64,000 nt of DNA from Streptomyces albofaciens JCM 4342. Its GTDB lineage: Bacteria > Actinomycetota > Actinomycetes > Streptomycetales > Streptomycetaceae. Each line of letters starts with the position of its first letter. Position 1 is the first letter of the stretch. The stretch lies in assembly GCF_008634025.1 (NCBI RefSeq), contig NZ_PDCM01000001.1, positions 62,001 to 126,000 of the forward strand. Direction: 5' to 3'. Of this stretch, positions 1-64,000 are shown one piece after another. The translations under genes and the position numbers were made by a program. Below the pieces are notes generated by a model. It was not told the DNA's origin. It saw only the letters and a program-made list of their open reading frames with translations, and searched no databases.

Positions 1-1
1 T

Positions 2-430
2 CGTCCATTCATCAAGGCCCCTGTACAGGAGTACGGATCGTTCCACCTCACCGGGTTCACGGCCGAACAGCTCCGCTACCTCGCCACCACTCCGCCGGCC
101 CTGAGCTTCACCCTCGCCCCCGGTGACGTGCTGTGGCTCCCCCGCGGATACGTGCACTCGCCCTACACCGAGGGAGACGAGACTTCGCTACACATCACCG
201 TCGCGTTCAAAGAGCGGACGCACCAGTGGCTCACACAGCAGATCGCCGAAGACCTCGTTCAGCGAGCCCTCCAAGACCCACAGATGCGCGAGGAACTGCC
301 GCCCACCACCCTCATGGGTGACACCCTGTCCGCCATCAAGCAGGCACGCGAGTACCTCATTGGGGCTTTGCTGCTCATGGACCCGGAAGACGCGGTTAAG
401 TACGTCCGAGGCGCCGCCCTCCGACCCTGA
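2..430 (+). CDS. JmjC/cupin_4-type oxygenase, C-terminal part (5' end outside window)
   Basis: This frame is open from the window edge to the TGA at 428-430 and gives about 142 residues. The stretch LAPGDVLWLPRGYVHSP is the strand-turn of cupin_4/JmjC proteins that carries the last metal-binding histidine. It is followed by SLHITVAF and a helical C-terminal region. Family members are 2-oxoglutarate/Fe(II) oxygenases of the ribosomal-oxygenase type, and in actinobacteria they often occur next to small peptide genes. The first HxD metal pair would lie outside the window. The substrate cannot be inferred. A small unknown gene begins 22 bp downstream and is probably co-transcribed. Confidence 0.72.
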   Translation, partial: RPFIKAPVQEYGSFHLTGFTAEQLRYLATTPPALSFTLAPGDVLWLPRGYVHSPYTEGDETSLHITVAFKERTHQWLTQQIAEDLVQRALQDPQMREELPPTTLMGDTLSAIKQAREYLIGALLLMDPEDAVKYVRGAALRP

Positions 431-452
431 CCCGCTCGCCCAGGGAGCCCAC

Positions 453-854
453 GTGACGCAGCACTGGCACGCCTATACCTACACCGGCCGCGCCTACCCC
501 GACGGTGCAGTCCGCCAAGGGCAGGCCCCCGCGGACTTCCCCCCGTTCCTGGTCGAGGACTGGCTACGTCGGCCGCCCCGCAGCATCGAAGCGACGTTCT
601 TCGACATCGACCAGGCCGTGGGGTGGTTGGAGACGCAACTGAAACAGAACCAGCCAGTTGACGCCGAGGGAATCCCAATCCCTGAGCGGCTAAGAGCTGC
701 CCGCGCCCGCCTCGGCGAGCAGGTACAGAAGGACGTGGTGTGGGGCTGGTACACGACGCGCCAAGACTTCGCGTCCCGCGCGCTGATCGCCTGCCCCCGC
801 CCGAAACGGCACATGTACGCCGACGACTCCCCGCCCCCCTGCCCAACACCGTGA
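453..854 (+). CDS. Hypothetical protein, 133 aa, downstream of the JmjC gene
   Basis: I do not recognise a family. The GTG at 453 is chosen because GGGAGCC lies just upstream and the previous gene stops at 430. The same frame is open further upstream, but that part overlaps the cupin gene. The protein starts TQHWHAYTYTGRAYPDGA, is rich in tryptophan, tyrosine and arginine, and has no signal peptide or membrane segment. It ends in a proline-rich tail (DDSPPPCPTP). Its position suggests co-expression with the JmjC oxygenase. Codon use is ordinary high-GC. It could be an accessory protein of the same pathway, but nothing in the sequence says which. Confidence 0.5.
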   Translation: MTQHWHAYTYTGRAYPDGAVRQGQAPADFPPFLVEDWLRRPPRSIEATFFDIDQAVGWLETQLKQNQPVDAEGIPIPERLRAARARLGEQVQKDVVWGWYTTRQDFASRALIACPRPKRHMYADDSPPPCPTP

Positions 855-1643
855 GGGCGTACGACGACGCCCCCGCCGGAGACTTCCCCGACGGGGGCGC
901 CGCGTTTCGCTGGGCGCGGTATCACCCCCCGGTGGCCCCCCTTTGCGCGCACTGACGTGGAACATCGGCACCACGGGCAGCGCGATGTCCTGGCCACCGA
1001 GCGCGAACGCCTCCGCGTTGTTGACCTGCATGGAGTGCAGGTACAGGGAACGGTGGCTGTACGCGACGCCCTTCGGGTCGCCGGTCGTGCCGGAGGTGTA
1101 GCAGAGCGCGGCGGCCTGTCGTTCGTCCAGCTCCGGCCAGTCGAAGTGCTGCGCACGGCCCTCGATCAGCTCCTCGTACTCGTGGACGCGCGGCCGTACG
1201 CCGTCCAGTACGGAACGGTCGCCGGGCCCCGCCACCACGACGTGCTCGACGGTCGGCAGGTGCGGCAGCAGCGGTGCAAGCAGCGGCAGCAGCGAGCCGT
1301 TGACGAGGACGACGCGGTCAGCCGCGTGGTTGACGATCCACACCAACTGCTCGACCGGCAGCCGCAGGTTGAGCGTGTGGAGCACGGCCCCCATGGAGGG
1401 GATGGCGAGGTATGCCTCCAGATGCTCCGAGTTGTTCCACATCAAAGTCGCCACCCGCTCGTCCCCGTGGACGCCGAGTTCGTCGCGGAGCGCGTGGGCC
1501 AGCTGAGCGGCGCGGGCGCCGATCTCCGCGTAACTGCGGCGGTGCGGGTCGCCTTCACCGGTCCAGGTGATCGCCTCGGCCTTTCCGTGGATCGTCGCGC
1601 CGTGCGTCAAGATCCTCGAAACGAGCAGGGGTACGTCTTGCAT
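690..1643 (-). pseudogene. Truncated long-chain fatty-acid-CoA ligase (FadD-like)
   Basis: The N-terminal part is a normal AMP-forming acyl-CoA ligase: MQDVPLLVSRILTHG, then the P-loop CYTSGTTGDPKGVAYSHRS, then LPVVPMFHVSA. Such ligases should continue with about 300 more residues, including the YGxTE and TGD motifs. Here recognisable homology ends right after FHVSA, at about position 950. The frame then runs through unrelated arginine- and glycine-rich sequence to a stop at 690, overlapping the 133-aa gene on the other strand. The adenylation C-terminal lobe is lost, so the enzyme should be inactive. The start at 1643 fits the usual FadD N terminus; an ATG at 1670 is also possible. The break looks like a recombination or deletion junction. 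Confidence 0.75.
868..899 (+). terminator. Inverted repeat after the 133-aa gene
   Basis: There are perfect 8-bp arms, CGCCCCCG (868-875) and CGGGGGCG (892-899), with a 16-nt loop, 14 bp after the stop at 854. No T-tract follows, as is usual in Streptomyces. It sits just left of the junction near 950. Confidence 0.42.
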
Positions 1644-1670
1644 CGTGCTCTGCACCGGGAGCCTCCCCAT

Positions 1671-2047
1671 AGGGTGCGCCTGTTACGCGCGGGTAAGTTC
1701 CTGGCGATTGTGCTGGTGTTCCTCGCGGTATGTCACTACCCGGCCAGTGTGGATTCGGCCGTTGTCGAGGTACGCGACGGCCACGCGACACCGCCGCTGA
1801 GCGGTACGGGGAGGGGACTGCGCCCCCGTGGGGCCGGACTCGATCAGGCCATCTTCGCCATGTCGGCCGCCGTTGCCTGCCGGGGCCCGGTGGACGTGGT
1901 GGACGTGGTGGTCGCGTGACTGTGGGGACGGCGGGCCGTACGCCCCGCGCACCACCCGACCACTCCAAAGGGGTGGTACCGCGTCCGCTGTACCCGGGAA
2001 GCCTCCCGGTGAGCACGCACGCACACACTCCGGACGGAGGTCGGATC
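1671..2047. other. Intergenic leader between the broken ligase and the lasso precursor
   Basis: This stretch of about 380 bp separates the divergent ligase pseudogene and the lasso-peptide gene. I see no convincing gene; the open frames are high-GC shadows. A strong ribosome binding site, GGAGG, lies at 2036-2040, seven bases before the precursor ATG. No clear -35/-10 pair was identified. Confidence 0.5.
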
Positions 2048-2179
2048 ATGCAGGAGAACTGGGAAGAAGCCGACTACGAAGCCCCCGAGTTGGCCGAAGT
2101 CGGCGACTTCGCGGAAGTGACGCGTGGCTACTCCGGCCTCTACTGGGACGGGTACTCCGGGTTCTTCGGCTTGCCCTAA
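2048..2179 (+). CDS. Lasso peptide precursor (class II, predicted Gly1-Asp8 ring)
   Basis: The 43-residue product has the classic lasso leader pattern YxxPxLxxxGxF followed by a threonine at the penultimate leader position (YEAPELAEVGDFAEVTR). Cleavage after TR would release the 17-residue core GYSGLYWDGYSGFFGLP. Gly1 and Asp8 are correctly spaced for an eight-residue macrolactam ring, and the two phenylalanines in the nine-residue tail could be steric plugs. There are no cysteines, so this is class II. The ATG at 2048 is fixed by GGAGG at 2036-2040. No lasso cyclase (asparagine-synthetase-like), RRE protein, leader peptidase or ABC exporter lies in the window, so the gene is an orphan here. 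Maturation would have to rely on enzymes encoded elsewhere. Confidence 0.8.
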   Translation: MQENWEEADYEAPELAEVGDFAEVTRGYSGLYWDGYSGFFGLP

Positions 2180-2241
2180 GTACGCGCCCGCCGCCAGGCA
2201 TGTAGTTCCCGGTGGCGGTGCGGAGTGAGTAAATTGAGCAC

Positions 2242-2757
2242 ATGTTCGAGAAGGTGGGCGCGGAAGAGTCCGCGCGCCTGGAGGCGCTGGCGTCGAAGGT
2301 GCGCGATGAGCTGGCCGCTGCCGGCCTCCCCGTGCTCGCGCCCGGCTTGAACCACGTTCTGGCCGGTGGCGCCGAGGTGGAAGTCGACGAGGGGGACGAT
2401 GCCGCCGGTGGCGTGTATGTGGACTGGCAGGCCGGGCCGCGCCTGCGGGAGTGCGCGAGCCGCGCACTCCGCCTCGGGTTGATGGACGAGCCCGTTCTGC
2501 GCCGTCCCGGCCAGATATCGGCCGCGATGATGCACGCGATGGCCGCGATCCTGTCGGCCGCCGGATTCACCGTCGAGGACCCTGACGACGAGTACCGCCC
2601 GCACCACCTGCGGGTGGTCGACGGCCCCGCCCCAGGCGTAACGCCCGCGTGGTGGCTGCGCGAGGAGGAAGTGGACTTGTCCGGCTGGCAGGCAGCCGGT
2701 GCGGACACCAGTACTGGTGCCGGTGCCGGTGCCGACGCTGGCACCGGGACCGACTGA
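2242..2757 (+). CDS. Hypothetical protein, 171 aa
   Basis: I do not recognise a named domain. The ATG at 2242 begins 62 bp after the lasso precursor stop. The product has an amphipathic helix (EESARLEALASKVRDELAAAG), a beta-rich centre with HVLAGGAEVEVDEGDDAAGGVYVDW, then a second alpha-beta unit ending ...EEEVDLSGW. The last 20 residues are a degenerate Gly-Ala-Thr-Asp repeat encoded by GGTGCC-like units. There is no signal peptide or membrane segment. It is convergent with the ATP-binding gene at 2788. Proteins of this size and acidity often accompany RsbW-like/XRE regulator sets in Streptomyces, but a link to the lasso peptide is only positional. Confidence 0.6.
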   Translation: MFEKVGAEESARLEALASKVRDELAAAGLPVLAPGLNHVLAGGAEVEVDEGDDAAGGVYVDWQAGPRLRECASRALRLGLMDEPVLRRPGQISAAMMHAMAAILSAAGFTVEDPDDEYRPHHLRVVDGPAPGVTPAWWLREEEVDLSGWQAAGADTSTGAGAGADAGTGTD

Positions 2758-2787
2758 CAGCGGCTGCCTGCCCACGCCTGTGCCTGG

Positions 2788-3237
2788 TTACGGAGCGCCG
2801 CTCACGTCCCGGTCGAGCGCGAACCACACCCCCTTGCGCCGACGGGTGTTGATGTTGGGCCGGTAGACGCCCCAGCGTGACGCCAGGGCCTCGACCAGGA
2901 GCAGCCCGCGTCCCGATCCGCCATCGAGCAGGGCGGGCAGGCTCAGAAGGCGGCTGCCGGGCGCGTCGTCCCATACGGCCACGCGTACGGACGCGGGGTG
3001 TACGGCCACGTCGAGGCGCACGACGGCCGTGTTCGTGTGCAGGTGGACATTGGTGACCAGCTCGCTGACCAATAGACGTGCGATGTCGGCGAGTTCCGCG
3101 TTCCCGGTCATATTCATCAGATCGGCCACGACGGTCCGGGCGATCTCCGGAGCGGTCACGCCACTCACCAGGTCGAACCGGAACGAGTGGGGTGGCTGGG
3201 GGAGGGTGGGGGGTCGTTGGACGAGTGCGAGAGTCAT
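2788..3237 (-). CDS. RsbW-like ATP-binding regulator (HATPase_c_2)
   Basis: This 149-residue protein has the GHKL ATPase layout of Streptomyces anti-sigma-factor-type kinases. The N-box helix is LLVSELVTNVHLHT, the G1 box is VWDDAPGSR, and the G2 glycine loop is LDGGSGRGLLLVEALASRWGV. A tryptophan near the end (KGVWFALD) is also typical. Such proteins usually bind and regulate partner sigma factors or regulators rather than phosphorylate histidine. It is divergent from the XRE gene at 3484, with a tandem 16-bp repeat between them. The ATG at 3237 follows a GGGAGA ribosome site. RsbW-like protein, XRE protein and DUF397 protein form a common Streptomyces regulatory trio. Confidence 0.85.
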   Translation of the reverse strand: MTLALVQRPPTLPQPPHSFRFDLVSGVTAPEIARTVVADLMNMTGNAELADIARLLVSELVTNVHLHTNTAVVRLDVAVHPASVRVAVWDDAPGSRLLSLPALLDGGSGRGLLLVEALASRWGVYRPNINTRRRKGVWFALDRDVSGAP

Positions 3238-3374
3238 GGTTACGTCTCCCAACGCGGTGTTGCGCGTTACGCGCTGCCGTGGCCCGACCACCCCCCAGGG
3301 GCGCGCCCGAAGGCGCACGCGAGCGGCTGCACTTCGGCGATTCGGCGTGCGGCGCGGTGCTGATTGGAAGGTAG

Positions 3375-3406
3375 GGCACAACCTGTATACGGCACAACCT
3401 GTATAC
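3375..3406 (+). repeat. Perfect tandem 16-bp repeat in the divergent regulator promoter
   Basis: The unit GGCACAACCTGTATAC occurs twice without mismatch (3375-3390 and 3391-3406) between the RsbW-like gene and the XRE gene. Each copy ends in the palindrome GTATAC, and the TATAC could serve as a -10-like element. The two copies would place two identical protein sites about 1.5 helical turns apart. This could be an operator for the XRE protein. Confidence 0.6.
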
Positions 3407-3483
3407 GGGAGTCCCATCGAGGGATGTCGACCCGTGGCACAGTGAGGCGGCACACTCGTAACCGTCAGGACGAAGGGGATGCC

Positions 3484-4335
3484 ATGCCGCCGAGGAGCCA
3501 CCCGACCGCGCGACAGGCGCGGCTCGGCGCCGAACTGCGCAAGCTCCGCGAGCGCGCCGGCATAACCGGGGGCGAGGCCGCCGCGTTCCTCGGCGGCGAG
3601 CGCGCACTCGTGAGCCACATCGAATCGGGCCGGTACGGCGTGAGCGCGGAACGCGTGCGGCGGCTCGCCGCTTTCTACTCGGCCACGGATCGGGCCTTGG
3701 TGGACGCCTTGGCAACGATGGCGGAGGACCGCCGCAAGGGATGGTGGACGGACTTCCGCGGCATCCTCCACCCGAGCTTCCTGGACCTGGCGGAGCTGGA
3801 GTATCACGCCTCATGGATGCGCACCATCCAAATGCTGCACATCCCAGGGCAGTTCCAGACCGAGGAGTACGCGTTTTCGGTTTTCGGCGGCGCGGTGACC
3901 GAGGTTCCGCGCCGCGAGCTGGAGGCCCGCGTCGAGCACAGGTTGCGTCGGCAGCAGATTTTCGACCGGCCGACACCCCCGGCATTTGAAGCGCTGGTTC
4001 ACGAAGCAGCCCTCCGCATCTGCTACGGCGAACGCAAAGCCATGCGGACACAGCTCGACCGTCTGCTCGAAGCAACCGATATGCCGAGCGTAACCATCCG
4101 GGTCATCCCGTTCACCGCCGAGAAACTGACCGGCTCCGCTCACTCGATGTTGTACGCAGGCGGACCGATCCCGCCCCTAGACACCGTTCAGGTAGACAGT
4201 GCCTTTGGCGGCACCTTTCTGGACGCTGAGGCGCAACTCGCCAAGTATCGGGCGTTGGCCGAATCCGTAAAGGCCGTATCGCTCGACGCGGACGAGTCGC
4301 GCGACATAATTCACCGGATCGCACAGGAAATGTGA
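3484..4335 (+). CDS. XRE-family regulator with DUF5753 domain
   Basis: The protein has 283 residues. The N terminus is a helix-turn-helix (LGAELRKLRERAGITGGEAAAFLGGERALVSHIE, about residues 12-45). The rest is the DUF5753 sensor-like domain, recognisable by LEYHASWMRTIQMLHIPGQFQTEEYA, the VEHRLRRQQIFDRP segment, and IRVIPFTAEK with a C-terminal YRALAESVKAVSLDADES. These regulators are typical of Streptomyces and are almost always followed by a DUF397 protein, as here (start at 4346, 10 bp later). The ATG at 3484 is preceded by GAAGGGGAT. Known members act in developmental and antibiotic control. The adjacent graspetide operon is a plausible target. Confidence 0.9.
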   Translation: MPPRSHPTARQARLGAELRKLRERAGITGGEAAAFLGGERALVSHIESGRYGVSAERVRRLAAFYSATDRALVDALATMAEDRRKGWWTDFRGILHPSFLDLAELEYHASWMRTIQMLHIPGQFQTEEYAFSVFGGAVTEVPRRELEARVEHRLRRQQIFDRPTPPAFEALVHEAALRICYGERKAMRTQLDRLLEATDMPSVTIRVIPFTAEKLTGSAHSMLYAGGPIPPLDTVQVDSAFGGTFLDAEAQLAKYRALAESVKAVSLDADESRDIIHRIAQEM

Positions 4336-4345
4336 GCCATCGGGC

Positions 4346-4546
4346 ATGACAGAAGCAATACGCTGGCAGAAGTCCTCTTACTCCGGGGGCGACACGGGGC
4401 AAAACTGCGTGGAACTGTCCAAGGATGGCGGTGTAATCAGGTTGCGCGAGAGCGACTCCCCCGACACGGTCATCAGCTTCGGGCGGCATCAGCTTGGCGC
4501 CTTGATGCGAGGCGTCAAGGCAATGAAGCTCGACCACTCGAACTGA
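4346..4546 (+). CDS. DUF397 protein, 66 aa
   Basis: The sequence has the family hallmarks IRWQKSSYSGGDTGQNCVE, an arginine-rich strand with LRESDSPDTVISFG, and an aromatic/hydrophobic C-terminal helix. DUF397 proteins (BldB/WhiJ-associated family) are small partners of DUF5753-type XRE regulators. The gene begins 10 bp after the XRE stop and is almost certainly in the same transcript. There is no membrane segment. The length is normal for the family. Family knowledge suggests it modulates the XRE partner; the sequence gives no ligand. Confidence 0.9.
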   Translation: MTEAIRWQKSSYSGGDTGQNCVELSKDGGVIRLRESDSPDTVISFGRHQLGALMRGVKAMKLDHSN

Positions 4547-4629
4547 TTAAGTAACCCTCGCCGCTTTTTCCGTTTCCGCAGGTGAGCACGTTGCGGCATA
4601 CGCCGGAACTACTTTGTGACGGCACACCA

Positions 4630-4659
4630 TTGCGACGGCGTTCCGGATAGCGCTACTGT
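4630..4659 (+). promoter_or_regulatory. Candidate promoter upstream of tgmABC
   Basis: TTGCGA (4630-4635) and TACTGT (4654-4659) are 18 bp apart. Transcription would start near 4666 and give a leader of about 190 nt before tgmA. The match is reasonable for a vegetative Streptomyces promoter but is not proof. Confidence 0.4.
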
Positions 4660-4724
4660 CATCTCGCGACGCCGTTTCGCCCGGCGCGCACCTCTCATAG
4701 CCACCGGCATGAGGGTTCCGTAAA

Positions 4725-4767
4725 CCCCTCCCCGCCGCTTTCTCCTAAAAGTCATGGCGGGGAGGGG
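4725..4767 (+). promoter_or_regulatory. Perfect 12-bp hairpin in the tgmA leader
   Basis: CCCCTCCCCGCC (4725-4736) and GGCGGGGAGGGG (4756-4767) are exact reverse complements with a 19-nt loop. It lies 90 bp before tgmA and after the candidate promoter. It could terminate the DUF397 transcript or act as an attenuator of the graspetide operon. No T-run follows. Confidence 0.5.
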
Positions 4768-4854
4768 GCTCGTCATCGTTATCACTCACCGCAGCAGGTC
4801 TACGCATGCCCGTAAAGGGCTCATCGCTCACCCGTAAGGGAAGGAAAAGACGCT

Positions 4855-5151
4855 GTGACGACATTTGCGCACCCCCGGGAAGGATTCCCGCTCGCGCCTG
4901 ACGGTGGACCGGTTCCGTACGGCGGCGAAAAGCCCGGCGGGCAGGCCACCCGACCCTGGATTCTCCGGTTCGCCCGCGTACCCGATGCCGCCAAGGCAGC
5001 CACGCGGCCGGATGCCGCGTACGACGCCGTATCGCAGGTGTCCGTCGGGCTGCTCGGGGAGCCGCTGCCCTTCGCCAACACCCACAATCCGACCGTCCCG
5101 GACGGGTCGTTGACCAACCCTCCGCCACTCGACGAGGGTCCGAAGGACTGA
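4855..5151 (+). CDS. tgmA: Graspetide precursor peptide (putative ATP-grasp target RiPP)
   Basis: This 98-residue peptide begins the tgmABC operon. The leader contains RPWILRFARVPDA and then DAAYDAVSQVSVG, which match the RPxxLR and YDxxTQ-type elements recognised by TgmB enzymes. The C-terminal region PFANTHNPTVPDGSLTNPPP then DEGPKD holds three Thr/Ser-rich stretches and several Asp/Glu residues, as needed for side-chain ester crosslinks. The GTG at 4855 follows GGAAGGAAAAG. Its stop overlaps the tgmB start (TGATG), which ties expression together. The core boundaries and ring pattern cannot be read from sequence. The acidic residues are few (PDG, LDEG, KD), so at most a few rings are possible. 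Confidence 0.85.
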   Translation: MTTFAHPREGFPLAPDGGPVPYGGEKPGGQATRPWILRFARVPDAAKAATRPDAAYDAVSQVSVGLLGEPLPFANTHNPTVPDGSLTNPPPLDEGPKD

Positions 5152-6110
5152 TGGCCGTCCTCGTCATCGCGGCCCGCGACGACTGGCCCACCGACCGTGT
5201 CGTACGCATGCTGACCGAACGCGGCGCCGACGTGTTCCGCCTCGACGCCGCCGAATTCCCGCAACAGGTCGCGCTGAACGGCCGTACAGAAGCCAACGGT
5301 TGGGGCGGGCGGCTGTCCAACGCACACCACTCCGTGGACCTCGGCGCGATCACCGCCACCTACTACCGCGCTCCCCACGCCTTTCAATTCCCCACCGGCA
5401 TGTCCGGCCCGGAACACCGCTTCGCCGCGGCTCAGGCGCGGGCCGGTCTCGGCGGCATTCTCACCGCGCTGGACTGCCGTTGGGTCAGTCATCCCGCCGC
5501 CATGGCACGCGCCGAGTACAAACCGCTGCAACTCGCCATGGCCCGCGACTGCGGCCTGACCGTACCGCCGACGCTGATCACCAACGACCCGGCCGCCGTC
5601 CGCTCGTTCGCCGACGACATCGGCGGTCCGCTCGTCTCCAAGCCCGTCGCCAGCCCCGTCTTCGTCGAGGGCGACCAGCTCAAGACCGTCTACACCCGCC
5701 GCCTCACCGCCGACGACCTCGCCGACCTGTCCGGCGTCGGGGCCACCGCCCACCTCTTCCAGGCGTGGGTGGACAAGGCGTACGAGGTCCGGCTGACCGT
5801 CGTGGGCCCCCGCCTGTTCGCGGCCGAGATCCACGCGGGCAGTCCGCAGGCGTACGAGGACTGGCGCAGCGACTACCCCGCCCTGACCTACTCCCCCACC
5901 CGCACCCCCGACCACATCGCGCGCGCCGTACGCCGGCTGACCGGCCGTCTCGGACTGCGCTTCGCCGCCTGCGACTTCGTCGTACCGCCCACCGGGGAGT
6001 GGACGTTCCTCGAAGCCAATCCGTGCGGCCAGTGGGACTGGATCCAGCATCACACCGGGCTTCCCATCGCCGAAGCCATCGCCGACGAACTGCAAGGAGT
6101 GGCGCCGTGA
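5151..6110 (+). CDS. tgmB: ATP-grasp ribosomal peptide maturase
   Basis: TgmB-type ligases activate Asp/Glu side chains of a precursor and join them to Ser/Thr hydroxyls, making omega-ester macrocycles. The 319-residue protein has the expected parts: an N-terminal Rossmann-like lobe (VLVIAARDDWPTDRVV), a YYRAP segment, AEYKPLQLAMARDCGLTVPP, and LVSKPVASP as the nucleotide-binding lysine region. It also has EVRLTVVG and the C-terminal metal/ATP site CDFVV...WTFLEANPCGQW. The length is normal for TgmB. Its ATG shares bases with the tgmA stop, and its stop overlaps the tgmC GTG. The partner precursor is TgmA just upstream. The cognate pairing is secure; the exact crosslinks are not. Confidence 0.92.
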   Translation: MAVLVIAARDDWPTDRVVRMLTERGADVFRLDAAEFPQQVALNGRTEANGWGGRLSNAHHSVDLGAITATYYRAPHAFQFPTGMSGPEHRFAAAQARAGLGGILTALDCRWVSHPAAMARAEYKPLQLAMARDCGLTVPPTLITNDPAAVRSFADDIGGPLVSKPVASPVFVEGDQLKTVYTRRLTADDLADLSGVGATAHLFQAWVDKAYEVRLTVVGPRLFAAEIHAGSPQAYEDWRSDYPALTYSPTRTPDHIARAVRRLTGRLGLRFAACDFVVPPTGEWTFLEANPCGQWDWIQHHTGLPIAEAIADELQGVAP

Positions 6111-7483
6111 ACGCCTCCCTCACCGACGACGTACGGCCCCGGCTGGCCGCGCTCGTCACCGCACTCGAAGAGGGCGGCGCGCTGCGTACCCCCGAGTGGG
6201 CGCGGGTTTTCGCCGCCGTACCCCGCCATGTCTTCGTACCGCGCTGGTACGAGCAGGAGACCACGGACAAGGGCATCACCGCGTGGCGCCTGTGCGACGC
6301 CTCCGACCAGGGCCAAGACCGGGGCCGTGGCCAGTACCAAGACCAGGGCCGTGGCCAGGGCCAAGACCGGGGCCCGGACTGGGACCGGGACGCCTGGTTC
6401 AGTGCCGCCTACAGCGACCGCACCCTCGTCACCGCGCTGGACCCGGCCACCGCCGAACAGGTCGGCGACCGTACCTGGACCGGCCTGCCCACCTCCTCCA
6501 GCACCGCGCCGCACCTCGTGGCCGCGATGCTGGAAGAACTCGACGTCCAGGACGGCCACCGGGTCTGGGACGTCGGCACCGGAACCGGCTACCTCACCGC
6601 CCTCCTGTGCACCCGCCTCGGTTCCCGCCTCGTCCACTCCAGCGACATCGCCCCCGCGCTCTCGGAGGCCGCCCGTACCCGCCTGGCGAGCCTCGGCCAC
6701 ACCCCTCACCTGACCGTCCACGACGCCCGGGACCCCTGGGACGCCGGGGAGGCCGGGGAGGCCGGGGACGCCGCCTGGGATACCCGGGAGACCCGAAATG
6801 CCCGGAACGACCACACCGATCACTCCGCTCACCTCGACCACACCGAACCCCCCGACCACCCCGGCACGGCCGTCTTCGACCGCGTCATCGCCACCTGTTC
6901 CGTACGGTCCGTCCCCGCCGCATGGCTCCGCAGGACGCGCACCGGCGGGGCCATCCTGACCGACCTCGACCTCGGTATCGAGGGCGGCCTCGTCCGCGTC
7001 ACCGTCGACGGCCGGCGCGCCGCCGGACGCTTCACCAGGACCACCGGCCGCTTCATGGCGGCCCGCGGTGACGCCCACACGTACCCCCGCAAACACCGGC
7101 CCCCGTACGCGCCGGAGACCGCCACCCGCCCCACCCCGGTCACCGCGGCCGACCTGCGGACCCACTACCCCTTCCGTCTCCTCCTGGCCTTCCACCTGCC
7201 GTACGCCGAACTCGTCTACCACTGCGCCGACGACGGCACCCTGTCGCTCCAGCTCCAGCACGGCGGGACGTGGGCCCGGTCCCCGATCTCCGGGGAACGC
7301 CCCGGCACCGTCACCTACGGCGGCGCGGACGATCTCTGGGCGACCGTGGAAGCCGTCTGGCGGTGGTGGAACGATCACGGCCGTCCGGCACAGGACCAGT
7401 TCGGTTACGCGTGCGAGCCGGATGGCCGACATCACGTATGGCACATTCCGGGCGGGCGGCGGTGGGAGCTCACGGGCCCGTAA
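6107..7483 (+). CDS. tgmC: Protein-L-isoaspartate O-methyltransferase homologue of the graspetide operon
   Basis: This 458-residue protein belongs to the PCMT-like methyltransferases found with ATP-grasp maturases. Characterised relatives methylate an aspartate of the cyclised peptide, which collapses to an aspartimide. The N-terminal part has FAAVPRHVFVPRWYEQ and the SAM motif is VWDVGTGTGYLTALLC near residue 150. The C-terminal half is the extra domain typical of this subgroup (TTGRFMAARGDAHTYPRKH ... WRWWNDHG). Two low-complexity insertions are unusual. One at about residues 66-90 is a QGQDRGRGQYQDQ-like repeat. The other, at about residues 205-245, is rich in Asp, Gly, Ala and His and lies between core strands. 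The GTG start overlaps the tgmB stop (GTGA). Confidence 0.9.
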   Translation: MNASLTDDVRPRLAALVTALEEGGALRTPEWARVFAAVPRHVFVPRWYEQETTDKGITAWRLCDASDQGQDRGRGQYQDQGRGQGQDRGPDWDRDAWFSAAYSDRTLVTALDPATAEQVGDRTWTGLPTSSSTAPHLVAAMLEELDVQDGHRVWDVGTGTGYLTALLCTRLGSRLVHSSDIAPALSEAARTRLASLGHTPHLTVHDARDPWDAGEAGEAGDAAWDTRETRNARNDHTDHSAHLDHTEPPDHPGTAVFDRVIATCSVRSVPAAWLRRTRTGGAILTDLDLGIEGGLVRVTVDGRRAAGRFTRTTGRFMAARGDAHTYPRKHRPPYAPETATRPTPVTAADLRTHYPFRLLLAFHLPYAELVYHCADDGTLSLQLQHGGTWARSPISGERPGTVTYGGADDLWATVEAVWRWWNDHGRPAQDQFGYACEPDGRHHVWHIPGGRRWELTGP

Positions 7484-7616
7484 CCGCCGTAGCCCCTGGT
7501 CCATCGCTCGCGGTCCCCGGCGGCGCTGTCCCCCTATCACGCGGTATGTGACCCCCGCACCAAGAAATCAGGAGTCTCGGACACTACGGTCGTGGCAGCC
7601 TGGAGGTATGGGGACG

Positions 7617-8447
7617 ATGGTGGGAACGGTGACCACGCTGTGGCGTTATCCGGTGAAATCGCTGCTCGGTGAGGAGGTTCCGGACGCCGTGGCGGATGCC
7701 CGCGGGCTGGCGGGGGACCGCGGGCTCGCGCTGGTGCACCAGACATCCGGCCAGGTCGCCAGCGCGAAGAACCCGCGGCTGTGGCGCGACTTGCTGAAGT
7801 TGCGGGCCGAGATCATCGACGATGCCGTACGGATCACGCTTCCCTCCGGCCGGACCGTACGGTCCACCGACGCACACGTCGACAAGACGCTCTCCGCCCA
7901 CCTCGGGCAGCCCGTCACCCTGGCCGACGCCCCGCCCGAAAAGGCCACCCTGGAGCGCTCACGGCCCGAAGAGGTACTGGAGGCCGGCGCGGGGGCCGAG
8001 GTGGGGAACGAGACCCTGGAGATCGCCACACAGGCGCCGCCCGGCACCTTCTTCGACTACGCGCCGCTGCACCTGATCACCCGCGCCACCCTCGACCGGA
8101 TCACCGAGCTGGGGCCGCGCGCCACCACCGTCGAGGCCGAGCGCTACCGGCCCAACATCGTCATCCGTACCGAGGCCGCCGGTTTCGTCGAGAACGACTG
8201 GCCCGGCCACGAGCTGCGCATCGGCGACGAACTCACCCTCCGGGTCGTGGCCCGCACGCCGCGGTGCGCCGTACCGACACTGGAGCACGGCAGGCTGCCG
8301 CGCGACCTGGACGCGCTGCGCGTGCCCGCGCGGCACAACCGGGTGGTGCCGATGGAGGGCATGGGGCCGCAGCCCTGCGCCGGGGTGTACGCCCAGGTCG
8401 TGCGGCCGGGACGGATCCGGCAGGGGGATGCGGTGCGGGTGGTGTGA
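7617..8447 (+). CDS. MOSC domain protein with MOSC N-terminal beta barrel
   Basis: The 276-residue protein starts MVGTVTTLWRYPVKSLLGEE, which is the MOSC_N pattern, followed by ARGLAGDRGLALV. The MOSC core holds RPNIVIRT, LRIGDELTLRV and RTPRCAVPTLEHGRLPRD, including the conserved cysteine thought to bind sulfur or molybdopterin. Relatives are YcbX/mARC-like sulfurases or reductases of N-hydroxylated substrates. GGAGG at 7602-7606 fits the ATG at 7617 (10-bp spacing) better than the ATG at 7608. The gene stands alone, with no ferredoxin domain and no molybdenum cofactor genes nearby. The substrate is unknown. Confidence 0.85.
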   Translation: MVGTVTTLWRYPVKSLLGEEVPDAVADARGLAGDRGLALVHQTSGQVASAKNPRLWRDLLKLRAEIIDDAVRITLPSGRTVRSTDAHVDKTLSAHLGQPVTLADAPPEKATLERSRPEEVLEAGAGAEVGNETLEIATQAPPGTFFDYAPLHLITRATLDRITELGPRATTVEAERYRPNIVIRTEAAGFVENDWPGHELRIGDELTLRVVARTPRCAVPTLEHGRLPRDLDALRVPARHNRVVPMEGMGPQPCAGVYAQVVRPGRIRQGDAVRVV

Positions 8448-8519
8448 GGTGGGGGGAGGCCGTGAGGCACGTATATGGGCGGGATGGGCGGAGAGGGCGG
8501 GGCTGCGGGGCCGTAGGGG

Positions 8520-9053
8520 CTACGCCGCGACCGCCAGCTCCGGGTCCTCGCGGAGCTTGGCCAGGGCCCGGGAGACCGCGCTCTTGACCGTACCGACGGA
8601 GACCCCGAGCACCTCCGCGGTCTGCGCCTCGCTCAGGTCCTCGTAATACCGCAGCACCACCATGGCCCGCTGGCGCGCCGGCAGCCGCAGCACCGCCCGC
8701 CACATCGCGTCGCGCAGCACCTGGGACTCGGCCGGGTCCGGGGCCGGTACCGGATCGGGCTCGGGTATCTCCTCGCAGGCGAACTCGTCGACCCTGCGCT
8801 TGCGCCACTGCGAGGTGCGGGTGTTCAGCAGGGCGCGGCGCACATAGCCGTCCAGCGCGCGGTGGTCCTCGATGCGCTCCCACGCCACGAACGTCTTGGC
8901 CAGCGCGGTCTGCAGCAGGTCCTCGGCGTCGCTCGGGTTGGCGGTGAGCGAGCGGGCGGTCCGCAGCAGCACCGGCCCGCGGGCCCGTACGTACGACGAG
9001 AACGACGGGAACACAGCGGCGCTGGAAGCGCTGGTGCACACTGGCGTGGTCAT
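8520..9053 (-). CDS. SigE-family RNA polymerase sigma factor (ECF)
   Basis: The protein has 177 residues. Region 2 is FPSFSSYVRARGPVLLRTARSLT followed by DAEDLLQTALAKTFVAWERI, the -10 recognition helix. Region 4 is MWRAVLRLPARQRAMVVLRYYEDLSEAQTAEVLGVSVGTVKSAVSRALAKLRE, with the helix-turn-helix that reads -35. The linker has an acidic-proline stretch (PEPDPVPAPDPAES). This matches the SigE family of short actinobacterial sigma factors, which often lack a linked anti-sigma gene, as here. The ATG at 9053 is the first good start. It may direct genes elsewhere; no partner is visible. Confidence 0.92.
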   Translation of the reverse strand: MTTPVCTSASSAAVFPSFSSYVRARGPVLLRTARSLTANPSDAEDLLQTALAKTFVAWERIEDHRALDGYVRRALLNTRTSQWRKRRVDEFACEEIPEPDPVPAPDPAESQVLRDAMWRAVLRLPARQRAMVVLRYYEDLSEAQTAEVLGVSVGTVKSAVSRALAKLREDPELAVAA

Positions 9054-9223
9054 GCTCCAACGCTAGAAGCGAGAAGCGCCGCGACGGATCGCCCCCAGGT
9101 GCCGAAGCCCTCTCCCTCTCAAGTTGTACAGGTGGTGCTGGCCCCACCTCCTAAAGGCGGACAGCCACTCGTCCCCCGTCAGGGTGCCGTTCTCACTTTG
9201 GTGGGAGTTTTGGTGGGAGTGCC

Positions 9224-9390
9224 GTTCCGGCCGTCGGGGTCCCGCTTGTCCTTACCGGCCGCTGGGCCCCCGTCTGTCCTTACCGGCCGCTGGGGCCCGC
9301 CTGTCCATATCGGCCGCTGGGCCCCGCCTGTCCGTACCGGCCGTCGGGGCCCCGCCGCCTGTACGTACCGGCCGCTGGGCCCCCGCACGG
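9224..9390 (+). repeat. Degenerate tandem repeat, about six units of 26-28 bp
   Basis: Between the sigma factor and the DUF1906 gene, units built on TACCGGCCGCTGGGCCCC plus a CGCCTGTCC tail recur about six times with scattered substitutions and small length changes. There is no gene in 9054-9399. Each unit contains the GC-rich palindrome-like GGCCGCTGGGCC, so the array could fold strongly in RNA. It lies downstream of the DUF1906 gene and may act as its terminator. Confidence 0.65.
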
Positions 9391-9399
9391 CCGCAGGGC

Positions 9400-10248
9400 T
9401 TACTGGATCACGGCGACCGGTGCGTCCACCTGGTTGCGGTCGATGATCAGCCTGCGCCCGCCGTGCGATTCGGTCACGTTGCCCGCGTACTGGTGGATAC
9501 GCAGATGCGGACGCCACGCCTGGCGGGACAGCTCGGGCTCGCCGTACAGGTTCGGCCTGCTGTGCCAGCGCGCGAACCACATCACCGACGGCAGATCCCG
9601 GGTGCCCGCCTGCCGCGCCCGCTCCATGTGCCGTGCGCCGGAGTCGGCGCTGCTGTAGAAGCCGGGTACGTAGTCCAGACGGCGGGTCTCGCGGTTCCAG
9701 GCCCTGATGTAGCCGAGCGTGGTACTGGTACAGGACGTGTTGCGCAGGTTGTACGCCTCCATGTCGAGGTACAGCGCGCTGCCCGGGGCGATGCCCAGCG
9801 CCTTGGCGCGCGCCACCGCGTCCCGCGCCTCGCTCGTGCCCACCTGCTCCGGGTTACCGCGGATGGTGACCTTGCGCTTGTTCTTGTTGGCGACGCACGG
9901 CGCCTGTGAGCCGACGTACAGCGGCAGCAGCCGCCAGCCCGAGCGGTGGGCGGAGCGCACCCAGCCGGCGTTGAGGTTCGGCTGGGTGGGGCAGGCCCGG
10001 CCGCGTCCGCCGAAGTAGATGCCGATGCCGCGGTACTTGGACCCCTTCCAGGCTTGCAGGGTGCTCAGCGGGGGCGTCTTGCAGGTGTCGAACGCCCAGC
10101 CCTGGAACACGTTCGGGCCCCGCGGCCAGGACCGTTCGGGTTCCGCTCCGGCGGCCGGGGCGAGGAGGGTCGCCGGCAGGCCGAGCAGGGCGAGCAGGAC
10201 GGTGGGCAGCAGCACGCTCCGTCGGATGATCCGTTTTGTTGATCCCAT
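9400..10248 (-). CDS. Secreted DUF1906 (glycoside-hydrolase-like, Rv2525c-type) protein
   Basis: The 282-residue product has a signal peptide at residues 1 to about 38 (KRIIRRSVLLPTVLLALLGLPATLLAP). The mature part starts with WPRGPNVFQGWAFDTCKTPPLS and continues with YRGIGIYFGGRGRAC, LPLYVGSQA, LYLDMEAYN, YVPGFYSS and HQYAGNV. These are the beta-barrel strands of the DUF1906 TIM-barrel family. The DMEAY segment holds acidic residues in the usual active-site place. A mycobacterial member (Rv2525c) is TAT-exported and linked to cell-wall homeostasis. Activity on glycans is inferred only. The ATG at 10248 is preferred over the upstream open frame, which is an Ala-Arg-Gln repeat shadow. It is probably monocistronic. 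Confidence 0.82.
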   Translation of the reverse strand: MGSTKRIIRRSVLLPTVLLALLGLPATLLAPAAGAEPERSWPRGPNVFQGWAFDTCKTPPLSTLQAWKGSKYRGIGIYFGGRGRACPTQPNLNAGWVRSAHRSGWRLLPLYVGSQAPCVANKNKRKVTIRGNPEQVGTSEARDAVARAKALGIAPGSALYLDMEAYNLRNTSCTSTTLGYIRAWNRETRRLDYVPGFYSSADSGARHMERARQAGTRDLPSVMWFARWHSRPNLYGEPELSRQAWRPHLRIHQYAGNVTESHGGRRLIIDRNQVDAPVAVIQ

Positions 10249-10328
10249 ACCGGGAGTCAAAGTGCGGGTACGGGGAGCGGCCCGCCGGACACGCCAGCGG
10301 GCGGGCGCATTCAGCCGTACGGGTGCCT

Positions 10329-10530
10329 GGGGGCGCGGCTGTGCCTGGCGCGGCTGTGCGTGGCGCGGCTCCGCGTGGCGCGGCTGTGCGTGGCGCGGCT
10401 GTGCGTGGCGCCGCTCAGGGGAGGCGGGCCCCGGTGGGGGCGCGGTTCCGCGTCGCGCCGCTCGGGGGGCGGGCCCCGATGGGGGCACGGTTCCGCGTCG
10501 CGCCGCTCGGGGGGGGCGGGCCCCGGTCGC
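10329..10530 (+). repeat. Tandem repeats upstream of the DUF1906 gene
   Basis: A 15-bp unit close to GCGCGGCTGTGCGTG is repeated about six times from 10336. It is followed by nearly three copies of a longer unit of about 50 bp containing GGTTCCGCGTCGCGCCGCTC and GGGGGCGGGCCCC. The region 10249-10560 holds no convincing gene. The array lies between the DUF1906 start and the aldolase stop. Confidence 0.65.
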
Positions 10531-10560
10531 GCTCTTAGCCGTCCGGTCCCAGTGGTCCCC

Positions 10561-11817
10561 TCATCCGTCCGCCCCCAGTACCAGCCCCGAGGTCGGTACG
10601 CCCGTACCGGCGGTGACCAGGACGTGTGCCGCGCCCGGCACCTGGTTGACGGAGGTGCCGCGGAGCTGCCGTACCGCCTCGGCGATGCCGTTCATGCCAT
10701 GCAGGTACGCCTCGCCCAGCTGCCCGCCGTGCGTGTTGAGCGGCAGCCCGCCCGCGGCGACGAAGTCGGCCGCCTCGCCCGGCGCGCAGAACCCGAACTC
10801 CTCCAGTTGCATCAGCACGAACGGGGTGAAGTGGTCGTAGAGGATGCCGACGTCGATGTCCGCCGGGCGCAGTCCGCTCGTCCGCCACAGCTGCCGCGCC
10901 ACGACCTCCGACTCGGGCAGGCCGGCGAGGCCGTCCCGGTGGAAGCCGCCCCCGTGGAAGCCCTCCCCGTGGAAGCCTTCCCCGTTGAAGCCTTCCCCGT
11001 TGAAGCCTTCCCGGTAGTAGCCGTCCCGGTAGTAGCTGGTCATCTGCTCCTGGGCGCGGCCCGCGCCCTGCGCGGCGGCCCGGATCACGGCGGGCGGGTG
11101 CGGCAGGTCACGGGCCCGTTCGGCGGTGGTGACGACGAGGGCCTGGCCGCCGTCCGTCTCCTGGCAGCAGTCGAGCAGCCGCAGCGGTTCGACGATCCAG
11201 CGGGACGCGGCGTGGTCGGCGAGGGTGATCGGCTTCCCGTAGAAGTATGCGGCGGGGTTACGCGCGGCATGGCGCCGGCCGACGACCGCGACCTGCCCGA
11301 ACGCTTCCGGCGTGAGTCCGTACGCGTACAGGTAGCGCTGCGCCGCCATGGCGACCCAGGAGGCGGGCGTCAGCAGTCCGGCGGGCAGGTTCCAGCCGAG
11401 CGCCGCGCCCTCGGCGGACGGCTCGCGCCGCTGCACCCCCGCGCCGAAGCGGCGGCCCGAACGCTCGTTGAACGCCCGGTAACAGACCACGACTTCGGCG
11501 ATTCCGGCGGCGACCGCGAGCGCCGCCTGCTGGACCGTGGCGCAGGCCGCGCCGCCCCCGTAGTGCACGCGGGAGAAGAACGACAGCTCGCCGATCCCGG
11601 CCGCCTGCGCGACGGTGATCTCGGGGCTGGTGTCCATGGTGAAGGTGACCATGCCGTCGACGTCGGCGGGGCCGAGCCCGGCGTCGTCCAGGGCGGCCCG
11701 TACGGCTTCCACGGCCAGCTTCAGTTCGCTGCGGCCGGAGTCCTTGGAGAACTCGGTCGCGCCGATGCCGACGATGGCGGCCCGGCCGCCGAGGGTGTCC
11801 GCGTGGTGGAGGGTCAT
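10561..11817 (-). CDS. Thiolase-like lipid-transfer/aldolase protein (Ltp2-like)
   Basis: This 418-residue protein has the thiolase fold: AAIVGIGATEFSKDSGRSE at the N terminus, DVDGMVTF, YGGGAACATVQQAALAVAAG, FTPFVLMQLEEFGF and NTHGGQLGEAYLHGM. It is the non-thiolytic SCP-x/lipid-transfer type. The best-known relative, Ltp2, cleaves steroid side-chain beta-hydroxyacyl-CoA by a retro-aldol step in complex with the DUF35 part of ChsH2. The two upstream genes look like ChsH2 and ChsH1, with ATGA overlaps at both junctions, so one complex is likely. About residues 255-290 contain an unusual tandem insert, YYREGFNGEGFNGEGFHGEG-like. The real substrate in this organism is unknown. Confidence 0.82.
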   Translation of the reverse strand: MTLHHADTLGGRAAIVGIGATEFSKDSGRSELKLAVEAVRAALDDAGLGPADVDGMVTFTMDTSPEITVAQAAGIGELSFFSRVHYGGGAACATVQQAALAVAAGIAEVVVCYRAFNERSGRRFGAGVQRREPSAEGAALGWNLPAGLLTPASWVAMAAQRYLYAYGLTPEAFGQVAVVGRRHAARNPAAYFYGKPITLADHAASRWIVEPLRLLDCCQETDGGQALVVTTAERARDLPHPPAVIRAAAQGAGRAQEQMTSYYRDGYYREGFNGEGFNGEGFHGEGFHGGGFHRDGLAGLPESEVVARQLWRTSGLRPADIDVGILYDHFTPFVLMQLEEFGFCAPGEAADFVAAGGLPLNTHGGQLGEAYLHGMNGIAEAVRQLRGTSVNQVPGAAHVLVTAGTGVPTSGLVLGADG

Positions 11818-12230
11818 GGGGTGGGGTCCTGCTTCGTCTCCTGAGAGGAGCGGGGCATGGCCACCGTCACCGTGCCGGTGACGTGGTGGCCGAGGCGGTT
11901 GGTGCCGATGATGCGGACCTCGGCCGTGTCGCCGTCCAGCGAGCGGACGGTTCCCCGAAGTACCAGTTCATCGCCCGGGTAGTTGGGCGCGCCGAGGCGG
12001 ATCGCGACCTTGCGGAGGACGGCGTGCGGTCCGAAGTGGTCGGTGATGTAGCGGCCCACGAGGCCGTTCGTGGTCAGGATGTTCATGAAAATGTCCGGGG
12101 AGCCCTTGGACTTGGCCGCTTCGGTGTCGTGGTGCACGTCCTGGTAGTCGCGGGAGGCGAGGGCTCCGGCGATGATGAGGGTGCGGGTGATGGGGATGGT
12201 CAGCGAGGGGAGGTCGTCGCCGGCTCTCAT
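11814..12230 (-). CDS. MaoC-like enoyl-CoA hydratase subunit (ChsH1-like)
   Basis: The product has 138 residues and a single hot-dog fold. ASRDYQDVHHDTEAAKSKG carries the Asp...His pair of the MaoC hydratase motif, and DIFMNILTTNGLVGRYITDHFG follows. The later strands are LRGTVRSLDGDTAEVRI and HHVTGTVTVAMP. In the ChsH1-ChsH2 system this subunit provides the catalytic residues and pairs with the non-catalytic MaoC half of the larger subunit. The ATG at 12230 overlaps the stop of the upstream gene, and the stop overlaps the ATG of the thiolase-like gene. The tail KQDPTP is short and polar. Hydration of a branched or cyclic enoyl-CoA is inferred. Confidence 0.85.
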   Translation of the reverse strand: MRAGDDLPSLTIPITRTLIIAGALASRDYQDVHHDTEAAKSKGSPDIFMNILTTNGLVGRYITDHFGPHAVLRKVAIRLGAPNYPGDELVLRGTVRSLDGDTAEVRIIGTNRLGHHVTGTVTVAMPRSSQETKQDPTP

Positions 12231-13192
12231 GCTTGCCTCCCGTTGAAAACAGGCAGCACAAGGTCCTCCTCCACGGTCCGGAATTCCAGCCGTACGGGCA
12301 TGCCGATGCGCACCTTCTCGGGCGGCACCCCAACCACCCCGGCCACCATCCGCACGCCCTCCGCCAGTTCGATCAGCCCGACGGCGTAGGGCGGGTCGAA
12401 GGCCGGGAAGGGCGGGTGGTGCATGACGACGTACGAGAAGACCGTGCCGTGCCCGGCGGCCTCGACGGTGTCCCAGCCGTCGCCGCCGCAGCGGTTGCAG
12501 CCCGGCAGCCAGGGGAAACGCAGGGCCGTGCAGTGCGTGCAGCGCTGGATGAGCAGCTTGCGCTCGGCCACGCCGGCCCAGAAGGCGGCGTTGTCTCGGT
12601 TGATCACGGGGCGGGGGTGGGGGTGGGGACGGGCGGGCGTTCTTCGTCCCTCGGCCGGCGCGTACTTCAGGATGCGGAAGCGGTGCGTACCCGCGAGTTC
12701 GCCGTCCGCCCGTACGTCCATCCGCGTCGTGACGAAGTACCCCGTCCCCAGCTTCGTCGTCTTGCGCGGGGACACCGACTCGATCACGGCGTCGAAGGTG
12801 ATCCGGTCGCCGGGGCGCAGCGGGCGCAAGTACTCCTGCTCGCAGTCGGTCGCGACGACGGAGGTGCAGCCGGCCTCGTCCAGCAGCGAGAAGAGCGCGT
12901 CGTACGCGGACGAGCGGCCCGGGCGCCCGCGCCCGTGCCCGTGGCTGTGCCCGTGCCCGTTCCTGTGCCCGGAGAGGCCGCCCATCGTCCACGCTTGGAG
13001 CATGGTGGGCGGGGCGATGGCGTCGGGGCCCTCGTAGGCGGGGTTCGTGTCGCCCATGGCCTCGCACCAGTGGCGGATCATGGGCGCGTTGACGGGGTCC
13101 TTGCCCGTGCCACCGGTCACGGCGGGACGGCCCTCGAATGCCTTCAGACGTACGTACAGGTCGTCGTCGGGCTCGGACGGCAGCACACCCAT
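12227..13192 (-). CDS. MaoC N-terminal/DUF35 OB-fold fusion (ChsH2-like)
   Basis: This 321-residue protein joins an N-terminal MaoC-like domain (about 1-175, with IRHWCEAMGDTNPAYEGPDAIAPPTML and EYLRPLRPGDRITFDAVIESVS) to a C-terminal DUF35 domain. The latter has a rubredoxin-like zinc ribbon, CTHCTALRFPWLPGCNRCG, followed by an OB fold (GTVFSYVVMHHPP). ChsH2 has this architecture; its MaoC half pairs with ChsH1 and its DUF35 half docks onto the Ltp2 aldolase. A His-Gly-rich insert (HGHGHSHGHGRGRPG) interrupts the first domain. The ATG at 13192 starts MGVLPSEPDDDLYVRLK; the frame continues upstream only as Gly-rich sequence. It is the first gene of a three-gene operon. Confidence 0.85.
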   Translation of the reverse strand: MGVLPSEPDDDLYVRLKAFEGRPAVTGGTGKDPVNAPMIRHWCEAMGDTNPAYEGPDAIAPPTMLQAWTMGGLSGHRNGHGHSHGHGRGRPGRSSAYDALFSLLDEAGCTSVVATDCEQEYLRPLRPGDRITFDAVIESVSPRKTTKLGTGYFVTTRMDVRADGELAGTHRFRILKYAPAEGRRTPARPHPHPRPVINRDNAAFWAGVAERKLLIQRCTHCTALRFPWLPGCNRCGGDGWDTVEAAGHGTVFSYVVMHHPPFPAFDPPYAVGLIELAEGVRMVAGVVGVPPEKVRIGMPVRLEFRTVEEDLVLPVFNGRQA

Positions 13193-13477
13193 CAGCCCCT
13201 CCCCCCTCCGACCTCGGTACCGCATCCGCGACGAAGGGTTCTGACTGTCCGTCAGGGGCCTTCCACTGTCAAGACCAAGACCTGATCGACGCGGGACAGA
13301 CCGCGTCCACCCGCGCCCCGACACCCCACCTTCACTCCCACCTTCGCCCCCACCTTCGCCCCCGCCCCCACTTCCGCCCCCACCTGCGCCGAACCGTTCC
13401 CGCACGATTTCGGCCCTTCCCGCGGTGAACCCCTCGTTCCCCTTCCCCTACTCGAACGCGCGTACGAAAATAAATCC
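13193..13477 (+). other. Intergenic region with CACCTTCGCCCC-type repeats
   Basis: This divergent promoter region separates the ChsH2-like gene and the primase-like gene. A stretch at about 13325-13390 repeats CACCTTCGCCCC-like 12-bp units five times, giving strong C/G strand asymmetry. Near 13465 an AT-richer segment (GAAAATAAATCC) precedes the primase-like ATG and may contain its promoter. No gene is apparent. Confidence 0.5.
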
Positions 13478-14587
13478 ATGGCCTCTCCCCACTCGACCGC
13501 CATGGACTCACCCACCGGAAGCCACCCTTCCCGCCCCACCGGTCGCCCCACCAGCCGGCCCGCCGACCGGCCCGGGAATCGCCCCGGGGATCGCCCCGGG
13601 GATCGACCCGGGGACCGGCCCGCGAACCGATCCACCAACCACCCAACGGCCCCCGAGCCCGGCCCCCCACACCTCTACCTCCCCGAAGACCGCCACACCA
13701 CCGCGCTCACCCACGCGCTCGTGGCGGCCGGCCGCGGCTACCCGGTCATTCCGCTGACCCGCGCCAAACTCCCCGCCGTACGCTCCCCGCACCACGCCGA
13801 CCATGCCGCCCCCACCCCGTGCCGCGGCGCCTGCGGCCGGCCCGGTCACGGCATCCACGACGCCACCGCGGACCCGCTCGCCGTGCGCCGTCTCTTCGCG
13901 GCCGCGCCCTGGGCCACCGCGTACGGCATCGCCTGCGGCGTTCCCCCGCACCACCTCATCGGCATCGACCTGGACACCAAGCACGGCGCCGACGGCCTCA
14001 CCGCCCTGCAACTACTCGCCTCGGAACACCACTTCGCCCTCCCGCCCACCGTCACGGTCCGCACCCCGAGCGGCGGCCACCACCTGTACTTCTCCGGCCC
14101 GCCGACCCCACTCATCCCCAACTCCGCGGGCCGCCTGGCCCCCGGCATCGACATCCGCGGCACCGGCGGCTACCTGGTCGGCCCCGGCTCCCACACGTCC
14201 CGCGGCACCTACCACCTCATCCCCGGCACACCCCGAACCCCAGCCCCCGCCCCCACCGCCCTACTCCACCTCCTCACCCACTCCCCTCACACAACCCACT
14301 CTCACACCCCCCACACCCACACCCCCTACTCACCCACCCCCTACTCCCACACCACCCCACCCCGCCCGTCCCTCCACACCCCCACCAGCCCCGCCCCCGC
14401 CCTCCTCCGCTTCGTCCGCACCGCCCCGAACGGCCAGCGCAACGCCCGCCTCTTCTGGGCCGCCTGCCGCGCCTACGAATCAGGCCTGGGCCAGGAAATG
14501 GCCACCGCCCTCACCACGGCCGCCCTGGACACAGGCCTCACCGAACGCGAGGCCCGCGCGACGATCGCGTCAGCGGCGCGGCGCTGA
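13478..14587 (+). CDS. Bifunctional DNA primase/polymerase (Prim-Pol) domain protein
   Basis: The protein has 369 residues. Residues 1-55 are a Pro-Arg-Gly repeat (RPGDRPGDRPGDRP). The Prim-Pol domain follows: ALTHALVAAGRGYPVIPLTRAKLP, WATAYGIACGV, LIGIDLDTKHGADGL with the catalytic acidic pair, VRTPSGGHHLYFSGP, and GIDIRGTGGYLVGPGSHT. A histidine/proline-rich linker precedes a C-terminal helical unit (NGQRNARLFWAACRAYESG) seen in plasmid and phage primases. Such genes come from mobile elements but are also stable residents of Streptomyces chromosomes. It lies beside tRNA-Ser with no integrase or helicase. The 5' repeat may be dispensable; a start nearer residue 45 is possible. Confidence 0.82.
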   Translation: MASPHSTAMDSPTGSHPSRPTGRPTSRPADRPGNRPGDRPGDRPGDRPANRSTNHPTAPEPGPPHLYLPEDRHTTALTHALVAAGRGYPVIPLTRAKLPAVRSPHHADHAAPTPCRGACGRPGHGIHDATADPLAVRRLFAAAPWATAYGIACGVPPHHLIGIDLDTKHGADGLTALQLLASEHHFALPPTVTVRTPSGGHHLYFSGPPTPLIPNSAGRLAPGIDIRGTGGYLVGPGSHTSRGTYHLIPGTPRTPAPAPTALLHLLTHSPHTTHSHTPHTHTPYSPTPYSHTTPPRPSLHTPTSPAPALLRFVRTAPNGQRNARLFWAACRAYESGLGQEMATALTTAALDTGLTEREARATIASAARR

Positions 14588-14594
14588 CGCGATC
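14563..14594 (+). terminator. Hairpin over the primase-polymerase stop codon
   Basis: GATCGCGTCAGCG (14563-14575) and CGCTGACGCGATC (14582-14594) are perfect 13-bp arms with a 6-nt loop. The left arm encodes the last codons and the stop lies within the structure (14585-14587). It is a strong terminator candidate without a T-tract. Confidence 0.72.
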
Positions 14595-14777
14595 AGAACC
14601 ACAAGCTCGGCCCCACCGACGCCGACCGCGCCCTGCACGAAGCCCTGGGCCGGACGACGCACGCGCCGTTGGCGGCTTGCGTGTACCGGCCGTGTTCCGG
14701 GCCCGAGCGGACTGTGAACAACGCTCGTGATCGATACGCCTGGACTCGGGCGGCCCGGGATGGAGCACCCCAAATGC

Positions 14778-14812
14778 ACAAGGGGCGCCCGATCCGCTCG
14801 GGCGCCCCTTGT
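14778..14812 (-). terminator. Terminator of tRNA-Ser
   Basis: A perfect 15-bp inverted repeat (ACAAGGGGCGCCCGA at 14778-14792 against 14798-14812, 5-nt loop) lies 25 bp beyond the 3' end of the minus-strand tRNA. The stem is GC-rich and flanked by short A/T runs, as in Streptomyces tRNA terminators. Confidence 0.8.
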
Positions 14813-14836
14813 GACCAGCTGATGCGCCGGCCTCTG

Positions 14837-14923
14837 CGGAGGCTGTGGGATTTGAACCCACGGTGGCGTTGCCGCCACGACAGTTTTCAAGACTGTTCCC
14901 TTAGGCCGCTCGGGCAAGCCTCC
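14837..14923 (-). tRNA. tRNA-Ser (anticodon UGA)
   Basis: On the minus strand the acceptor arms GGAGGCT and AGCCTCC pair perfectly, with a G discriminator. The anticodon arm is CAGTCTTGAAAACTG with anticodon TGA in a normal loop. The long variable arm GTGGCGGCAACGCCAC identifies a serine (class II) tRNA, and GGGTTCAAATCCC forms the T arm. CCA is not encoded. It is followed by its own terminator at 14778-14812. Confidence 0.96.
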
Positions 14924-14966
14924 CCGCGCCGCCGGTGAAGGGTGGCGCGGGGATCAGACTAGCGCG

Positions 14967-16820
14967 TCACTTGTCGCCCGTGCGTTGGCCCAGGGTTACC
15001 TGGGTGGTGTGCTCCTTGCCGTCGCGCTTGTAGGTGAGGGTCACCTTGTCGCCCGGCTGGTGCTGGTAGATGGTGCTGATCAGGGTGGGGCCGCTGTCGA
15101 TGATGGTGTTGTCGAGCTTGGTGATCGTGTCGCCGGGCTTCAGGCCGGCCTTGTCGGCGGGGCCGTTCGGGGTGACCGAGGCGGAGCCGTCGGCGCCGCC
15201 GTCCCGGGCGATGGTCGCGCCGTCGCCGGTGTCGCGCATCAGGACCTGTGCGCCGATCTGCGGGTAGACCGGCTGGCCCTTCTTGATCAGGTCGTTGGCG
15301 ACCCGCTTGGCCTGGTCGATCGGGATGGCGAAGCCCAGGCCGATGCTGCCGGACTGGCTCTCGCCGCCGAAGCCGCCGCCGCCGTTGCCCGCGGACTGGA
15401 TGGCCGAGTTGATCCCGATGACGCTGCCGGTGGCGTCCATCAGGGGGCCGCCGGAGTTGCCCGGGTTGATGGAGGCGTCCGTCTGGAGGGCGCTCATGTA
15501 CGAGGGGCTCGCGCCGCCGCCGTCGCTGGAGGCCACCGGGCGGTTCTTGGCGCTGATGATGCCGGTGGTGACCGTGCCGGAGAGGCCGAAGGGGGCACCG
15601 ATGGCGATCGTCGCGTCACCCACCTGGACGTTGGCGGACTTGCCCAGCGGGAGCGGGACGAGGTTGGCGTCGGAGGGGTTCTTCAGCTTGATGACGGCGA
15701 CGTCGTAGCCCTGGGCCCGGCCGATGACCTCGGCGTCGTACTTCTTGCCGTTGGAGAACGTGGCGGTCAGCCGGCCGCCCTGGGCGGCGCTCGCGACGAC
15801 GTGGTTGTTGGTGAGGATGTGGCCCTGCTTGTCGTAGACGAAGCCGGTGCCGGTGCCGCCCTCGCCGGTGGCGCCCTGCGCCTCGATCGTCACGACGCTG
15901 GGCAGCGCCTTCTGCGCTATCCCGGAGACGGAGGTGGGCTTGCGGTTGAGCGCCTCGGGGTCGCCGGAGGCGGAGACCGTCGTCGAGGTCGTGTCGCTGC
16001 GGTTGGCGGCCCAGAAGCCGATGCCGCCGCCGATGCCGCCGGCCACCAGGGCGGCGACGAGCACGGCCGCGATCAGGCCGCCGTTACGGCGCTTCTTCGG
16101 CGCGGGCGCGCCCGGCACGCCCCACACGTCGCCCGGACCGCCCGGGCCACCTCCGTAGCCGGGGGGCGTGGGGCCGCCGCCCCAGCCGCCGTCGGAGGCG
16201 CTGTGCGCCGTCGCGTACGCGGGCGGCGGCGCCGGCGCCTGGTAGTGCTGCTGGGGGTGAGCTTGGTCGTGCGCCTGGGGGTGAGCTTGGTCGTGATTCT
16301 GGGAGTCCGTCGGCTTGGTGAACTGCTGCGTACGGTCGGGGGCGCCGCCCGCCGCACCCGCGGGACCGTCCGGGGCGCCCGCACCCGTACCCGAGCCCGT
16401 ACCGGTACCCGAGCCCGTACCGGTACCCGAGCCCGTACCGGTACCCGAGCCCGTACCTGTGCCCGCGTCCGCCTGCCCGGCCGTCGGCGCGAACTCCGGC
16501 GGCGGAGGGGCGGAGGGCGGGGTGGCCGGGGCCGGCGGGGCGGCGGGGGCCTGCGGGGTGGTTGCCCGGTCGCTTCGGTCGCTTTGGCCGGTTCGGTCGC
16601 TTCGGTCTCTCTCGGCGGCGGCCGAGGTGGCGACCGAGGGGGCGTCCGAGGGGGCGGTCGGGTCCGGCGCGCTCGGCGTGTCCTGCGCCCCCGCCGTGTC
16701 CCGCGCACCTGGGCCGTCCGAGGTACGCGCACCGGCCTGGGGTGCGCGGTCCGACGCCTGGGGCGCCGACGGCGGCTGGGCCTCCGGCGGGACGGCGACG
16801 CCCTCGTTCTCGGTGCTCAC
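14967..16820 (-). CDS. HtrA/DegP-like membrane serine protease with PDZ domain
   Basis: This 617-residue protein has a cytosolic N-terminal low-complexity region (about 1-240, with GTGSGTGTGSG and QAHDQAHPQQH repeats), one membrane segment (GGLIAAVLVAALVAGGIGGG), and an extracytoplasmic trypsin-like domain. The catalytic triad is visible as histidine in HILTNNHVVA, aspartate in GYDVAVIKL and serine in NPGNSGGPLMD. The final 100 residues form a PDZ domain (GPADKAGLKPGDTITKLDN). Members degrade or refold misfolded envelope proteins. GAGGAG precedes the GTG at 16820. The N-terminal repeats are encoded by near-identical DNA units (CCCGTACCGGTACCCGAG) that may vary in copy number. Confidence 0.92.
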   Translation of the reverse strand: MSTENEGVAVPPEAQPPSAPQASDRAPQAGARTSDGPGARDTAGAQDTPSAPDPTAPSDAPSVATSAAAERDRSDRTGQSDRSDRATTPQAPAAPPAPATPPSAPPPPEFAPTAGQADAGTGTGSGTGTGSGTGTGSGTGTGSGTGAGAPDGPAGAAGGAPDRTQQFTKPTDSQNHDQAHPQAHDQAHPQQHYQAPAPPPAYATAHSASDGGWGGGPTPPGYGGGPGGPGDVWGVPGAPAPKKRRNGGLIAAVLVAALVAGGIGGGIGFWAANRSDTTSTTVSASGDPEALNRKPTSVSGIAQKALPSVVTIEAQGATGEGGTGTGFVYDKQGHILTNNHVVASAAQGGRLTATFSNGKKYDAEVIGRAQGYDVAVIKLKNPSDANLVPLPLGKSANVQVGDATIAIGAPFGLSGTVTTGIISAKNRPVASSDGGGASPSYMSALQTDASINPGNSGGPLMDATGSVIGINSAIQSAGNGGGGFGGESQSGSIGLGFAIPIDQAKRVANDLIKKGQPVYPQIGAQVLMRDTGDGATIARDGGADGSASVTPNGPADKAGLKPGDTITKLDNTIIDSGPTLISTIYQHQPGDKVTLTYKRDGKEHTTQVTLGQRTGDK

Positions 16821-17108
16821 GGCTCTCTCCTCAGCTTCGCGACGGTGCCGGGCCGCGGCCCGGCCTCTCCTTCAGGATGCGGTTCGGTCTCCAGGATGCG
16901 GCGTGGGCCCCTGGCGTACGGGCGACGGGCAGGCGGTACCGGCGACTGTCCCGGGGGCAAGCCTTTCCCACCACGCGTCAGGGCGCCGTAAGCCGAGGCT
17001 GTGACTGTCTCCCCATCCTTTATCCCGGACATAACGAACGCATCCGATGTTATGCGGATCAGGTAGTGCACAAGGCGCCCCTCTCACGAGCGATGGCACG
17101 ATAACCCG

Positions 17109-17951
17109 GTGACCACCGCGTACCCGTTCCAGGACCGCACCCCGAGTCCCTCCCGCATTTCCGTCGTAGCCCATCGTGGCGCGTCCGAGGACGCGCCGGA
17201 ACACACCCTGGCCGCCTATCGCCGGGCGATCGAGGACGGCGCCGACGCACTGGAGTGCGATGTGCGGCTCACCGCGGACGGCCACCTCGTCTGCGTGCAC
17301 GACCGCCGGGTCAACCGCACCTCCAACGGGCGCGGCGCGGTCTCCGCCCTGGAGCTGGCCGATCTCGCCGCGCTGGACTTCGGCTCCTGGAAGGAGGACG
17401 AGGACGCCGCCGGCGAGGCACCGGACCGCCAGCACGAGGACCCGGAGCGCACGTCCGTCCTCACCTTGGAGCGACTTCTCGAACTCGTCGCCGACGCGGA
17501 CCGCCGGGTCGAGCTGGCCATCGAGACCAAGCACCCGACCCGTTGGGCCGGCCAGGTGGAGGAGCGGCTCGTCGCGCTACTGACGAGATTCGGCCACACC
17601 AAGGCGTCGGCCGACGGCCCGCCCGCGGTCCGCGTCATGAGTTTCTCGGCCCGGTCGCTGCACCGGGTACGGGCGGCGGCCCCCGACATCCCTGGTGTGT
17701 ACCTCATGCAGTTCCTGACGCCGCGCCACCGCGACGGCCGGCTGCCGCCCGGCGTCGGCATCGCCGGGCCGGGCGTCCGCATCCTCCGCGCCCACCCCGA
17801 GTACGTCGCCAAGGCGCACCGCGCGGGCCACCAGGTGCACGTCTGGACCGTGAACGACGAGGCGGACGTAGAGCTGTGTGCACGCCTGGGGGTGGACGCA
17901 ATCATCACCAACCGCCCCAAACAGGTACGAGCCCAACTGGGCCTGGACTAA
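17109..17951 (+). CDS. Glycerophosphodiester phosphodiesterase (GDPD)
   Basis: The 280-residue protein has the GDPD TIM-barrel motifs: VVAHRGASEDAPEHTLAAY with the catalytic His-Arg, DALECDVRLTADGHLVCVHD with the metal-binding Glu-Asp and the second histidine, RRVELAIETKHP and VHVWTVNDEADV. It hydrolyses glycerophosphodiesters to glycerol-3-phosphate and an alcohol. No signal peptide is seen, so it is probably cytosolic. The GTG at 17109 is chosen because the motif begins 24 residues later, which is typical. It is divergent from the HtrA-like gene. Its length is within the usual range. Confidence 0.92.
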   Translation: MTTAYPFQDRTPSPSRISVVAHRGASEDAPEHTLAAYRRAIEDGADALECDVRLTADGHLVCVHDRRVNRTSNGRGAVSALELADLAALDFGSWKEDEDAAGEAPDRQHEDPERTSVLTLERLLELVADADRRVELAIETKHPTRWAGQVEERLVALLTRFGHTKASADGPPAVRVMSFSARSLHRVRAAAPDIPGVYLMQFLTPRHRDGRLPPGVGIAGPGVRILRAHPEYVAKAHRAGHQVHVWTVNDEADVELCARLGVDAIITNRPKQVRAQLGLD

Positions 17952-18091
17952 CGGCCGTCACAGGGAGTGCACCGGCGCATTCGACCCGTATCCGATCGTT
18001 ACGAGTGCGTCACCGCACCGGAGCTGGCCGGTTTCCGGTCCAGGCCATTGGGGCATCCATCCCGTGGCGTGGGGCGAAGGAGGTCTCGGGG

Positions 18092-18916
18092 GTGGCGTTG
18101 ATGGTGGCACAAGAGGTGCCTACGGCGTCGATCATGGCCGTACCCCATGGTCCGTCGGGGGTCGGTTCGGCCAGGCGACGCATGCGAGAGGAACTGCTGG
18201 CAAGCGGCGTTCAGGACACCGTGGTCGATGACGCGGTACTCATTCTTTCCGAACTGTTGAGCAATTCATGTCGGTATGCCCGTCCGATATGCACGCAGGA
18301 GACGGCCGGTTCCGTACGGGGCGCCGCGGCCGACGCGGCGCCGGACGCGATACGGGCGGCGTGGCGCATCGACGCGCACGGCCAGCTGACCATCTCCGTG
18401 ACGGACGGCGGCGGCCCGACCCGGCCACAGCCGTCCACGCCGTCGGTCACCGCCAAGGGCGGCCGCGGGCTCGCCATCATCCGGTCCCTCGCCAAGGAAT
18501 GGGGCGTGGAGGACACGGACGGCGAGGTGACGGTCTGGGCCCTGCTCGCGCTGCACGGCCTGCGCGGCTCGTTCGCTACGCGCGTTGACCTCCCGGCCGA
18601 GTTCTCCGCGGAGCTCTCCACCGAGCTTCCTTCCGAGCTCTCTGCCGAACTCCCTTCCGAACTCTCTTCCGAGTTCCCCGCCGACTTCACCGGCGGGGCA
18701 CGCGGCGGGGCCCGTAGCGGGCGGCCGGCCACGGTTGCCCCGGAGCGGGAGACGGCCGGAGCTCGGGAAGCGGCCGACGCACGGCAAACGGGCGGGGCAC
18801 GGGCAGTGGCTGGAGCACGGAAACCGGGCGGGGCACGGGAATCGGGCGGGGCACGGGAACCGGGCGGCCGGCGGCCGGGACTGGCGCTGGTGAAGTTCGA
18901 CCGGTTGGGCGGTTGA
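18092..18916 (+). CDS. RsbW-like ATP-binding regulator with repetitive C-terminal tail
   Basis: Residues 1 to about 150 form a GHKL ATPase: ARRRMREELLASGVQDTVVDDAVLILSELLSNSCRYA is the N box, ISVTDGGGPTRP the G1 box, and TAKGGRGLAIIRSLAKEWGV the G2 box. This matches the actinobacterial anti-sigma/serine-kinase-like family. The remaining 120 residues are two tandem repeats, an acidic LSTELPSELSAELPSEL-like block and a basic GARESGGAREPGG-like block. Such tails are unusual for the family. GGAGG at 18079-18083 sets the GTG at 18092. It stands alone, 140 bp after the GDPD gene. Confidence 0.82.
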   Translation: MALMVAQEVPTASIMAVPHGPSGVGSARRRMREELLASGVQDTVVDDAVLILSELLSNSCRYARPICTQETAGSVRGAAADAAPDAIRAAWRIDAHGQLTISVTDGGGPTRPQPSTPSVTAKGGRGLAIIRSLAKEWGVEDTDGEVTVWALLALHGLRGSFATRVDLPAEFSAELSTELPSELSAELPSELSSEFPADFTGGARGGARSGRPATVAPERETAGAREAADARQTGGARAVAGARKPGGARESGGAREPGGRRPGLALVKFDRLGG

Positions 18917-19459
18917 GACCGGTCCCACCTCGGAGACCGGGCCGCTGTGGCCCGACCGAGGAGGCCGGAGCCCGGTGGCCCGATCACGGTGGCCCGATCA
19001 CGGTGGTCGGGCCGCGGTGGCCGACCGCCAAGGCCATGGAGCGGGGCGGCCCGGATCAGCTGGGCCGCTCGGCTCCACCCGGTGGCCCGTGGCGCGCGTA
19101 CAGGACCGGCCGCGCAGGGCCGTGCCTCAGGTCCTGCCATAGACCCGGCCGCACAGGGCCGTTCCACAGGCTCGTCCGCCCCCGTCCGTACCGCGTACGC
19201 GCCCCGCAGTCGGCTCGTACGCTGCGCAGCCGTACCGGCACCGGGCGGGGCGGCGACACGGCCGTACGGCGACGGGCGGCCCCGTGGGACCAATTCCGGT
19301 CGCCCGTAGGGGCGCGGGCCGTGGACGGGGCCCTCGGCTGCCCGCGAGGCGGCAGCGCGCCCGAGTCCCCCGGCGCGCGGCGCGGTGCGGAGCCCAGTCG
19401 TCTAGGCTCGCGCCGGAACGCGTCCGTACGCCCAGGATCGACCAGGAGAACGCCTCGCC
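18917..19459 (+). other. Gene-poor 540-bp region with short direct repeats
   Basis: I see no supportable gene. Near 18975-19010 a 13-bp unit, GGTGGCCCGATCA, is repeated in tandem with variants. GACCGGCCGCGCAGGGCCGT and a close copy recur near 19105-19165. The last part should contain the promoter and ribosome site (AGGAGAACG) of the DUF5926 gene at 19460. Confidence 0.5.
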
Positions 19460-20428
19460 ATGGCCAAGAAGCGCCGCCCCCAGACCAAGGCCGCAGCACC
19501 GCAGATCAAGGACGGCGAGGTGCCCGTCGTCGGGGCGCGCGAGCCCTGCCCCTGTGGCTCGGGCCGCCGCTACAAGGCCTGCCACGGCCGGACCGCGGCG
19601 CACGCCGCGACCGAGCTGGTGCAGCGCCCCTTCGAGGGCCTTCAGGGCGAGTGCGACTGGGTGGCGCTGCGCGAACTGGTCCCCGCCGCCACCGTCGAGC
19701 TGACGCTCAAGGACGGGCTGCCGGAGGACGTGCCGTCGGTGACGCTGGCGACCGTCCTGCCCATGGCCTGGCCCGCCCTGCGCCGCGACAACGGCGCCGT
19801 CCTGCTCGGCCTCCAGAACGACACCGCCTCGGGCGACCTCAGCCGCGACCTCGCCGACACGCTGCGGCGCGCGCTGGCCGCCGAGCCGGGCACCCCGGTC
19901 GCCGCCGAGCGCGCCGCAGCGGACGGCCCGCGCCTCCAGGACCTGCTGGACCCGGCCGCCCCGTTCGAGCCGCAGGTCCACAGCGGCTTCGAGTTCTGGG
20001 TGGAGGACGCCGAGAACGCCACGGGCGAGGTCGCCGCCTCTCTGGAGCGCGCGAACGCCGCGGTCATCCCGACCGAGCGGCTGGCCGGCCTGGAGGGCGC
20101 CTACTGGTGCGAGACGCCCGAGAAGAACCACCTGCGCTGGGTGATGGCCCACCCGGAGGAGAAGCTGCTGGACGCGCTGGCCCGGCTGCACGCCGCCGGC
20201 ACCTCCTCGCTCGGCGAAGGCACCCGTCTGGTCGGGTCGTTCCGGGCGCACGGCCTGGTCGTACCGGTCTGGGACCTGCCGTCCGGAATGAGCGCCGACG
20301 ACGTGGCCAAGCCCGCCGCCGCCTTCGCGGAGCGGCTCGCCACGGCGCTCACCTCCGACGCGCCGCTGACGCCGGAGGAGCGCCGCGCCCGCGGCGGGCT
20401 CACCAACCGTCAGGTGACGCTGAGCTGA
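19460..20428 (+). CDS. DUF5926 protein with SEC-C zinc motif
   Basis: The 322-residue protein starts MAKKRRPQTKAAAPQIKDGE, followed by GAREPCPCGSGRRYKACHG, a SEC-C type zinc-binding motif (C-x-C-x8-C-H). The rest is a conserved actinobacterial domain of unknown role with FEFWVEDAENATGEV, YWCETPEKNHLRWVM and VPVWDLPSGMSADD. SEC-C motifs bind zinc and often contact ribosomes or SecB. The basic N terminus would favour nucleic acid or ribosome contact, but this is inference. AGGAGAACG lies before the ATG. It has no operon partner here. The length is normal for the family. Confidence 0.88.
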   Translation: MAKKRRPQTKAAAPQIKDGEVPVVGAREPCPCGSGRRYKACHGRTAAHAATELVQRPFEGLQGECDWVALRELVPAATVELTLKDGLPEDVPSVTLATVLPMAWPALRRDNGAVLLGLQNDTASGDLSRDLADTLRRALAAEPGTPVAAERAAADGPRLQDLLDPAAPFEPQVHSGFEFWVEDAENATGEVAASLERANAAVIPTERLAGLEGAYWCETPEKNHLRWVMAHPEEKLLDALARLHAAGTSSLGEGTRLVGSFRAHGLVVPVWDLPSGMSADDVAKPAAAFAERLATALTSDAPLTPEERRARGGLTNRQVTLS

Positions 20429-20465
20429 TCGCGCGGCCGAGGGGTCTGGGGCCGCCGGCCATGGC

Positions 20466-20590
20466 CCGGAGGGCGGTCCCGTGCCCTGAGGGAGCTGCCC
20501 GTGCCCCGAGGGAGCGGTACGGGCCCCGAGGGAGCGGTACGGGCCCCGAAGGCGCGGTGCGGGCCCCGAAGGCGCGGTGCGGCACCCCCG
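20466..20590 (+). repeat. Tandem repeats downstream of the DUF5926 gene
   Basis: Five or six units of about 20 bp follow the pattern GGTACGGGCCCCGAGGGAGC, changing to GGTGCGGGCCCCGAAGGCGC in the later copies. There is no gene in 20429-20935. The array may serve as a transcription end for the plus-strand gene. Confidence 0.6.
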
Positions 20591-20670
20591 AACCGTGACC
20601 GGGAACGTGATTCCGGTCACAACTCGCCGTACCGACCGGTAAATACGCGTCCGGAATTCCACGATCGAAT

Positions 20671-20745
20671 TTGCGAACCGCGGATCTCTTGTTACCGTTC
20701 TAGGAGCCCGGTCGCTGGTGCATCCCCCGTCGCCAGCGACCGGGC
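20671..20745 (+). promoter_or_regulatory. Promoter-like element followed at once by a perfect hairpin
   Basis: TTGCGA (20671-20676) and TACCGT (20693-20698) are 16 bp apart in an AT-richer island. About 8 bp later begins a perfect 13-bp inverted repeat, GCCCGGTCGCTGG (20706-20718) and CCAGCGACCGGGC (20733-20745), with a 14-nt loop. No plus-strand gene follows. The pair could be a short RNA or an abortive transcription unit, or the hairpin could terminate the minus-strand gene ending at 20936. Confidence 0.4.
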
Positions 20746-20935
20746 GCTTCCATGTCCGCGTCCGGAGGACCGGCGGACATCCCCGGGAGCGCCCCCGAGA
20801 GTCATGCGCGGCCTGCGGAAGGCCCGTGGGAGGCGCGCAGAAGCCCCGCATAAGGCCCGCGCTGCGGCCCTGGTCCGCCCAACCCCCGCAGACCTCGCAC
20901 ATCGCCCCGATCCGCCGGGCCCGCTCCCCGTACCG

Positions 20936-21607
20936 TCATTGGTCCGAACCACGCTCGCCCGGCGGCCCGTTGCTGCCGACCCGCAGCAGCTTGCGCTCGC
21001 CCCGCGCGTCGGCGAGCTCCGCCACCGCGGCGTACGGCGCCGCGCCGCCGCCGACCGTCGGCTCGCGCGGGGTTTCGCAGGTCCCGGGCTCATCACCGGC
21101 CGGAATCTCGCAGTAGGCCTGTACGGTCCGGCCGTCCGGCCGCATCAGGGTCAGTACGGCCTGCAGCGGCTCGCCGGACGTGTTGCGGTAGTACGTACGC
21201 GCCCAGGACCGGCCGCCTTCAGCGAGAACACACGTCTGAGCTTCCACTCCTTCGGGTGAAGCCAGTTCCGGCCCGCAGCGGGTGCTCCGGCGCCCGTCGG
21301 CCGTGTGCGCCACGCCGGCGCTCACGGCCGCCCCCGGCCCGGTGTCCGCTCCCGGTCCCGCACCCGCACCCGCACGCGGCGCACTGGACGTACCGGACGT
21401 ACCGGACGGGCTAGACGTACCGGACGGGCCAGACGGGCCGCTGCGTACCGGAGTACGACCGTCCGATTGTGGAGCGGTTGCGGAGCCGTCCGGGGCCGAC
21501 CGTTCAGATTCAGCCGGACCCGCGGTCGCTGCGGCCAGCGGCAGCGCGACGGCGAGCGCCACCGTGCTCGCCAGCGCGATCATGCGGAGGTTCGGCGCAC
21601 GCTCCAT
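20936..21607 (-). CDS. Hypothetical secreted protein, 223 aa
   Basis: A signal peptide is evident at residues 1 to about 30 (NLRMIALASTVALAVALPLAAATAG). A Ser/Gly/Pro-rich linker with SGPSGTSSPSGTSGTSS repeats follows. The C-terminal domain of about 110 residues has four cysteines (STRCGPE, EAQTCVLAEG, QAYCEIP and GTCETP) that could form two disulfides, with YYRNTSGEPLQAVLTLMRPDG between them. I do not recognise a named family. The ATG at 21607 is preferred over the GTG at 21616 because AGGTGG lies at the right distance. It may be an exported ligand-binding or inhibitor-like domain, but no function is claimed. Confidence 0.72.
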   Translation of the reverse strand: MERAPNLRMIALASTVALAVALPLAAATAGPAESERSAPDGSATAPQSDGRTPVRSGPSGPSGTSSPSGTSGTSSAPRAGAGAGPGADTGPGAAVSAGVAHTADGRRSTRCGPELASPEGVEAQTCVLAEGGRSWARTYYRNTSGEPLQAVLTLMRPDGRTVQAYCEIPAGDEPGTCETPREPTVGGGAAPYAAVAELADARGERKLLRVGSNGPPGERGSDQ

Positions 21608-21962
21608 AGGACCCACCTGCGGTTGTCAGGGCGATGGATTGACCGCCGGATTGACGGTTCGCCGAACATATCGGGCCGGAACGGGCGCATATCGGGCTCC
21701 CGCCCTCGAATCCCCATCACCACCGGGCAGCTCACACTCGTACGAGTGAACCGCCCGCGCGTTCTTGCGTCGCCACGAGCGGTTCGGGGTGCGTCATTCC
21801 GGAGGGGCAGCGGGCCGGGACTCCGGAGGGGCAACGGGCCGGGACATCGAGCGGAGGACAACGGGCAGGAGTCAACGAGCAGGAGTCAACGGGCAGAGGT
21901 CAACGGGCAGGAGACAGCAACCGGCGAGCGGCCGCCGCGCACCGGCCGGGAAAGCCAGGCTC

Positions 21963-22685
21963 TCAGTACGCGAGCCGGCTTCCCCCGTCCGGCGCGCTGG
22001 TGCTCGCCGTGACCAGGGCGTCCACGATGGTCTCCACCTGCGGCAGCCAGGGGGCGGCCGGTCCGGTGCCCGGCGAACGTTCCCAGCGGACCTTGCCCAC
22101 GCCGATCTGCGAGGGCGGCAGGACGACGTAACCGCCCTCGCCGTGGAAGCGCAGCGAACTGGGCACCCAGTCCCGGGAGTGCAGCAACTCGCCCAGTTCC
22201 GCGAGGGAGTACGGGGCGACCAGCAGCGACCAGCGGGTGGGGGTGGCGACGACCGGGCCGACCCGGACGCCGAAGTGGTCGAGGGCGGCCAGGGCCCGCG
22301 CGCCGGCGACGGCCGGCAGGCTGAGCGCGCAGGGCGCGCGGCCACCGGTGGCCAGGAGGAGGGGCGCGGTCGGCCGGTTGGTCCACCACCAACGCACCAT
22401 GCGGGCATCGGTGGTGGCCGCGAACAGGCCGGGGTCGAAGGGGTGGGCGCCGGGCACCACGCAATCCGGGTCCGGACAGCTGCACGGGCGCGTCCCGCGC
22501 TCGGCACGGCCGTGCCGTCCGCCGGACGGTTTGCCGCCCGCCTGTTTACCGCCGGTCCGCAGTCCGACGCCTGGGAGTACGGGCCACTGCCACTCGGTGG
22601 CACAGTGGAGTGCCGCACCGAGCAGTGCCGACCTTCCGCCGCGCCGGAGCTGGAGCTTGCGTCGCCTTCCGAGGATCTCGCGCAT
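21963..22685 (-). CDS. Primase-polymerase-like protein, 240 aa
   Basis: The protein begins MREILGRRRKLQLRRG, then has AALHCATEWQWPVLPGVGL, and PDPDCVVPGAHPFDP with a cysteine pair (CSCPDPDC). These resemble the N-terminal lobe of bifunctional DNA primase/polymerase proteins. WWWTNRPTAPLLLATGG and WVPSSLRFHGEGGYVVLPPS fit the later strands. The catalytic Asp-x-Asp seen in the protein at 13478 is not obvious here, so it may be a non-catalytic relative. AAAGGAA lies before the ATG at 22685. An upstream frame to 22727 is possible but has no ribosome site. It is conserved in Streptomyces as a stand-alone gene. Confidence 0.72.
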   Translation of the reverse strand: MREILGRRRKLQLRRGGRSALLGAALHCATEWQWPVLPGVGLRTGGKQAGGKPSGGRHGRAERGTRPCSCPDPDCVVPGAHPFDPGLFAATTDARMVRWWWTNRPTAPLLLATGGRAPCALSLPAVAGARALAALDHFGVRVGPVVATPTRWSLLVAPYSLAELGELLHSRDWVPSSLRFHGEGGYVVLPPSQIGVGKVRWERSPGTGPAAPWLPQVETIVDALVTASTSAPDGGSRLAY

Positions 22686-22719
22686 GAGCGCTCGTTCCTT
22701 TCCGTTAACGCCGAGGGCT

Positions 22720-23307
22720 ATGTCCATCGCACTACATGCCGGTTCATGCCGCTGCGTGGTGTGTCACGGCTCCTGCGAACCCCTGAACGCCACGTGGATC
22801 TGTGGTCACTGCGTGTACGGAGCAGCGCATCACGCCATACGCCGAGCGTGGAACGTGGCGGAGGGTGGCGCGCGCATGGCGCTTGCTTGTCCCGTGGAGC
22901 AGATCCGCCACTTGGGGGTGCGGTGCGGCGCGGTCGTCGAGGTGTTAGACGCCCGTGCCCGTCGGAGAGTTCCGGCGCGGCTCCAACTGACCCCGCACCT
23001 TTCCGAGTACGTACCCGCCATGGTGGTGATGACGCACTGTCGAACGCCGCCAGTCGACCTCAAATTGACGTTCGGGGGGATATTTTCCGGCCAACTTCCC
23101 CGTCTCGTTGACACCACAAACCCCACGGGGACAATGCTGGACATCGTGTCACCGGGGCGTGTACATGTGGAGGCATTGATAGCGGAGCAACATGACATGG
23201 GGGTTTGCGATGCTATTGAGAAATTTGAGCAGTTCGAAACACTACTCAACACGACTCAACAAAGTGCCGCATTCCAACCCACCAAGCGGCCTGACCAGGG
23301 GTTTTGA
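22720..23307 (+). CDS. Possible small protein with zinc-ribbon-like cysteines
   Basis: This open frame of 195 codons is divergent from the primase-like gene and ends 24 bp before the phosphatase gene. It contains CVVCHGSCEPLNATWICGHC, a C-x2-C-x12-C-x2-C arrangement typical of zinc ribbons, and a globular-looking remainder. GC content falls towards the 3' end (many TTT, AAA, CAA and ATA codons), unlike the neighbours. The third-position GC bias is weak and no good ribosome site is seen. It could be a transferred gene or simply promoter-containing non-coding DNA. If it is not coding, this 600-bp region is the upstream region of the phosphatase gene. Confidence 0.3.
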   Translation: MSIALHAGSCRCVVCHGSCEPLNATWICGHCVYGAAHHAIRRAWNVAEGGARMALACPVEQIRHLGVRCGAVVEVLDARARRRVPARLQLTPHLSEYVPAMVVMTHCRTPPVDLKLTFGGIFSGQLPRLVDTTNPTGTMLDIVSPGRVHVEALIAEQHDMGVCDAIEKFEQFETLLNTTQQSAAFQPTKRPDQGF

Positions 23308-23331
23308 GCAGCGCTACGTAAGCCGTCGGCC

Positions 23332-25218
23332 ATGACCACCCCCCACGTTCCGAAAGTGGCTGGAATCGAACCAGCACTTCCCGCCCCCACGCACACTGCC
23401 GAGTCCGCAACCGCACCAGCCCCCGCGGACACCCCGCCCGAGGTCCATCCCGAGGCCCACTCCCAAGCCCACTCCGCGACCTGCTCCGAGGCCGTCCAGG
23501 ACCGGCTCGCCGGCTGGATCTCCGACCTCACCACGCTGCACGACCTCACCGAGCGGCTGGCCCGCGCCCAGACCCTCGAAGCCGCCCTCCGGGAGCTGCT
23601 GCGCGCCGGTGCCTGCCTGGTGGGCGCCCGGCGTGGGCTGGTGGTTCTCGAACCGCGCGACGGCCGGGGCCCGGACACCACCATCGGCCTCGGACTGGGG
23701 CAGGCGGACATCGGCCACATCGAGACCGTGCCGCGCCGCGCGCTCTCGTTCGGCCGCATCCTCGACGGGCTGCCCGAGCCGGACGTGCGGGGGCGGGACA
23801 CGCGCGGGCCGGACGTGCGCGATCCGGACGTGCGCGATCCGGACGTGCGCGATCCGGACGTGCGCGAGCGGGCACCTCATGACCACCCTCGTGAGCGTCG
23901 CGACCGCCTCGAAGCGCACCAAGACGGCGGACAGGCACCCCCCACGCCCCCGGACGGTTCCCTCTCGGCCGGTTCCCTTTCAGACGGTGCCCCTTTGGGC
24001 GGTGCCCCTTCGGACGGCTCCCCTTCGGAGGGCGCCCCCTCGAACGGCTCCCCCTCCTACGGCGCCCCCTCCAACGCCTCCGGTTGCGTCGCCTGCGGCC
24101 GCGGCGACATCACCCGGCCCGACATCCCCGGCGAGCCCGGCCTCGACCCCCGCTTGCGCGAGGTCGCCGCCCGCCTCGGGTACGCGGCCAGCTACGCCGT
24201 ACCCCTGGACGCCGACCCGGTCGGCCGCTTCGGCGCCGCGGTCTGGCTCTACGACGAACCCGCCGAGCCCACCGAACGGCAGCGCCACCTCGTCGGCCTG
24301 TACCTCGGATACGCCACCGCCCACCTCGCCCGCCTCCTCGAACTGCACCGCCAGCGGCAGACCGCGACGACGCTGCGCGAGGAGCTGCTGCCCAGTCGGC
24401 TGCCCCGCGTCCCCGGCGTACGGCTCGCGGTGCGGCACGGTTCCGGGCCGCTCGGCGGCGGCGACTGGTACGACGCGCTGCCGCTGCCGGACGGCGCGCT
24501 GGGCCTGGCGGTCGGCTCCGTCACCGGCTCCGGGCCGGGCGCGGTGGCCGCCATGGGGCGGCTGCGCGCCTCGTTGCGGGCGTACGCGGTGATGGAGGGC
24601 GAGGACCCGGTCGCGGTCCTCTCCGACCTCGAACTGCTGCTGCGGCTGACCGAGCCGGCCCGTAGCGCCACGGCGCTGTTCGCCTTCGCGGAGGCGCCGC
24701 CGGGCGGACCGGGCGGACCGATCCCCTCAGGCGGACCAAGCGGACCAAGCGGTCCGGGCGGTCCGGGCGGTCCGTACGCACCGGGTACACCCGGTTCCGT
24801 ACCCGGTGCGTATGGAACGTATGGCCCGGGCGGTGCCACGGCCGCCCGCCGGATCGTGCTGGCCGGAGCGGGCCACTGCCCGCCGTTGATCATCGGTGAC
24901 CGGCGCACCGAGTACGTGGAGACCTCGCTGTCCGCGCCACTGGGCATGCTGGCGTGCTGGGAAGCGCCGAGCGTGGAGCTGGCACCGGCGCCAGGAGAAA
25001 CCCTTCTGCTCTACAGCGACGGGCTGTTGCGCCGCACCGGCGAACCGATGGACCGCGCCTTCGCCCGGCTCCATGCGGCCGCCGCCGGCGTCCCCCGAGC
25101 CGTACGCCACGACCCCGACGCACTCGTGGACCACGTGCTGCGAACGCTGCTGCCGGACGGGATCGACGACCCCGAGTCCCCGGAGGACGTGGTGCTGCTC
25201 GCGGCGTACTTCGAGTGA
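23332..25218 (+). CDS. PP2C/SpoIIE-type protein with N-terminal GAF-like region, changed metal motif
   Basis: This 628-residue regulator has an N-terminal GAF-like sensor region (about 50-340). It is interrupted by two tandem repeats, VRDPDVRDPDVRDPDVR and a GAPSDGSPSEGAPSNGSPS-like block. A C-terminal SpoIIE phosphatase domain follows. The entry motif GGGDWYDALPLPDG carries the first metal aspartate, and LLYSDGLLRR and SPEDVVLLAAYFE follow. The usual GDVxGHG motif reads GSVTGSG, so an aspartate that normally binds metal is replaced by serine. Such proteins normally dephosphorylate anti-anti-sigma factors. This one may have low activity or act as a binding protein. A Gly-Pro-rich loop sits inside the domain (about 470-510). 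Confidence 0.85.
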   Translation: MTTPHVPKVAGIEPALPAPTHTAESATAPAPADTPPEVHPEAHSQAHSATCSEAVQDRLAGWISDLTTLHDLTERLARAQTLEAALRELLRAGACLVGARRGLVVLEPRDGRGPDTTIGLGLGQADIGHIETVPRRALSFGRILDGLPEPDVRGRDTRGPDVRDPDVRDPDVRDPDVRERAPHDHPRERRDRLEAHQDGGQAPPTPPDGSLSAGSLSDGAPLGGAPSDGSPSEGAPSNGSPSYGAPSNASGCVACGRGDITRPDIPGEPGLDPRLREVAARLGYAASYAVPLDADPVGRFGAAVWLYDEPAEPTERQRHLVGLYLGYATAHLARLLELHRQRQTATTLREELLPSRLPRVPGVRLAVRHGSGPLGGGDWYDALPLPDGALGLAVGSVTGSGPGAVAAMGRLRASLRAYAVMEGEDPVAVLSDLELLLRLTEPARSATALFAFAEAPPGGPGGPIPSGGPSGPSGPGGPGGPYAPGTPGSVPGAYGTYGPGGATAARRIVLAGAGHCPPLIIGDRRTEYVETSLSAPLGMLACWEAPSVELAPAPGETLLLYSDGLLRRTGEPMDRAFARLHAAAAGVPRAVRHDPDALVDHVLRTLLPDGIDDPESPEDVVLLAAYFE

Positions 25219-25415
25219 GGGCCGGTGATCGGCACCGGGTGCGGGGCCTCCCCCGAGGGCCCCGCCCGGACGCCACCGCGCAAGGTACCGAGCGCCACCG
25301 CGCACCCGCTCCGCCGTCCCGCCCGACCTGTCCGATATCTCACCGCTTCCGACCCCTGGACCCCGTTCCCTTCGCACTTACGATGGAACGCGGTGCAGTC
25401 TTACAAGGAGGCATA

Positions 25416-26888
25416 GTGACCGACGAGCTCACGCCGGAGACCCCGGACGAGGACGAGCAGCCGATCAAGCAGCGCAAGAACGGCCTTTACCCGGGCGTAT
25501 CGGACGAGCTCGCCGCGAACATGAAGACGGGCTGGGCCGACACCGAGCTGCGCGACCTGGAGCCGATCGAGCAGGCCCCGAACACGGCCCGGCGGCGCGA
25601 AGCGCTCTCCCGCCGCTTCCCCGGCGAGCGCCTGGTGATCCCGGCGGGCAACCTGAAGACCCGCTCCAACGACACCGAGTACGACTTCCGCGCCGCCACG
25701 GAGTACGTCCACCTCACGGGCGACCAGACCGAGGACAGCGTGCTCGTCCTGGAGCCCCGCGAGGACGGCGAGGGCCACGACGCGACGCTCTACCGGCTGC
25801 CCCGCTCCAACCGTGAGAACGGCGAGTTCTGGCTGGACGGCATGGGCGAGCTGTGGGTCGGCCGCCGCAACAGCCTGACCGAGGCCGAGGCGCTGCTCGG
25901 CGTGCCCTGCGCGGACGTGCGCGGACTGGCCGACATCCTGCGCGAGGCCACCGGCCCCGTCCGCGTGGTGCGCGGCCACGACGCCGGCATCGAGGCGGCG
26001 CTGACCGACAAGGTCACCGCCGAGCGCGACGAAGAGCTGCGGGTGTACCTCTCCGAGGCCCGTCTGATCAAGGACGACTTCGAGATCGGCGAGCTGCAGA
26101 AGGCGGTCGACTCGACCGTGCGCGGCTTCGAGGACGTCGTGAAGGTCCTCGACAAGGCCGAGGCGACCAGCGAGCGCTACATAGAGGGAACGTTCTTCCT
26201 GCGCGCCCGCGTCGAGGGCAACGACGTCGGTTACGGCTCGATCTGCGCCGCCGGGCCGCACGCCACCACGCTGCACTGGGTCCGCAACAACGGCGAGGTC
26301 CGCTCCGGCGACCTGCTCCTGCTGGACGCGGGCGTGGAGACGAACACCCTCTACACCGCGGACGTCACCCGTACGCTGCCGATCAACGGCACGTACACCG
26401 ACCTCCAGCGCAAGATCTACGACGCGGTGTACGAGGCCCAGGAGGCAGGCATCGCGGCGGTCAAGCCGGGCGCCGCGTTCCGCGACTTCCACGACGCCTC
26501 GCAGCGCGTGCTCGCCGAGAAGCTGGTCGAGTGGGGCCTGGTCGAGGGCCCGGTCGACCGGGTGCTGGAGCTCGGGCTACAGCGCCGCTGGACGCTGCAC
26601 GGCACCGGCCACATGCTCGGCCTGGACGTGCACGACTGCGCCGTGGCCCGTACGGAGACGTACGTGAACGGGACGCTGGAGGCCGGCATGGTGCTGACCG
26701 TCGAGCCCGGCCTGTACTTCCAGGCGGACGACCTGACCGTCCCGGAGGAGTACCGCGGCATCGGCGTCCGTATCGAGGACGACATCCTCGTCACCGAGGA
26801 CGGCAACCGGAACCTGTCCGCCGCGCTGCCGCGCCGCTCGGACGAGGTCGAGGCGTGGATGGCCCGGCTGACCGGTCAGCGGGCCTGA
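25416..26888 (+). CDS. Xaa-Pro aminopeptidase (aminopeptidase P, M24B)
   Basis: The 490-residue protein removes N-terminal residues that precede proline. The N-terminal domain (about 45-180) has RRREALSRRFPGERLVIPAGN. The pita-bread catalytic domain carries all expected metal ligands: aspartates in LLLDAGVETNTLYTADVTRTLP, histidine in HGTGHMLGLDVHD, and glutamates in LTVEPGLYF and GIGVRIEDDILVT. It has no signal peptide, so it is cytosolic. AAGGAGG at 25405-25411 sets the GTG at 25416. The length is normal for the long bacterial form. It is monocistronic, and its stop lies inside the first copy of a 23-bp repeat. Confidence 0.94.
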   Translation: MTDELTPETPDEDEQPIKQRKNGLYPGVSDELAANMKTGWADTELRDLEPIEQAPNTARRREALSRRFPGERLVIPAGNLKTRSNDTEYDFRAATEYVHLTGDQTEDSVLVLEPREDGEGHDATLYRLPRSNRENGEFWLDGMGELWVGRRNSLTEAEALLGVPCADVRGLADILREATGPVRVVRGHDAGIEAALTDKVTAERDEELRVYLSEARLIKDDFEIGELQKAVDSTVRGFEDVVKVLDKAEATSERYIEGTFFLRARVEGNDVGYGSICAAGPHATTLHWVRNNGEVRSGDLLLLDAGVETNTLYTADVTRTLPINGTYTDLQRKIYDAVYEAQEAGIAAVKPGAAFRDFHDASQRVLAEKLVEWGLVEGPVDRVLELGLQRRWTLHGTGHMLGLDVHDCAVARTETYVNGTLEAGMVLTVEPGLYFQADDLTVPEEYRGIGVRIEDDILVTEDGNRNLSAALPRRSDEVEAWMARLTGQRA

Positions 26889-26940
26889 TCACGGCCGGTC
26901 AGCGAGCCTGATCACGGCCGGTCAACGGGCCTGATCACGG
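26872..26940 (+). repeat. Three tandem 23-bp repeats across the aminopeptidase stop
   Basis: Copies at 26872-26894, 26895-26917 and 26918-26940 share CCGGTCAGCGGGCCTGATCACGG with one difference each in the later two. The first copy encodes the C-terminal TGQRA and the stop. This looks like recent duplication of the gene's end, extended into the intergenic region. No further gene is seen to 27088. Confidence 0.82.
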
Positions 26941-27088
26941 CCGGACACGGACACTGACGCTGATACGGAAACGAGCGGCCCGGAGGCGGTCGGCGGCCCC
27001 GCGGGGTCACCGGCCGCCTCCGGCGTTCCCGGGCCGGCGCCCGCCCTGCCTGCCACGGACGTCCGGCCGGGGCTGATCCCGCGGACTC

Positions 27089-27775
27089 CTACGCGTCCTG
27101 CGGCCCGCGGGTGAAGACCCCGGCCCGGGCGGCCGTCCAGGCGGCCTCGGCGGCGTGGTCGGCCAGCCGCAGGTCGATGGGGCGGCGGGCGATCAGCAGC
27201 CGGTAGTAGAAGGGCGCGCCCAGGGCGGCCATGATCTCGTCCGCGTCGGCGTCCGCGGCCAGCTCACCGCGCTCCACGGCGCGGTGCACCATCCGGCCGG
27301 CCAGCCGCAGCCGCTCGTCGAAGAACTCCCGCAGCACGTCGGCGGCGGCGGGCTCCCGCGCGGCGGCGGAGACCACCGCCTCCAGCAGTCCGCGAAAGCG
27401 CGGCTCCGCGTAGAAGGCGGCGATCGAGCGGGCCAGCGCGCGCAGGTCGTCCGCGAGCGCCCCGGTGTCCGGAAGCGGCACCTCGGCGCTGATGTCGACC
27501 ATCAGCTCGCAGACGATCCGCTCGGTGCTGCGCCAGCGCCGGTAGATCGTCGCGGCGTGCACGCCGGAGCGCTGGGCGATCCGCTCCACCGTCAGCGCCG
27601 CGTACCCGCCGTCCCCCAGTTCCTCGAAGGCCGCGTCCAGTACGGCTTGTCGCGTTCGCGCGGTACGTCCGCCCGGCCGGGAGGCGCCGGGAGGTGGCTG
27701 CGCTGTGTTCAAGGCGGCTCCGTATTGCAGTGCGAGATCCGGCCACGTATCGTCCAGAACGCTAACGCGAGACAC
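27089..27775 (-). CDS. TetR-family regulator
   Basis: The 228-residue protein has a TetR helix-turn-helix: ARTRQAVLDAAFEELGDGGYAALTVERIAQRSGVHAATIYRRWRSTERIVCELM, about residues 38-92. The C-terminal ligand domain resembles the TetR_C_11/AcrR type, with FRGLLEAVVSAAAREPAAADVLREFF and FYYRLLIARRPID. The GTG at 27775 lies within the 24-bp palindrome that is the likely operator, suggesting a leaderless transcript under autorepression. A TTG after about 22 codons is an alternative start. No target gene adjoins it; divergent DNA to 28173 is repetitive. The ligand is unknown. Confidence 0.88.
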   Translation of the reverse strand: MSRVSVLDDTWPDLALQYGAALNTAQPPPGASRPGGRTARTRQAVLDAAFEELGDGGYAALTVERIAQRSGVHAATIYRRWRSTERIVCELMVDISAEVPLPDTGALADDLRALARSIAAFYAEPRFRGLLEAVVSAAAREPAAADVLREFFDERLRLAGRMVHRAVERGELAADADADEIMAALGAPFYYRLLIARRPIDLRLADHAAEAAWTAARAGVFTRGPQDA

Positions 27776-27785
27776 TTCGCGTTAG
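27762..27785. promoter_or_regulatory. Perfect palindrome over the TetR start codon
   Basis: CTAACGCGA (27762-27770) and TCGCGTTAG (27777-27785) are exact 9-bp inverted arms with a 6-bp spacer, which contains the GTG start codon of the TetR gene. Size and symmetry are typical of a TetR operator, so autoregulation is likely. Confidence 0.78.
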
Positions 27786-27929
27786 GGCTGGAGTGTGCGC
27801 GGATCCCGCGGCAATCGGGGACGCGGCGGGGGACGTCCTCCCCTTGCGGGACCGCGCCACTCGGCGGTTTCCAGGGGTGGGACGGGCGTCGGCCGGAGAA
27901 GCCCGCGGCAGCGGTTCCCCGTACGTTTT

Positions 27930-28122
27930 CGGCATGTCTACGTTGGTGGCTTGTCTACGGTCTCGGCGTGTCTACGCTGCCAGTGCGTCTACGTTCACGG
28001 CATGTCGACGTTGCCGACGTGTCTACGGCTTCGGCATGTCTACGCTGCCGGTGCGTCTACGGTCTCGGCGTGCCCACAACTTCGGCATGACTACAACTTC
28101 GGCATGACTACGTTTTCGGCAT
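27930..28122 (+). repeat. Array of about eleven degenerate 15-18-bp repeats
   Basis: Between the TetR gene and an ATP-binding gene, units built on CTTCGGCATGTCTACG recur about eleven times. The variants are CGGCGTGTCTACG, CAGTGCGTCTACG, CGGCATGACTACAA and others. The spacing of 15-18 bp and point changes rule out a CRISPR. TGTCTACG/TGTCGACG could be a protein site. The region 27776-28173 has no convincing gene, and no regular reading frame is kept. Confidence 0.72.
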
Positions 28123-28173
28123 ATCGCGTCCGTACCGGCGGCAGGCCGACGCGCCGGCCCGGCGAGCGGTCCC

Positions 28174-28668
28174 TCACGACGCCATCAACGGCACCTCCTC
28201 CTTCCACTTCAGGATCTTGTCGAAGCTGACCACCGCGCCGCGCCGTCCGGTGCGGTTGCGGTAGCGGACGTGGTCGGTCAGGGCTTCGATCAGAAACAGC
28301 CCCCGTCCGTGTTCGGCCTGGGCCGGGGCGGGGGCTGCCATGGGCGGTGGCGGCGCGGCGGTATGGGGCGTCGCGCTTCGTCCGGGGCGCTTGGGCCGCC
28401 GGGCCCGTTCCCCGAAACCGGGACCGGAGTCGGTGACTTCGATACGACAGGTGTCGCCGTTGATGAAGGCGGTGACCCGGTAGTCCTCCGTGGCGGCGTC
28501 GCCACCGTGTTCGACGGCGTTCGCACACGCTTCGGAGAGGGCGACCGACAGGTCGTGGGAGATGTCCGGGTCCACCCCGGCCGTCTCCATCGTTCCCAGC
28601 AGGAGCCGCCGGGCGAGCGGGACGCTCGCGGCCTCGCGCCGCAGATGCAGGGACCACCAGATGCTCAT
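28174..28668 (-). CDS. RsbW-like ATP-binding anti-sigma regulator
   Basis: The 164-residue GHKL ATPase has SVPLARRLLLGTMETAGV, the N box DLSVALSEACANAVEHG, the G1 box IEVTDSGPGFGERA and the G2 box EHGRGLFLIEALTDHVRY. It ends with GAVVSFDKILKW, typical of RsbW/anti-sigma-factor kinases in Streptomyces. A Pro-Ala-rich insert (HTAAPPPPMAAPAPAQA) lies between the G1 and G2 boxes. AGGAGG eight bases before the ATG at 28668 fixes the start. It is one of three such ATPases in the window. No sigma factor or antagonist gene is adjacent. Confidence 0.9.
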   Translation of the reverse strand: MSIWWSLHLRREAASVPLARRLLLGTMETAGVDPDISHDLSVALSEACANAVEHGGDAATEDYRVTAFINGDTCRIEVTDSGPGFGERARRPKRPGRSATPHTAAPPPPMAAPAPAQAEHGRGLFLIEALTDHVRYRNRTGRRGAVVSFDKILKWKEEVPLMAS

Positions 28669-28967
28669 CGCTGCAGCCTCCTGGTCGCGGCTCGACATAT
28701 CGATACGTATTGCCGGGGCGCATGGTCCGTAAGCGTGCGCGGGACGTGACTCCGCCCATTCGGCGGATGTACCGGCGACGCCCGCCGGTGTAACGGAAGC
28801 GGGCCTGCGCCCGCGCGCACTCCGGCGCCCGTGGTGATCGCGCGGGTGCCGCTCCGGCGCGCACCCCGGCGCTGACCTGCCCGTACCGGAATGGCGTGAT
28901 CCGCCGGGTACGGAGCGGCGGACCTGCCGTACGGGAGCGGTGGGCGCAGTGGGATGATGGCGCGGCC

Positions 28968-29801
28968 ATGACTGCCCCGTCCGACCCCGAAGAGCGCGCC
29001 GCCGCGGACCTGCGGCTGCTGAGGGCCGCGGTGTTCACCGCGGTCTGCGTCGCGCTGTCCGCGGCCGGGCACATGATCGGATCCTGTGCCGCGGTCCCCG
29101 TGTGGACGCTGGGCGTGGGCTGCGCGGCGGTGTTCGCCGTCGCCGCGCCGCTGGCCGGGCGGGAGCGTTCGCTGCCGGGCATCGCCGTGGCCCTGGCCGT
29201 CGGGCAGCTCGCGCTGCACTCCGTCTTCGCGCTGGGCCAGCACCGCATGGCCGCCGCCCCAATGGCCGCACCCGCTTCCGGCGGCGGCCTCTCCGACCAG
29301 GCCGCCATCGCCATCGCGCGCCATGTGACCTGCGGCCTCGGGGCCGGTCGGCTGGACGGCGCCGAGGCGCGCCGCATCCTGGACGTCTCCGCGATCGGCC
29401 CGGCGGGCCCCGGCACGGCCGGGCATGCCATGGACCAGGCCGCCGCGTCGGCCCCGGTGGCGCACGGGCTGCTGCCCTCGCTGCCGATGCTGCTGGCGCA
29501 CCTGCTCGCGGCGCTCGCCGCCGGCTGGCTGTTGCGCCGCGGCGAGGCCGCCCTGTGGCGTCTCGTACGGCTCTCCGCCCCCGCGGCGCGGGAAGCGGCC
29601 GCCGTGGCGGAAGCGCTCGTGGGCGCACTGCGGTGCACGCTGGCGCTCGTACGCGTCCTGTGCGCCGGACTCCTGGCGGCCGCGGACGCCCGTCCCGTGG
29701 CGCGTTTTTCGTACGGGGACGACCAAGCCCGCCCGAAGGAACTCGCGCTCCAGCACAGTGTCGTCAGGCGGGGCCCGCCCGCCCTGGCTCTCGCGGCCTG
29801 A
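28968..29801 (+). CDS. Integral membrane protein, 277 aa, upstream of the copper operon
   Basis: The protein has at least three hydrophobic segments: AAVFTAVCVALSAAGHMIGS, WTLGVGCAAVFAVAAPLAG with PGIAVALAVGQLALHSVFAL, and PSLPMLLAHLLAALAAGWLL. Between them is a loop with conserved-looking histidines and methionines (ALGQHRMAAAPMAAP). The C terminus is cytosolic and basic. I do not recognise a named family, but proteins of this kind precede the YcnI/Sco genes in Streptomyces and may belong to the copper system. Its stop is about 140 bp before the YcnI gene. The ATG at 28968 has no clear ribosome site. Confidence 0.75.
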   Translation: MTAPSDPEERAAADLRLLRAAVFTAVCVALSAAGHMIGSCAAVPVWTLGVGCAAVFAVAAPLAGRERSLPGIAVALAVGQLALHSVFALGQHRMAAAPMAAPASGGGLSDQAAIAIARHVTCGLGAGRLDGAEARRILDVSAIGPAGPGTAGHAMDQAAASAPVAHGLLPSLPMLLAHLLAALAAGWLLRRGEAALWRLVRLSAPAAREAAAVAEALVGALRCTLALVRVLCAGLLAAADARPVARFSYGDDQARPKELALQHSVVRRGPPALALAA

Positions 29802-29944
29802 CGCCACACACCGCACCCACACATCCCGCAGCAGGACCGGGCACGCCCCGGCGCACGGGAGGGAACGGTGTGCGCCGGCGTCGCCGCACGCGCGCCAGCC
29901 GTTTCCCTTCCCTCTTTCCTCCTGCCTGTGGAGTGCTTTCCGCC

Positions 29945-30802
29945 ATGCCCGAGTACACCGCCGTACCGTCACAGCCCACCGCCGCGCCGTCACCGTCCGC
30001 TGCCGAACCGCCCCGGACCGCCGCACGGACTGCCGCCCGGACCGCCGCACGGGCCGCCGAACCGACCGTGCCCTCCGGTCGTCGCGGCCGGCTCGCCCGT
30101 CGGCTACCCGTCGTCGGCGGCCTCGCCGCGGGCAGCGTGCTGCTGCTCGCCGTACCCGCCTTCGCGCACGTCAGCGTGCAGCCGGGCCAGGCCGAGCAGG
30201 GCGGCTACGCGACGATCAACTTCAAGGTGCCCAACGAGCGCGACAACGCCTCGACCGTGAAGCTCGAAGTGACCCTGCCGACCGACCACCCGCTGGCGTC
30301 CGCGATGCCGCAGCCGGTGCCGGGCTGGAAGATCGACGTCACCAAGTCCAAGCTCGACAAGCCCCTCGAAACGCACGGCAAGAAGCTCACCGAGGCCGTC
30401 TCGAAGATCACTTGGACCGCGGACGGCGGCAAGATCGAGCCGGGCCAGTTCCAGCAGTTCCCGGTCTCGGTGGGCCAGCTGCCCAAGACCGACCAGCTCG
30501 TCTTCAAGGCCCTCCAGACGTACGACAACAACGAGGTCGTACGTTGGATCGAGCCGGCCAAGGAGGGCGCGCCGGAGCCGGACAACCCGGCGCCGGTGCT
30601 CAAGCTGACCCCCGCGTCCGGTGACGGCCACGGCTCCGGCGCCGCCGGCGCGAAGAACGCCGGCGGCGACGCGGACGACACCCGGCAGGCCGCCGCGGAC
30701 GGCAGCGACACCACGGCGCGCGTCCTGGGCGGCGTCGGCATCGCCGTCGGCGTCATCGGTGTCGCGTTCGGCGTGCTCGCCGGCCGGCGCCGTGGCGCCT
30801 GA
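29945..30802 (+). CDS. YcnI-like copper-binding membrane protein (DUF1775)
   Basis: The 285-residue protein has a long cytosolic Ala/Thr/Arg-rich lead (about 1-45), a membrane or signal segment (VVGGLAAGSVLLLAVPAFA), and then the YcnI domain starting AHVSVQPGQAEQGGYATINFKVPNE. The first histidine after the signal site is the copper ligand in characterised YcnI, and a tryptophan (VVRWIEP) is also present. A C-terminal anchor (GGVGIAVGVIGVAFGVLAG) holds it to the outer face. YcnI proteins bind Cu(II) at the cell surface. It is the first gene of the run YcnI-Sco-PCuAC-CopCD-DyP. Confidence 0.92.
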   Translation: MPEYTAVPSQPTAAPSPSAAEPPRTAARTAARTAARAAEPTVPSGRRGRLARRLPVVGGLAAGSVLLLAVPAFAHVSVQPGQAEQGGYATINFKVPNERDNASTVKLEVTLPTDHPLASAMPQPVPGWKIDVTKSKLDKPLETHGKKLTEAVSKITWTADGGKIEPGQFQQFPVSVGQLPKTDQLVFKALQTYDNNEVVRWIEPAKEGAPEPDNPAPVLKLTPASGDGHGSGAAGAKNAGGDADDTRQAAADGSDTTARVLGGVGIAVGVIGVAFGVLAGRRRGA

Positions 30803-30879
30803 CCCGACCCCGTGCCCGACCCGGCGCCCGCGCGGCGCCGGGCCGGCACCCCGCTCCTGACCACACGGGACACACAGCA

Positions 30880-31530
30880 ATGCGCAAGAGGTATCTGATC
30901 GCCGCCACCGTCGCCCTGGCCTCGGCACTGACCCTGGCCGCCTGCGACGGCGGCGGCGACAGCGACAAGCCCGCCGCCAGCGTCTCCGGCGGCACCCGCT
31001 CCCAGCCGATCGTCACGCTCGATCAGCCCATGGAGAAGCCGGACCTGGTCCTGACCGACACCGAGGGCGAGAAGTACGACCTGATCGAGCGGACCAAGGG
31101 TCACCCGACCCTGATCTACTTCGGCTACACCCACTGCCCGGACGTCTGCCCGCTGACGATGAACAACATCGACGTGGCGATGCGGCAGCTGCCCCAGGCC
31201 GAACAGGACGACCTGCGCGTCGTCTTCGTGACCTCGGACCCCGAGCGCGACACGCCGGCCGCCCTCAAGAAGTGGCTCGGCGGCATCAACAAGAAGTTCG
31301 TCGGCCTGACCGGCTCGTTCGACACCATCCAGGCCGGCGCGCGCAGCGTGAACATCGGCATCGAGAAGCCCGTCAAGAAGAAGAACGGCGACGTGGTCTC
31401 CACGCACGGCGCGCAGGTGCTGCTCAGCTCCCCCAAGGACGACAAGATCCACTGGATGGGGATGCAGGACGCCGACGTCGACCGCTACTCCAAGGCACTT
31501 CCGAAGATCATCAAGGGACAGAACCCGTGA
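30880..31530 (+). CDS. Sco1/SenC copper metallochaperone lipoprotein
   Basis: The 216-residue protein has a lipoprotein signal with lipobox LAAC at about residue 22. A thioredoxin-like Sco domain follows. YFGYTHCPDVCPLTMNN carries the CxxxC copper/redox pair, DPERDTP lies in the middle, and VSTHGAQVLL has the third copper ligand histidine. Sco proteins deliver copper to the CuA site of cytochrome c oxidase. In Streptomyces lividans the homologous gene cluster links Sco to respiration and development. The next gene overlaps by GTGA, and the product of that gene is the usual partner chaperone. Confidence 0.94.
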   Translation: MRKRYLIAATVALASALTLAACDGGGDSDKPAASVSGGTRSQPIVTLDQPMEKPDLVLTDTEGEKYDLIERTKGHPTLIYFGYTHCPDVCPLTMNNIDVAMRQLPQAEQDDLRVVFVTSDPERDTPAALKKWLGGINKKFVGLTGSFDTIQAGARSVNIGIEKPVKKKNGDVVSTHGAQVLLSSPKDDKIHWMGMQDADVDRYSKALPKIIKGQNP

Positions 31531-32240
31531 ACCGCCGCACCACCCTCGCCGCCGCCCTCGCCCTGACCGCCGGATTCGCCCTCGCGGGCTGCGGCGGGGA
31601 CAGCGCCCCCAAGCTCTCGGTCTCCGGCGCCTACATGCCGCAGCCGGTCGACCAGAACATGGCCGGCGGCTTCCTGGTCGTCAAGAACTCCGGCGACACG
31701 GCCGACCGGCTCACCTCCGTCACCAGCGACGTGGCCAAGAGCGTCACCCTCCACACGACCAAGGACAACAAGATGGAGGAGGTCAAGTCGCTGGACATAC
31801 CCGCGGGCGGCGAGCTGGAACTCGCCCGCGGCGGCAACCACCTGATGTTCATGGGCCTGAAGAAGAAGCCGGCCGAGGGCCAGCAGGTCACCATCGAGCT
31901 GCACTTCGACAAGTCGAAGCCGCTCAAGGTCGAGGTCCCGGTCAAGTCCGGCACCTACGTCCCGAAGAACGGCGGGGCGAAGGCGGACTCCGACGACGGG
32001 GCGAAGACGGGCACCGGCGACGGGGCGAAGACGGGCACCGGCGACGGGGCGAAGACGGGCTCCGGCGACGGGGGCGCGATGGACCACGGTTCCATGGACC
32101 ACGGTTCTATGGACCACGGGTCGATGCAGCACGGTTCGGCGCAAAACGGGTCGACGCAGCACGACGGGTCGACGCAGCACGACGGTTCGCAGCACGAGGG
32201 ATCCGCCGAAGACCACTCGCAGCACGACGCCAAGAAGTAG
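31527..32240 (+). CDS. PCuAC-type copper chaperone lipoprotein with Met/His-rich tail (ECuC-like)
   Basis: The 237-residue product has a lipobox (LAGC, about residue 22) and a PCuAC cupredoxin-like domain. Its ligands are visible as TLHTTKDNKMEEV and NHLMFMGL, the H-x9-M ... H-x-M pattern. Residues from about 150 are a repeated tail: DGAKTGTG units three times, then MDHGSMDHGSMDHGSMQHGS and QHDGS repeats ending DHSQHDAKK. The Met/His repeats probably bind copper or silver. The GTG at 31527 overlaps the Sco stop. The tail is longer than usual and its DNA repeat units are near identical. Confidence 0.92.
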   Translation: MNRRTTLAAALALTAGFALAGCGGDSAPKLSVSGAYMPQPVDQNMAGGFLVVKNSGDTADRLTSVTSDVAKSVTLHTTKDNKMEEVKSLDIPAGGELELARGGNHLMFMGLKKKPAEGQQVTIELHFDKSKPLKVEVPVKSGTYVPKNGGAKADSDDGAKTGTGDGAKTGTGDGAKTGSGDGGAMDHGSMDHGSMDHGSMQHGSAQNGSTQHDGSTQHDGSQHEGSAEDHSQHDAKK

Positions 32241-32252
32241 GGGGCGCCCGTC

Positions 32253-34547
32253 ATGACCACCACCGTCCTCTGCGCATCGGGCTCCGGCGCCCGCGCTCCG
32301 GGCGCACGCCGTGAAGGCGCCCCGCGCATCCGCCGGTCGTCCGCGCTGCGCCTCCTGGTGCTCGCGGCGGCGCTGCTCGGCGTGCTCCTCGGAGGCGCCG
32401 CACCGGCCAGCGCGCACGCCGCGCTGACCGGCAGCACCCCCGCGCAGGGGTCGGTGGTGCAGAGCGCACCCGAGCAGGTCACGCTCACCTTCTCCGAGGG
32501 CGTCGCGATGGGCGACGACTCGATCCGGGTCCTGGACCCGCAGGGCAAGCGGGTCGACCGCGGCAAGCTGCGCGACCTGTGCAGCGGCGAGACGGTCAAG
32601 TACGGCGCGGGGCTGCCGCCGGGGCTGCCGGACGGCACGTACACCGTCGCCTGGCAGGCGGTCTCCGCCGACAGCCACCCGGTCTCCGGCGCCTTCACCT
32701 TCTCGGTGGGCGCGCCGTCCAAGACCAGCGCCCCACTGCCCCAGCAGGAGGCCGGCGGCGGTGTGGTCGGTGCGCTGTACGGCATCGCGCGCTACCTCGC
32801 GTACGCGGGCTTCGTCGTCCTGGTGGGCGGCGCGGCCTTCGTCCTCGTCTGCCGCCCGGCCGCCGCGCGCGTACGGTCCGTACAGCGCCTGGTGTCCCGG
32901 GGCTGGGCCGTGCTGACCGCCGCGACGATCGCGATGCTGCTGCTGCGCACCCCGTACACGACGTCCGGGGACCTCTCCGATGTCTTCGACCTCGGGGGGC
33001 TCCGGCAGGTTCTGGAGACGAAGCCGGGAGCCGCGCTGCTCTCCAGGTTGCTGCTGCTAGCCGCCGCGGCCCTGTTCGTGGCCGTCCTTTTCGGCGCGTA
33101 CGCCCGCGCGCAGGGGAATGAGGGGCGTACGGAGGGGACCGCACGCGCCGGGGACGTGGACGGACAGGCCGACGACGGTCAGGCCGACGGCAGCTCGGCT
33201 GACGGCGGTCCGGCCGATGGCGGACCCGCCGCTGGCGATCCGGCTGACGGCGGTCCCGCCGGTGCCGACCCGGCCGACGGCACCCCCTCCGCCCCCGACC
33301 GCCCGCACTACAAGCAACCCAAGCAATCCAAGCAACCCGAGTCCCCCAAGCAACCCAAGCCCCCCAAGCACCGCAAAGACCTCACCTTCGGTCTGGCCGT
33401 CGGCGGCACCATCGTGGCCGTGGGCCTCGCCGCCACCTGGGCGATGGCCGAGCACGCCTCGACCGGCCTGCAGACCGCCGTCGCCATGCCGGTGGACGCC
33501 CTGCACCTGCTGGCCGTGGCCACCTGGCTCGGCGGGCTGGCCGCGCTGCTGGTCTCCCTCTACAAGGGCCCGTCCGTGGCCCGGGCCGGCGTCCGGCGGT
33601 TCTCGCGGCTCGCGTTCGGGTCCGTCCTCGTGGTGGTGGCGACCGGCGTCTACCAGTCGTGGCGGCAGGTCGGTACGTGGCAGGCACTGACCGACACCGC
33701 GTACGGGCGGCTGCTGCTGGTCAAGGTCGCGCTGGTCGTCGTCCTCGTGGGCGTGGCCTGGTTCTCGCGGCGCTGGGCGGCGCGGCTGAGCGAGGGCCCG
33801 GCGCCCGAGGCGGAGGCCGCCGCCGTACTGGAAAGCGTGGCGGCGCACGCGGAGGCGGGCACGGAGTCCAGCGCTGCCATCGCGAGCACCGGCGAATCCG
33901 CACACGACGGCGGATCCGCACACGACGGCGGGCACGTGCACACCGGCGAATCCGCACGCGACATCGACCCCGCGCGGGCCGCCCAACTGGCCCGGCAGCG
34001 CTGGGCGCTGGCGACCGCCCGTACCAAGCGCATCCGCGACGCCGACCCGGAGCGCACCGGGCTGCGCCGGTCCGTACTCGCCGAGGCGTCGGTCGCCGTG
34101 GTCCTGCTGGCCGTCACCACCGTGCTCACCTCCACCGAACCGGCCCGTACGGAGGAGGCCGTGAAGGCGGTCGGCGCGGCCGGGCGATCGGCCGACGCCA
34201 ACCAGCCGCAGGTACTGAACATCCCGTTCGACACCGGCGGCGCGCGCGGTAAGGGCACCGCGCGCATCGACCTGGACCCGGGCCGCAGCGGCAGCGCCAA
34301 CGCCCTGCACCTGCGGATCGCCGATCCGGACGGCCGGACCCAGGACATCCCCGAGGTGAAGATCTCCTTCACCCTTAAGGACAAGAAGCTAGGGCCGCTG
34401 CAGGTCACCCTCGACCACGTCAGCGAAGGACACTGGAGCGCGCGCGACGTCCAGTTGCCGGTGCCCGGACAGTGGCAGCTCTCCCTGGTCGTCCGGACCT
34501 CCGACATCGACCAGGTCACCGAGACCAGGAACGTGAAGATCAACTGA
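32253..34547 (+). CDS. CopC-CopD fusion copper protein with YtkA-like C-terminal domain
   Basis: This 764-residue protein has a signal segment (LRLLVLAAALLGVLLGGAAPASA) directly followed by HAALTGSTPAQGSVV, the CopC domain with an N-terminal histidine copper ligand. From about residue 165 a CopD-like integral membrane part follows, with about eight segments (for example YLAYAGFVVLVGGAAFVLV and VDALHLLAVATWLGGLAAL). Two low-complexity loops interrupt it: ADGGPADGGPAAGDPADGG then PKQSKQPESPKQPKPPK, and AHDGGSAHDGGHVHTGES, which is histidine-rich. The end is a YtkA/FixH-like domain (VKISFTLKDKKLGPLQVTL). It probably moves or stores copper across the membrane. Its stop overlaps the next ATG (TGATG). 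Confidence 0.9.
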   Translation: MTTTVLCASGSGARAPGARREGAPRIRRSSALRLLVLAAALLGVLLGGAAPASAHAALTGSTPAQGSVVQSAPEQVTLTFSEGVAMGDDSIRVLDPQGKRVDRGKLRDLCSGETVKYGAGLPPGLPDGTYTVAWQAVSADSHPVSGAFTFSVGAPSKTSAPLPQQEAGGGVVGALYGIARYLAYAGFVVLVGGAAFVLVCRPAAARVRSVQRLVSRGWAVLTAATIAMLLLRTPYTTSGDLSDVFDLGGLRQVLETKPGAALLSRLLLLAAAALFVAVLFGAYARAQGNEGRTEGTARAGDVDGQADDGQADGSSADGGPADGGPAAGDPADGGPAGADPADGTPSAPDRPHYKQPKQSKQPESPKQPKPPKHRKDLTFGLAVGGTIVAVGLAATWAMAEHASTGLQTAVAMPVDALHLLAVATWLGGLAALLVSLYKGPSVARAGVRRFSRLAFGSVLVVVATGVYQSWRQVGTWQALTDTAYGRLLLVKVALVVVLVGVAWFSRRWAARLSEGPAPEAEAAAVLESVAAHAEAGTESSAAIASTGESAHDGGSAHDGGHVHTGESARDIDPARAAQLARQRWALATARTKRIRDADPERTGLRRSVLAEASVAVVLLAVTTVLTSTEPARTEEAVKAVGAAGRSADANQPQVLNIPFDTGGARGKGTARIDLDPGRSGSANALHLRIADPDGRTQDIPEVKISFTLKDKKLGPLQVTLDHVSEGHWSARDVQLPVPGQWQLSLVVRTSDIDQVTETRNVKIN

Positions 34548-35851
34548 TGACGACCACCGCTTCTCCCTCCGGCTCCGCCGGTTCCGGCGCCGGTACGGAG
34601 CGCCCCGAGACCCTCGAACTGTCCCGCCGCCGCCTGCTGGGCACCGTCGGCGCCGCCGGCGCGGCGGGCCTGGTCGCCGGTGCCGCGGGCACCGCGATCG
34701 GCGTCGCCGCCGCGCAGGACGACCCGCCCGCCGCGCTGAGCAGCGTCGGCTCGACCACGGTCGCCTTCCGCGACGAACGCGCCAAGCACCAGGCGGGCAT
34801 CACCACCCCCCTCCAGGCGCGCGGCCACCTCGTCGCCTTCGACCTGGCGCCGGGCGCCGACCGCAAGGCCGCGGCGGCACTGCTGCGCCGCTGGTCCCGT
34901 ACGGCCGAGGAACTGATGGCCGGGCGCGCGCCGGCCGCGGACACCGGTGTCGCGCTGGACGCGGGCCCCTCCTCGCTCACCGTCACCTTCGGGTTCGGCC
35001 GCACCTTCTTCGACCGTACGGGGCTGACCGCGCACCGCCCGGCCCAGCTCGAACCGCTGCCGGACTTCTCCTCGGACGCGCTCGACGCCGGGCGCAGCAA
35101 CGGCGACCTGTGGGTGCAGATCGGCTCCGACGACGCGCTGGTCGCCTTCCACGCGCTGCGCGCCCTCCAGAAGGAGGCCGGGGACACCGCGCGGCTGCGC
35201 TGGCAGATGAACGGTTTCAACCGCACGCCCGGCGCCACCGCGAGCCCGATGACCGCCCGCAACCTGATGGGCCAGGTGGACGGCACCAACAACCCCAAGC
35301 CCACGGACTCCGACTTCGAGGAGCGGATCTTCGTCGGCCGGGACGCCGGCAGCGGCCCGTACGCCTGGATGCGCGGCGGCTCGTACGCGGTCGTCCGCCG
35401 CATCCGGATGCTGCTGGACGACTGGGAGAAGCAGCCGCTCGCCAAGCAGGAGAAGGTCATAGGCCGCCGCAAGGCCGACGGCGCGCCGCTGACCGGCGGC
35501 GATGAGCACACGAAGATGGACCTGGACAAGAACGGCCCCGACGGGCTGCCGGTCATCCCGGCCGACGCGCACGCGCGGATCGCGGCGCCGGAGTCCAACC
35601 AGGGCGCGGCCATGCTGCGGCGGCCGTACTCCTTCCACGACGGGTTCCGCGACGACGGCGCCCCGGACGCCGGGCTGCTCTTCATCTGCTGGCAGGCCGA
35701 CCCCCTGCGCTCCTTCGTCACCATCCAGCGCAAGCTGGACCGCGGCGACGCGCTCTCGCCGTTCCTGCGGCACGAGGCCAGCGGGCTGTACGCGGTGCCG
35801 CCGGCCGCGGTGGCGGGCGGGTATGTGGGGCAGCCGCTGCTGGAGGGGTGA
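34547..35851 (+). CDS. efeB: TAT-exported DyP-type haem peroxidase (EfeB/DtpA-like)
   Basis: The 434-residue protein begins with a twin-arginine signal (LSRRRLLGTVGAAGAAGLVAG). The DyP fold has MGQVDGTNNP (GxxDG motif with the distal aspartate, about residue 244), ADAHARIAAPESNQ with the proximal haem histidine, and LRRPYSF with a conserved arginine. EfeB was named for iron uptake, but in Streptomyces the protein in this gene neighbourhood (DtpA) works with Sco and ECuC in copper-dependent development. The 1-bp overlap with the CopC-CopD gene and the absence of efeU/efeO support the copper role. The length is typical. Confidence 0.92.
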   Translation: MTTTASPSGSAGSGAGTERPETLELSRRRLLGTVGAAGAAGLVAGAAGTAIGVAAAQDDPPAALSSVGSTTVAFRDERAKHQAGITTPLQARGHLVAFDLAPGADRKAAAALLRRWSRTAEELMAGRAPAADTGVALDAGPSSLTVTFGFGRTFFDRTGLTAHRPAQLEPLPDFSSDALDAGRSNGDLWVQIGSDDALVAFHALRALQKEAGDTARLRWQMNGFNRTPGATASPMTARNLMGQVDGTNNPKPTDSDFEERIFVGRDAGSGPYAWMRGGSYAVVRRIRMLLDDWEKQPLAKQEKVIGRRKADGAPLTGGDEHTKMDLDKNGPDGLPVIPADAHARIAAPESNQGAAMLRRPYSFHDGFRDDGAPDAGLLFICWQADPLRSFVTIQRKLDRGDALSPFLRHEASGLYAVPPAAVAGGYVGQPLLEG

Positions 35852-36010
35852 GGGGGAAGGGTGGGTCTCGGTGGGTCTCTGATCTCCGGCGGGCCCCCTG
35901 AGGCCCGTGGGTCTCCGGCTTCCGGCCGGAGCGGGCGGCCGGTGCGGGTAACGTGGCGAGCGGGTGATCGGTTCGGCGGTCCCCACCGGAGCGTGAGGGA
36001 GTCAGAGGGA

Positions 36011-36937
36011 ATGTCGGTCAGCCGCTACACGTATCTGGGGCCCGAGGGCACGTTCACCGAGGCGGCGCTGCGTACGCTCCCGGAGTCCGCCACCCGCGAA
36101 CTGGTCCCGATGGTGTCCGTACCGGCCGCGCTGGACGCCGTACGGGCCGGGGACGCGGCGGCCGCGCTGGTGCCGATCGAGAACTCCGTCGAGGGCGGGG
36201 TGACCACCACCCTGGACGAACTCGCCGCCGGCGAACCGCTGATGATCTACCGCGAGGTGCTGCTGCCGATCGCGTTCGCGCTGCTCGTACGGCCCGGCAC
36301 GGAACTGTCCGGCATCAAGACGGTCACCGGGCACCCGGTCGCCCAGCCGCAGGTCCGCAAGTGGCTCGCGGAACACCTGCCGGAGGCGGTCTGGGAGTCG
36401 GCGGCCTCGAACGCGGACGGTGCGCGGCTGGTCCAGGAGGGCCGCTACGACGGCGCCTTCGCCGGGGAGTTCGCGGCGGCGACGTACGGCCTCGAACCAC
36501 TGGTCACCGACATCCACGACGCGCAGAACGCGGCCACCCGCTTCGTCCTGGTGGGCCGCCCCGCCCGGCCCGCCGCGCGCACCGGCGCCGACAAGACCTC
36601 GGTCGTGCTGTGGCTGCGCGAGGACCACCCCGGTGCGCTGCTGGAACTGCTCCAGGAGTACGCGGCCCGCGGCGTCAGCATGATGCGCATCGAATCGCGG
36701 CCGACCGGCGAGGGCATCGGCCGCTACTGCTTCTCGGTGGACTGCGAGGGGCACCTCACGGACCGGCGGGTCGGCGAGGTCCTGATGGCGCTCAAGCGCA
36801 TCTGCCGGGAGGTGCGGTTCCTCGGTTCGTACCCGCGGGCGGACCGGGTACGGGCGAATGTGCGCCCCGACACGGTGGACGACGCGTTCACGGACGCGGC
36901 GGACTGGCTGACCCGGTGCTTGGACGGGCGGGCCTGA
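36011..36937 (+). CDS. pheA: Prephenate dehydratase
   Basis: The 308-residue enzyme converts prephenate to phenylpyruvate in phenylalanine synthesis. YTYLGPEGTFTEAAL opens the PDT domain. VPIENSVEGGVTTTLD, TGHPVAQPQVRKWL and NAATRFVLVGRP follow, the last containing the catalytic TRF motif. The C-terminal ACT domain (GALLELLQEYAARGVSMMRIESRPT) gives feedback control by phenylalanine. GAGGGA lies just before the ATG at 36011. It is monofunctional, without a chorismate mutase domain, as is usual in actinobacteria. It precedes serS as in other Streptomyces. Confidence 0.95.
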   Translation: MSVSRYTYLGPEGTFTEAALRTLPESATRELVPMVSVPAALDAVRAGDAAAALVPIENSVEGGVTTTLDELAAGEPLMIYREVLLPIAFALLVRPGTELSGIKTVTGHPVAQPQVRKWLAEHLPEAVWESAASNADGARLVQEGRYDGAFAGEFAAATYGLEPLVTDIHDAQNAATRFVLVGRPARPAARTGADKTSVVLWLREDHPGALLELLQEYAARGVSMMRIESRPTGEGIGRYCFSVDCEGHLTDRRVGEVLMALKRICREVRFLGSYPRADRVRANVRPDTVDDAFTDAADWLTRCLDGRA

Positions 36938-37239
36938 CCGACTGATGCCGATCGGCCGATGCCGCTCGGCCGATGCCGACCGATCGGGACGCTGCCCGCT
37001 CGGAGCGCTTCCCGCTCGGGACGCTGCCCGCTCGGTGCTGTGCCGTGCGACGTGCTGCCGCCCTGCCACTCTGCCGCCCTGCCGACCAGGCGCCACGTCG
37101 GTGACCGGGCCCCGCGTCGGTGACCGGGCCCCGCGTCGGTGGCCGGGAACCGGCGGGCGAAGAGTGCCGGAACGATCCACTGACCGGTCGCCGACCGGCC
37201 CGCGCGGTCCTGTGTGTGGCCTGGACTGGGGCGTTGGGG

Positions 37240-37622
37240 TTGTCCACAAAGTTATCCACAGGCGCCGTTCTCGACCTGGGGACAAGTCGACACGGCGGCC
37301 ACCTCAACTCGGACAGAGTCGACATATTGCTCTACCGACCCCCGGAACTCTCCACAGCGCCACAGCCCGTCCGCGTCAGCGCAATTCACGCGAACAATCC
37401 TTTAGGGCGAGGAAATCCCACACGAAAGAGCGTCGGCAAAGGGTTTCGCCGGCAAATCCCTGGCAACGGATTCTTGAAGCGGAACCAAACCTTCCAACTT
37501 CCACAGTTCCCACACACAGCCTGTGGATAAGATTCCGGAACTCCCCCAGCCCTGTGGACAACCCTGGGTACAACCGTCGTCGCCCTCCGCCGCACGGCAC
37601 CCGTCAACTCCGGCCGTCCACA
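37240..37622. promoter_or_regulatory. Cluster of DnaA boxes between pheA and serS
   Basis: In the roughly 1-kb non-coding region 36938-37933 there are five good DnaA-box matches. TTGTCCACA lies at 37240-37248, TTATCCACA at 37252-37260 and CCGTCCACA at 37614-37622 on the plus strand. The reverse-strand boxes are at 37522-37530 (TTATCCACA) and 37553-37561 (TTGTCCACA). A weaker CTCTCCACA lies at 37348. Outer boxes face inward as two pairs. The region is also lower in GC than its surroundings. No dnaA or dnaN is present, so this is not oriC. It may titrate DnaA or regulate initiation. Upstream, 36940-37140 holds short CGATGCCGA- and GGTGACCGGGCC-type repeats. Confidence 0.75.
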
Positions 37623-37933
37623 AGGGAAGCGGATCGGCGCAACCGACGCGATTACCCCCGTACCGGCGATGGCGCAAGATTTCCTTGACGCTTTTTTCCG
37701 CCACTTTCCGACCGTCCGCACCGCACCCCGCGACCCCCGCCACCCCCACTCCCCTCCACCCGGCCGCCTTCCCGCCCGCCCCTTATGCTCCTCTTGCGCC
37801 CCGCGCCATACCTCCGTACCGCATCGCACGGCACGGAATTCGCAAATGTTCTAAATAACCCCAAAACGGGCAAAGCGCCACGCGGGGAAATACGGCGTCG
37901 AGCGCCGGCGCCGCACCCCGGTAGCCTGGTGGG

Positions 37934-39223
37934 GTGATTGACCTTCGCCTGCTCCGTGAGGACCCCGACCGTGTGCGCGCGTCCCAGCGCGCCCGTGGAG
38001 AGGACGTCGCGCTCGTCGACGCGCTGCTCTCCGCCGACGAGCGGCGCAGGACCTCAAGCGTCCGCTTCGACGAGCTGCGCGCCGAGCAGAAGTCGCTCGG
38101 CAAGCTCATCCCCAAGGCCACCGGCGACGAGAAGGCCGCGCTGCTGAAGAAGGCCGGGGAGCTGTCCGCCGCCGTCAAGGCCGCCGACGCCGAGCAGGAC
38201 GAGGCCAAGGCCGAGACGCAGCAGCTGCTGCTCCGGCTGGGCAACCTGGTCCACCCCGACGTGCCCGTGGGCGGCGAGGAGGACTTCACGGTCCTGGAGA
38301 CCGTCGGCACCCCCCGCGACTTCGCGGCCGAGGGCTTCGAGCCCAAGGACCACCTGGAGCTCGGCCAGGCGCTCGGCGCCATCGACGTCGAGCGCGCCGC
38401 CAAGGTCTCCGGCTCGCGCTTCTACTACCTGACGGGCATCGGCGCGCTCCTGGAGCTCGCGCTCGTCAACGCCGCCATCGCGCAGGCCACCGAGGCCGGC
38501 TTCACGCCGATGCTCACCCCGGCCCTGGTGCGCCCGCACGCCATGGAGGGCACCGGCTTCCTCGGCCAGGCCGCGGAGAACGTCTACCACCTGGAGAAGG
38601 ACGACTACTACCTCGTCGGCACCTCCGAGGTCCCGCTCGCCGCGTACCACATGGACGAGATCATCGACGCGGACCATCTGCCGCTGCGCTACGCGGGCTT
38701 CTCGCCGTGCTTCCGCCGCGAGGCCGGTACGTACGGCAAGGACACCCGGGGCATCTTCCGCGTCCACCAGTTCGACAAGGTCGAGATGTTCTCGTACGTC
38801 GACCCCGAGGACGCGCAGGCCGAGCACCAGCGCCTGCTGGACTGGGAGAAGCAGTGGCTGACCGGCCTGGAGCTGCCCTTCCAGGTGATCGACGTGGCCA
38901 CCGGTGACCTGGGGGCCTCGGCCTCGCGCAAGTACGACTGCGAGGCGTGGATCCCCACCCAGGGCAAGTACCGCGAGCTGACCAGCGCCTCGAACTGCGA
39001 CGAGTTCCAGGCCCGCCGTCTGTCGGTCCGGATGCGTACGAACAAGGACGGCAAGCAGCAGGTCAAGCCGCTCGCCACGCTCAACGGCACGCTCTGCGCG
39101 GTGCCCCGCACCATCGTGGCGATCTTCGAGAACCACCAGCAGGCGGACGGCTCCGTGCGCGTGCCCGAGATGCTGCGCCCGTACCTGGGCGGCCGGGAGA
39201 TCCTGGAGCCCGTCAACCGGTGA
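37934..39223 (+). CDS. serS: Seryl-tRNA synthetase
   Basis: The 429-residue class II synthetase charges tRNA-Ser. The N-terminal coiled-coil arm (about 25-110) reads [28 protein letters not shown] onwards. The catalytic domain has [14 protein letters not shown], motif 2 [21 protein letters not shown], and motif 3 [35 protein letters not shown] binds serine. The GTG or ATT at the start of [12 protein letters not shown] is at 37934. A tRNA-Ser(UGA) lies in the same window at 14.9 kb. The stop overlaps the GTG of the next gene, so both are probably co-transcribed. Confidence 0.97.
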
Positions 39224-40065
39224 CCGCCGCTCCCGAACCCGCGCACCGGGCCGCTCCGGCCCGCCCGCTGCCGTACAGGCTCGTCGCGACCGACCTCGAC
39301 GGAACGTTGCTGCGGCCCGACGACACGATCTCCGAGCGCACCCGCGCCGCCCTGGCCACGGCCACGGCGGCCGGGGCCGCGCACATCGTCGTCACGGGAC
39401 GCGCGGTGCCGTGGACCCGGCACATCCTCGACGCGCTGGACTACGACGGCATAGCGGTGTGCGGGCAGGGCGCGCAGGTCTACCACGCCGGCGAACACCG
39501 GCTGCTGACCTCGGTCACCCTGGACCGCCAGCTCGCCGGGCTGGCCCTCGCCAAGATCGAGGCGGAGGTCGGCCCGCTGTTCCTCGCCGCGAGCCGGGAC
39601 GGCCTGGAGGGCGAGGTGCTGGTCACGCCCGGCTACCGCATCCAAGAGGGCCCGCTGCCGCACCTGATGATCGAGGGCCCCGGCGACCTGTGGTCGGCCC
39701 CCATCAACAAGATCTACATACAGCACCCGACGCTGGGCGACGACGAACTGGCCCGCGCCGCGCGCGAGGCCGCCGGCGACCTGGTCGGCGTGATGATGGC
39801 CGGCGAGGGCGTCGTCGAACTCCTCCCCCTCGGCCTCTCCAAGGCCACCGGCCTCTCCCTCGCCGCCCGCCGCCTGGGCGTCAAGGCCGCCGACACGATC
39901 GCCTTCGGCGACATGCCCAACGACATCCCGATGTTCGGCTGGGCAGCGCACGGCGTGGCGATGGCCAACGCCCACGAGGAACTGAAGGCCGTAGCGGACG
40001 AGATCACCGCCTCCAACGAGGAGGACGGCATCGCGGTGGTGCTGGAGCGGTTGTACAAGGCCTGA
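39220..40065 (+). CDS. HAD-family hydrolase (Cof-type phosphatase)
   Basis: The 281-residue protein has HAD motif [19 protein letters not shown] with the nucleophilic aspartate. Motif II is HIVVTGRA, and motifs III and IV are the lysine region [16 protein letters not shown] and [14 protein letters not shown]. The C2-type cap lies between about residues 90 and 200. Such enzymes dephosphorylate small sugar phosphates or nucleotides. The GTG at 39220 overlaps the serS stop (GTGA), an order conserved in Streptomyces, but no functional link to serine charging is known. The start is supported by the overlap. Confidence 0.92.
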
Positions 40066-40080
40066 GCCACGCCCGGCCGC

Positions 40081-40160
40081 CCTTCCGGATCTTCCGTCCG
40101 GGGCTTCCGGGGCTTCGGGGTCTTCCGGGGCTTACGGATCTTCCGGGTCTTCCGGAACGG
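40081..40160 (+). repeat. CTTCCGG-type short repeats after the HAD gene
   Basis: About nine units of 8-10 bp (GGCTTCCGG, GATCTTCCG, GGTCTTCCG) follow the HAD stop, ending in TTCCGGAA. The units are partly palindromic (CTTCCGGAAC) and may act as a terminator. From 40161 to 40383 no gene is seen. Confidence 0.5.
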
Positions 40161-40383
40161 ATGAGCGAACTCCTGCCCGCGAACGAGTAACTGTACGTTT
40201 ATCCGTTCGTTGTCCCCTGTGCGTGGAGGCAACTGGAGTTCGAGACGTCGAGAGACCGTGAAGTGCTGGGGTTTGCCGGTGACGGCCGTGACGCGGTGCA
40301 ACCGTACGGCTGAGACCCGGACATAGAGGTAGTGGCATCCGTGAGCAGCCTCCGCTCCTGTAGCCCTGGATACGGGCGTCCAG

Positions 40384-40410
40384 TTGAAAGGGACACCCTG
40401 TCCCTTTCAA
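40384..40410. promoter_or_regulatory. Perfect palindrome upstream of the antirepressor-like gene (copy 1)
   Basis: TTGAAAGGGACA (40384-40395) and TGTCCCTTTCAA (40399-40410) are exact reverse complements with a 3-bp centre. It ends 30 bp before the ATG at 40441. The same half-site pair recurs inside the gene at 40683-40713. An autoregulatory operator is the simplest reading. Confidence 0.82.
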
Positions 40411-40440
40411 ACCGTTCCGGTTTGAGTGGAGGGCATTCCG

Positions 40441-41163
40441 ATGCCACCCGAAGCTGTACTGCTGGAGTCGCGGGCCATGCGCGACAGTGTGATGGGCCGC
40501 ACCGAGGTCCTCGACAAGGTGAAGGCGCTCGTCCTGTTGCCGGATGGGACCCACGCGATCACAGAGGGCGTCGCTGACTACTTCGTTGTCCACAACGAGG
40601 TCATCAAGAAGCTCACCCAACGGCACCGGACAGAACTCGTCTGCAACGGGTTGCAGGTGCTGCGAGGCTCTGACCTGCGGGTCTTTGAAAGGGACAACTT
40701 GTCCCTTTCAAAGCATAGTTATCCACAGGGCCGAGCCCACCTCACCCTCTACACCCGCCGAACCATCCTCAACATCGCCATGCTCCTCCGCGACAGCGAG
40801 GTCGCGCGGGCGGTGCGTACGTACCTCCTCGACGCCGAGGAGCGCGGCCGCGTCGGTGTGCCCCGGCAGGCGGAAGGCGGGCCGACCCTGGAGTCCCTCG
40901 ACCACCGCCTCACCCACGTCGAATCGTCGCTCGCCGACATCGGGCCCGTGCTCCGGGACCTCGGGCCGGTGATCGGCCGTATCTCCGTGCGGCTGGACCG
41001 GCTCGACCGGCGGCTGGACGCGACGAACCGGGTCGTGTGCGCGATGAGTCTGCGGCTCAGTGATCTGGCGGAGGACGTCCGGGAGTTGCGGTACGGTCCG
41101 CGTCCGCTGCCGCGTCCGCACCGGCACCCGGGGTCAAGGGCCAGGCGGCGAGACCAAGGGTGA
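40441..41163 (+). CDS. Antirepressor-like DNA-binding protein with C-terminal coiled coil
   Basis: The 240-residue protein has an N-terminal region MRDSVMGRTEVLDKVKAL and GVADYFVVHNEVIKKLTQRHRTEL, then LTLYTRRTILNIAMLLRDSEVARAVRTYLLDAEE. The last part resembles the C-terminal helix block of phage Rha/ORF6N-type antirepressors. Residues from about 150 form a coiled coil (LESLDHRLTHVESSLADI, ISVRLDRLDRRLDATN). GGAGGG at 40428-40433 sets the ATG at 40441. A palindrome in the leader is repeated inside the gene, where it encodes FERDNLSLS. A DnaA-box-like TTATCCACA follows it at 40719-40727. The last 107 bp overlap the opposite-strand rhomboid-like gene. I infer a self-regulating DNA-binding protein. 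Confidence 0.7.
   Translation: MPPEAVLLESRAMRDSVMGRTEVLDKVKALVLLPDGTHAITEGVADYFVVHNEVIKKLTQRHRTELVCNGLQVLRGSDLRVFERDNLSLSKHSYPQGRAHLTLYTRRTILNIAMLLRDSEVARAVRTYLLDAEERGRVGVPRQAEGGPTLESLDHRLTHVESSLADIGPVLRDLGPVIGRISVRLDRLDRRLDATNRVVCAMSLRLSDLAEDVRELRYGPRPLPRPHRHPGSRARRRDQG
40683..40713. promoter_or_regulatory. Perfect palindrome inside the antirepressor-like gene (copy 2)
   Basis: CTTTGAAAGGGACAA (40683-40697) and TTGTCCCTTTCAAAG (40699-40713) are exact 15-bp inverted arms around one central base. It shares the TTGAAAGGGACA/TGTCCCTTTCAA half-sites with copy 1 located 299 bp upstream (start to start). Confidence 0.85.
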
Positions 41164-41740
41164 GCGCGATGGCGTGTCCGATGTCGGTGAAGGTGGCGCC
41201 TGACAGGAGCGGGATGCCGAAGAAGCCGATGACGGACGCCAGGTAGAGGTAGCGCCAGGGCGGCGGCAGCCGGTAGGCGAGCAGGCCGGCCGCCGCCGCC
41301 AGGCCGTACGAGACGCCGATGTCGACGACGTGCGTCATGGAGCGGGGCAACCGGTGGCCCTCGATGGCGAGCAGGACCAGTTCCTGGCTGGCGAGGGTGG
41401 CGGTGACGTGGGCGACGCCGATCGTCAGCAGCCAGCGCCAGGTGCCCAGCCAGCGCTCGACATTGGCGTGCACCAGCTCGAAGAGGACGGCGTACAGGAG
41501 GAAGGAGGACGGGTCCTCGATCCAGAAGCCGCTGATGAGGAGGGAGGAGAGGGGGTGCCGGTTCAGCTCGTGGATGTTGCTGCTGGTGCGGTGGAGGAGG
41601 AAGTCGCCCAGCCCCTCGGTGGCCCCCGCGACGACGAGGCTGGTGATGCCGATAACCAGCAGCCAGACGTGGGTGCCGGGCGCGGACCGTACCCAGGCCG
41701 CCACCCGGTCGGCCGGTGCGGCGGGGAGCACGGGTTTCAT
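41057..41740 (-). CDS. Rhomboid-like membrane protein
   Basis: The 227-residue protein has about six membrane segments: THVWLLVIGITSLVVAGAT, DPSSFLLYAVLFELVHANVERWLG, WLLTIGVAHVTATLASQELVL, VDIGVSYGLAAAAGLLAYRL, YLYLASVIGFFGIPLL and DIGHAIALTLGLAAWPL. The layout and the histidine in the last segment resemble the rhomboid-like family (Rhomboid_2/PF20401 type). The catalytic GxSG motif is replaced by DIGVSYGLA and the usual serine is only tentatively present, so protease activity is doubtful. The ATG at 41740 overlaps the AsnC gene's stop by ATGA, so both are transcribed together. Its 3' end overlaps the convergent gene. Confidence 0.8.
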   Translation of the reverse strand: MKPVLPAAPADRVAAWVRSAPGTHVWLLVIGITSLVVAGATEGLGDFLLHRTSSNIHELNRHPLSSLLISGFWIEDPSSFLLYAVLFELVHANVERWLGTWRWLLTIGVAHVTATLASQELVLLAIEGHRLPRSMTHVVDIGVSYGLAAAAGLLAYRLPPPWRYLYLASVIGFFGIPLLSGATFTDIGHAIALTLGLAAWPLTPGAGADAAADADRTATPGRPPPDH

Positions 41741-42789
41741 CGTGCGCGGCCCGGTGGGGCGGCGGTGAGCGGGCCGGAGACGATCCGGCCCCGGCCGTGC
41801 GGCCCGGCCCCCTTGATCCGGCGGATCAGCGGCGAGGACTCCATGTGCCGCACGCCGGGCAGCGCCGCGATACGGGTGGTGAGGTACGTGTACAGCGCGC
41901 GTACATCGGGGCACAGTACCGACGCGAAGAGATTGTGCGGGCCGGTGGTCGCGCAGGCGAAGGCCACCTCGGGATGCTGGGCCAGCGCGGTTCCGGCGGC
42001 GGCCAGTTCACTGGGGGCGACGGAGAGCCAGAGGGAGACCATGACGCCGAAGCCGAAGTGCCGGGCGTCGTAGTCGACGTCGTAGTAGAGGACGCCGTCC
42101 GCGCGCAGCTCGGACAGCCGGCGGCGGACGGTGGACTGTGACCAGCCGGTGGCCGTGGCCAGGTCGGCGAGGCCGGTACGGCCGTCCTCGGCGAGCGCGT
42201 CCAGAAGGCGGTGGTCCGCCGCGGTGAGCGCGACGGGCGACGTGCGCGCGGGCGGCGCGCCGGTGCGCCGGTCGGCCGCGGCGGACGCCGGATGGCGCAG
42301 CCGCTCGGCCTGTTCCTCGGTCAGCGCGCCGGACTTGTTGACCAGGCCCAGCGGTCCGCCGAAGAATTCGTGCAGCATGCAGTGCGCGGTGACGCCGACC
42401 ACGCTGGGGGTCCGCGGCAGCTTCTGGAGCAGCAGCGCGTCACTGTCCCGGCTGCTGGCGGCGCGGCAGACGGCGCCGATCTCGGTGCCGCCGGACATCA
42501 GGCTCACCCAGGACGTGTCGGTGCGCCGGGCCAGCGCCTCGGCCACCGCGACGGCCGCGTCGGGCGTGCACTGCACCCGTACCAGCCATTCGATCTCGCC
42601 GAGGGCCGGCGGGTCGGCGAGCCCCAGCACCTTGATCATCCCGGCGCCGCGCAGCCGCCCGTAGCGGCGGGCGACGGTCTGGTCGGAGACGCCGAGGACC
42701 TCGGCGATACGGCTGAACGGGGCCCGGCCGTCGAGCTGAAGGGCGTGGACCAGTCCCCGGTCCAGCTCGTCGAAGCCGTCGGTTTTCAC
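41737..42789 (-). CDS. Lrp/AsnC-family regulator with two AsnC modules
   Basis: The 350-residue protein contains two helix-turn-helix units: DELDRGLVHALQLDGRAPFSRIAEVLGVSDQTVARRYGRLR at the N terminus and TAADHRLLDALAEDGRTGLADLATATGWSQSTVRRRLSEL at about residue 190. Each is followed by a RAM-like ligand domain (WLVRVQCTPDAAVAVAEAL and FGFGVMVSLWLSVAPSEL). Double AsnC proteins are common in Streptomyces and usually sense amino acids. The divergent MFS exporter at 42907, 117 bp away, is the likely target. It overlaps the rhomboid-like gene downstream. The ligand is unknown. Confidence 0.92.
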   Translation of the reverse strand: MKTDGFDELDRGLVHALQLDGRAPFSRIAEVLGVSDQTVARRYGRLRGAGMIKVLGLADPPALGEIEWLVRVQCTPDAAVAVAEALARRTDTSWVSLMSGGTEIGAVCRAASSRDSDALLLQKLPRTPSVVGVTAHCMLHEFFGGPLGLVNKSGALTEEQAERLRHPASAAADRRTGAPPARTSPVALTAADHRLLDALAEDGRTGLADLATATGWSQSTVRRRLSELRADGVLYYDVDYDARHFGFGVMVSLWLSVAPSELAAAGTALAQHPEVAFACATTGPHNLFASVLCPDVRALYTYLTTRIAALPGVRHMESSPLIRRIKGAGPHGRGRIVSGPLTAAPPGRAR

Positions 42790-42906
42790 CAGGAAAGGCT
42801 AACCCGTGTCGGATTGCGCCGCACGGTACGCCGTGGCTGGGAGTGGCGGGGGTGCCGCCCGGATTCTGGTGCGGGGGGACGGAACGAATGACGCCATAAG
42901 ACAGCG

Positions 42907-44571
42907 ATGACCACAGAGGTTTCTGATGCACAACGGGTGGAGCGGATCTTGATGCACAACGGGCGGAGCAGGTGGTGGCCGCTGGTCGCCATCACCCTGG
43001 GCAACTTCATGTTGCTCGTGGACGTGACGATCGTGAACACGGCGCTGCCGCGGATAGCCGATGGTCTGCACGCCTCCTTCACCTCCTTGCAGTGGGTGAT
43101 GGACATCTACGCGCTGGCGCTGGCCGCGCTCCTGATGGTGGCCGGTTCGGCGGCCGACCTCTTCGGACGCCGCAAGCTGTACCTGGCGGGGCTCGCGCTG
43201 TTCGCGCTGTCCTCGCTGGCCTGCGGCCTGGCGCCCGACGAGGGCGTACTGATCGCCGCACGGGCGGTGCAGGGCGTGGGCGCGGCGGCGATGTTCGCCA
43301 CCAACACGCCGCTGCTGATGGCCGCGTACCAGGGCCGTGACCGGGGGGTCGCCTTCGGCATCTGGGGCGGTACGGGCGGTGCCGCGGCGGCGGTCGGCCC
43401 GCTGCTGGGCGGCGTGCTGACCCAGTACGTGGACTGGCGCGCGATCTTCCTGGTCAACCTGCCGCTGACGGCGGTGGCGATGTGGATCACTCTGCGGTCG
43501 GTACCGGAGTCGTACGGCGACCGTACGGGACGCATCGACTGGCCGGGCGCCGGCGCGTTCACCCTCTGCGCGGGCGCACTGACGTACGGGCTGATGCGCG
43601 GCGGCGAGGAGGGCTGGACGGAGTCCGGCACACTGCTGTCGCTGGCGGTGGCCCTGCTGGCGCTGGTCGTCTTCGTGGCCGTGGAACGCCGTACGGCCCA
43701 GCCGCTGCTGGACCTGAAGCTGATGCGGCGCCCGGTCTTCGCCGTCCTGATGGTGGCGGCGCTGCTGCTCCAGGCCGCGGCGTTCCCGTACCTGACGTAC
43801 GTGGGCCTGTGGGTGCAGAACATCCTGGGCCTGAGCCCCGTGATGGGCGGTCTCGCGGTGCTGCCGATGGCGGCGGCGTCCATGGCCGTGGGCATGCTCG
43901 GCGGCCGGTTCCTGCACCGGCTGGCGCCGCGGGTGCCCATCGGCGTCGGCCTGCTGCTGATCGGCGCCGGACCGCTGCTGCACGTCCTGCTGCTGAACGA
44001 CGACTCCGGCTGGGCGGTCCTCACGCCGGGCCTGCTCATCAGCGGCGTCGGCATCGGCATGGCCATGCCCGTACTGGTCTCGGCGGCGCTGGGCGCGGCC
44101 CCGCCGCAGCGCGCCGGCATGGCCAGCGGCGCGGTGAACACCTTCCGCCAGCTCGGCTTCGCGCTGGGCATCGCGATCCTCGGCACGGTCTTCACGCAGG
44201 GCGTGCGGTCCGCGGGCGCACACGCCGGACCGGGCGTCGGTTACGTCCACGGCCTGACCCGGGTGTCCCTGGTCGCGGGCATCGTCGCGGTGGCGACGGG
44301 TCTGCTGGTGCTGGCCGTCGTGCGAATCGGGGGTCCGGAGCGGAGCGGGAGTTCGGAGCGGAGCGATTCCGCGGGGCGTACGGCTCCGGCTGGTTCGGGG
44401 GCGGTTGGTTCGGGTTCGGATTCGGGGTCGGGTTCGGGGTCGGGGCCTGGTACAGGGTCTGGTTCGGGATCCGGATCGGGATCGAAATCGGGCTCTGGCA
44501 CGGCCGGATCCGGTACGGACGATACGGCTACGGCCGCCGCCGGTACGCCGGTCGGCGTGGACCAGGGGTGA
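42907..44571 (+). CDS. MFS drug exporter, DHA2/EmrB-QacA type
   Basis: The 554-residue protein has 14 predicted membrane segments. Motif A is AGSAADLFGRRKLYLAG and motif C is IWGGTGGAAAAVGPLLGG. WVMDIYALALAALLM and the D1 helix NFMLLVDVTIVNTALP are typical of DHA2 exporters. The C terminus is a long Ser/Gly/Asp tail (SGSDSGSGSGSGPGTGSGSG) that is repetitive at the DNA level. Such proteins export drugs, dyes or antibiotics with proton uptake. The divergent AsnC protein probably controls it. The ATG at 42907 begins the longest sensible frame; an ATG at 42952 is an alternative. Confidence 0.92.
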   Translation: MTTEVSDAQRVERILMHNGRSRWWPLVAITLGNFMLLVDVTIVNTALPRIADGLHASFTSLQWVMDIYALALAALLMVAGSAADLFGRRKLYLAGLALFALSSLACGLAPDEGVLIAARAVQGVGAAAMFATNTPLLMAAYQGRDRGVAFGIWGGTGGAAAAVGPLLGGVLTQYVDWRAIFLVNLPLTAVAMWITLRSVPESYGDRTGRIDWPGAGAFTLCAGALTYGLMRGGEEGWTESGTLLSLAVALLALVVFVAVERRTAQPLLDLKLMRRPVFAVLMVAALLLQAAAFPYLTYVGLWVQNILGLSPVMGGLAVLPMAAASMAVGMLGGRFLHRLAPRVPIGVGLLLIGAGPLLHVLLLNDDSGWAVLTPGLLISGVGIGMAMPVLVSAALGAAPPQRAGMASGAVNTFRQLGFALGIAILGTVFTQGVRSAGAHAGPGVGYVHGLTRVSLVAGIVAVATGLLVLAVVRIGGPERSGSSERSDSAGRTAPAGSGAVGSGSDSGSGSGSGPGTGSGSGSGSGSKSGSGTAGSGTDDTATAAAGTPVGVDQG

Positions 44572-44598
44572 CGGCAGCCCCGTACGAACAACGTCACC

Positions 44599-44629
44599 GC
44601 GTGGCCGACTCACGGCGAGTCGGCCACGC
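44599..44629 (+). terminator. Terminator of the MFS gene
   Basis: GCGTGGCCGACTC (44599-44611) and GAGTCGGCCACGC (44617-44629) are perfect 13-bp arms with a 5-nt loop, 27 bp after the stop at 44571. It is followed by GGGCGACC rather than a T-run, as is common here. Confidence 0.82.
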
Positions 44630-44636
44630 CGGGCGA

Positions 44637-44735
44637 CCACAACGGGACGGCCACAACAGGTAGTCGGCCACAACGAGCCGGTCACAACGGACCGATCACA
44701 ACGGGCCGATCACAACAAGTAGTCGGCAACAACAG
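44637..44735 (+). repeat. CACAACGGGCCGAT-type repeats after the MFS terminator
   Basis: About six units of 13-17 bp share CACAACGG/CACAACAG with GCCGAT or GTAGTCGG tails. The remaining region up to 45079 has no gene. Around 44880-44945, TCGGTTGCG with GCCTCG recurs three times. Confidence 0.6.
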
Positions 44736-45079
44736 AAGATCAACGGGTCGGCCCCCGGAACCGTCCGGCGCCGTAGCCGGTTCCGGGTGGCCGCCTGGCG
44801 CCGTGTCCCGATCCTCCTCGCGCCCGCATCCCCAAGTCAATCTTCGGGTTTCCTTCCAATCCCCTTAGCTCAAGCTTGGGTTGGCGCACTCCGTAGCCCC
44901 TCGGTTGCGTGTCGATTGCACCTCGGTTGCGCCTCGACGCCTTGGATTCGGGCGTACAGACGCGTTCACGGGCGTTGAATCACGCGTGATCCCGTGCGCC
45001 CCTCGCGCGCCCGGCGCACAGAAGGCGCACGGAGCCGCCCTCCTTCGTAGGCCCTCGTCCCGACCCCCGGCCCTCACGC

Positions 45080-45904
45080 TCACCTCTCCACGATCGGCTC
45101 CTGCAGTTCGGTCACCCACCGCTCCCGGTCCTCCGGGCACTCCAGCGTCAGCTCCCGCGGGTAGCCGGCGGAGCGGTAGGGGCTGTCGTCGAGCCAGCGG
45201 GCCAGCGTCTGCGCGGTGGGCAGCACCCGCTCCATCGGGCCGCGGTGCACCACCGTGGCCGCCCGCTCGACGGCCGGCAGATCCACGATCGCGAAGTCGT
45301 GGTCCGGCCGCGGGGCGGCCGCGACCGGGACCGACGCGTGCACCGTGATCCGGTCCCCGCCCTCCGGCGCGTCCTCGTAGTACGCGATCGCCGGGCCGGA
45401 CGGCTCGACGCCCGCCGCGGTCAGCCGCCGGAACAGCTCCGCGTACAGCGGACGGATCACCGGTCCGATGTCCTCGGGCCCGAAGCTCGCCGCGGTGCCG
45501 GTCAGTTCGGCCACCCGTACCGCCTCGACGCGCTTGACCACCACCTCCTCCACGGCCATCCGCCCCTCCTCCTCGATCGTCCGGAGCCGCGCCTCGACCC
45601 GGGCCAGCCGGGCGCCCGCCGCCGTGACCGCCGCCGCCAGCTCGGCCCGGCGCAGCCTCAGCATGCCGCGCAGTTCCGCCGCACTCACCTGCTCGTCCAG
45701 GACGGCCGCGACCTGCTGGAGGCTGAAGCCGAGGTCTTTGAGGGCGATGATGCGGTTGAGGCGGGCGAGCTGCCCGGCCTCGTAGTAGCGGTAGCCGGTG
45801 ACCGGGTCCGTACGGGCCGGGCGCAGCAGCCCGATGGCGTCGTAGTGCCGCAGCATGCGGGCCGACACTCGGCCGTGACCTGCGAAATCTCCGATGGTGA
45901 ACAT
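45080..45904 (-). CDS. MerR-family regulator with GyrI-like effector domain
   Basis: The 274-residue protein has an N-terminal MerR helix-turn-helix (MFTIGDFAGHGRVSARMLRHYDAIGLLRPARTDPVTGYRYYE), a dimerisation coiled coil (LRRAELAAAVTAAGARLARVEARLRTIEEE), and a C-terminal GyrI-like domain. The last has AYYEDAPEGGDRITVHASVPV and YPRELTLECPEDRERWVTELQEPI. This is the BmrR/multidrug type that binds hydrophobic compounds. The start at 45904 matches the family N terminus. A MerR-type promoter with long spacer lies just upstream. The inducer and other targets are unknown. Confidence 0.92.
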   Translation of the reverse strand: MFTIGDFAGHGRVSARMLRHYDAIGLLRPARTDPVTGYRYYEAGQLARLNRIIALKDLGFSLQQVAAVLDEQVSAAELRGMLRLRRAELAAAVTAAGARLARVEARLRTIEEEGRMAVEEVVVKRVEAVRVAELTGTAASFGPEDIGPVIRPLYAELFRRLTAAGVEPSGPAIAYYEDAPEGGDRITVHASVPVAAAPRPDHDFAIVDLPAVERAATVVHRGPMERVLPTAQTLARWLDDSPYRSAGYPRELTLECPEDRERWVTELQEPIVER

Positions 45905-45914
45905 GACGTCTCCC

Positions 45915-45945
45915 AGTGCAGGGCCTGCCACGGTGTGAAGGTCAA
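45915..45945 (-). promoter_or_regulatory. MerR-type promoter with 19-bp spacer
   Basis: On the minus strand, TTGACC (45945-45940) and TGCACT (45920-45915) are 19 bp apart, the overlong spacing expected for MerR-activated promoters. The start codon at 45904 follows 10 bp later with GGGAG between. Autoregulation is inferred. The rest of 45946-46251 shows no gene. Confidence 0.45.
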
Positions 45946-46251
45946 GGGGGCGGCCGTCGGCCGGGGCGGTCCTGGTGAAGCCCGGCCGTAACGATCCTCG
46001 CGGAAGTCCGGCCGGCTCGTCCCGGGGAATCGAGGTACGCGCGGACTCGCGCCGGGTCGTGCGTCCCCGTCGTGCACCGGAGCGTGCGCCGGGGCACCAG
46101 CATTGCGTCAAGGGGCGTCCACGGACCGTCAACGATGCGTCAGTACGCCGCCGAACGCGTGCCGGTCCGGGCATAGCGTCGAGGAGGAGCCCCGGCACTT
46201 CCCTTCCCACCGGTCCGGGGCCGGTCCTGTGCGAGCACGAGGAGCGTCGCC

Positions 46252-46569
46252 GTGTCCCAGCAGCATCTGTACGAGGAAGATCCCGAGCCTGCCGAACGCA
46301 TCCCGGCCGGGCTGCTGTTCGTCCCCGTCCGGCCGGGCCCCGCGGGCTGTACGGCCCGCCTGTTCCGCACCCCGCTCGGCGGCCGCACCGCCGTCGGCTT
46401 CACCTCACCGCAGCGGCTCGCCGCGGCGCTCGGCACCGACCAGCCGTGGATCCGGCTCGCCGAGCCCGCGTTGCGCGCCCTCGCCGAGCCGCTCGGCGCC
46501 CGCGTCCTGACCGTGGACCCGCGCCTCGCCCCGAGTGCCCGCCGTACGCCGCTGCTGCGGGCCGTCTGA
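46252..46569 (+). CDS. SAV_915 family protein, 105 aa
   Basis: The small protein has the conserved pattern of this Streptomyces family: RIPAGLLFVPVRPGPAGCTARLFRTPLGGRTAVGFTSPQRLAAALG and ALRALAEPLGARVLTVDPRLA. This is related to SseB-like N-terminal domains. The GTG at 46252 opens the gene with MSQQHLYEEDPEP. It lies 17 bp before lysA and is probably co-transcribed with it. The role is unknown. There is no signal peptide or membrane segment. The pairing with a decarboxylase may point to a natural-product-associated lysA paralogue. Confidence 0.82.
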   Translation: MSQQHLYEEDPEPAERIPAGLLFVPVRPGPAGCTARLFRTPLGGRTAVGFTSPQRLAAALGTDQPWIRLAEPALRALAEPLGARVLTVDPRLAPSARRTPLLRAV

Positions 46570-46586
46570 GAAGGGCGAACGACACC

Positions 46587-48206
46587 ATGACCGCGACGAC
46601 CACGACACCGCAGCGCACCACCGGACAGCCGGCCGAACCGACCCGCCCCGGCCTTCCGGGCGCATCTTCGGGAGGGACTCCGGACGGCTCCTCGGACAGG
46701 CCCCCGAGCGGATCCCCGGGTGACTCTTATGACGGGTCCCCGAGTGCCCCTTATGACGAGTCCCCAAGCGGGTCCCCTGGCGCCCCTCATGACGGGTCCC
46801 CGAGCGGATCCCAGAGCGGATCCCCGAGCGCCCCTCATGACGGATCCCCGGACGGATCCCCGGGCGGGTCCCCTGACAGCTCCCCGGCCGGATCCCCTGA
46901 CAGTTCCCTGGACGACCTTTCCGTCTGGCCCGCCTCGACGGCCGAACTGCCGCACGCCGACCTCTCCGTGGGCGGCGTCCCGCTCACCGAGCTCGCCGAG
47001 CGCTTCGGCACCCCCACGTACGTCCTGGACGAGGCCGAGGTACGCGCTCGCTGCCGCGCCTACCTGCGGGCCTTCCCCGACGCCGACGTCCTGTACGCGG
47101 CCAAGGCGTTTCTCTGCCGCGCCATGGCCCACTGGATACGGGAGGAGGGCCTGGGCCTGGACGTCTGCTCCGCCGGCGAGCTGGAACTCGCCGTCACCAC
47201 CGGCTTCCCGCCCTCCCGCATCGTGCTGCACGGCAACGCCAAGAGCCCGGACGACCTGCACACCGCACTGCGCCTGGGCGTCGGCCGGATCGTCATCGAC
47301 AGCACCTCCGAGATCGCCCGGCTCGCCGCCGCGGTCCCCGCCGGGTCCCGGCAGCAGGTCCTCGTACGGGTGGTTCCGGGCATCGCGGCCGGCGGCCACG
47401 CCAAGATCCGTACCGGCACCGACGACCAGAAGTTCGGCCTCTCCCTGGCCGACGGTTCGGCACAGCACGCCATCACCCGCATCCTGGGGCAGCCGCGGCT
47501 GCACCTGGTCGGGCTGCACTGCCACCTGGGCTCGCAGATCACCACCGTCAAGCCGTTCCTGTCGGCCGTCCGGCGGCTGGTGGGCCTGCTGGCCCGTATC
47601 CACGAGCAGCACGGCGTCACGCTGCCTCAGCTGGACATCGGGGGCGGCCACGGCGTGGCCTACCGGCCCGGCGAAGCCCGCATGGACATCGCGACGCTCG
47701 GCGCCAAGGTGCGGGCCGAGCTGGCCGGCGGCTGCGCGGCGGCCGGACTGCCGGTGCCCCGGCTGACCGTCGAGCCGGGCCGCGCCATCGCGGGCCCGTC
47801 CGGCGTCGCGCTGTACCGGGTGCTGTCCGTCAAGCGGACCGGTGAGCACACCTTCGTGGCCGTCGACGGCGGGATGAGCGACAACCCGCGGCCCGCGCTG
47901 TACGGGGTGCGGTACGCGCCCCGGCTGGTCGGGCGCCGGTCGAGCGCCGCGCCCGCGCCGGTGAGCGTGGTGGGGCGGCACTGCGAGGCGGGCGATGTAC
48001 TCGCCGCGGGCGTACGGCTGCCCGGCGACGTACGGCCCGGCGACCTGATCGCCGTACCGGTGGCGGGCGCGTACCACCTGTCCATGGCCTCGGGCTACAA
48101 CCTGGTGGGCCGCCCGCCGGTGGTCGCCGTCGTGGACGGGCAGGCGCGCACGCTCGTACGGCGGGAGTCGCTGGCCGATATGCAGGAGCGCGACATCGGG
48201 CTGTGA
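46587..48206 (+). CDS. lysA: Diaminopimelate decarboxylase with repetitive N-terminal extension
   Basis: The catalytic part (about residues 120-539) is a group IV PLP decarboxylase: YAAKAFLCRAMAHWI with the PLP lysine, HGNAKSPDDL, GLHCHLGSQI, DIGGGHGVAY, EPGRAIAG and CEAGDVLA with the substrate cysteine. It converts meso-diaminopimelate to lysine. Residues 1 to about 110 are an unusual Ser/Gly/Pro/Asp tail of SPSAPHDGSPSG-like units. These are encoded by near-repeats of GACGGATCCCCGAGCGG and predict a disordered extension absent from most LysA proteins. The ATG at 46587 follows the SAV_915 gene. A start near residue 112 cannot be excluded. Because of the small partner gene, it may be a secondary paralogue. 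Confidence 0.9.
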   Translation: MTATTTTPQRTTGQPAEPTRPGLPGASSGGTPDGSSDRPPSGSPGDSYDGSPSAPYDESPSGSPGAPHDGSPSGSQSGSPSAPHDGSPDGSPGGSPDSSPAGSPDSSLDDLSVWPASTAELPHADLSVGGVPLTELAERFGTPTYVLDEAEVRARCRAYLRAFPDADVLYAAKAFLCRAMAHWIREEGLGLDVCSAGELELAVTTGFPPSRIVLHGNAKSPDDLHTALRLGVGRIVIDSTSEIARLAAAVPAGSRQQVLVRVVPGIAAGGHAKIRTGTDDQKFGLSLADGSAQHAITRILGQPRLHLVGLHCHLGSQITTVKPFLSAVRRLVGLLARIHEQHGVTLPQLDIGGGHGVAYRPGEARMDIATLGAKVRAELAGGCAAAGLPVPRLTVEPGRAIAGPSGVALYRVLSVKRTGEHTFVAVDGGMSDNPRPALYGVRYAPRLVGRRSSAAPAPVSVVGRHCEAGDVLAAGVRLPGDVRPGDLIAVPVAGAYHLSMASGYNLVGRPPVVAVVDGQARTLVRRESLADMQERDIGL

Positions 48207-48245
48207 CGCCCGGCCCGACACGGGGCTGTGACCCCGGCCCGGACC

Positions 48246-48287
48246 GCTGCATTGTGTACGGAGTGAAGACTCCGTGCACAATGCAGC
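48246..48287. promoter_or_regulatory. 19-bp imperfect inverted repeat between lysA and the FadR-like gene
   Basis: GCTGCATTGTGTACGGAGT (48246-48264) pairs with 48269-48287 with one mismatch around a GAAG loop. AATTATTTG follows. It is a good terminator for lysA. It also lies just upstream of TAGGAT (48297-48302), so it could be an operator for the GntR-type gene. Confidence 0.65.
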
Positions 48288-48380
48288 AATTATTTGTAGG
48301 ATGACTGGGCAACCGGGTAACCGGGTGGCTGGCGGTTGTCCGCACGTACGGCCGGAGCCGAGTCACCGCCCCGAGCCACT

Positions 48381-48465
48381 GACTCACCGAGTCACTGACT
48401 CACCGAGTCACCGAGTCACCGAGTCACCGAGTCACCGAGTCACCGAGTCACCGAGTCACCGAGTC
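48381..48465 (+). repeat. 8-bp tandem repeat (GAGTCACC) in the FadR leader
   Basis: Seven perfect GAGTCACC units run from 48405 to 48460, preceded by three variants (GACTCACC, GAGTCACT, GACTCACC) and followed by a partial GAGTCGAG. The array ends 12 bp before the FadR-like ATG at 48478. Neighbouring variants make GACTCACCGAGTC palindromes that can form small hairpins. Copy number could change by slippage. Confidence 0.92.
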
Positions 48466-48477
48466 GAGGATGTGCAC

Positions 48478-49188
48478 ATGGCATTGCAGGCAGCGGGACG
48501 GCAGTCCCTCGTGGACACCGTCGTAGACGCCCTGCGTGCCCAGCTGGCCGCCGGCACCTGGCCGGTGGGCGAGCGCATCCCCACCGAGCACGCGCTGGCC
48601 GAACAGCTACAGGTAGGACGCAACACCGTCCGAGAGGCCGTACGGGTCCTGGTGCACGCCGGCATGCTGCGCTCCCGGCAGGGCGAGGGCACCTTCGTCG
48701 TCTCCCAGGCCGACCCGGGCGACATCATGCGCGGCGTCCAGCGGGCCGGAATCCGGGACGTACTGGAGCTGCGCATCGCCCTGGAGGCGGAGGCCGCCCG
48801 CCTGGCGGCCCAGCGGCACCGGCCGGACGACCTGGAGCGGATGCGGGCCGCGCTGGACGCACAGGCCGCCCTGGAGGCCGCCGACGGGCAGCCCTTCGGT
48901 GGCGACCTGGAGCTGTACGCCGACCATGACGTGGCTTTCCACCGGGCCGTCGTGGAGGCCGCGCACAACAGCGCGCTGACCGCGACGTACGCCTGGTTCA
49001 GCAGCTCCGTGCGCGAAGCGCTGCTCTCCTCGCTCGGCGACGAGCAGATGCCGCAGATGGTGCACGGCGACCACCGGGCCGTCCTGGACGCCATCGCGTC
49101 CGGCGACCCGGAGGCGGCGGAGAAAGCCGCCCGGGCGCTGTTGGAGCCGCCGAAACGGGCGGTGGAGAAGCTGCTCGCGGAGCGGTGA
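48478..49188 (+). CDS. FadR/GntR-family regulator (FCD domain)
   Basis: The 236-residue protein has a GntR winged helix (VDALRAQLAAGTWPVGERIPTEHALAEQLQVGRNTVREAVRVLVHAGMLRSRQGEGTFV) and an FCD effector domain. The latter has VLELRIALEAEAARLAAQRH, ADHDVAFHRAVVEAAHN with the metal-binding Asp/His, and HGDHRAVLDAIASGDPEAAEKAARA. FCD proteins sense small organic acids, often with a bound metal. GAGGA just before the ATG, with about 8 bp spacing, favours 48478 over the GTG at 48472. The MFS gene at 49342 is the likely target. The leader contains the 8-bp array. Confidence 0.93.
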   Translation: MALQAAGRQSLVDTVVDALRAQLAAGTWPVGERIPTEHALAEQLQVGRNTVREAVRVLVHAGMLRSRQGEGTFVVSQADPGDIMRGVQRAGIRDVLELRIALEAEAARLAAQRHRPDDLERMRAALDAQAALEAADGQPFGGDLELYADHDVAFHRAVVEAAHNSALTATYAWFSSSVREALLSSLGDEQMPQMVHGDHRAVLDAIASGDPEAAEKAARALLEPPKRAVEKLLAER

Positions 49189-49341
49189 GGGACAGGACGG
49201 GGCGCAGCCATCGCGGAAACGTTCCACCCCCTCCTCACCACCCTCTTCCCCGTCCGCCCCATCCGCCCACACATGCGTACGACCGCCTCCGCCCCCACCC
49301 GTACGCCCACCCCACCCCCACGCAAGGAGAGTCACTAACCC

Positions 49342-50616
49342 ATGTCAGGGACCCGGCCCGAAGCACCACTGATCGACGCCGAGGAGGACCTGGCCCCGGC
49401 CCCGCCGGTCGCCGCGGCCCGCCGCCGGCTGCGCGCGCACCCGGTCCTGGTCCTGCTCGGCATCGTGCTCGCCTCACTGAACATGCGCGCCGCGCTGGCC
49501 GGCGTCTCGCCGCTGGTGAGCGAGATCGGCACGCACTTCCACCTGGCCGCCACCGCGAGCAGCCTGGTGACGACGATTCCGCTGGTCTTCATGGGCCTCG
49601 GCTCGATCGTCGCGCCGAAGCTGGCCCGCCGCTGGGGCACCGAGACGGTGTTGTGCGGCGCGCTGGTGCTGCTGTGCGGCGGCATCCTGCTGCGCATCGC
49701 GCCGCCGGTGGTCGCCCTGTTCGTGGGCTGCGCGGTGGTCGGTACGTCCATCGCCCTGCTGAACGTCCTGATGCCCGGCCTGATCAAGCGGGACTTCCCG
49801 GAGCGGGCCGCGGGCATGACCGCCCTGTACTCGACGGCGATGATCCTCGGCGCCACCGTCTCGGCCGCCTCCGCCGTGCCGCTGGAGAACGCGCTGGGCG
49901 GCTGGCAGGGCTCGCTGGCCTCGTGGGCGCTGCTGGCCGCGGTCGCCGCCGTCGTCTGGATCCCGCAGGCGGTGCTCGCGCGTCGCGGTACGCGGCACGG
50001 GCAGCCCGCCGCGACGCCCGCGCACGCCGCCGAGGACGGCCCGAAGCTGAGCCGTTCCCCGCTGGCCTGGCAGGTCACGCTCTTCATGGGCTCGCAGTCG
50101 CTGATCGCGTACGTGATGATCGCCTGGATGCCGACGATCTTCACCGACCACGGCATGAGCAAGGCCACGGCCGGGCTGGTCTTCGCCTTCAGCACGCTGG
50201 TGCAGATGGCCGGTTCGTTCGTGGTGCCGATGCTCGCCGGCCGGATGCGGCGGCAGCGGCTGCTGGCCGTCGCCGTCACCGCCCTGATGGCCTGCGGCAT
50301 CGTCGGTCTGCTCGTGGCCCCGGTGGCCGGCGCCTGGGTCTGGGCGATTCTCCTGGGCATCGGCCAGGGCGGCGCGCTCGGCCTGGCACTGACGATGATG
50401 GTGCTGCGCTCCGGCGACGCGCACACCGCCGCCCGCCTCTCGGGCATGGCGCAGACCTGGGGCTACCTGCTCGCCGCCGCCGGACCGCTGGTTCTCGGCG
50501 CGGTGCACCAGGCGACGCACGGCTGGACGGTGCCGATCGTGCTGCTGCTGGCCGTCTGCGCGGGCCTGGTGCTGCTGGGGATGGGCGCGGGGCGCGACCG
50601 GAGGATCGGCGCCTGA
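49342..50616 (+). CDS. MFS transporter of the CynX/NimT (cyanate/nitroimidazole) type
   Basis: The 424-residue protein has 12 membrane segments: VLVLLGIVLASLNMRAALAGVSPLVSEI is the first, with the NMRAALxxVSPL signature of the CynX/NimT family. RDFPERAAGMTALYSTAMILGAT and MGSQSLIAYVMIAWMPTIFTDHGMSKATAGLV follow. Family members export or import cyanate, 2-nitroimidazole or other organic anions. It follows the FadR-type gene by 153 bp with AAGGAGAG at 49324. The short N-terminal cytosolic segment is acidic. The real substrate is unknown; the FadR ligand would probably be the same compound. Confidence 0.92.
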   Translation: MSGTRPEAPLIDAEEDLAPAPPVAAARRRLRAHPVLVLLGIVLASLNMRAALAGVSPLVSEIGTHFHLAATASSLVTTIPLVFMGLGSIVAPKLARRWGTETVLCGALVLLCGGILLRIAPPVVALFVGCAVVGTSIALLNVLMPGLIKRDFPERAAGMTALYSTAMILGATVSAASAVPLENALGGWQGSLASWALLAAVAAVVWIPQAVLARRGTRHGQPAATPAHAAEDGPKLSRSPLAWQVTLFMGSQSLIAYVMIAWMPTIFTDHGMSKATAGLVFAFSTLVQMAGSFVVPMLAGRMRRQRLLAVAVTALMACGIVGLLVAPVAGAWVWAILLGIGQGGALGLALTMMVLRSGDAHTAARLSGMAQTWGYLLAAAGPLVLGAVHQATHGWTVPIVLLLAVCAGLVLLGMGAGRDRRIGA

Positions 50617-50672
50617 TCCCGTACGTTCCAAAGGCCCCGTGACGTTCCGAAGGGCCCTCTGACGTTCCGAAG

Positions 50673-50713
50673 GGCCCCGTGGACCGCTTGCCGTGCTCGC
50701 GATCCACGGGGCC
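50673..50713 (+). terminator. Terminator after the MFS gene
   Basis: GGCCCCGTGGA (50673-50683) and TCCACGGGGCC (50703-50713) are perfect 11-bp arms with a 19-nt loop. Before it, three copies of GACGTTCCGAAGGGCCC at 50631-50679 form a short direct-repeat array. No gene is seen up to 50922. Confidence 0.72.
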
Positions 50714-50922
50714 GCTTCCGTACGGGGCCACTTCCGTACGTAGGTGTATGGATCTCGTAACCGTACGGGGCTCGTAACAGGACGGGGCTCGTATCCGTAC
50801 GGACTCCGCAGCCGTACGAACCTGACCTTCACACCGACGTGACCCGGCGACGCCCCGATGATTCCAACGGCACGCACCAACCACAACGCGCCGACCAGGC
50901 GTACCTGCCTTACCGTGCCCCC

Positions 50923-51717
50923 ATGAGCGATGCGCTGCACACCGGCCACGGCCCCCGCTCGCGGCTGACCCGCAGGGGCCGGCTGTTCCTGGCCATCGGT
51001 CTCTGCGTCGTCCTGGCGCTGATCGCGGTGCTGGTCACGCGCCTGCTCGGCGGGCCCGGCCAGCCTCCCCTCACCATCCCGGAGGGCTGGCGCGCGACCC
51101 AGGTGTACGCGGCGGCCGACAAGGCCCTCGGCGTCGCGCCCGGCACCACGAAGAAGGCCGCGACGCGCGCCCGGCTGAAGCTGCCGGAGGCGGCGAAGGG
51201 CGATCCGGAGGGTTTTCTCTACCCCGCGACGTATCCGGTGGACGACGACACCACGCCCGAGTCGCTGCTCTCGTTCATGACCAACACCGCGGCCGAGAAG
51301 CACGCCGCCGACGGCATCCGTGCGTACGAGACGGTGATCACCGCTTCCATCGTGCAGGCCGAGGCCGACCGGCCCGCCGACATGGGCAAGGTCGCCCGGG
51401 TGATCGAGAACCGGCTCGACCGGGGCATGCCCCTCCAGATGGACTCGACCATCAACTACGCCCTCGGACGCAGCTCCCTCAACACCAGCCACACGGACAC
51501 CAAGCTCAACAGCCCGTACAACACCTACCGGCACAAGGGCCTGCCGCCGACCCCGATCGACAACCCCGGCCAGGACGCCCTCCGGGCCGCGGCCCGGCCG
51601 CCCGCGGGTGACTGGCTGTACTTCGTGACGGTCGCCCCCGGCGACACCCGCTTCACCGCCGACTACGCGCAGCACCGCGCGAACGTACGGGAGTTCAACG
51701 AACGGCACGGGCGGTAG
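50923..51717 (+). CDS. mltG: MltG/YceG-like endolytic transglycosylase
   Basis: The 264-residue protein has an N-terminal membrane anchor (RRGRLFLAIGLCVVLALIAVLVTRLLGG) after a short basic lead, then the YceG domain. DPEGFLYPATYPV, ETVITASIVQAEADRP and MGKVARVIENRLDRGMPLQMDSTINYALG are the conserved blocks. The motif ASIVQAEA keeps the glutamate that cleaves glycan strands; the first position of the family's ExE is glutamine, as in many actinobacteria. YNTYRHKGLPPTPIDNPGQDA and YFVTVAPGDTRFTADYAQH complete the domain. It is shorter than the usual MltG (about 340-600), lacking the LysM-like region. A second, full-size copy elsewhere would be expected. Confidence 0.88.
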   Translation: MSDALHTGHGPRSRLTRRGRLFLAIGLCVVLALIAVLVTRLLGGPGQPPLTIPEGWRATQVYAAADKALGVAPGTTKKAATRARLKLPEAAKGDPEGFLYPATYPVDDDTTPESLLSFMTNTAAEKHAADGIRAYETVITASIVQAEADRPADMGKVARVIENRLDRGMPLQMDSTINYALGRSSLNTSHTDTKLNSPYNTYRHKGLPPTPIDNPGQDALRAAARPPAGDWLYFVTVAPGDTRFTADYAQHRANVREFNERHGR

Positions 51718-51785
51718 CACCGCCGGCCGGCCCGCCCGTACTCGGCGCAGGCCCGGTGTCAGTGGTGCCCGGTATAACTTCCCGC

Positions 51786-52250
51786 ATGGCACTGACGTGG
51801 AAGTTGGTCATCGACAGCACGAACGCCTCCGCGCTGGCGGACTTCTGGGCCGCGGCCCTGGAGTACGAGGTGGAGGACCCCAGCGCTCTCATCGAACAGC
51901 TGCTGGCCGCCGGCCACCTCAAGGAGGAAGCGGTCGCCGAGCACCACGGCCGCAAGACCTTCCGCGGTTACGCCGCGATACGCCACCCCGAGGACCCGTA
52001 CGACGAGACCAGCGGCGTCGGCCGCGGACGACGCCTGCTCTTCCAGGACGTTCCCGAAGGGAAGACAGGCAAGAACCGTCTGCACCTGGATGTCCACAGC
52101 GGACCCGGTGGCCTGGAGGCGCTGGTGACCCGCCTGGAGAGCCTGGGGGCAACGCGCGTCCGGGAGGTGGATCAGGGCCCGGCCGGACGCTGGTGGCTCA
52201 TGCAGGACCCGGAGGGGAACGAGTTCTGCGCCGCGCAGGGCGGGGCGTGA
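51786..52250 (+). CDS. VOC-superfamily (glyoxalase-like) protein
   Basis: The 154-residue protein has LTWKLVIDSTNASALADFWAAALEYEV at the N terminus and RLHLDVHSGPGGLEALVTRLESLGATRV, WWLMQDPEGNEFC at the C terminus. These are the two beta-alpha-beta-beta-beta halves of a glyoxalase/bleomycin-resistance fold. A helical insert (SALIEQLLAAGHLKEEAVAEHHG) separates the strands. Candidate metal ligands are the histidine in RLHLDVH and the glutamate in PEGNEF. The reaction is unknown; relatives include dioxygenases and resistance proteins. The ATG at 51786 is supported by the family start. It is monocistronic. Confidence 0.88.
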   Translation: MALTWKLVIDSTNASALADFWAAALEYEVEDPSALIEQLLAAGHLKEEAVAEHHGRKTFRGYAAIRHPEDPYDETSGVGRGRRLLFQDVPEGKTGKNRLHLDVHSGPGGLEALVTRLESLGATRVREVDQGPAGRWWLMQDPEGNEFCAAQGGA

Positions 52251-52391
52251 TGGCCGTGCCGGTGGAAGACGGCTCGGCGAGCTCAGGGTGCGGCCGTCCC
52301 CGCCCCCGCTCCGAGCGCGACGCCCACCCACGCAAAACGCCCGGCCGGATCCCCGGCCGAGCGCCTGCTCCCAGTACCGCGATCCGCGCGC

Positions 52392-53183
52392 CTACTCCTC
52401 GCCCGCCACCGTCAACGACCGCAGCTTGCGCCCCGCGTACCAGGTCGCCAGGCCCGTGACCGCCACCAGGAGGACGACCGCCAGCGGCAGTCCCACCTCC
52501 GAGGTGACCGCGCCCTCCGCGCCGATCTTCTGGCCTGTCGCGAGCGCCCACTGCTGCACGCTCAGGGTGCGCGCGCCCGCCACCAGGTTGCCGACCAGGG
52601 TTTCCCACACCAGGGCGTAGACCAGGCCGAAGACGACCGCGTGCCGGCTGACCGTGCCGAAGAACAGGAACAGCGCGCTGTACGCGACGGAGGCCACGGC
52701 CGCGGCGACCGCGTACGCCACCGCGATCTGCTGGCTGTTGCCGTTCAGGACGAAGCCGGCGATCAGGACCGGGACCGCCGAGAACGCGGCCGTCACGCCG
52801 ATCGCCACGACCAGTTTGGTGAAGATGACCGAGGACCGGCGCAGCGGCTTGGCCAGCAGGTAGACGACCGAGCCGTCGTCGATCTCCGGGCCGATCGCGC
52901 CCGTACCGGCGATGACGCCGATCAGCGGGACCATCGTCGCGAGCGCGAAGGTGCCCAGGACGCCGTTGGCGGTGGAGTCGTCGGCGCCCGCCAGGGCCCG
53001 GACGGCGACGGAGATGACGATCAGGAGGGCGGGCAGCGCGAACAGGATGAGCGCGCGGCGCCGGCCGAGCAGCGCCCGGTAGGTGAGCCGGGCGACGGTG
53101 GGGTTGAAGACCGAGGGCACCGGGGCGGGGCCCGCAGCGGGCGCCGGGGACGGGTCCGGCCGGACCGATGAGGTCGCTGACAT
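52392..53183 (-). CDS. ABC-2 type permease, second of the double ABC operon
   Basis: The 263-residue protein starts with an Ala-Pro-rich segment, then VARLTYRALLGRRRALILFALPALLIVISVAVRAL and five more hydrophobic segments (for example VIFTKLVVAIGVTAAFSAVPVLIAGFVL and LPLAVVLLVAVTGLATWY). The segment IGPEIDDGSVVYLLAKPLRR is the ABC-2 membrane-gene signature. It is the last gene of the operon, partnering the ATPase just upstream (17 bp apart). Export of a lipid, peptide or drug is inferred, without a known substrate. Confidence 0.88.
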   Translation of the reverse strand: MSATSSVRPDPSPAPAAGPAPVPSVFNPTVARLTYRALLGRRRALILFALPALLIVISVAVRALAGADDSTANGVLGTFALATMVPLIGVIAGTGAIGPEIDDGSVVYLLAKPLRRSSVIFTKLVVAIGVTAAFSAVPVLIAGFVLNGNSQQIAVAYAVAAAVASVAYSALFLFFGTVSRHAVVFGLVYALVWETLVGNLVAGARTLSVQQWALATGQKIGAEGAVTSEVGLPLAVVLLVAVTGLATWYAGRKLRSLTVAGEE

Positions 53184-53199
53184 CGCTTACAGGCTCCTT

Positions 53200-54111
53200 T
53201 CAGGCCGCGACGAGGTAGGAGAAGACCGATTCCAGGGACTCGTCGGAGGGCGAGACCGTCAGGAGGCGGATGCCGTGGTCGCGGGCGACCCGCGGCAGCA
53301 GGGCGGTGAAGCGCGGGAAATCGACGGCCTGGATGCGCAGCGCGCCGTCCTGGAGGTCGACCTCGATCCCGGCCGTGGACGGGTCGGCGATCAGGGCGGC
53401 GGCCAGCGCCCGGTCGTCGGTGGAGCGTACGAGGTAGCGGTGCGGCCGGTCCGTCATCAGGCGGCGGATCTTGCGGAAGTCGCCGGACGCCGCGTGCCGC
53501 CCGGCGACCACCACCTCGATGTGCGAGGCCAGTTGCTCGACCTCTTCGAGGATGTGGGAGGAGAACAGGACCGTACGGCCGTCGGCGCCCATCCGCCGCA
53601 GCAGGTCCATCAGCTGCATCCGCTGCCGCGGGTCCATACCGTTGAACGGCTCGTCCAGCAGGAGCACGGACGGGTCGTGGACCAGCGCCGACGCCATCTT
53701 CACGCGCTGGCGCATGCCCTTGCTGTACGTGGAGATGCGGCGGTCCTGCGCGTATTCCATCTCGACGGTGGCCAGCGCCCGCCGCGCGGCGTCCTTGCCC
53801 AGGCCGTGCAGTTCGGCGTTGGCGACGACGAACTCGCGGCCGGTGAGGAAGTCGTACATGGCCTCGCGCTCGGGCACGATGCCGATGTGGCGGTAGACGC
53901 TCTCGTTGCGCCAGACGGTGCGGCCGTCGAGGGTGACGGTCCCGCCGGACGGCGCGAGGAAGCCGCCCATCATGTTGATCAGTGTGGACTTGCCCGCGCC
54001 GTTGGGGCCGAGCAGGCCGGTGACACCGGGGCCGATGGTCATGGTGATGTCGTTGACGGCAACGACGTTGCCGAACCACCGGGAGACGTGGTCGATCTGG
54101 ATGGTCGTCAT
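53200..54111 (-). CDS. ABC transporter ATPase, second of the double ABC operon
   Basis: The 303-residue ATPase has Walker A GLLGPNGAGKSTLINMMGG, the signature ISTYSKGMRQRVKMASALVHDPSVLLLDEPFNGMDP (ABC motif as YSKGM, Walker B LLLDEP) and the switch histidine in VLFSSHILEEVEQLA. The C terminus is a DUF4162-like extension (DRALAAALIADPSTAGIEVDLQDGALRI) seen in ABC-2 exporters. It powers the permease that follows (start 53183). The ATG at 54111 lies 80 bp after the previous permease's stop, with AAGGAACGG just upstream. Confidence 0.92.
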   Translation of the reverse strand: MTTIQIDHVSRWFGNVVAVNDITMTIGPGVTGLLGPNGAGKSTLINMMGGFLAPSGGTVTLDGRTVWRNESVYRHIGIVPEREAMYDFLTGREFVVANAELHGLGKDAARRALATVEMEYAQDRRISTYSKGMRQRVKMASALVHDPSVLLLDEPFNGMDPRQRMQLMDLLRRMGADGRTVLFSSHILEEVEQLASHIEVVVAGRHAASGDFRKIRRLMTDRPHRYLVRSTDDRALAAALIADPSTAGIEVDLQDGALRIQAVDFPRFTALLPRVARDHGIRLLTVSPSDESLESVFSYLVAA

Positions 54112-54190
54112 GGGCGCGGCCCGTTCCTTCGGAGAGTTCGCAGGGCGGTGGCGGGCGTCGGGAGCGCCTTCCGGCGCGCGGGGCGGGCGG

Positions 54191-55102
54191 TCACAGGCCG
54201 GCCTTCCGGTAGCGGCGCATCAGCAGCGCGTACGAGCCCGCGACGGCGCACAGGGTGACCAGGAGCGCCACCAGGCCGGCGGCGGTGGACGGCTGGACCT
54301 CGTCGGGGAACGACGCGGTGCCGCCCAGGAACGTCGCCTGCACGCTGTCGATGAGCGTGATGGGCGAGCACAGCGCGAGCCAGCCGACGACGCCCTCCTG
54401 GCCCTGTACGGCGGCGATGCCCTGGACGGCGCTCACCGCGGCGTACGGGATCGTCAGCGCGGCGATGACGGCGGCGACGCCGAAGCCGCGGCGCGGGGTC
54501 AGCGCGGAGATCACCAGGCCGAGGCCGGCGAACAGCAGCGAGAGCAGCGCCACCGAGACCAGGCCCTGGGCCAGCCCCTTGGTCTGGTCGACGAAGTCCA
54601 TCTTGGCCAGCAGCGCGCCCACGTAGAGGATCAGCAGCGGCGCGGCGGTCAGGATGAACAGCGCGCTCGCCATCGCGGCGAACTTCGCCGCCACGTAGTC
54701 GACGCGCTCGATGGGGCGCGAGAAGTACAGCGGCACCGTCCGGAAGCGCAGGTCCCGGGAGACGGACTGGGGTGCCTGGGCGGCCAGGTAGAGGCCGATG
54801 ACCGCCTGGAGGTAGATCGCGTACCTGGTGTACGCCACCGGAAGGTCGTTCATCTTCGCGAAGACCGCGACCGCCACCATGATGCCCGCGGGCAGGCACA
54901 TCACGGCGAACAGCAGCATCGGCAGCACCTTGGACCTGGCGGAGCGGCCCAGCCCGTAGGCGCCGCGCAGGCTCTGTGAGAACAGCGAGCGGCGGGCGTA
55001 GGCGCGGCCGAGGCGCGGGCCGTCGAAGTGGCGGTAGCCGATGTCGTGGATGACGTCCTGCGCCGCTCCGGAGGGCGCGGGGGTCCTGGTCTCAGGCGGC
55101 AT
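54191..55102 (-). CDS. ABC-2 type permease, first of the double ABC operon
   Basis: The 303-residue protein has HDIGYRHFDGPRLGRAYARRSLFSQSLRGAYGLGRSARSK, a conserved cytosolic lead, and then six membrane segments, for example VLPMLLFAVMCLPAGIMVAVAVFAKM and TAAGLVALLVTLCAVAGSYALLM. YFSRPIERVDYVAAK is the ABC-2 signature. It overlaps the preceding ATPase gene by 11 bp (start 55102, ATPase stop 55092), so translational coupling is likely. It partners the upstream ATPase. The N-terminal 20 residues are Pro-rich. The substrate is unknown. Confidence 0.88.
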   Translation of the reverse strand: MPPETRTPAPSGAAQDVIHDIGYRHFDGPRLGRAYARRSLFSQSLRGAYGLGRSARSKVLPMLLFAVMCLPAGIMVAVAVFAKMNDLPVAYTRYAIYLQAVIGLYLAAQAPQSVSRDLRFRTVPLYFSRPIERVDYVAAKFAAMASALFILTAAPLLILYVGALLAKMDFVDQTKGLAQGLVSVALLSLLFAGLGLVISALTPRRGFGVAAVIAALTIPYAAVSAVQGIAAVQGQEGVVGWLALCSPITLIDSVQATFLGGTASFPDEVQPSTAAGLVALLVTLCAVAGSYALLMRRYRKAGL

Positions 55103-56291
55103 CGGGGGCGCCTCCGTCCTTGGGGGCTCGGTGGGCGGTCGTTGCGGGGGCCTTCGCTGAGGGTGGGGCATCCGCTGTGGTGGAGGCCTGAGCCGTGGTG
55201 GGCGCCTCCGCTGCGGTGGGGGCCTCCGCCGTGGTGGCGGCTGGGTCGGTCGAGGCGTCCGCGCGGGCCGGTGCGTCCGGGGTTTGCGCAGCCTGGGTAC
55301 GCGCGGGCTGAGTACGCGCGGTCTGGGCGTCCTGCCCGCCGGCCGCGTCCCCGTTCTGGAAGACCTCGGATATGCGGTGCCGGCGCTGTTCCATCCGTAC
55401 CAGTCCGAGCCCCAGGTCGGCGACGGTGTCGCGCAGCAGGTCGTACGTCTCCTCGCCGGTGGCCTCCACGTACAGCAGGTGGGCGGCGGAGGCCACGCCC
55501 TGCGAGCCGGGTGTCGCGGTGGTCACCGCGACCCCGGCACGGGTCAGGGCCGCGCGCAGCGCTTCCGTACCGTCCGGATGCTCGTCGGTGTCCGTGACCT
55601 CGACGGCCAGGGAGGCGGTGAGCTGCATGAAGTCGTCGGTTGCGGAGGAGCGCAGCAGCTTGCCGCCGTCGATGACGACGACGTGGTCGCAGGTGCGCTC
55701 CAGCTCGCCCAGGAGGTGCGAGGTGACCAGGACCGAAATGCCGAACTCTGTGTACACACGGCGGATCAGGCCGAGCATCTCGTCGCGGCCGACCGGGTCC
55801 AGGCCGTTGGTCGGCTCGTCCAGGAACACCAGCTGCGGGTCGTGGACGAGCGCCTGGGCCAGCTTGACCCGCTGCTTCATGCCCGTCGAGTAGCCGCCGA
55901 TGGGGCGGTAGCGCTCCTCGTAGAGGCCGACGTGCCGCAGCGTGTCGGCGGTGCGCTCGCGGGCCGCGGTCGGCGGCAGGCCCGACATCCGCGCCATGTG
56001 GACGACGAACTCGGTGGCCGAGACGTCCGGCGGCAGGCAGTCGTGCTCCGGCATGTAGCCGACGCGCTCGCGGATGGCGCCGCCCTCCGTGGCCACGTCC
56101 AGGCCGAGGACGGCCGCGGACCCCTCGCTGGCCGGGGCGAGCCCCAGCAGCAGCTTGATCAGGGTGGACTTGCCGGCGCCGTTGGCACCCACCAGGCCGG
56201 TCACCCCGGGGCCGATGTCCACGGTGAGCCGGTCCAGCGCGGTCACCCTCGGGTACCGCTTGCTCAGGCTTTCGGTCACGATCACAGTCAC
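55092..56291 (-). CDS. ABC transporter ATPase with Ala/Thr-rich tail, first of the operon
   Basis: About 399 residues. The ATPase part (to about 290) has Walker A GLVGANGAGKSTLIKLLLG, signature IGGYSTGMKQRVKLAQALVHDPQLVFLDEPTNGLDP, and VTSHLLGELERTCDHVVVID. After LVRMEQRRHRISEVFQ comes a 100-residue tail of TAEAPTAAEAPTTAQASTTAD-like repeats, encoded by repeats of GTGGGGGCCTCCGCCGTG type. The tail is not needed for ATP binding. The start is uncertain: GTG at 56291 (VTVIVTESLSKRYP) is chosen here, and a GTG at 56318 is possible. It leads the four-gene minus-strand operon. Confidence 0.88.
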   Translation of the reverse strand: MTVIVTESLSKRYPRVTALDRLTVDIGPGVTGLVGANGAGKSTLIKLLLGLAPASEGSAAVLGLDVATEGGAIRERVGYMPEHDCLPPDVSATEFVVHMARMSGLPPTAARERTADTLRHVGLYEERYRPIGGYSTGMKQRVKLAQALVHDPQLVFLDEPTNGLDPVGRDEMLGLIRRVYTEFGISVLVTSHLLGELERTCDHVVVIDGGKLLRSSATDDFMQLTASLAVEVTDTDEHPDGTEALRAALTRAGVAVTTATPGSQGVASAAHLLYVEATGEETYDLLRDTVADLGLGLVRMEQRRHRISEVFQNGDAAGGQDAQTARTQPARTQAAQTPDAPARADASTDPAATTAEAPTAAEAPTTAQASTTADAPPSAKAPATTAHRAPKDGGAPDAA

Positions 56292-56318
56292 GTCATCGAC
56301 GGTAGTGGCGCGGACCAC

Positions 56319-56679
56319 ACCGGTCGTCAGACCAGGCGGCTGGATCAGCGTCCGACCACAGGCGTAGGGGCCCGTAGGGGAGGTCGTGCTTTGGTTCCCC
56401 CCGGTGCGGTGGTGGACGGGCGTAGGTGGGCTCTGTCGGCGCGGTGGCGCGGCGATGGGGTGACGGGGCGACGGGATGACAGGCGGCGGGGCGATGGGGC
56501 GACGGGTGGCCGGGGGGGCGGGGCGGCGTAAGGACCGCGGGAGCGCGTGCCGCGCCGCGGGTTTTCCACAGGCTCGACGGACCCCTTGACGTCACCGCCG
56601 AGCATTGTCACATTCATCAGTGTCAAGTTACGGGCACGTACCGCGATGATCGGCTCACGGACGGGACGGACGGTTGGCC
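56319..56679 (+). other. Divergent intergenic region with TGTCA direct repeats
   Basis: There is no gene in this stretch of about 360 bp. A GGGGCGACGGG-type repeat covers 56450-56525. At 56584-56632 lie TTGACGTCA, then TTGTCACATTC and GTGTCAAGTTAC. The TGTCA direct repeats 15 bp apart are candidates for regulator sites, possibly of the operon's own MerR-like protein. The operon start lies at 56680. Confidence 0.45.
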
Positions 56680-57558
56680 ATGACCTCAGCGACAGGGGCC
56701 GCGACGGCCCGCAGGGGCGGCGGGGGACGCGGACTCGCCGCCGACCTACGGGGGTTCAAAGAGGTGCAGCGGCTGGCGTACGCCTGTGCCGAGGCGGTCG
56801 CCGCACAGCTCAGGCCGGGGGTGACGGAGCGGGAGGCGGCGCGGATGCAGCGCCGGTGGCTGCGCGAGCGCGGGGTGCGGGACTGGTTCCACCTCCCCTT
56901 CGCCTGGTTCGGCGACCGCACGGCGTTCACGAACTTCCGCATACCGCTCCAGTTCTTCCCCACCGACCGGCGCCTGGAGCCCGGGATGGCCTTCATCCTC
57001 GACATGGCACCGGTGCATCAGGGGTTCACGGCCGACATCGGCTACTCCGGCTGCCTGGGGCTCAACCCGGTCCACGACCGGCTGCTGGCCGACCTCGCGG
57101 CGCACCGCGAGCTGATCCTGCGCGAGGTGCGCGAGCGCCGCCCGCTGCGGGAGATCTACGAGGACGTCGAGCGGCTCATGGTCCGCCAGGGATACGCCAA
57201 CCGCCACCGCGCCTATCCCTTCGGCGTCATCGCCCACAAGGTCGACCGCGTACGGCCCCGCCGCTGGTCGCCGACGCTCTTCGGGTTCGGCACGCAGTCG
57301 TTGAAGGGCCTGGCCTCCGACGCGCTGCACGGCCACCGCGACGGCTGGTCGCCCCTGTGGAGCCCGTACAAGTTCTCCGACCACCCGCCGCAGCCGGGCC
57401 TGTGGGCGGTCGAACCGCACCTCGGTTTCCGCGGCACGGGAGCGAAGTTCGAGGAGATCCTCGTCGTGACGGACTCCGCGGACCCGGAGGAGAGCGCTTT
57501 CTGGCTGGACGACGATCTGCCGCACGTGCGGCGCTGGCAGGAGGAGGGGGCCGCGTGA
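56680..57558 (+). CDS. M24-family (aminopeptidase P-like) metallopeptidase homologue
   Basis: The 292-residue protein is a single pita-bread domain. FILDMAPVHQGFTADIGYSGCLG carries the two metal aspartates, AYPFGVIAHKVDRV has the histidine, and WAVEPHLGFRGTGAKFEEILVVTD has the glutamates. It has no N-terminal domain of true aminopeptidase P. In actinobacteria such proteins occur with alpha/beta-hydrolase-SDR and PF10118 genes, where the activity has not been shown. The ATG at 56680 lies 24 nt after GGACGG. It overlaps the next gene by GTGA. A hydrolase or lyase role on a small substrate is possible. Confidence 0.85.
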   Translation: MTSATGAATARRGGGGRGLAADLRGFKEVQRLAYACAEAVAAQLRPGVTEREAARMQRRWLRERGVRDWFHLPFAWFGDRTAFTNFRIPLQFFPTDRRLEPGMAFILDMAPVHQGFTADIGYSGCLGLNPVHDRLLADLAAHRELILREVRERRPLREIYEDVERLMVRQGYANRHRAYPFGVIAHKVDRVRPRRWSPTLFGFGTQSLKGLASDALHGHRDGWSPLWSPYKFSDHPPQPGLWAVEPHLGFRGTGAKFEEILVVTDSADPEESAFWLDDDLPHVRRWQEEGAA

Positions 57559-59339
57559 GCGGGCAGGAGCAGGGGCAGACGGGCCTGGAAGGCGCGCGGG
57601 AGCGCTGGGTCCGTACGGGCGGGGTCGAGCTGTGCGTCGCCGAGCTGGGCGACGCCGCGCACCCCACGGTGGTGCTGGTGCACGGCTATCCGGACAGCAA
57701 GGAGGTGTGGTCCGAGGTGGCCCGCGGCCTGGCCGACCGCTTCCACGTGGTGCTGTACGACGTACGCGGCTGCGGCCGGTCCAGTGCGCCCAAGCCGCTG
57801 CGCGGCGGCTTCACCCTGGAGAAGCTGACCGACGACTTCCTGGCGGTCGCGGACGCGGTCAGCCCGGACCGGCCGGTCCATGTGGTCGGCCACGACTGGG
57901 GTTCGGTGCAGGCGTGGGAGTTCGCGACGGTCCGGCGCACGGAGGGCCGGATCGCCTCCTTCACCTCGATGTCCGGCCCGTCGCTGGACCACTTCGGCCA
58001 CTGGATCAAGAAGCGCGCGTCCCGGCCCACCCCCCGCCGCGCCGCCCAACTCCTCAGCCAGGGCGTCAAGTCGTGGTACGTCTACATGCTGCACACCCCG
58101 GTCCTGCCGGAGCTGGCCTGGAAGGGCCCGCTCGGCAAGCGCTGGCCGAAGATCCTTCAGCGGGTGGAGAAGGTGCCCCCGGGCGCGTACCCGACACCGT
58201 CCCTGCCCACGGACGCCGCGCACGGCGCCTGGCTCTACCGCGACAACGTCCGGGCCCGGCTGCGCCGCCCGCGCGCCGACGCCTACGCCCACTGCCCGGT
58301 CCAGCTGATCACGCCCACCGGCGACGCCTTCCTGTCCCAGCGGCTCTACGACGACCTCGACCACTGGGCGCCCCATCTGGTGCGGCGCACCCTCCCGGCC
58401 AAGCACTGGGTGCCGCGCACCAGGCCGCAGCAATTGGTCGCCTGGATCGTCGAGTTCGTGACGGCGAAGGAGGAGGGTGACCCGGCCAAGGAGGTCGTCG
58501 CCTCCGGCCCGTACGCCGACCGGTTCGGCGGGCAGCTGGTGCTGATCACCGGCGCGGCCGGCGGTATCGGGCGGGCCACCGCCTTCGCCTTCGCCGAGGC
58601 CGGCGCGCGCGTCATAGCCGTGGACCGGGATGCCGAGGGGGCGGCCCGTACCGCCGACCTGGCACGGCTGGTCGGCGCCCCGCAGGCGTGGGCCGAGACG
58701 GTGGACGTGTCGGACGAGGCCGCCATGGAGAAGCTGGCCGCCAAGGTCGCCGCCGAGTACGGCACCGTCGACGTGCTGGTCAACAACGCCGGCATCGCCG
58801 TGTCCGGCCCCTTCCTCAGCACCACCACCGAGGACTGGAGGCAGGTCCTGGACGTCAACCTGTGGGGCGTCATCCACGGCTGCCGCCTCTTCGGCAAGCA
58901 GATGGCGGAGCGCGGCCAGGGCGGCCACATCGTCAACACGGCCTCGGCCGCCGCCTTCCAGCCGTCCCGCATCCTGTCCGCCTACGGTGCCTCGAAGGCG
59001 GCGGTGCTCATGCTCAGCGAGTGCCTGCGCGCCGAGCTGGCCGGCCAGGGCATCGGCGTCACCGCCGTCTGCCCCGGCATCGTCAACACGAACATCACCT
59101 CGACGGCCCGCTTCACCGGCGTCTCCGCGGACGAGGAGAAGCGCCGCCAGGCCAAGGTGTCCCGGATGTACGGGCTGCGCAACTACCCGCCGGAGAAGGT
59201 CGCCTCGGCGATCCTGCGGGCCGTGGCACGCAACGAGGCGGTGGTGCCCGTCACGCCCGAGGCCCGCGGCGCCCACCTGATGTCCCGCATCGCCCCGCGC
59301 GCCCTGCGTGCCCTCGCCCGCGTCGAGCCGCCGATGTAG
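57555..59339 (+). CDS. Alpha/beta-hydrolase-SDR fusion (EphD-like)
   Basis: This 594-residue protein joins an epoxide-hydrolase-like alpha/beta hydrolase (about 1-310) to a short-chain dehydrogenase (about 325-594). The hydrolase has LVHGYPDSKEVW, the nucleophile motif VVGHDWGSVQAW with aspartate, and catalytic histidine in KHWVPR. The SDR half has LITGAAGGIGRATAF, LVNNAGIAVSG and SAYGASKAAVL with Tyr-x3-Lys. The architecture and length match mycobacterial EphD (Rv2214c), which acts in the processing of mycolic-acid precursors. Streptomyces lacks mycolates, so the substrate here must differ, perhaps an epoxy or hydroxy lipid. The GTG start overlaps the M24 gene. Confidence 0.92.
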   Translation: MSGQEQGQTGLEGARERWVRTGGVELCVAELGDAAHPTVVLVHGYPDSKEVWSEVARGLADRFHVVLYDVRGCGRSSAPKPLRGGFTLEKLTDDFLAVADAVSPDRPVHVVGHDWGSVQAWEFATVRRTEGRIASFTSMSGPSLDHFGHWIKKRASRPTPRRAAQLLSQGVKSWYVYMLHTPVLPELAWKGPLGKRWPKILQRVEKVPPGAYPTPSLPTDAAHGAWLYRDNVRARLRRPRADAYAHCPVQLITPTGDAFLSQRLYDDLDHWAPHLVRRTLPAKHWVPRTRPQQLVAWIVEFVTAKEEGDPAKEVVASGPYADRFGGQLVLITGAAGGIGRATAFAFAEAGARVIAVDRDAEGAARTADLARLVGAPQAWAETVDVSDEAAMEKLAAKVAAEYGTVDVLVNNAGIAVSGPFLSTTTEDWRQVLDVNLWGVIHGCRLFGKQMAERGQGGHIVNTASAAAFQPSRILSAYGASKAAVLMLSECLRAELAGQGIGVTAVCPGIVNTNITSTARFTGVSADEEKRRQAKVSRMYGLRNYPPEKVASAILRAVARNEAVVPVTPEARGAHLMSRIAPRALRALARVEPPM

Positions 59340-59429
59340 GGCCCGCTCGTCACGGTGCCGGCAGGCCGGGGCGCGCACCGCCGCGCCGCCCCGGCGCCCT
59401 CCCTCACGACCCACGTCAGGAGCCCCAGC

Positions 59430-60353
59430 GTGACCACGACCCCCGAAGGACCGGCGGAACACCACACGATCACGCCCCGCCGCGTCTCGTTCGACTGGCG
59501 CGACACCCCGCTGCACTGGATACCGGACGAGCCCACCGCCACCCACGTCATCAACGTGCTGCACCTGCTGCTGCCCGCGGGCGAGCGGTGGTTCGTCAAG
59601 GTCTTCAAGGAAGCGCTGCCACTGGTCCGCGACCCCGCGCTGCTGAAGGACGTGAAGGGCTTCATGGGTCAGGAGGCCACCCACAGCGTCCAGCATGCCC
59701 ACGTCCTGGAGCACCTCGCCCACCAGGGCCTGGACACCGCTCCGTACACCAAGCACGTCGACTTCCTCTTCGAGTACCTCCTCGGTGAACGCCCCCCGTT
59801 CGCGGCACCCATATCCACCCAGGAGTGGCTGCGCTTCCGGCTCTCCCTCATAGCCGCCATCGAGCAGTTCACGGCCGTCCTCGGCGACTGGGTGCTGCAC
59901 GCCGACGGCCTGGACCGGGCCCGCCCCGACCCGGTCATGCTCGACCTGCTGCGCTGGCACGGCGCGGAGGAGGTCGAGCACCGCGCGGTGGCCTTCGACA
60001 TGTACGAGCACACGGGCGGCGAGGGCCTGCCCCGCTACGCCCGCCGCGTCCTGGGGATGGCCGTCACCGCCCCGGTGCTCCTGTACCTGTGGGCCTGGGG
60101 CGCGGCCTACCTCCTCCGGCACGACCCACAACTGGCCGGCCGCCTGCGCTACTCCCTGCGCGAGCACAACAAGGCCGTACGGAAACAGCTCCTGCCGACC
60201 TGGCGCGAGCTGGGCGCCGCCGTACCGCGCTACCTGAAGCGGTCGTACCATCCCTCGCAGGAAGGGTCGCTGCGCACGGCCGTCGCATATCTGGCGTCCT
60301 CACCCGCAGCCCGCGCCGCGGCGGGCGCGGTGGGCCGCGCGGCCATCTCGTAA
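59430..60353 (+). CDS. Predicted metal-dependent hydrolase (PF10118, di-iron-like)
   Basis: The 307-residue protein has PRRVSFDWRDTPLHWIPDEPTATHVINVLHLLLPAGERWFVKVFKEAL, typical of the PF10118 family. GQEATHSVQHAHVLEHL and WHGAEEVEHRAVAFDMYEH contain Glu-x2-His pairs that resemble a di-iron helical-bundle site. One hydrophobic helix pair (GMAVTAPVLLYLWAWGAAYLL) suggests membrane contact. The GTG at 59430 follows CAGGAG with normal spacing. It is 90 bp after the EphD-like gene and 12 bp before the MerR-like gene. A lipid-modifying oxygenase or hydrolase role is plausible but not proven. Confidence 0.88.
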   Translation: MTTTPEGPAEHHTITPRRVSFDWRDTPLHWIPDEPTATHVINVLHLLLPAGERWFVKVFKEALPLVRDPALLKDVKGFMGQEATHSVQHAHVLEHLAHQGLDTAPYTKHVDFLFEYLLGERPPFAAPISTQEWLRFRLSLIAAIEQFTAVLGDWVLHADGLDRARPDPVMLDLLRWHGAEEVEHRAVAFDMYEHTGGEGLPRYARRVLGMAVTAPVLLYLWAWGAAYLLRHDPQLAGRLRYSLREHNKAVRKQLLPTWRELGAAVPRYLKRSYHPSQEGSLRTAVAYLASSPAARAAAGAVGRAAIS

Positions 60354-60364
60354 GGAGCACCGCA

Positions 60365-61456
60365 TTGACCGACCAGCCGCCGCCGGCCGAGTACCGCATC
60401 GAGGACCTGGCCCACATCAGCGGCACCTCGGTCCGCACGATCCGCGCCTACCAGGACCGCGGCCTCCTCCCCAGGCCGGAGCGCCGCGGCCGGGCCAACG
60501 TCTACGGCGACGAGCATCTGGAACGGCTGCGCCGCATCGCCGACCTGCTCGACCGCGGCTACACCCTCGCCAGCATCAAGGAACTCCTCGAAGCCTGGGA
60601 CACCGGACGCGGCCTCGGCGGCGTCCTGGGACTGGTCGCCGAGATCGACGGCCCCTGGAGCGACGAGGAGGCGGCCCGCATCACACGCGCCGAGCTGGAC
60701 GCGGCGTTCGGCGGCACGCCGGACGATGCGGCCCTGGCGGACGCCGTCGAACTGGGCGTGCTGGAGCGCCTCCCCGGCAACGACGACACTTTCCGCGTCC
60801 CCAGCCCCCAGGAACTGGCCGTCGCGGCCGAGCTGCACTCCGCGGGCGTCCCGCTCACCGCCATCTCCGGTCACCTGCGGGAACTGCGTGGCCAGGTCGA
60901 ACACATCGCGGCCCGCTTCCTGGACTTCACCACCGAGTACGTCTTCCACCCCTACCTGGACCACCAGCCCACCGACGCCGAAGCCACCGAGGCCGCCGAC
61001 CTCGTACGCCGCCTCCGCCCTCTGGCCCAGCAGACCGTCGACGCCGAACTGGCCCGCGCCATGCGCACCTTGGCCACCCGGTACATCCATCACCACCTCG
61101 GCGATTTGAGTGGTCGGGGGGTGGGGGGTGATATCGAGGTCGGGGGCAGGCCCACCGCCGACGTCCGGCCCACCGCCGACGTCCGGCCCACCGCCGAGGG
61201 CCGGCCCGCCATCGGGAGTCGGCCCGCCATCGAGGACCAACCCGCCACCGATGAGCGGCCCACCACCGAGGTCGGCACCGGTACGCAGGCGGGCTCCGAG
61301 CCGATCGTGGTCGCGCTCCCCGCCGACACCGTCCGAGCCGTACGTGACCTGGTCGGCCGGGAGAACGCGGCGGCCTTCATCGCCGCGGCCGCCCAACGCG
61401 AGGTCCACGCCCGTGTCATGGACGATCTAGCCGCCCGCCGTACCCCACCCGGCTGA
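60365..61456 (+). CDS. MerR-like transcription regulator with repetitive linker
   Basis: The 363-residue protein starts EYRIEDLAHISGTSVRTIRAYQDRGLLPRPERRGRANVYGDEHLERLRRIADLL, a MerR helix-turn-helix, and then a helical effector domain (VAAELHSAGVPLTAISGHLRELRGQVEHIAARFLDF). From about 255 to 310 a tandem linker reads RPTADVRPTADVRPTAEGRPA, followed by VVALPADTVRAVRDLVG and FIAAAAQREVHARVMDD at the end. AAGGAG at 60352-60357 sets the TTG start. As last gene of the M24-EphD-PF10118 operon, it is probably a local regulator. It overlaps the convergent gene by 30 bp. Confidence 0.9.
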   Translation: MTDQPPPAEYRIEDLAHISGTSVRTIRAYQDRGLLPRPERRGRANVYGDEHLERLRRIADLLDRGYTLASIKELLEAWDTGRGLGGVLGLVAEIDGPWSDEEAARITRAELDAAFGGTPDDAALADAVELGVLERLPGNDDTFRVPSPQELAVAAELHSAGVPLTAISGHLRELRGQVEHIAARFLDFTTEYVFHPYLDHQPTDAEATEAADLVRRLRPLAQQTVDAELARAMRTLATRYIHHHLGDLSGRGVGGDIEVGGRPTADVRPTADVRPTAEGRPAIGSRPAIEDQPATDERPTTEVGTGTQAGSEPIVVALPADTVRAVRDLVGRENAAAFIAAAAQREVHARVMDDLAARRTPPG

Positions 61457-62050
61457 CCGTACGGCCCCGGCCTGCCCCGTGGGGACGAGCCGTCCCAGCG
61501 GTGCGAGGGCCAGGAGAAACAGCAGGGCGGCCACGGGCAACAGGTCGAGCGTGGCGGTCATGGCCACCGTGCCCACCACGACGGCCAACGGCCGCCACGC
61601 ACTGATCACCCGCAGGGCGGCCAACTGACCGAGGAGCAGGAGCAGACCGACGTAGAACAGCACCGGGACCACCGTGTAGACGGCGGGCATCACCCCGGGC
61701 ACCCCCTGAATCCTGGCGAACAGCTCCCTCATGGCCTCGTGATCCGCCGAGACGTACGCGACGAGCAGGTCGATGCCCGCCTGCACCGCCACGGCCGCCA
61801 CCCCGACCAGCCCCAACGCCGTCAGCCCGGTGCCCACCGCCCGCTGCGTGCCACCCTGCCGCACCGCCAGGCGCCGCAAGCCCAGCAGCACGGGAACGAA
61901 GAGCAGGACCCCCGCCAGCAGGAAGAGGTGCCCGACCGACCAGGCGAGTCCCGGCCCCCGTTCCGTGTCCACCAACCGGATCAGCCCGTACGCCGCCATG
62001 CACCCCGGTCCGGCGATGAACGCCGACCGCCCCCACGTCGTAGTTGTCAT
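61427..62050 (-). CDS. Integral membrane protein, 207 aa, six or so segments
   Basis: Hydrophobic segments include AFIAGPGCMAAYGLIRLV, LAWSVGHLFLLAGVLLFVPVLLGL, VGTGLTALGLVGVAAVAVQAGIDLLVAYV, AVYTVVPVLFYVGLLLLLGQLAAL, VISAWRPLAVVVGTVAM and LLPVAALLFLLALAPLG. A loop with ADHEAMRELFARIQGVPGVM separates the middle helices. I do not recognise a named family; it resembles small DUF-type actinobacterial membrane proteins. The ATG at 62050 gives the short N terminus MTTTTWGRSAF. It is convergent with the MerR-like gene and overlaps it by 30 bp. The region 62051-62273 has no visible gene. Confidence 0.75.
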   Translation of the reverse strand: MTTTTWGRSAFIAGPGCMAAYGLIRLVDTERGPGLAWSVGHLFLLAGVLLFVPVLLGLRRLAVRQGGTQRAVGTGLTALGLVGVAAVAVQAGIDLLVAYVSADHEAMRELFARIQGVPGVMPAVYTVVPVLFYVGLLLLLGQLAALRVISAWRPLAVVVGTVAMTATLDLLPVAALLFLLALAPLGRLVPTGQAGAVRSAGWGTAGG

Positions 62051-62273
62051 GCACCGAGCTTCGGCGATCAACGACCACCCCAGCCTCCGGGAACCCCCGG
62101 ACACACCCCTGAGCAACCCCCGACGCTTCCCGGGCACCGGCCGATGACTCCCCCGACTCCGGTCGATCCCCCTCCCGCTCTTGCCGATGCCTCTCTCCGA
62201 CTGCTCTGGCCAAAGCTTCCCCGGCGTCTGACCGACGCTTCCAGCGGCCCCGGGGCACCGCTCGGCCGGCGGT

Positions 62274-62621
62274 TCAGTCGAGCTTCATGTCACCGAAGAC
62301 AACCTTGCTGTTCCAGTTCCCTCCTCCCCAGTTGTGGGCGGCGGTGGACGGTGCGGACTGCTTCCGATCAATGCGCGCGCTGTCAGCATGCGTGCCACCC
62401 ACATGCTTGCCACCCACGTGCTTCCAGTCATCGGGGGCTCCGACGCCCCGGCCGTGGCGCCCAGGGTGGCCAACGTGCCCCACCGTGACCGGGTGGCCAA
62501 GAGGGACGACGTGACTGATCTTGCCGTCCCGGCTGTCGGCGGTAGCCGTACCGGCGGTGCACAGGACCGCCGTGGCGGCCACGGTGAGTGCCCCGACCAC
62601 GGCACCGATGGCTGCGCGCAT
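62274..62621 (-). CDS. Small secreted His/Gly-rich protein, 115 aa
   Basis: A clear signal peptide (RAAIGAVVGALTVAATAVLCTAGTATADS) precedes a mature region of about 85 residues rich in histidine and glycine: VGHVGHPGRHGRGVG, then KHVGGKHVGGTH, then HNWGGGNWNSKVVFGD. The HVGG/KHVGG units repeat and could bind metal. I do not recognise a family. The ATG at 62621 follows GAGGGGAGAAG. It lies between the membrane protein and the carotenoid oxygenase and is probably transcribed alone. The function is unknown. Confidence 0.7.
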   Translation of the reverse strand: MRAAIGAVVGALTVAATAVLCTAGTATADSRDGKISHVVPLGHPVTVGHVGHPGRHGRGVGAPDDWKHVGGKHVGGTHADSARIDRKQSAPSTAAHNWGGGNWNSKVVFGDMKLD

Positions 62622-62740
62622 GAGACTTCTCCCCTCGTCAGGAGCCGTCCGGAGTGGACACCCTCATCCGATACCGGCGCGCCCCCGACCGCCATTCGGT
62701 CGCGTGCACTCGGGGGACCGGGGGCGGGCCTGCTCAACCG

Positions 62741-64000
62741 CTACTGGACAGGCTCCGGGTCCGGGAGCCAGTTCCCGTGGAAGCCGTGGGGCACCCGCCG
62801 GGGCAGGTGGACCGTGGCCACCGGGTCCTTGGATATGTCCTCCGCATCGAGGATGACCAGATCGCTGGTGTCCGTGGCGGCGTCGTAGACGTACGTGAGC
62901 AGCCACCCCGGTCCGTCGGGCCGGTCGTCCGCCGGGGCGAAGGACGCCTCGTCCGGTGCGCGGCCGGGGCCGAAGTCGTGCCGGGTGCTGGTGCCGGCGT
63001 GCAGGTCGTAGCGGATCAGCGCGCCCGGCAGCGGGCCGGAACCGGGCCCGCCGGACCGCGTGATGTGTCCGAACCGGGCGTTCAGCCCCGCCATGCGGTC
63101 GTCGATGCGCGGGAACTCGCCCGACTGGTCGTCCAGCTGTTCCTCGGTGACCGTCCCCGAGGCCAGGTCGATGGTCCACCGCCACAGGGTGGACAACGAC
63201 TTGAACTCGAACGTCGGATAGCGGGACACATGGAGCACGATGCGTCCCTGCGCGTCGTCGAACGCGTTGAGCGAGTGGAACACGTAGCAGGGATCTATGG
63301 GGAACCAGCGGACCTGGCCGTACGGGTCATCGCGCCGCAGGACGCCGAGCCGGGCCCCGTACTCCGGGTCCCACACGAACGGCATGCCGGGCGACCGGTG
63401 GTCGAAGACCATCGGGAGGTCCATGAAGACCACATGCTCCGCCGTCAGGTGGAAGTCGTGCATCATCGTCGGCGCCGGAACCTCGATGGGGCGGCTCACC
63501 GCCAACGTTCCGTCGGCATCGGCCCGGTGATAGGTCAGGTAGGGCGCGGCCGTGGTGGCGTAGCCGAAGAAGTGCAGTTCGCCCGTGGTCGGGCAGGTCT
63601 TCGGATGCGCGGTCATGGCGGTGGTCAGCCGACCGCCGAAGTCGTACGGACCGACGGTCTCCAGCTCATGCCCCGGACGGCAGTCGATCTCGTACGGGAA
63701 GGACGACTCGACCAGGGCGAAGGTGCGGCCGGCGTGCCGGACCACGTGGGTGTTGGCGACCCCGGCGGCCAGGCCGTGACCCCCTCGCTCGTCACCGACA
63801 CGTATGCCGTCGGTGAAGGTCACCGTGCGGACCCAGCGGTTGCGGTACGAGACGGCCTTGCCGCCTTCCAGTCGGACGCCGTGGACCATGCCGTCGCCGA
63901 AGAACCAGTGCGCCGACGCGGCGTCCCGTGGGTTGGGGCCGTTGCGGAGGTACCAGCCCGTCAGCTCGGGCGGCACCGCTCCGGTGACGGGCAGTTCGTA
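62741..64000 (-). CDS. Carotenoid oxygenase family protein (5' end outside window)
   Basis: The visible part is about 419 residues and runs off the right edge; the start is missing. It contains GWYLRNGPNPRDAASAHWFFGDGMVHGVRLEGG, the usual N-terminal block, and the four iron-binding histidines: TAHPKTCP, MMHDFHLTAEH, CYVFHSLNAFDD and HGFHGNWLPDP at the end. These seven-bladed propeller enzymes cleave the polyene chain of carotenoids, apocarotenoids or stilbenes with Fe(II) and O2. No carotenoid synthesis genes are in the window. The stop is at 62741. Identity beyond the family cannot be given. Confidence 0.92.
   Translation of the reverse strand, partial: YELPVTGAVPPELTGWYLRNGPNPRDAASAHWFFGDGMVHGVRLEGGKAVSYRNRWVRTVTFTDGIRVGDERGGHGLAAGVANTHVVRHAGRTFALVESSFPYEIDCRPGHELETVGPYDFGGRLTTAMTAHPKTCPTTGELHFFGYATTAAPYLTYHRADADGTLAVSRPIEVPAPTMMHDFHLTAEHVVFMDLPMVFDHRSPGMPFVWDPEYGARLGVLRRDDPYGQVRWFPIDPCYVFHSLNAFDDAQGRIVLHVSRYPTFEFKSLSTLWRWTIDLASGTVTEEQLDDQSGEFPRIDDRMAGLNARFGHITRSGGPGSGPLPGALIRYDLHAGTSTRHDFGPGRAPDEASFAPADDRPDGPGWLLTYVYDAATDTSDLVILDAEDISKDPVATVHLPRRVPHGFHGNWLPDPEPVQ

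Follow-up and report, generated by a model that had tools for sequence, protein, structure and literature searches.

The origin of phage lambda lies inside gene O, where four iterons serve origin function. Clusters of DnaA boxes in the chromosome of S. coelicolor are said, in the part of PMC5742627 cited here, to repress untimely initiation in the manner of datA, and E. coli datA and the S. coelicolor clusters are also covered in the cited part of PMC10950094. RepA of pWTY27, a Streptomyces replication protein, is proposed in the cited part of PMC3583192 to recognise an inverted-repeat stem-loop. The locus described here combines an inverted repeat (dyad) and a DnaA box within a protein gene. 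It lies in the window, i.e. the whole stretch of 64,000 nucleotides that was analysed, with the following features:

37240..37561, no strand assigned: DnaA-box cluster between pheA and serS, with TTGTCCACA (+), TTATCCACA (+), TTATCCACA (-) and TTGTCCACA (-)
40384..40410, no strand assigned: leader dyad, TTGAAAGGGACA-CCC-TGTCCCTTTCAA, 12+3+12, with the same arm sequence as the internal dyad
40441..41163, + strand: ORF6N-like gene of 240 amino acids, with an N-terminal ORF6N-like domain and a C-terminal coiled coil
40586..40594, + strand: second intragenic DnaA box, TTGTCCACA, little conserved and found at the same place (-112) in L005 and L159
40683..40713, no strand assigned: internal dyad, CTTTGAAAGGGACA-ACT-TGTCCCTTTCAAAG, 14+3+14
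40686-40710: family-wide core of the internal dyad, 11-3-11, with its centre at 40698
40719..40727, + strand: DnaA box TTATCCACA, starting 21 bases past the dyad centre, within S-Y-P-Q codons

The gene is apparently unstudied and, judged by homology, would encode a DNA-binding protein; an in-frame GTG is present at 40426. With the window protein as query, neither Pfam nor NCBIfam had a family above its cut-off, and a database search returned 868 relatives at E<=0.001 (the best 120 of the 868 being listed). Homology to phage antirepressors that carry ORF6N and KilAC domains covers the N-terminal half, bearing out the relationship to antirepressors proposed in the original prediction. The ORF6N domain (PF10543) itself gave no match in the window protein and weak matches in relatives, with a relative from Geobacillus virus E3 exceeding the cut-off (28.7 versus 27.8 bits). 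Likewise, no KilAC/ANT C-terminal domain was matched in the window protein, the C-terminal part of which is a coiled coil, and among solved structures this coiled-coil part alone gave matches. The AlphaFold2 model (38 sequences, mean pLDDT 76.6, pTM 0.47) has N-terminal helices and short strands, followed by a long helix at residues 150-218. In this model the 25-bp dyad encodes residues 82-90, where helix 76-86 ends and a loop begins, and residues 89-96, including the DnaA-box residues 93-96, have a pLDDT below 50. Such a loop, as modelled, should tolerate constraint on its DNA.

The same palindrome had been predicted in the leader and inside the gene. Both sites were confirmed, with identical arms, starts 299 bp apart and centres 301 bp apart; the palindrome as originally written, however, omitted the 3-bp spacer, and without the spacer there is no match in the window. 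In-frame reading of the internal dyad gives FERDNLSLSK, in agreement with the predicted FERDNLSLS. A search for GAAAGGGACANNNTGTCCCTTTC with up to three mismatches found two sites in the 9,252,595-base genome, both at this locus and with no further copies anywhere in the 9.25 Mb, and the reversed control pattern gave zero matches over the same genome. Hence the two dyads in the window are not due to chance.

The internal dyad was compared across the family, and a dyad was found at the equivalent gene position, in differing letters, in many of 46 Streptomycetaceae loci. The mean inverted-repeat score was 10.0 in 132 records versus 5.2 in 1848 control windows. In 180 of 219 gene copies (a set that includes some genomes fetched twice) 9 or more of the 11 pairs were present, and 178 of those 180 had their centre at codon position 3, which places wobble base opposite wobble base. 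With synonymous shuffling, in which the centre was free to move, 156 of the 219 copies reached p<=0.05 and 100 reached p<=0.01, compared with 5.3% of 438 control windows from the same genes at p<=0.05.

A pairing profile was obtained from the 149 distinct sites among these copies with at least 8 of 11 pairs at the usual position. Pairing ranged from 0.81 to 0.99 at k=2 to 12 and was near chance at k=1 and at most positions from k=13 outwards, giving sharp 11-3-11 bp edges; the filter on pairs lifts the level inside the dyad but does not set these edges. Letter diversity was high at most dyad positions, with C at k=3 in 144 of the 149 sites and A or T prevailing at k=2. Furthermore, on a FastTree tree (183 rows, dyad left out of the input) the paired state over k=2-12 must have switched 213 times or more, a count that covers pairing rows only, with phage and plasmid records left out, and that tree errors would inflate. 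Between L011 and L014, 1 of 52 residues before the site differs (5 of 79 overall), and k=9 is changed on both arms. Across 68 close pairs, which are not independent, one-sided differences (23) outnumber symmetric ones (12), indicating that mismatched intermediates exist. The internal dyad is a family-wide element that keeps its place and its symmetry, not its letters. Conservation of both palindromes at the DNA level, beyond amino-acid constraint, had been proposed as a check; it holds for the internal copy, as the synonymous shuffles and the 213 changes demonstrate, and not for the leader copy. Moreover, relatives with the palindrome and without FERDxLSLS are commoner than those showing the reverse, the case that would have counted against the original prediction.

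Symmetric changes could also arise without selection if template switching kept perfecting a functionless palindrome, and the segment does lie in a tolerant loop of low model confidence (residues 89-96, as above). The fixed 25-bp edges and reading frame, the excess of one-sided over symmetric differences in the close pairs (not independent, as noted) and the phased, nucleotide-conserved DnaA box described below all argue against this explanation, which we regard as barely credible.

The DnaA-box-like sequence predicted directly after the internal site is an exact DnaA box, TTATCCACA, and is conserved. The YPQ residues at the box are encoded as TAT CCA CAR in 101 of 101 cases, whereas elsewhere in the same genes TAT accounts for 15% of Tyr codons and CCA for 8.5% of Pro codons. 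TTATCCACA is kept at the nucleotide level, in rare codons. In the first subfamily the box is oriented away from the dyad and starts at +21, +30, +33 and +42 from the dyad centre in 28, 9, 52 and 2 of 198 distinct sites, respectively. Among the ten in-frame spacings from 18 to 45, these four are the ones that deviate from whole helical turns by no more than 1.5 bp; a set of four spacings is as concentrated in 3 of 210 cases, the counts sharing descent. The upstream unit of L008 breaks this phasing with a spacing of 24.

The dyad and box also occur as a unit in other arrangements. Nine copies, all from one genus (code g14), carry the unit as a mirror image with respect to transcription. A further three tandem units, 64 and 66 bp apart and with letters differing among them, follow the stop codon in L045 (S. 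smaragdinus) at 3780-3940, between the gene and its convergent neighbour, so that the unit needs no coding sequence. L112 and L180 each carry one unit 3′ of the gene, that of L180 being inverted. Dyad number varies as well, with one in the window gene and two each in L233, L234, L235 and L239. No near box accompanies the dyad in the second Streptomyces subfamily, in which 24 of 57 copies have a box 140-200 nt downstream, and phage homologues with the dyad have no DnaA box nearby; hence DnaA is not needed for the role of the dyad in that subfamily and in phages. Among the loci read, the near DnaA box is confined to Streptomycetaceae. Other 3-spaced dyads (at least 10 of 11 pairs) around oriC of the window's own genome are GC-rich for the most part; strict DnaA boxes are absent within 60 nt of any of them.

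An 11-bp stem with a 3-base loop and strong covariation is what an RNA hairpin in the mRNA, controlling translation, decay or termination, would show, and the two tandem units after the stop codon in some loci are consistent with it. Within the stem, however, there are 47 G-T and 35 A-C mismatches, the same ratio as outside it (121 to 95). G-T mismatches are thus tolerated no better than A-C mismatches, favouring a dyad that acts as DNA rather than RNA. The units mirrored against transcription in nine copies, the inverted unit past the gene in L180 and the phasing of the DnaA box also speak against a hairpin, and Rfam gave no match at E<=1 in 40000-41300. We therefore consider an RNA hairpin very improbable.

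A more serious alternative is a conventional operator, in which an encoded homodimer reads the half-sites base by base, with a specificity that co-evolves fast and with DnaA as partner or competitor. Of 150 genomes searched with up to one mismatch, 19 have a CATAG-type dyad, and in all 19 it is present as a single copy located in this gene; in the window's own genome the dyad sequence occurs twice, both times here. A sequence-specific, self-directed regulator would equally produce this once-per-genome pattern, which argues against reading by shape. The C at k=3 in 144 of 149 sites is also consistent with an operator, as is a protein whose homology points to DNA binding and whose coiled coil could serve dimer formation. 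Differing dyads within one genome or one stretch are, in contrast, odd for a normal operator and are the ground for proposing that shape is read. In 14 of 20 dyad pairs from one stretch the two dyads differ at 3 or more of 11 positions, both keeping at least 9 of 11 pairs; k=3 is common to 20 of the 20 pairs, k=2 to 16 and the other positions to 9 to 15. Likewise, G008 has two different perfect dyads and one gene copy found at E<=1e-5, and the symmetric change between L011 and L014 lies beside a nearly unchanged upstream domain. A conventional operator is a real possibility, but on this evidence a doubtful one.

The two identical sites in the window had been read as a looping or roadblock pair. 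For two identical operators bound by one protein the window itself is suitable, with identical arms at centres 301 bp apart. The leader dyad, at -56 to -30 (about -43), is found in the window, L005, L006 (apparently the same as the L054 record) and L007, and the leader copy is local to this S. rimosus-like group. In L005, L006 and L007 its letters differ from those of the internal dyad of the same locus, so the two identical sites are not a conserved pair, and that part of the original prediction is not supported. A loop or roadblock pair of identical operators is accordingly most unlikely, while roadblock autoregulation as such is possible. No DnaA box lies beside the leader dyad.

The search for second sites covered the interval between -900 and +700 relative to the internal site in 121 of the 132 records. 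A second copy beat all 20 permuted controls in 6 of the 121, some of these being tandem genes, and an upstream partner site as a rule was rejected on this count. L008 and L010 have a dyad plus DnaA box further upstream. A small inverted repeat, TCAAACCG-TTC-CGGTTTGA, at window positions 40407-40425 overlaps the 3′ arm of the leader dyad, with which it could compete, and is present in L005 and L006 as well.

The position of the gene relative to dnaA was determined in 61 genomes chosen for few contigs (24 of 60 Streptomyces-sample and 37 of 83 family-sample genomes with the gene). Here 74 of 75 gene copies fall into several distinct zones at distances of 13.5-117 kb from dnaA, with the window gene at 117 kb. 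The one remaining copy (L210, G331 C1:6454856), 2.0 Mb from dnaA, has the dyad and no strict DnaA box nearby. A strand-specific function at the fork was considered and rejected, as 19 of the 38 copies entered (of 75) are oriented toward dnaA and 19 away from it.

The pheA-serS cluster, with four strict boxes, lies 2.9 kb upstream of the window gene and is a conserved neighbour of the first subfamily. Of 17 contexts (window, L139-L152, L254 and L256), 16 have a group of two or more DnaA boxes no further than about 6.5 kb from the gene, a closeness to be read in the light of an oriC region that is generally rich in DnaA boxes; L141 has no cluster in 15 kb. The nearby cluster is that of pheA-serS for the first subfamily and one about 20 kb from dnaA for the others.

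A second conserved cluster, consisting of TTGTCCACA, about 150 bp, TTATCCACA, about 40 bp and inverted TTATCCACA, lies about 20 kb from dnaA and was seen at L245 13189-13376 as well as in L139-L152 and L256. It is also present in the genome of the window, where no second-subfamily gene was found. The clusters observed here may be the S. coelicolor clusters of Smulczyk-Krawczyszyn et al. 2006, with pheA-serS perhaps one of them. In G290 (L252, L253) repeated DnaA-box clusters alternate with gene copies or fragments, the dyads being identical, a pattern that suggests duplication and inversion of gene plus cluster as one block. Near dnaA at L258, around 15027 (G226 C1:4085027), a perfect dyad contains GTTTCACGTGAAAC, presumably the parS motif.

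The gene was detected in 60 of 150 Streptomyces genomes and was absent from 90 at E<=1e-5, so replication control in Streptomyces as a genus cannot depend on it. It is present in 83 of 200 family genomes (7 of 17 genera). A class sample of 393 genomes gave 21 with the gene, including two from outside Streptomycetaceae, which have neither dyad nor strict DnaA box. Phage and plasmid homologues, some of which are near-duplicates, have the dyad at p<=0.05 in 9 of 20 cases and not in 11; those with it come from Mycobacterium, Gordonia and Paenibacillus phages and an Alicyclobacillus plasmid. Among viral contigs there were 13 pattern matches, none a relative by tblastn. An origin remnant inside an initiator gene, i.e. 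a domesticated part of a phage replicon with Rep-binding dyads and DnaA boxes, would explain why dyad and box lie within a gene for a phage-derived DNA-binding protein, as well as the tandem units of L045 at 64 and 66 bp. The dyad is usually single, however, and the phage homologues have it without a near DnaA box, making this origin improbable.

Our best explanation, held tentatively and drawn from sequence comparison, is that the dyad and the DnaA box form a single near-oriC element of double-stranded DNA for DnaA-coupled autoregulation. Beyond the nucleotide-level conservation, the geometry and the place near dnaA, we infer who binds, the reading by shape and the effect on transcription or replication. 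DnaA would occupy the box and, on the same helix face, the ORF6N-like coiled-coil protein encoded by the gene would occupy the dyad. The dyad would probably be read largely by its symmetry or shape (cruciform-like) and not as one fixed sequence, since the kept feature is 11-3-11 self-complementarity with a nearly fixed C at k=3. The predicted output is a DnaA-coupled block to transcription inside the gene, amounting to autoregulation tied to DnaA; this is the most likely use, and replication control by the element is plausible. The locus would then be part of a datA-like system of DnaA boxes around the Streptomyces origin.

DnaA-coupled autoregulation is supported by the covariation, the box in rare codons, the phasing, the mirrored and noncoding units, the proximity to dnaA, the DnaA-box clusters near the gene in 16 of 17 contexts and the differing letters of paired dyads from one stretch. 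It is weakened by the boxless second subfamily and phages, the general richness of the oriC region in boxes, the spacing of 24, the one copy at 2.0 Mb, the 11 of 20 phage and plasmid homologues without a dyad and the absence of the gene from 90 of 150 Streptomyces genomes. That the element would, in addition, define a new DnaA-coupled class (a dyad read by symmetry or shape with a phased box in the gene of its partner, derived from phage antirepressor genes in which the dyad was already present, and retained next to oriC and DnaA-box clusters as the Streptomycetaceae counterpart of datA) is rather unlikely.

No description of this dyad-box element was recognised in the open-access literature, and the data suggest a DNA-level link between the gene and replication control that is so far undescribed. 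A gene that lies near oriC and whose conserved box ties it to DnaA may bear on the control of replication initiation in Streptomyces. Moreover, a covarying dyad can reside in the coding part of phage antirepressor genes; self-targeting of this kind escapes motif searches, as there is no conserved sequence to detect. If reading by shape proves true, this would be a DNA site defined by symmetry alone.

Compared with a classical sequence-specific operator, the locus has the two-fold symmetric site in its own gene but lacks sequence conservation among orthologues. It resembles autoregulators with intragenic operators in having a dyad in the gene of a DNA-binding protein, with a sequence found nowhere else in the genome; unlike theirs, its orthologues share the symmetry of the dyad only, not its sequence. 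The N-terminal domain is homologous to that of ORF6N/KilAC phage antirepressors, and some of those phage genes have a similar internal dyad, whereas the window protein has a coiled coil in place of KilAC and is encoded in the chromosome near oriC. As in lambda gene O, a candidate replication-related DNA element lies inside the gene of its putative binding protein, here with mostly one dyad versus the four iterons of lambda. The repeat of pWTY27 differs in being about 105 bp long and outside the gene, as described in the cited part of PMC3583192. In common with datA-type loci (E. coli datA and the S. coelicolor clusters), as presented in the cited parts of the two papers above, there are chromosomal DnaA boxes near oriC that adjoin the site of a second DNA-binding factor. 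Unlike those loci, so described, a single box stands here beside a covarying dyad inside a protein gene, and the putative partner is the gene's own product rather than IHF.
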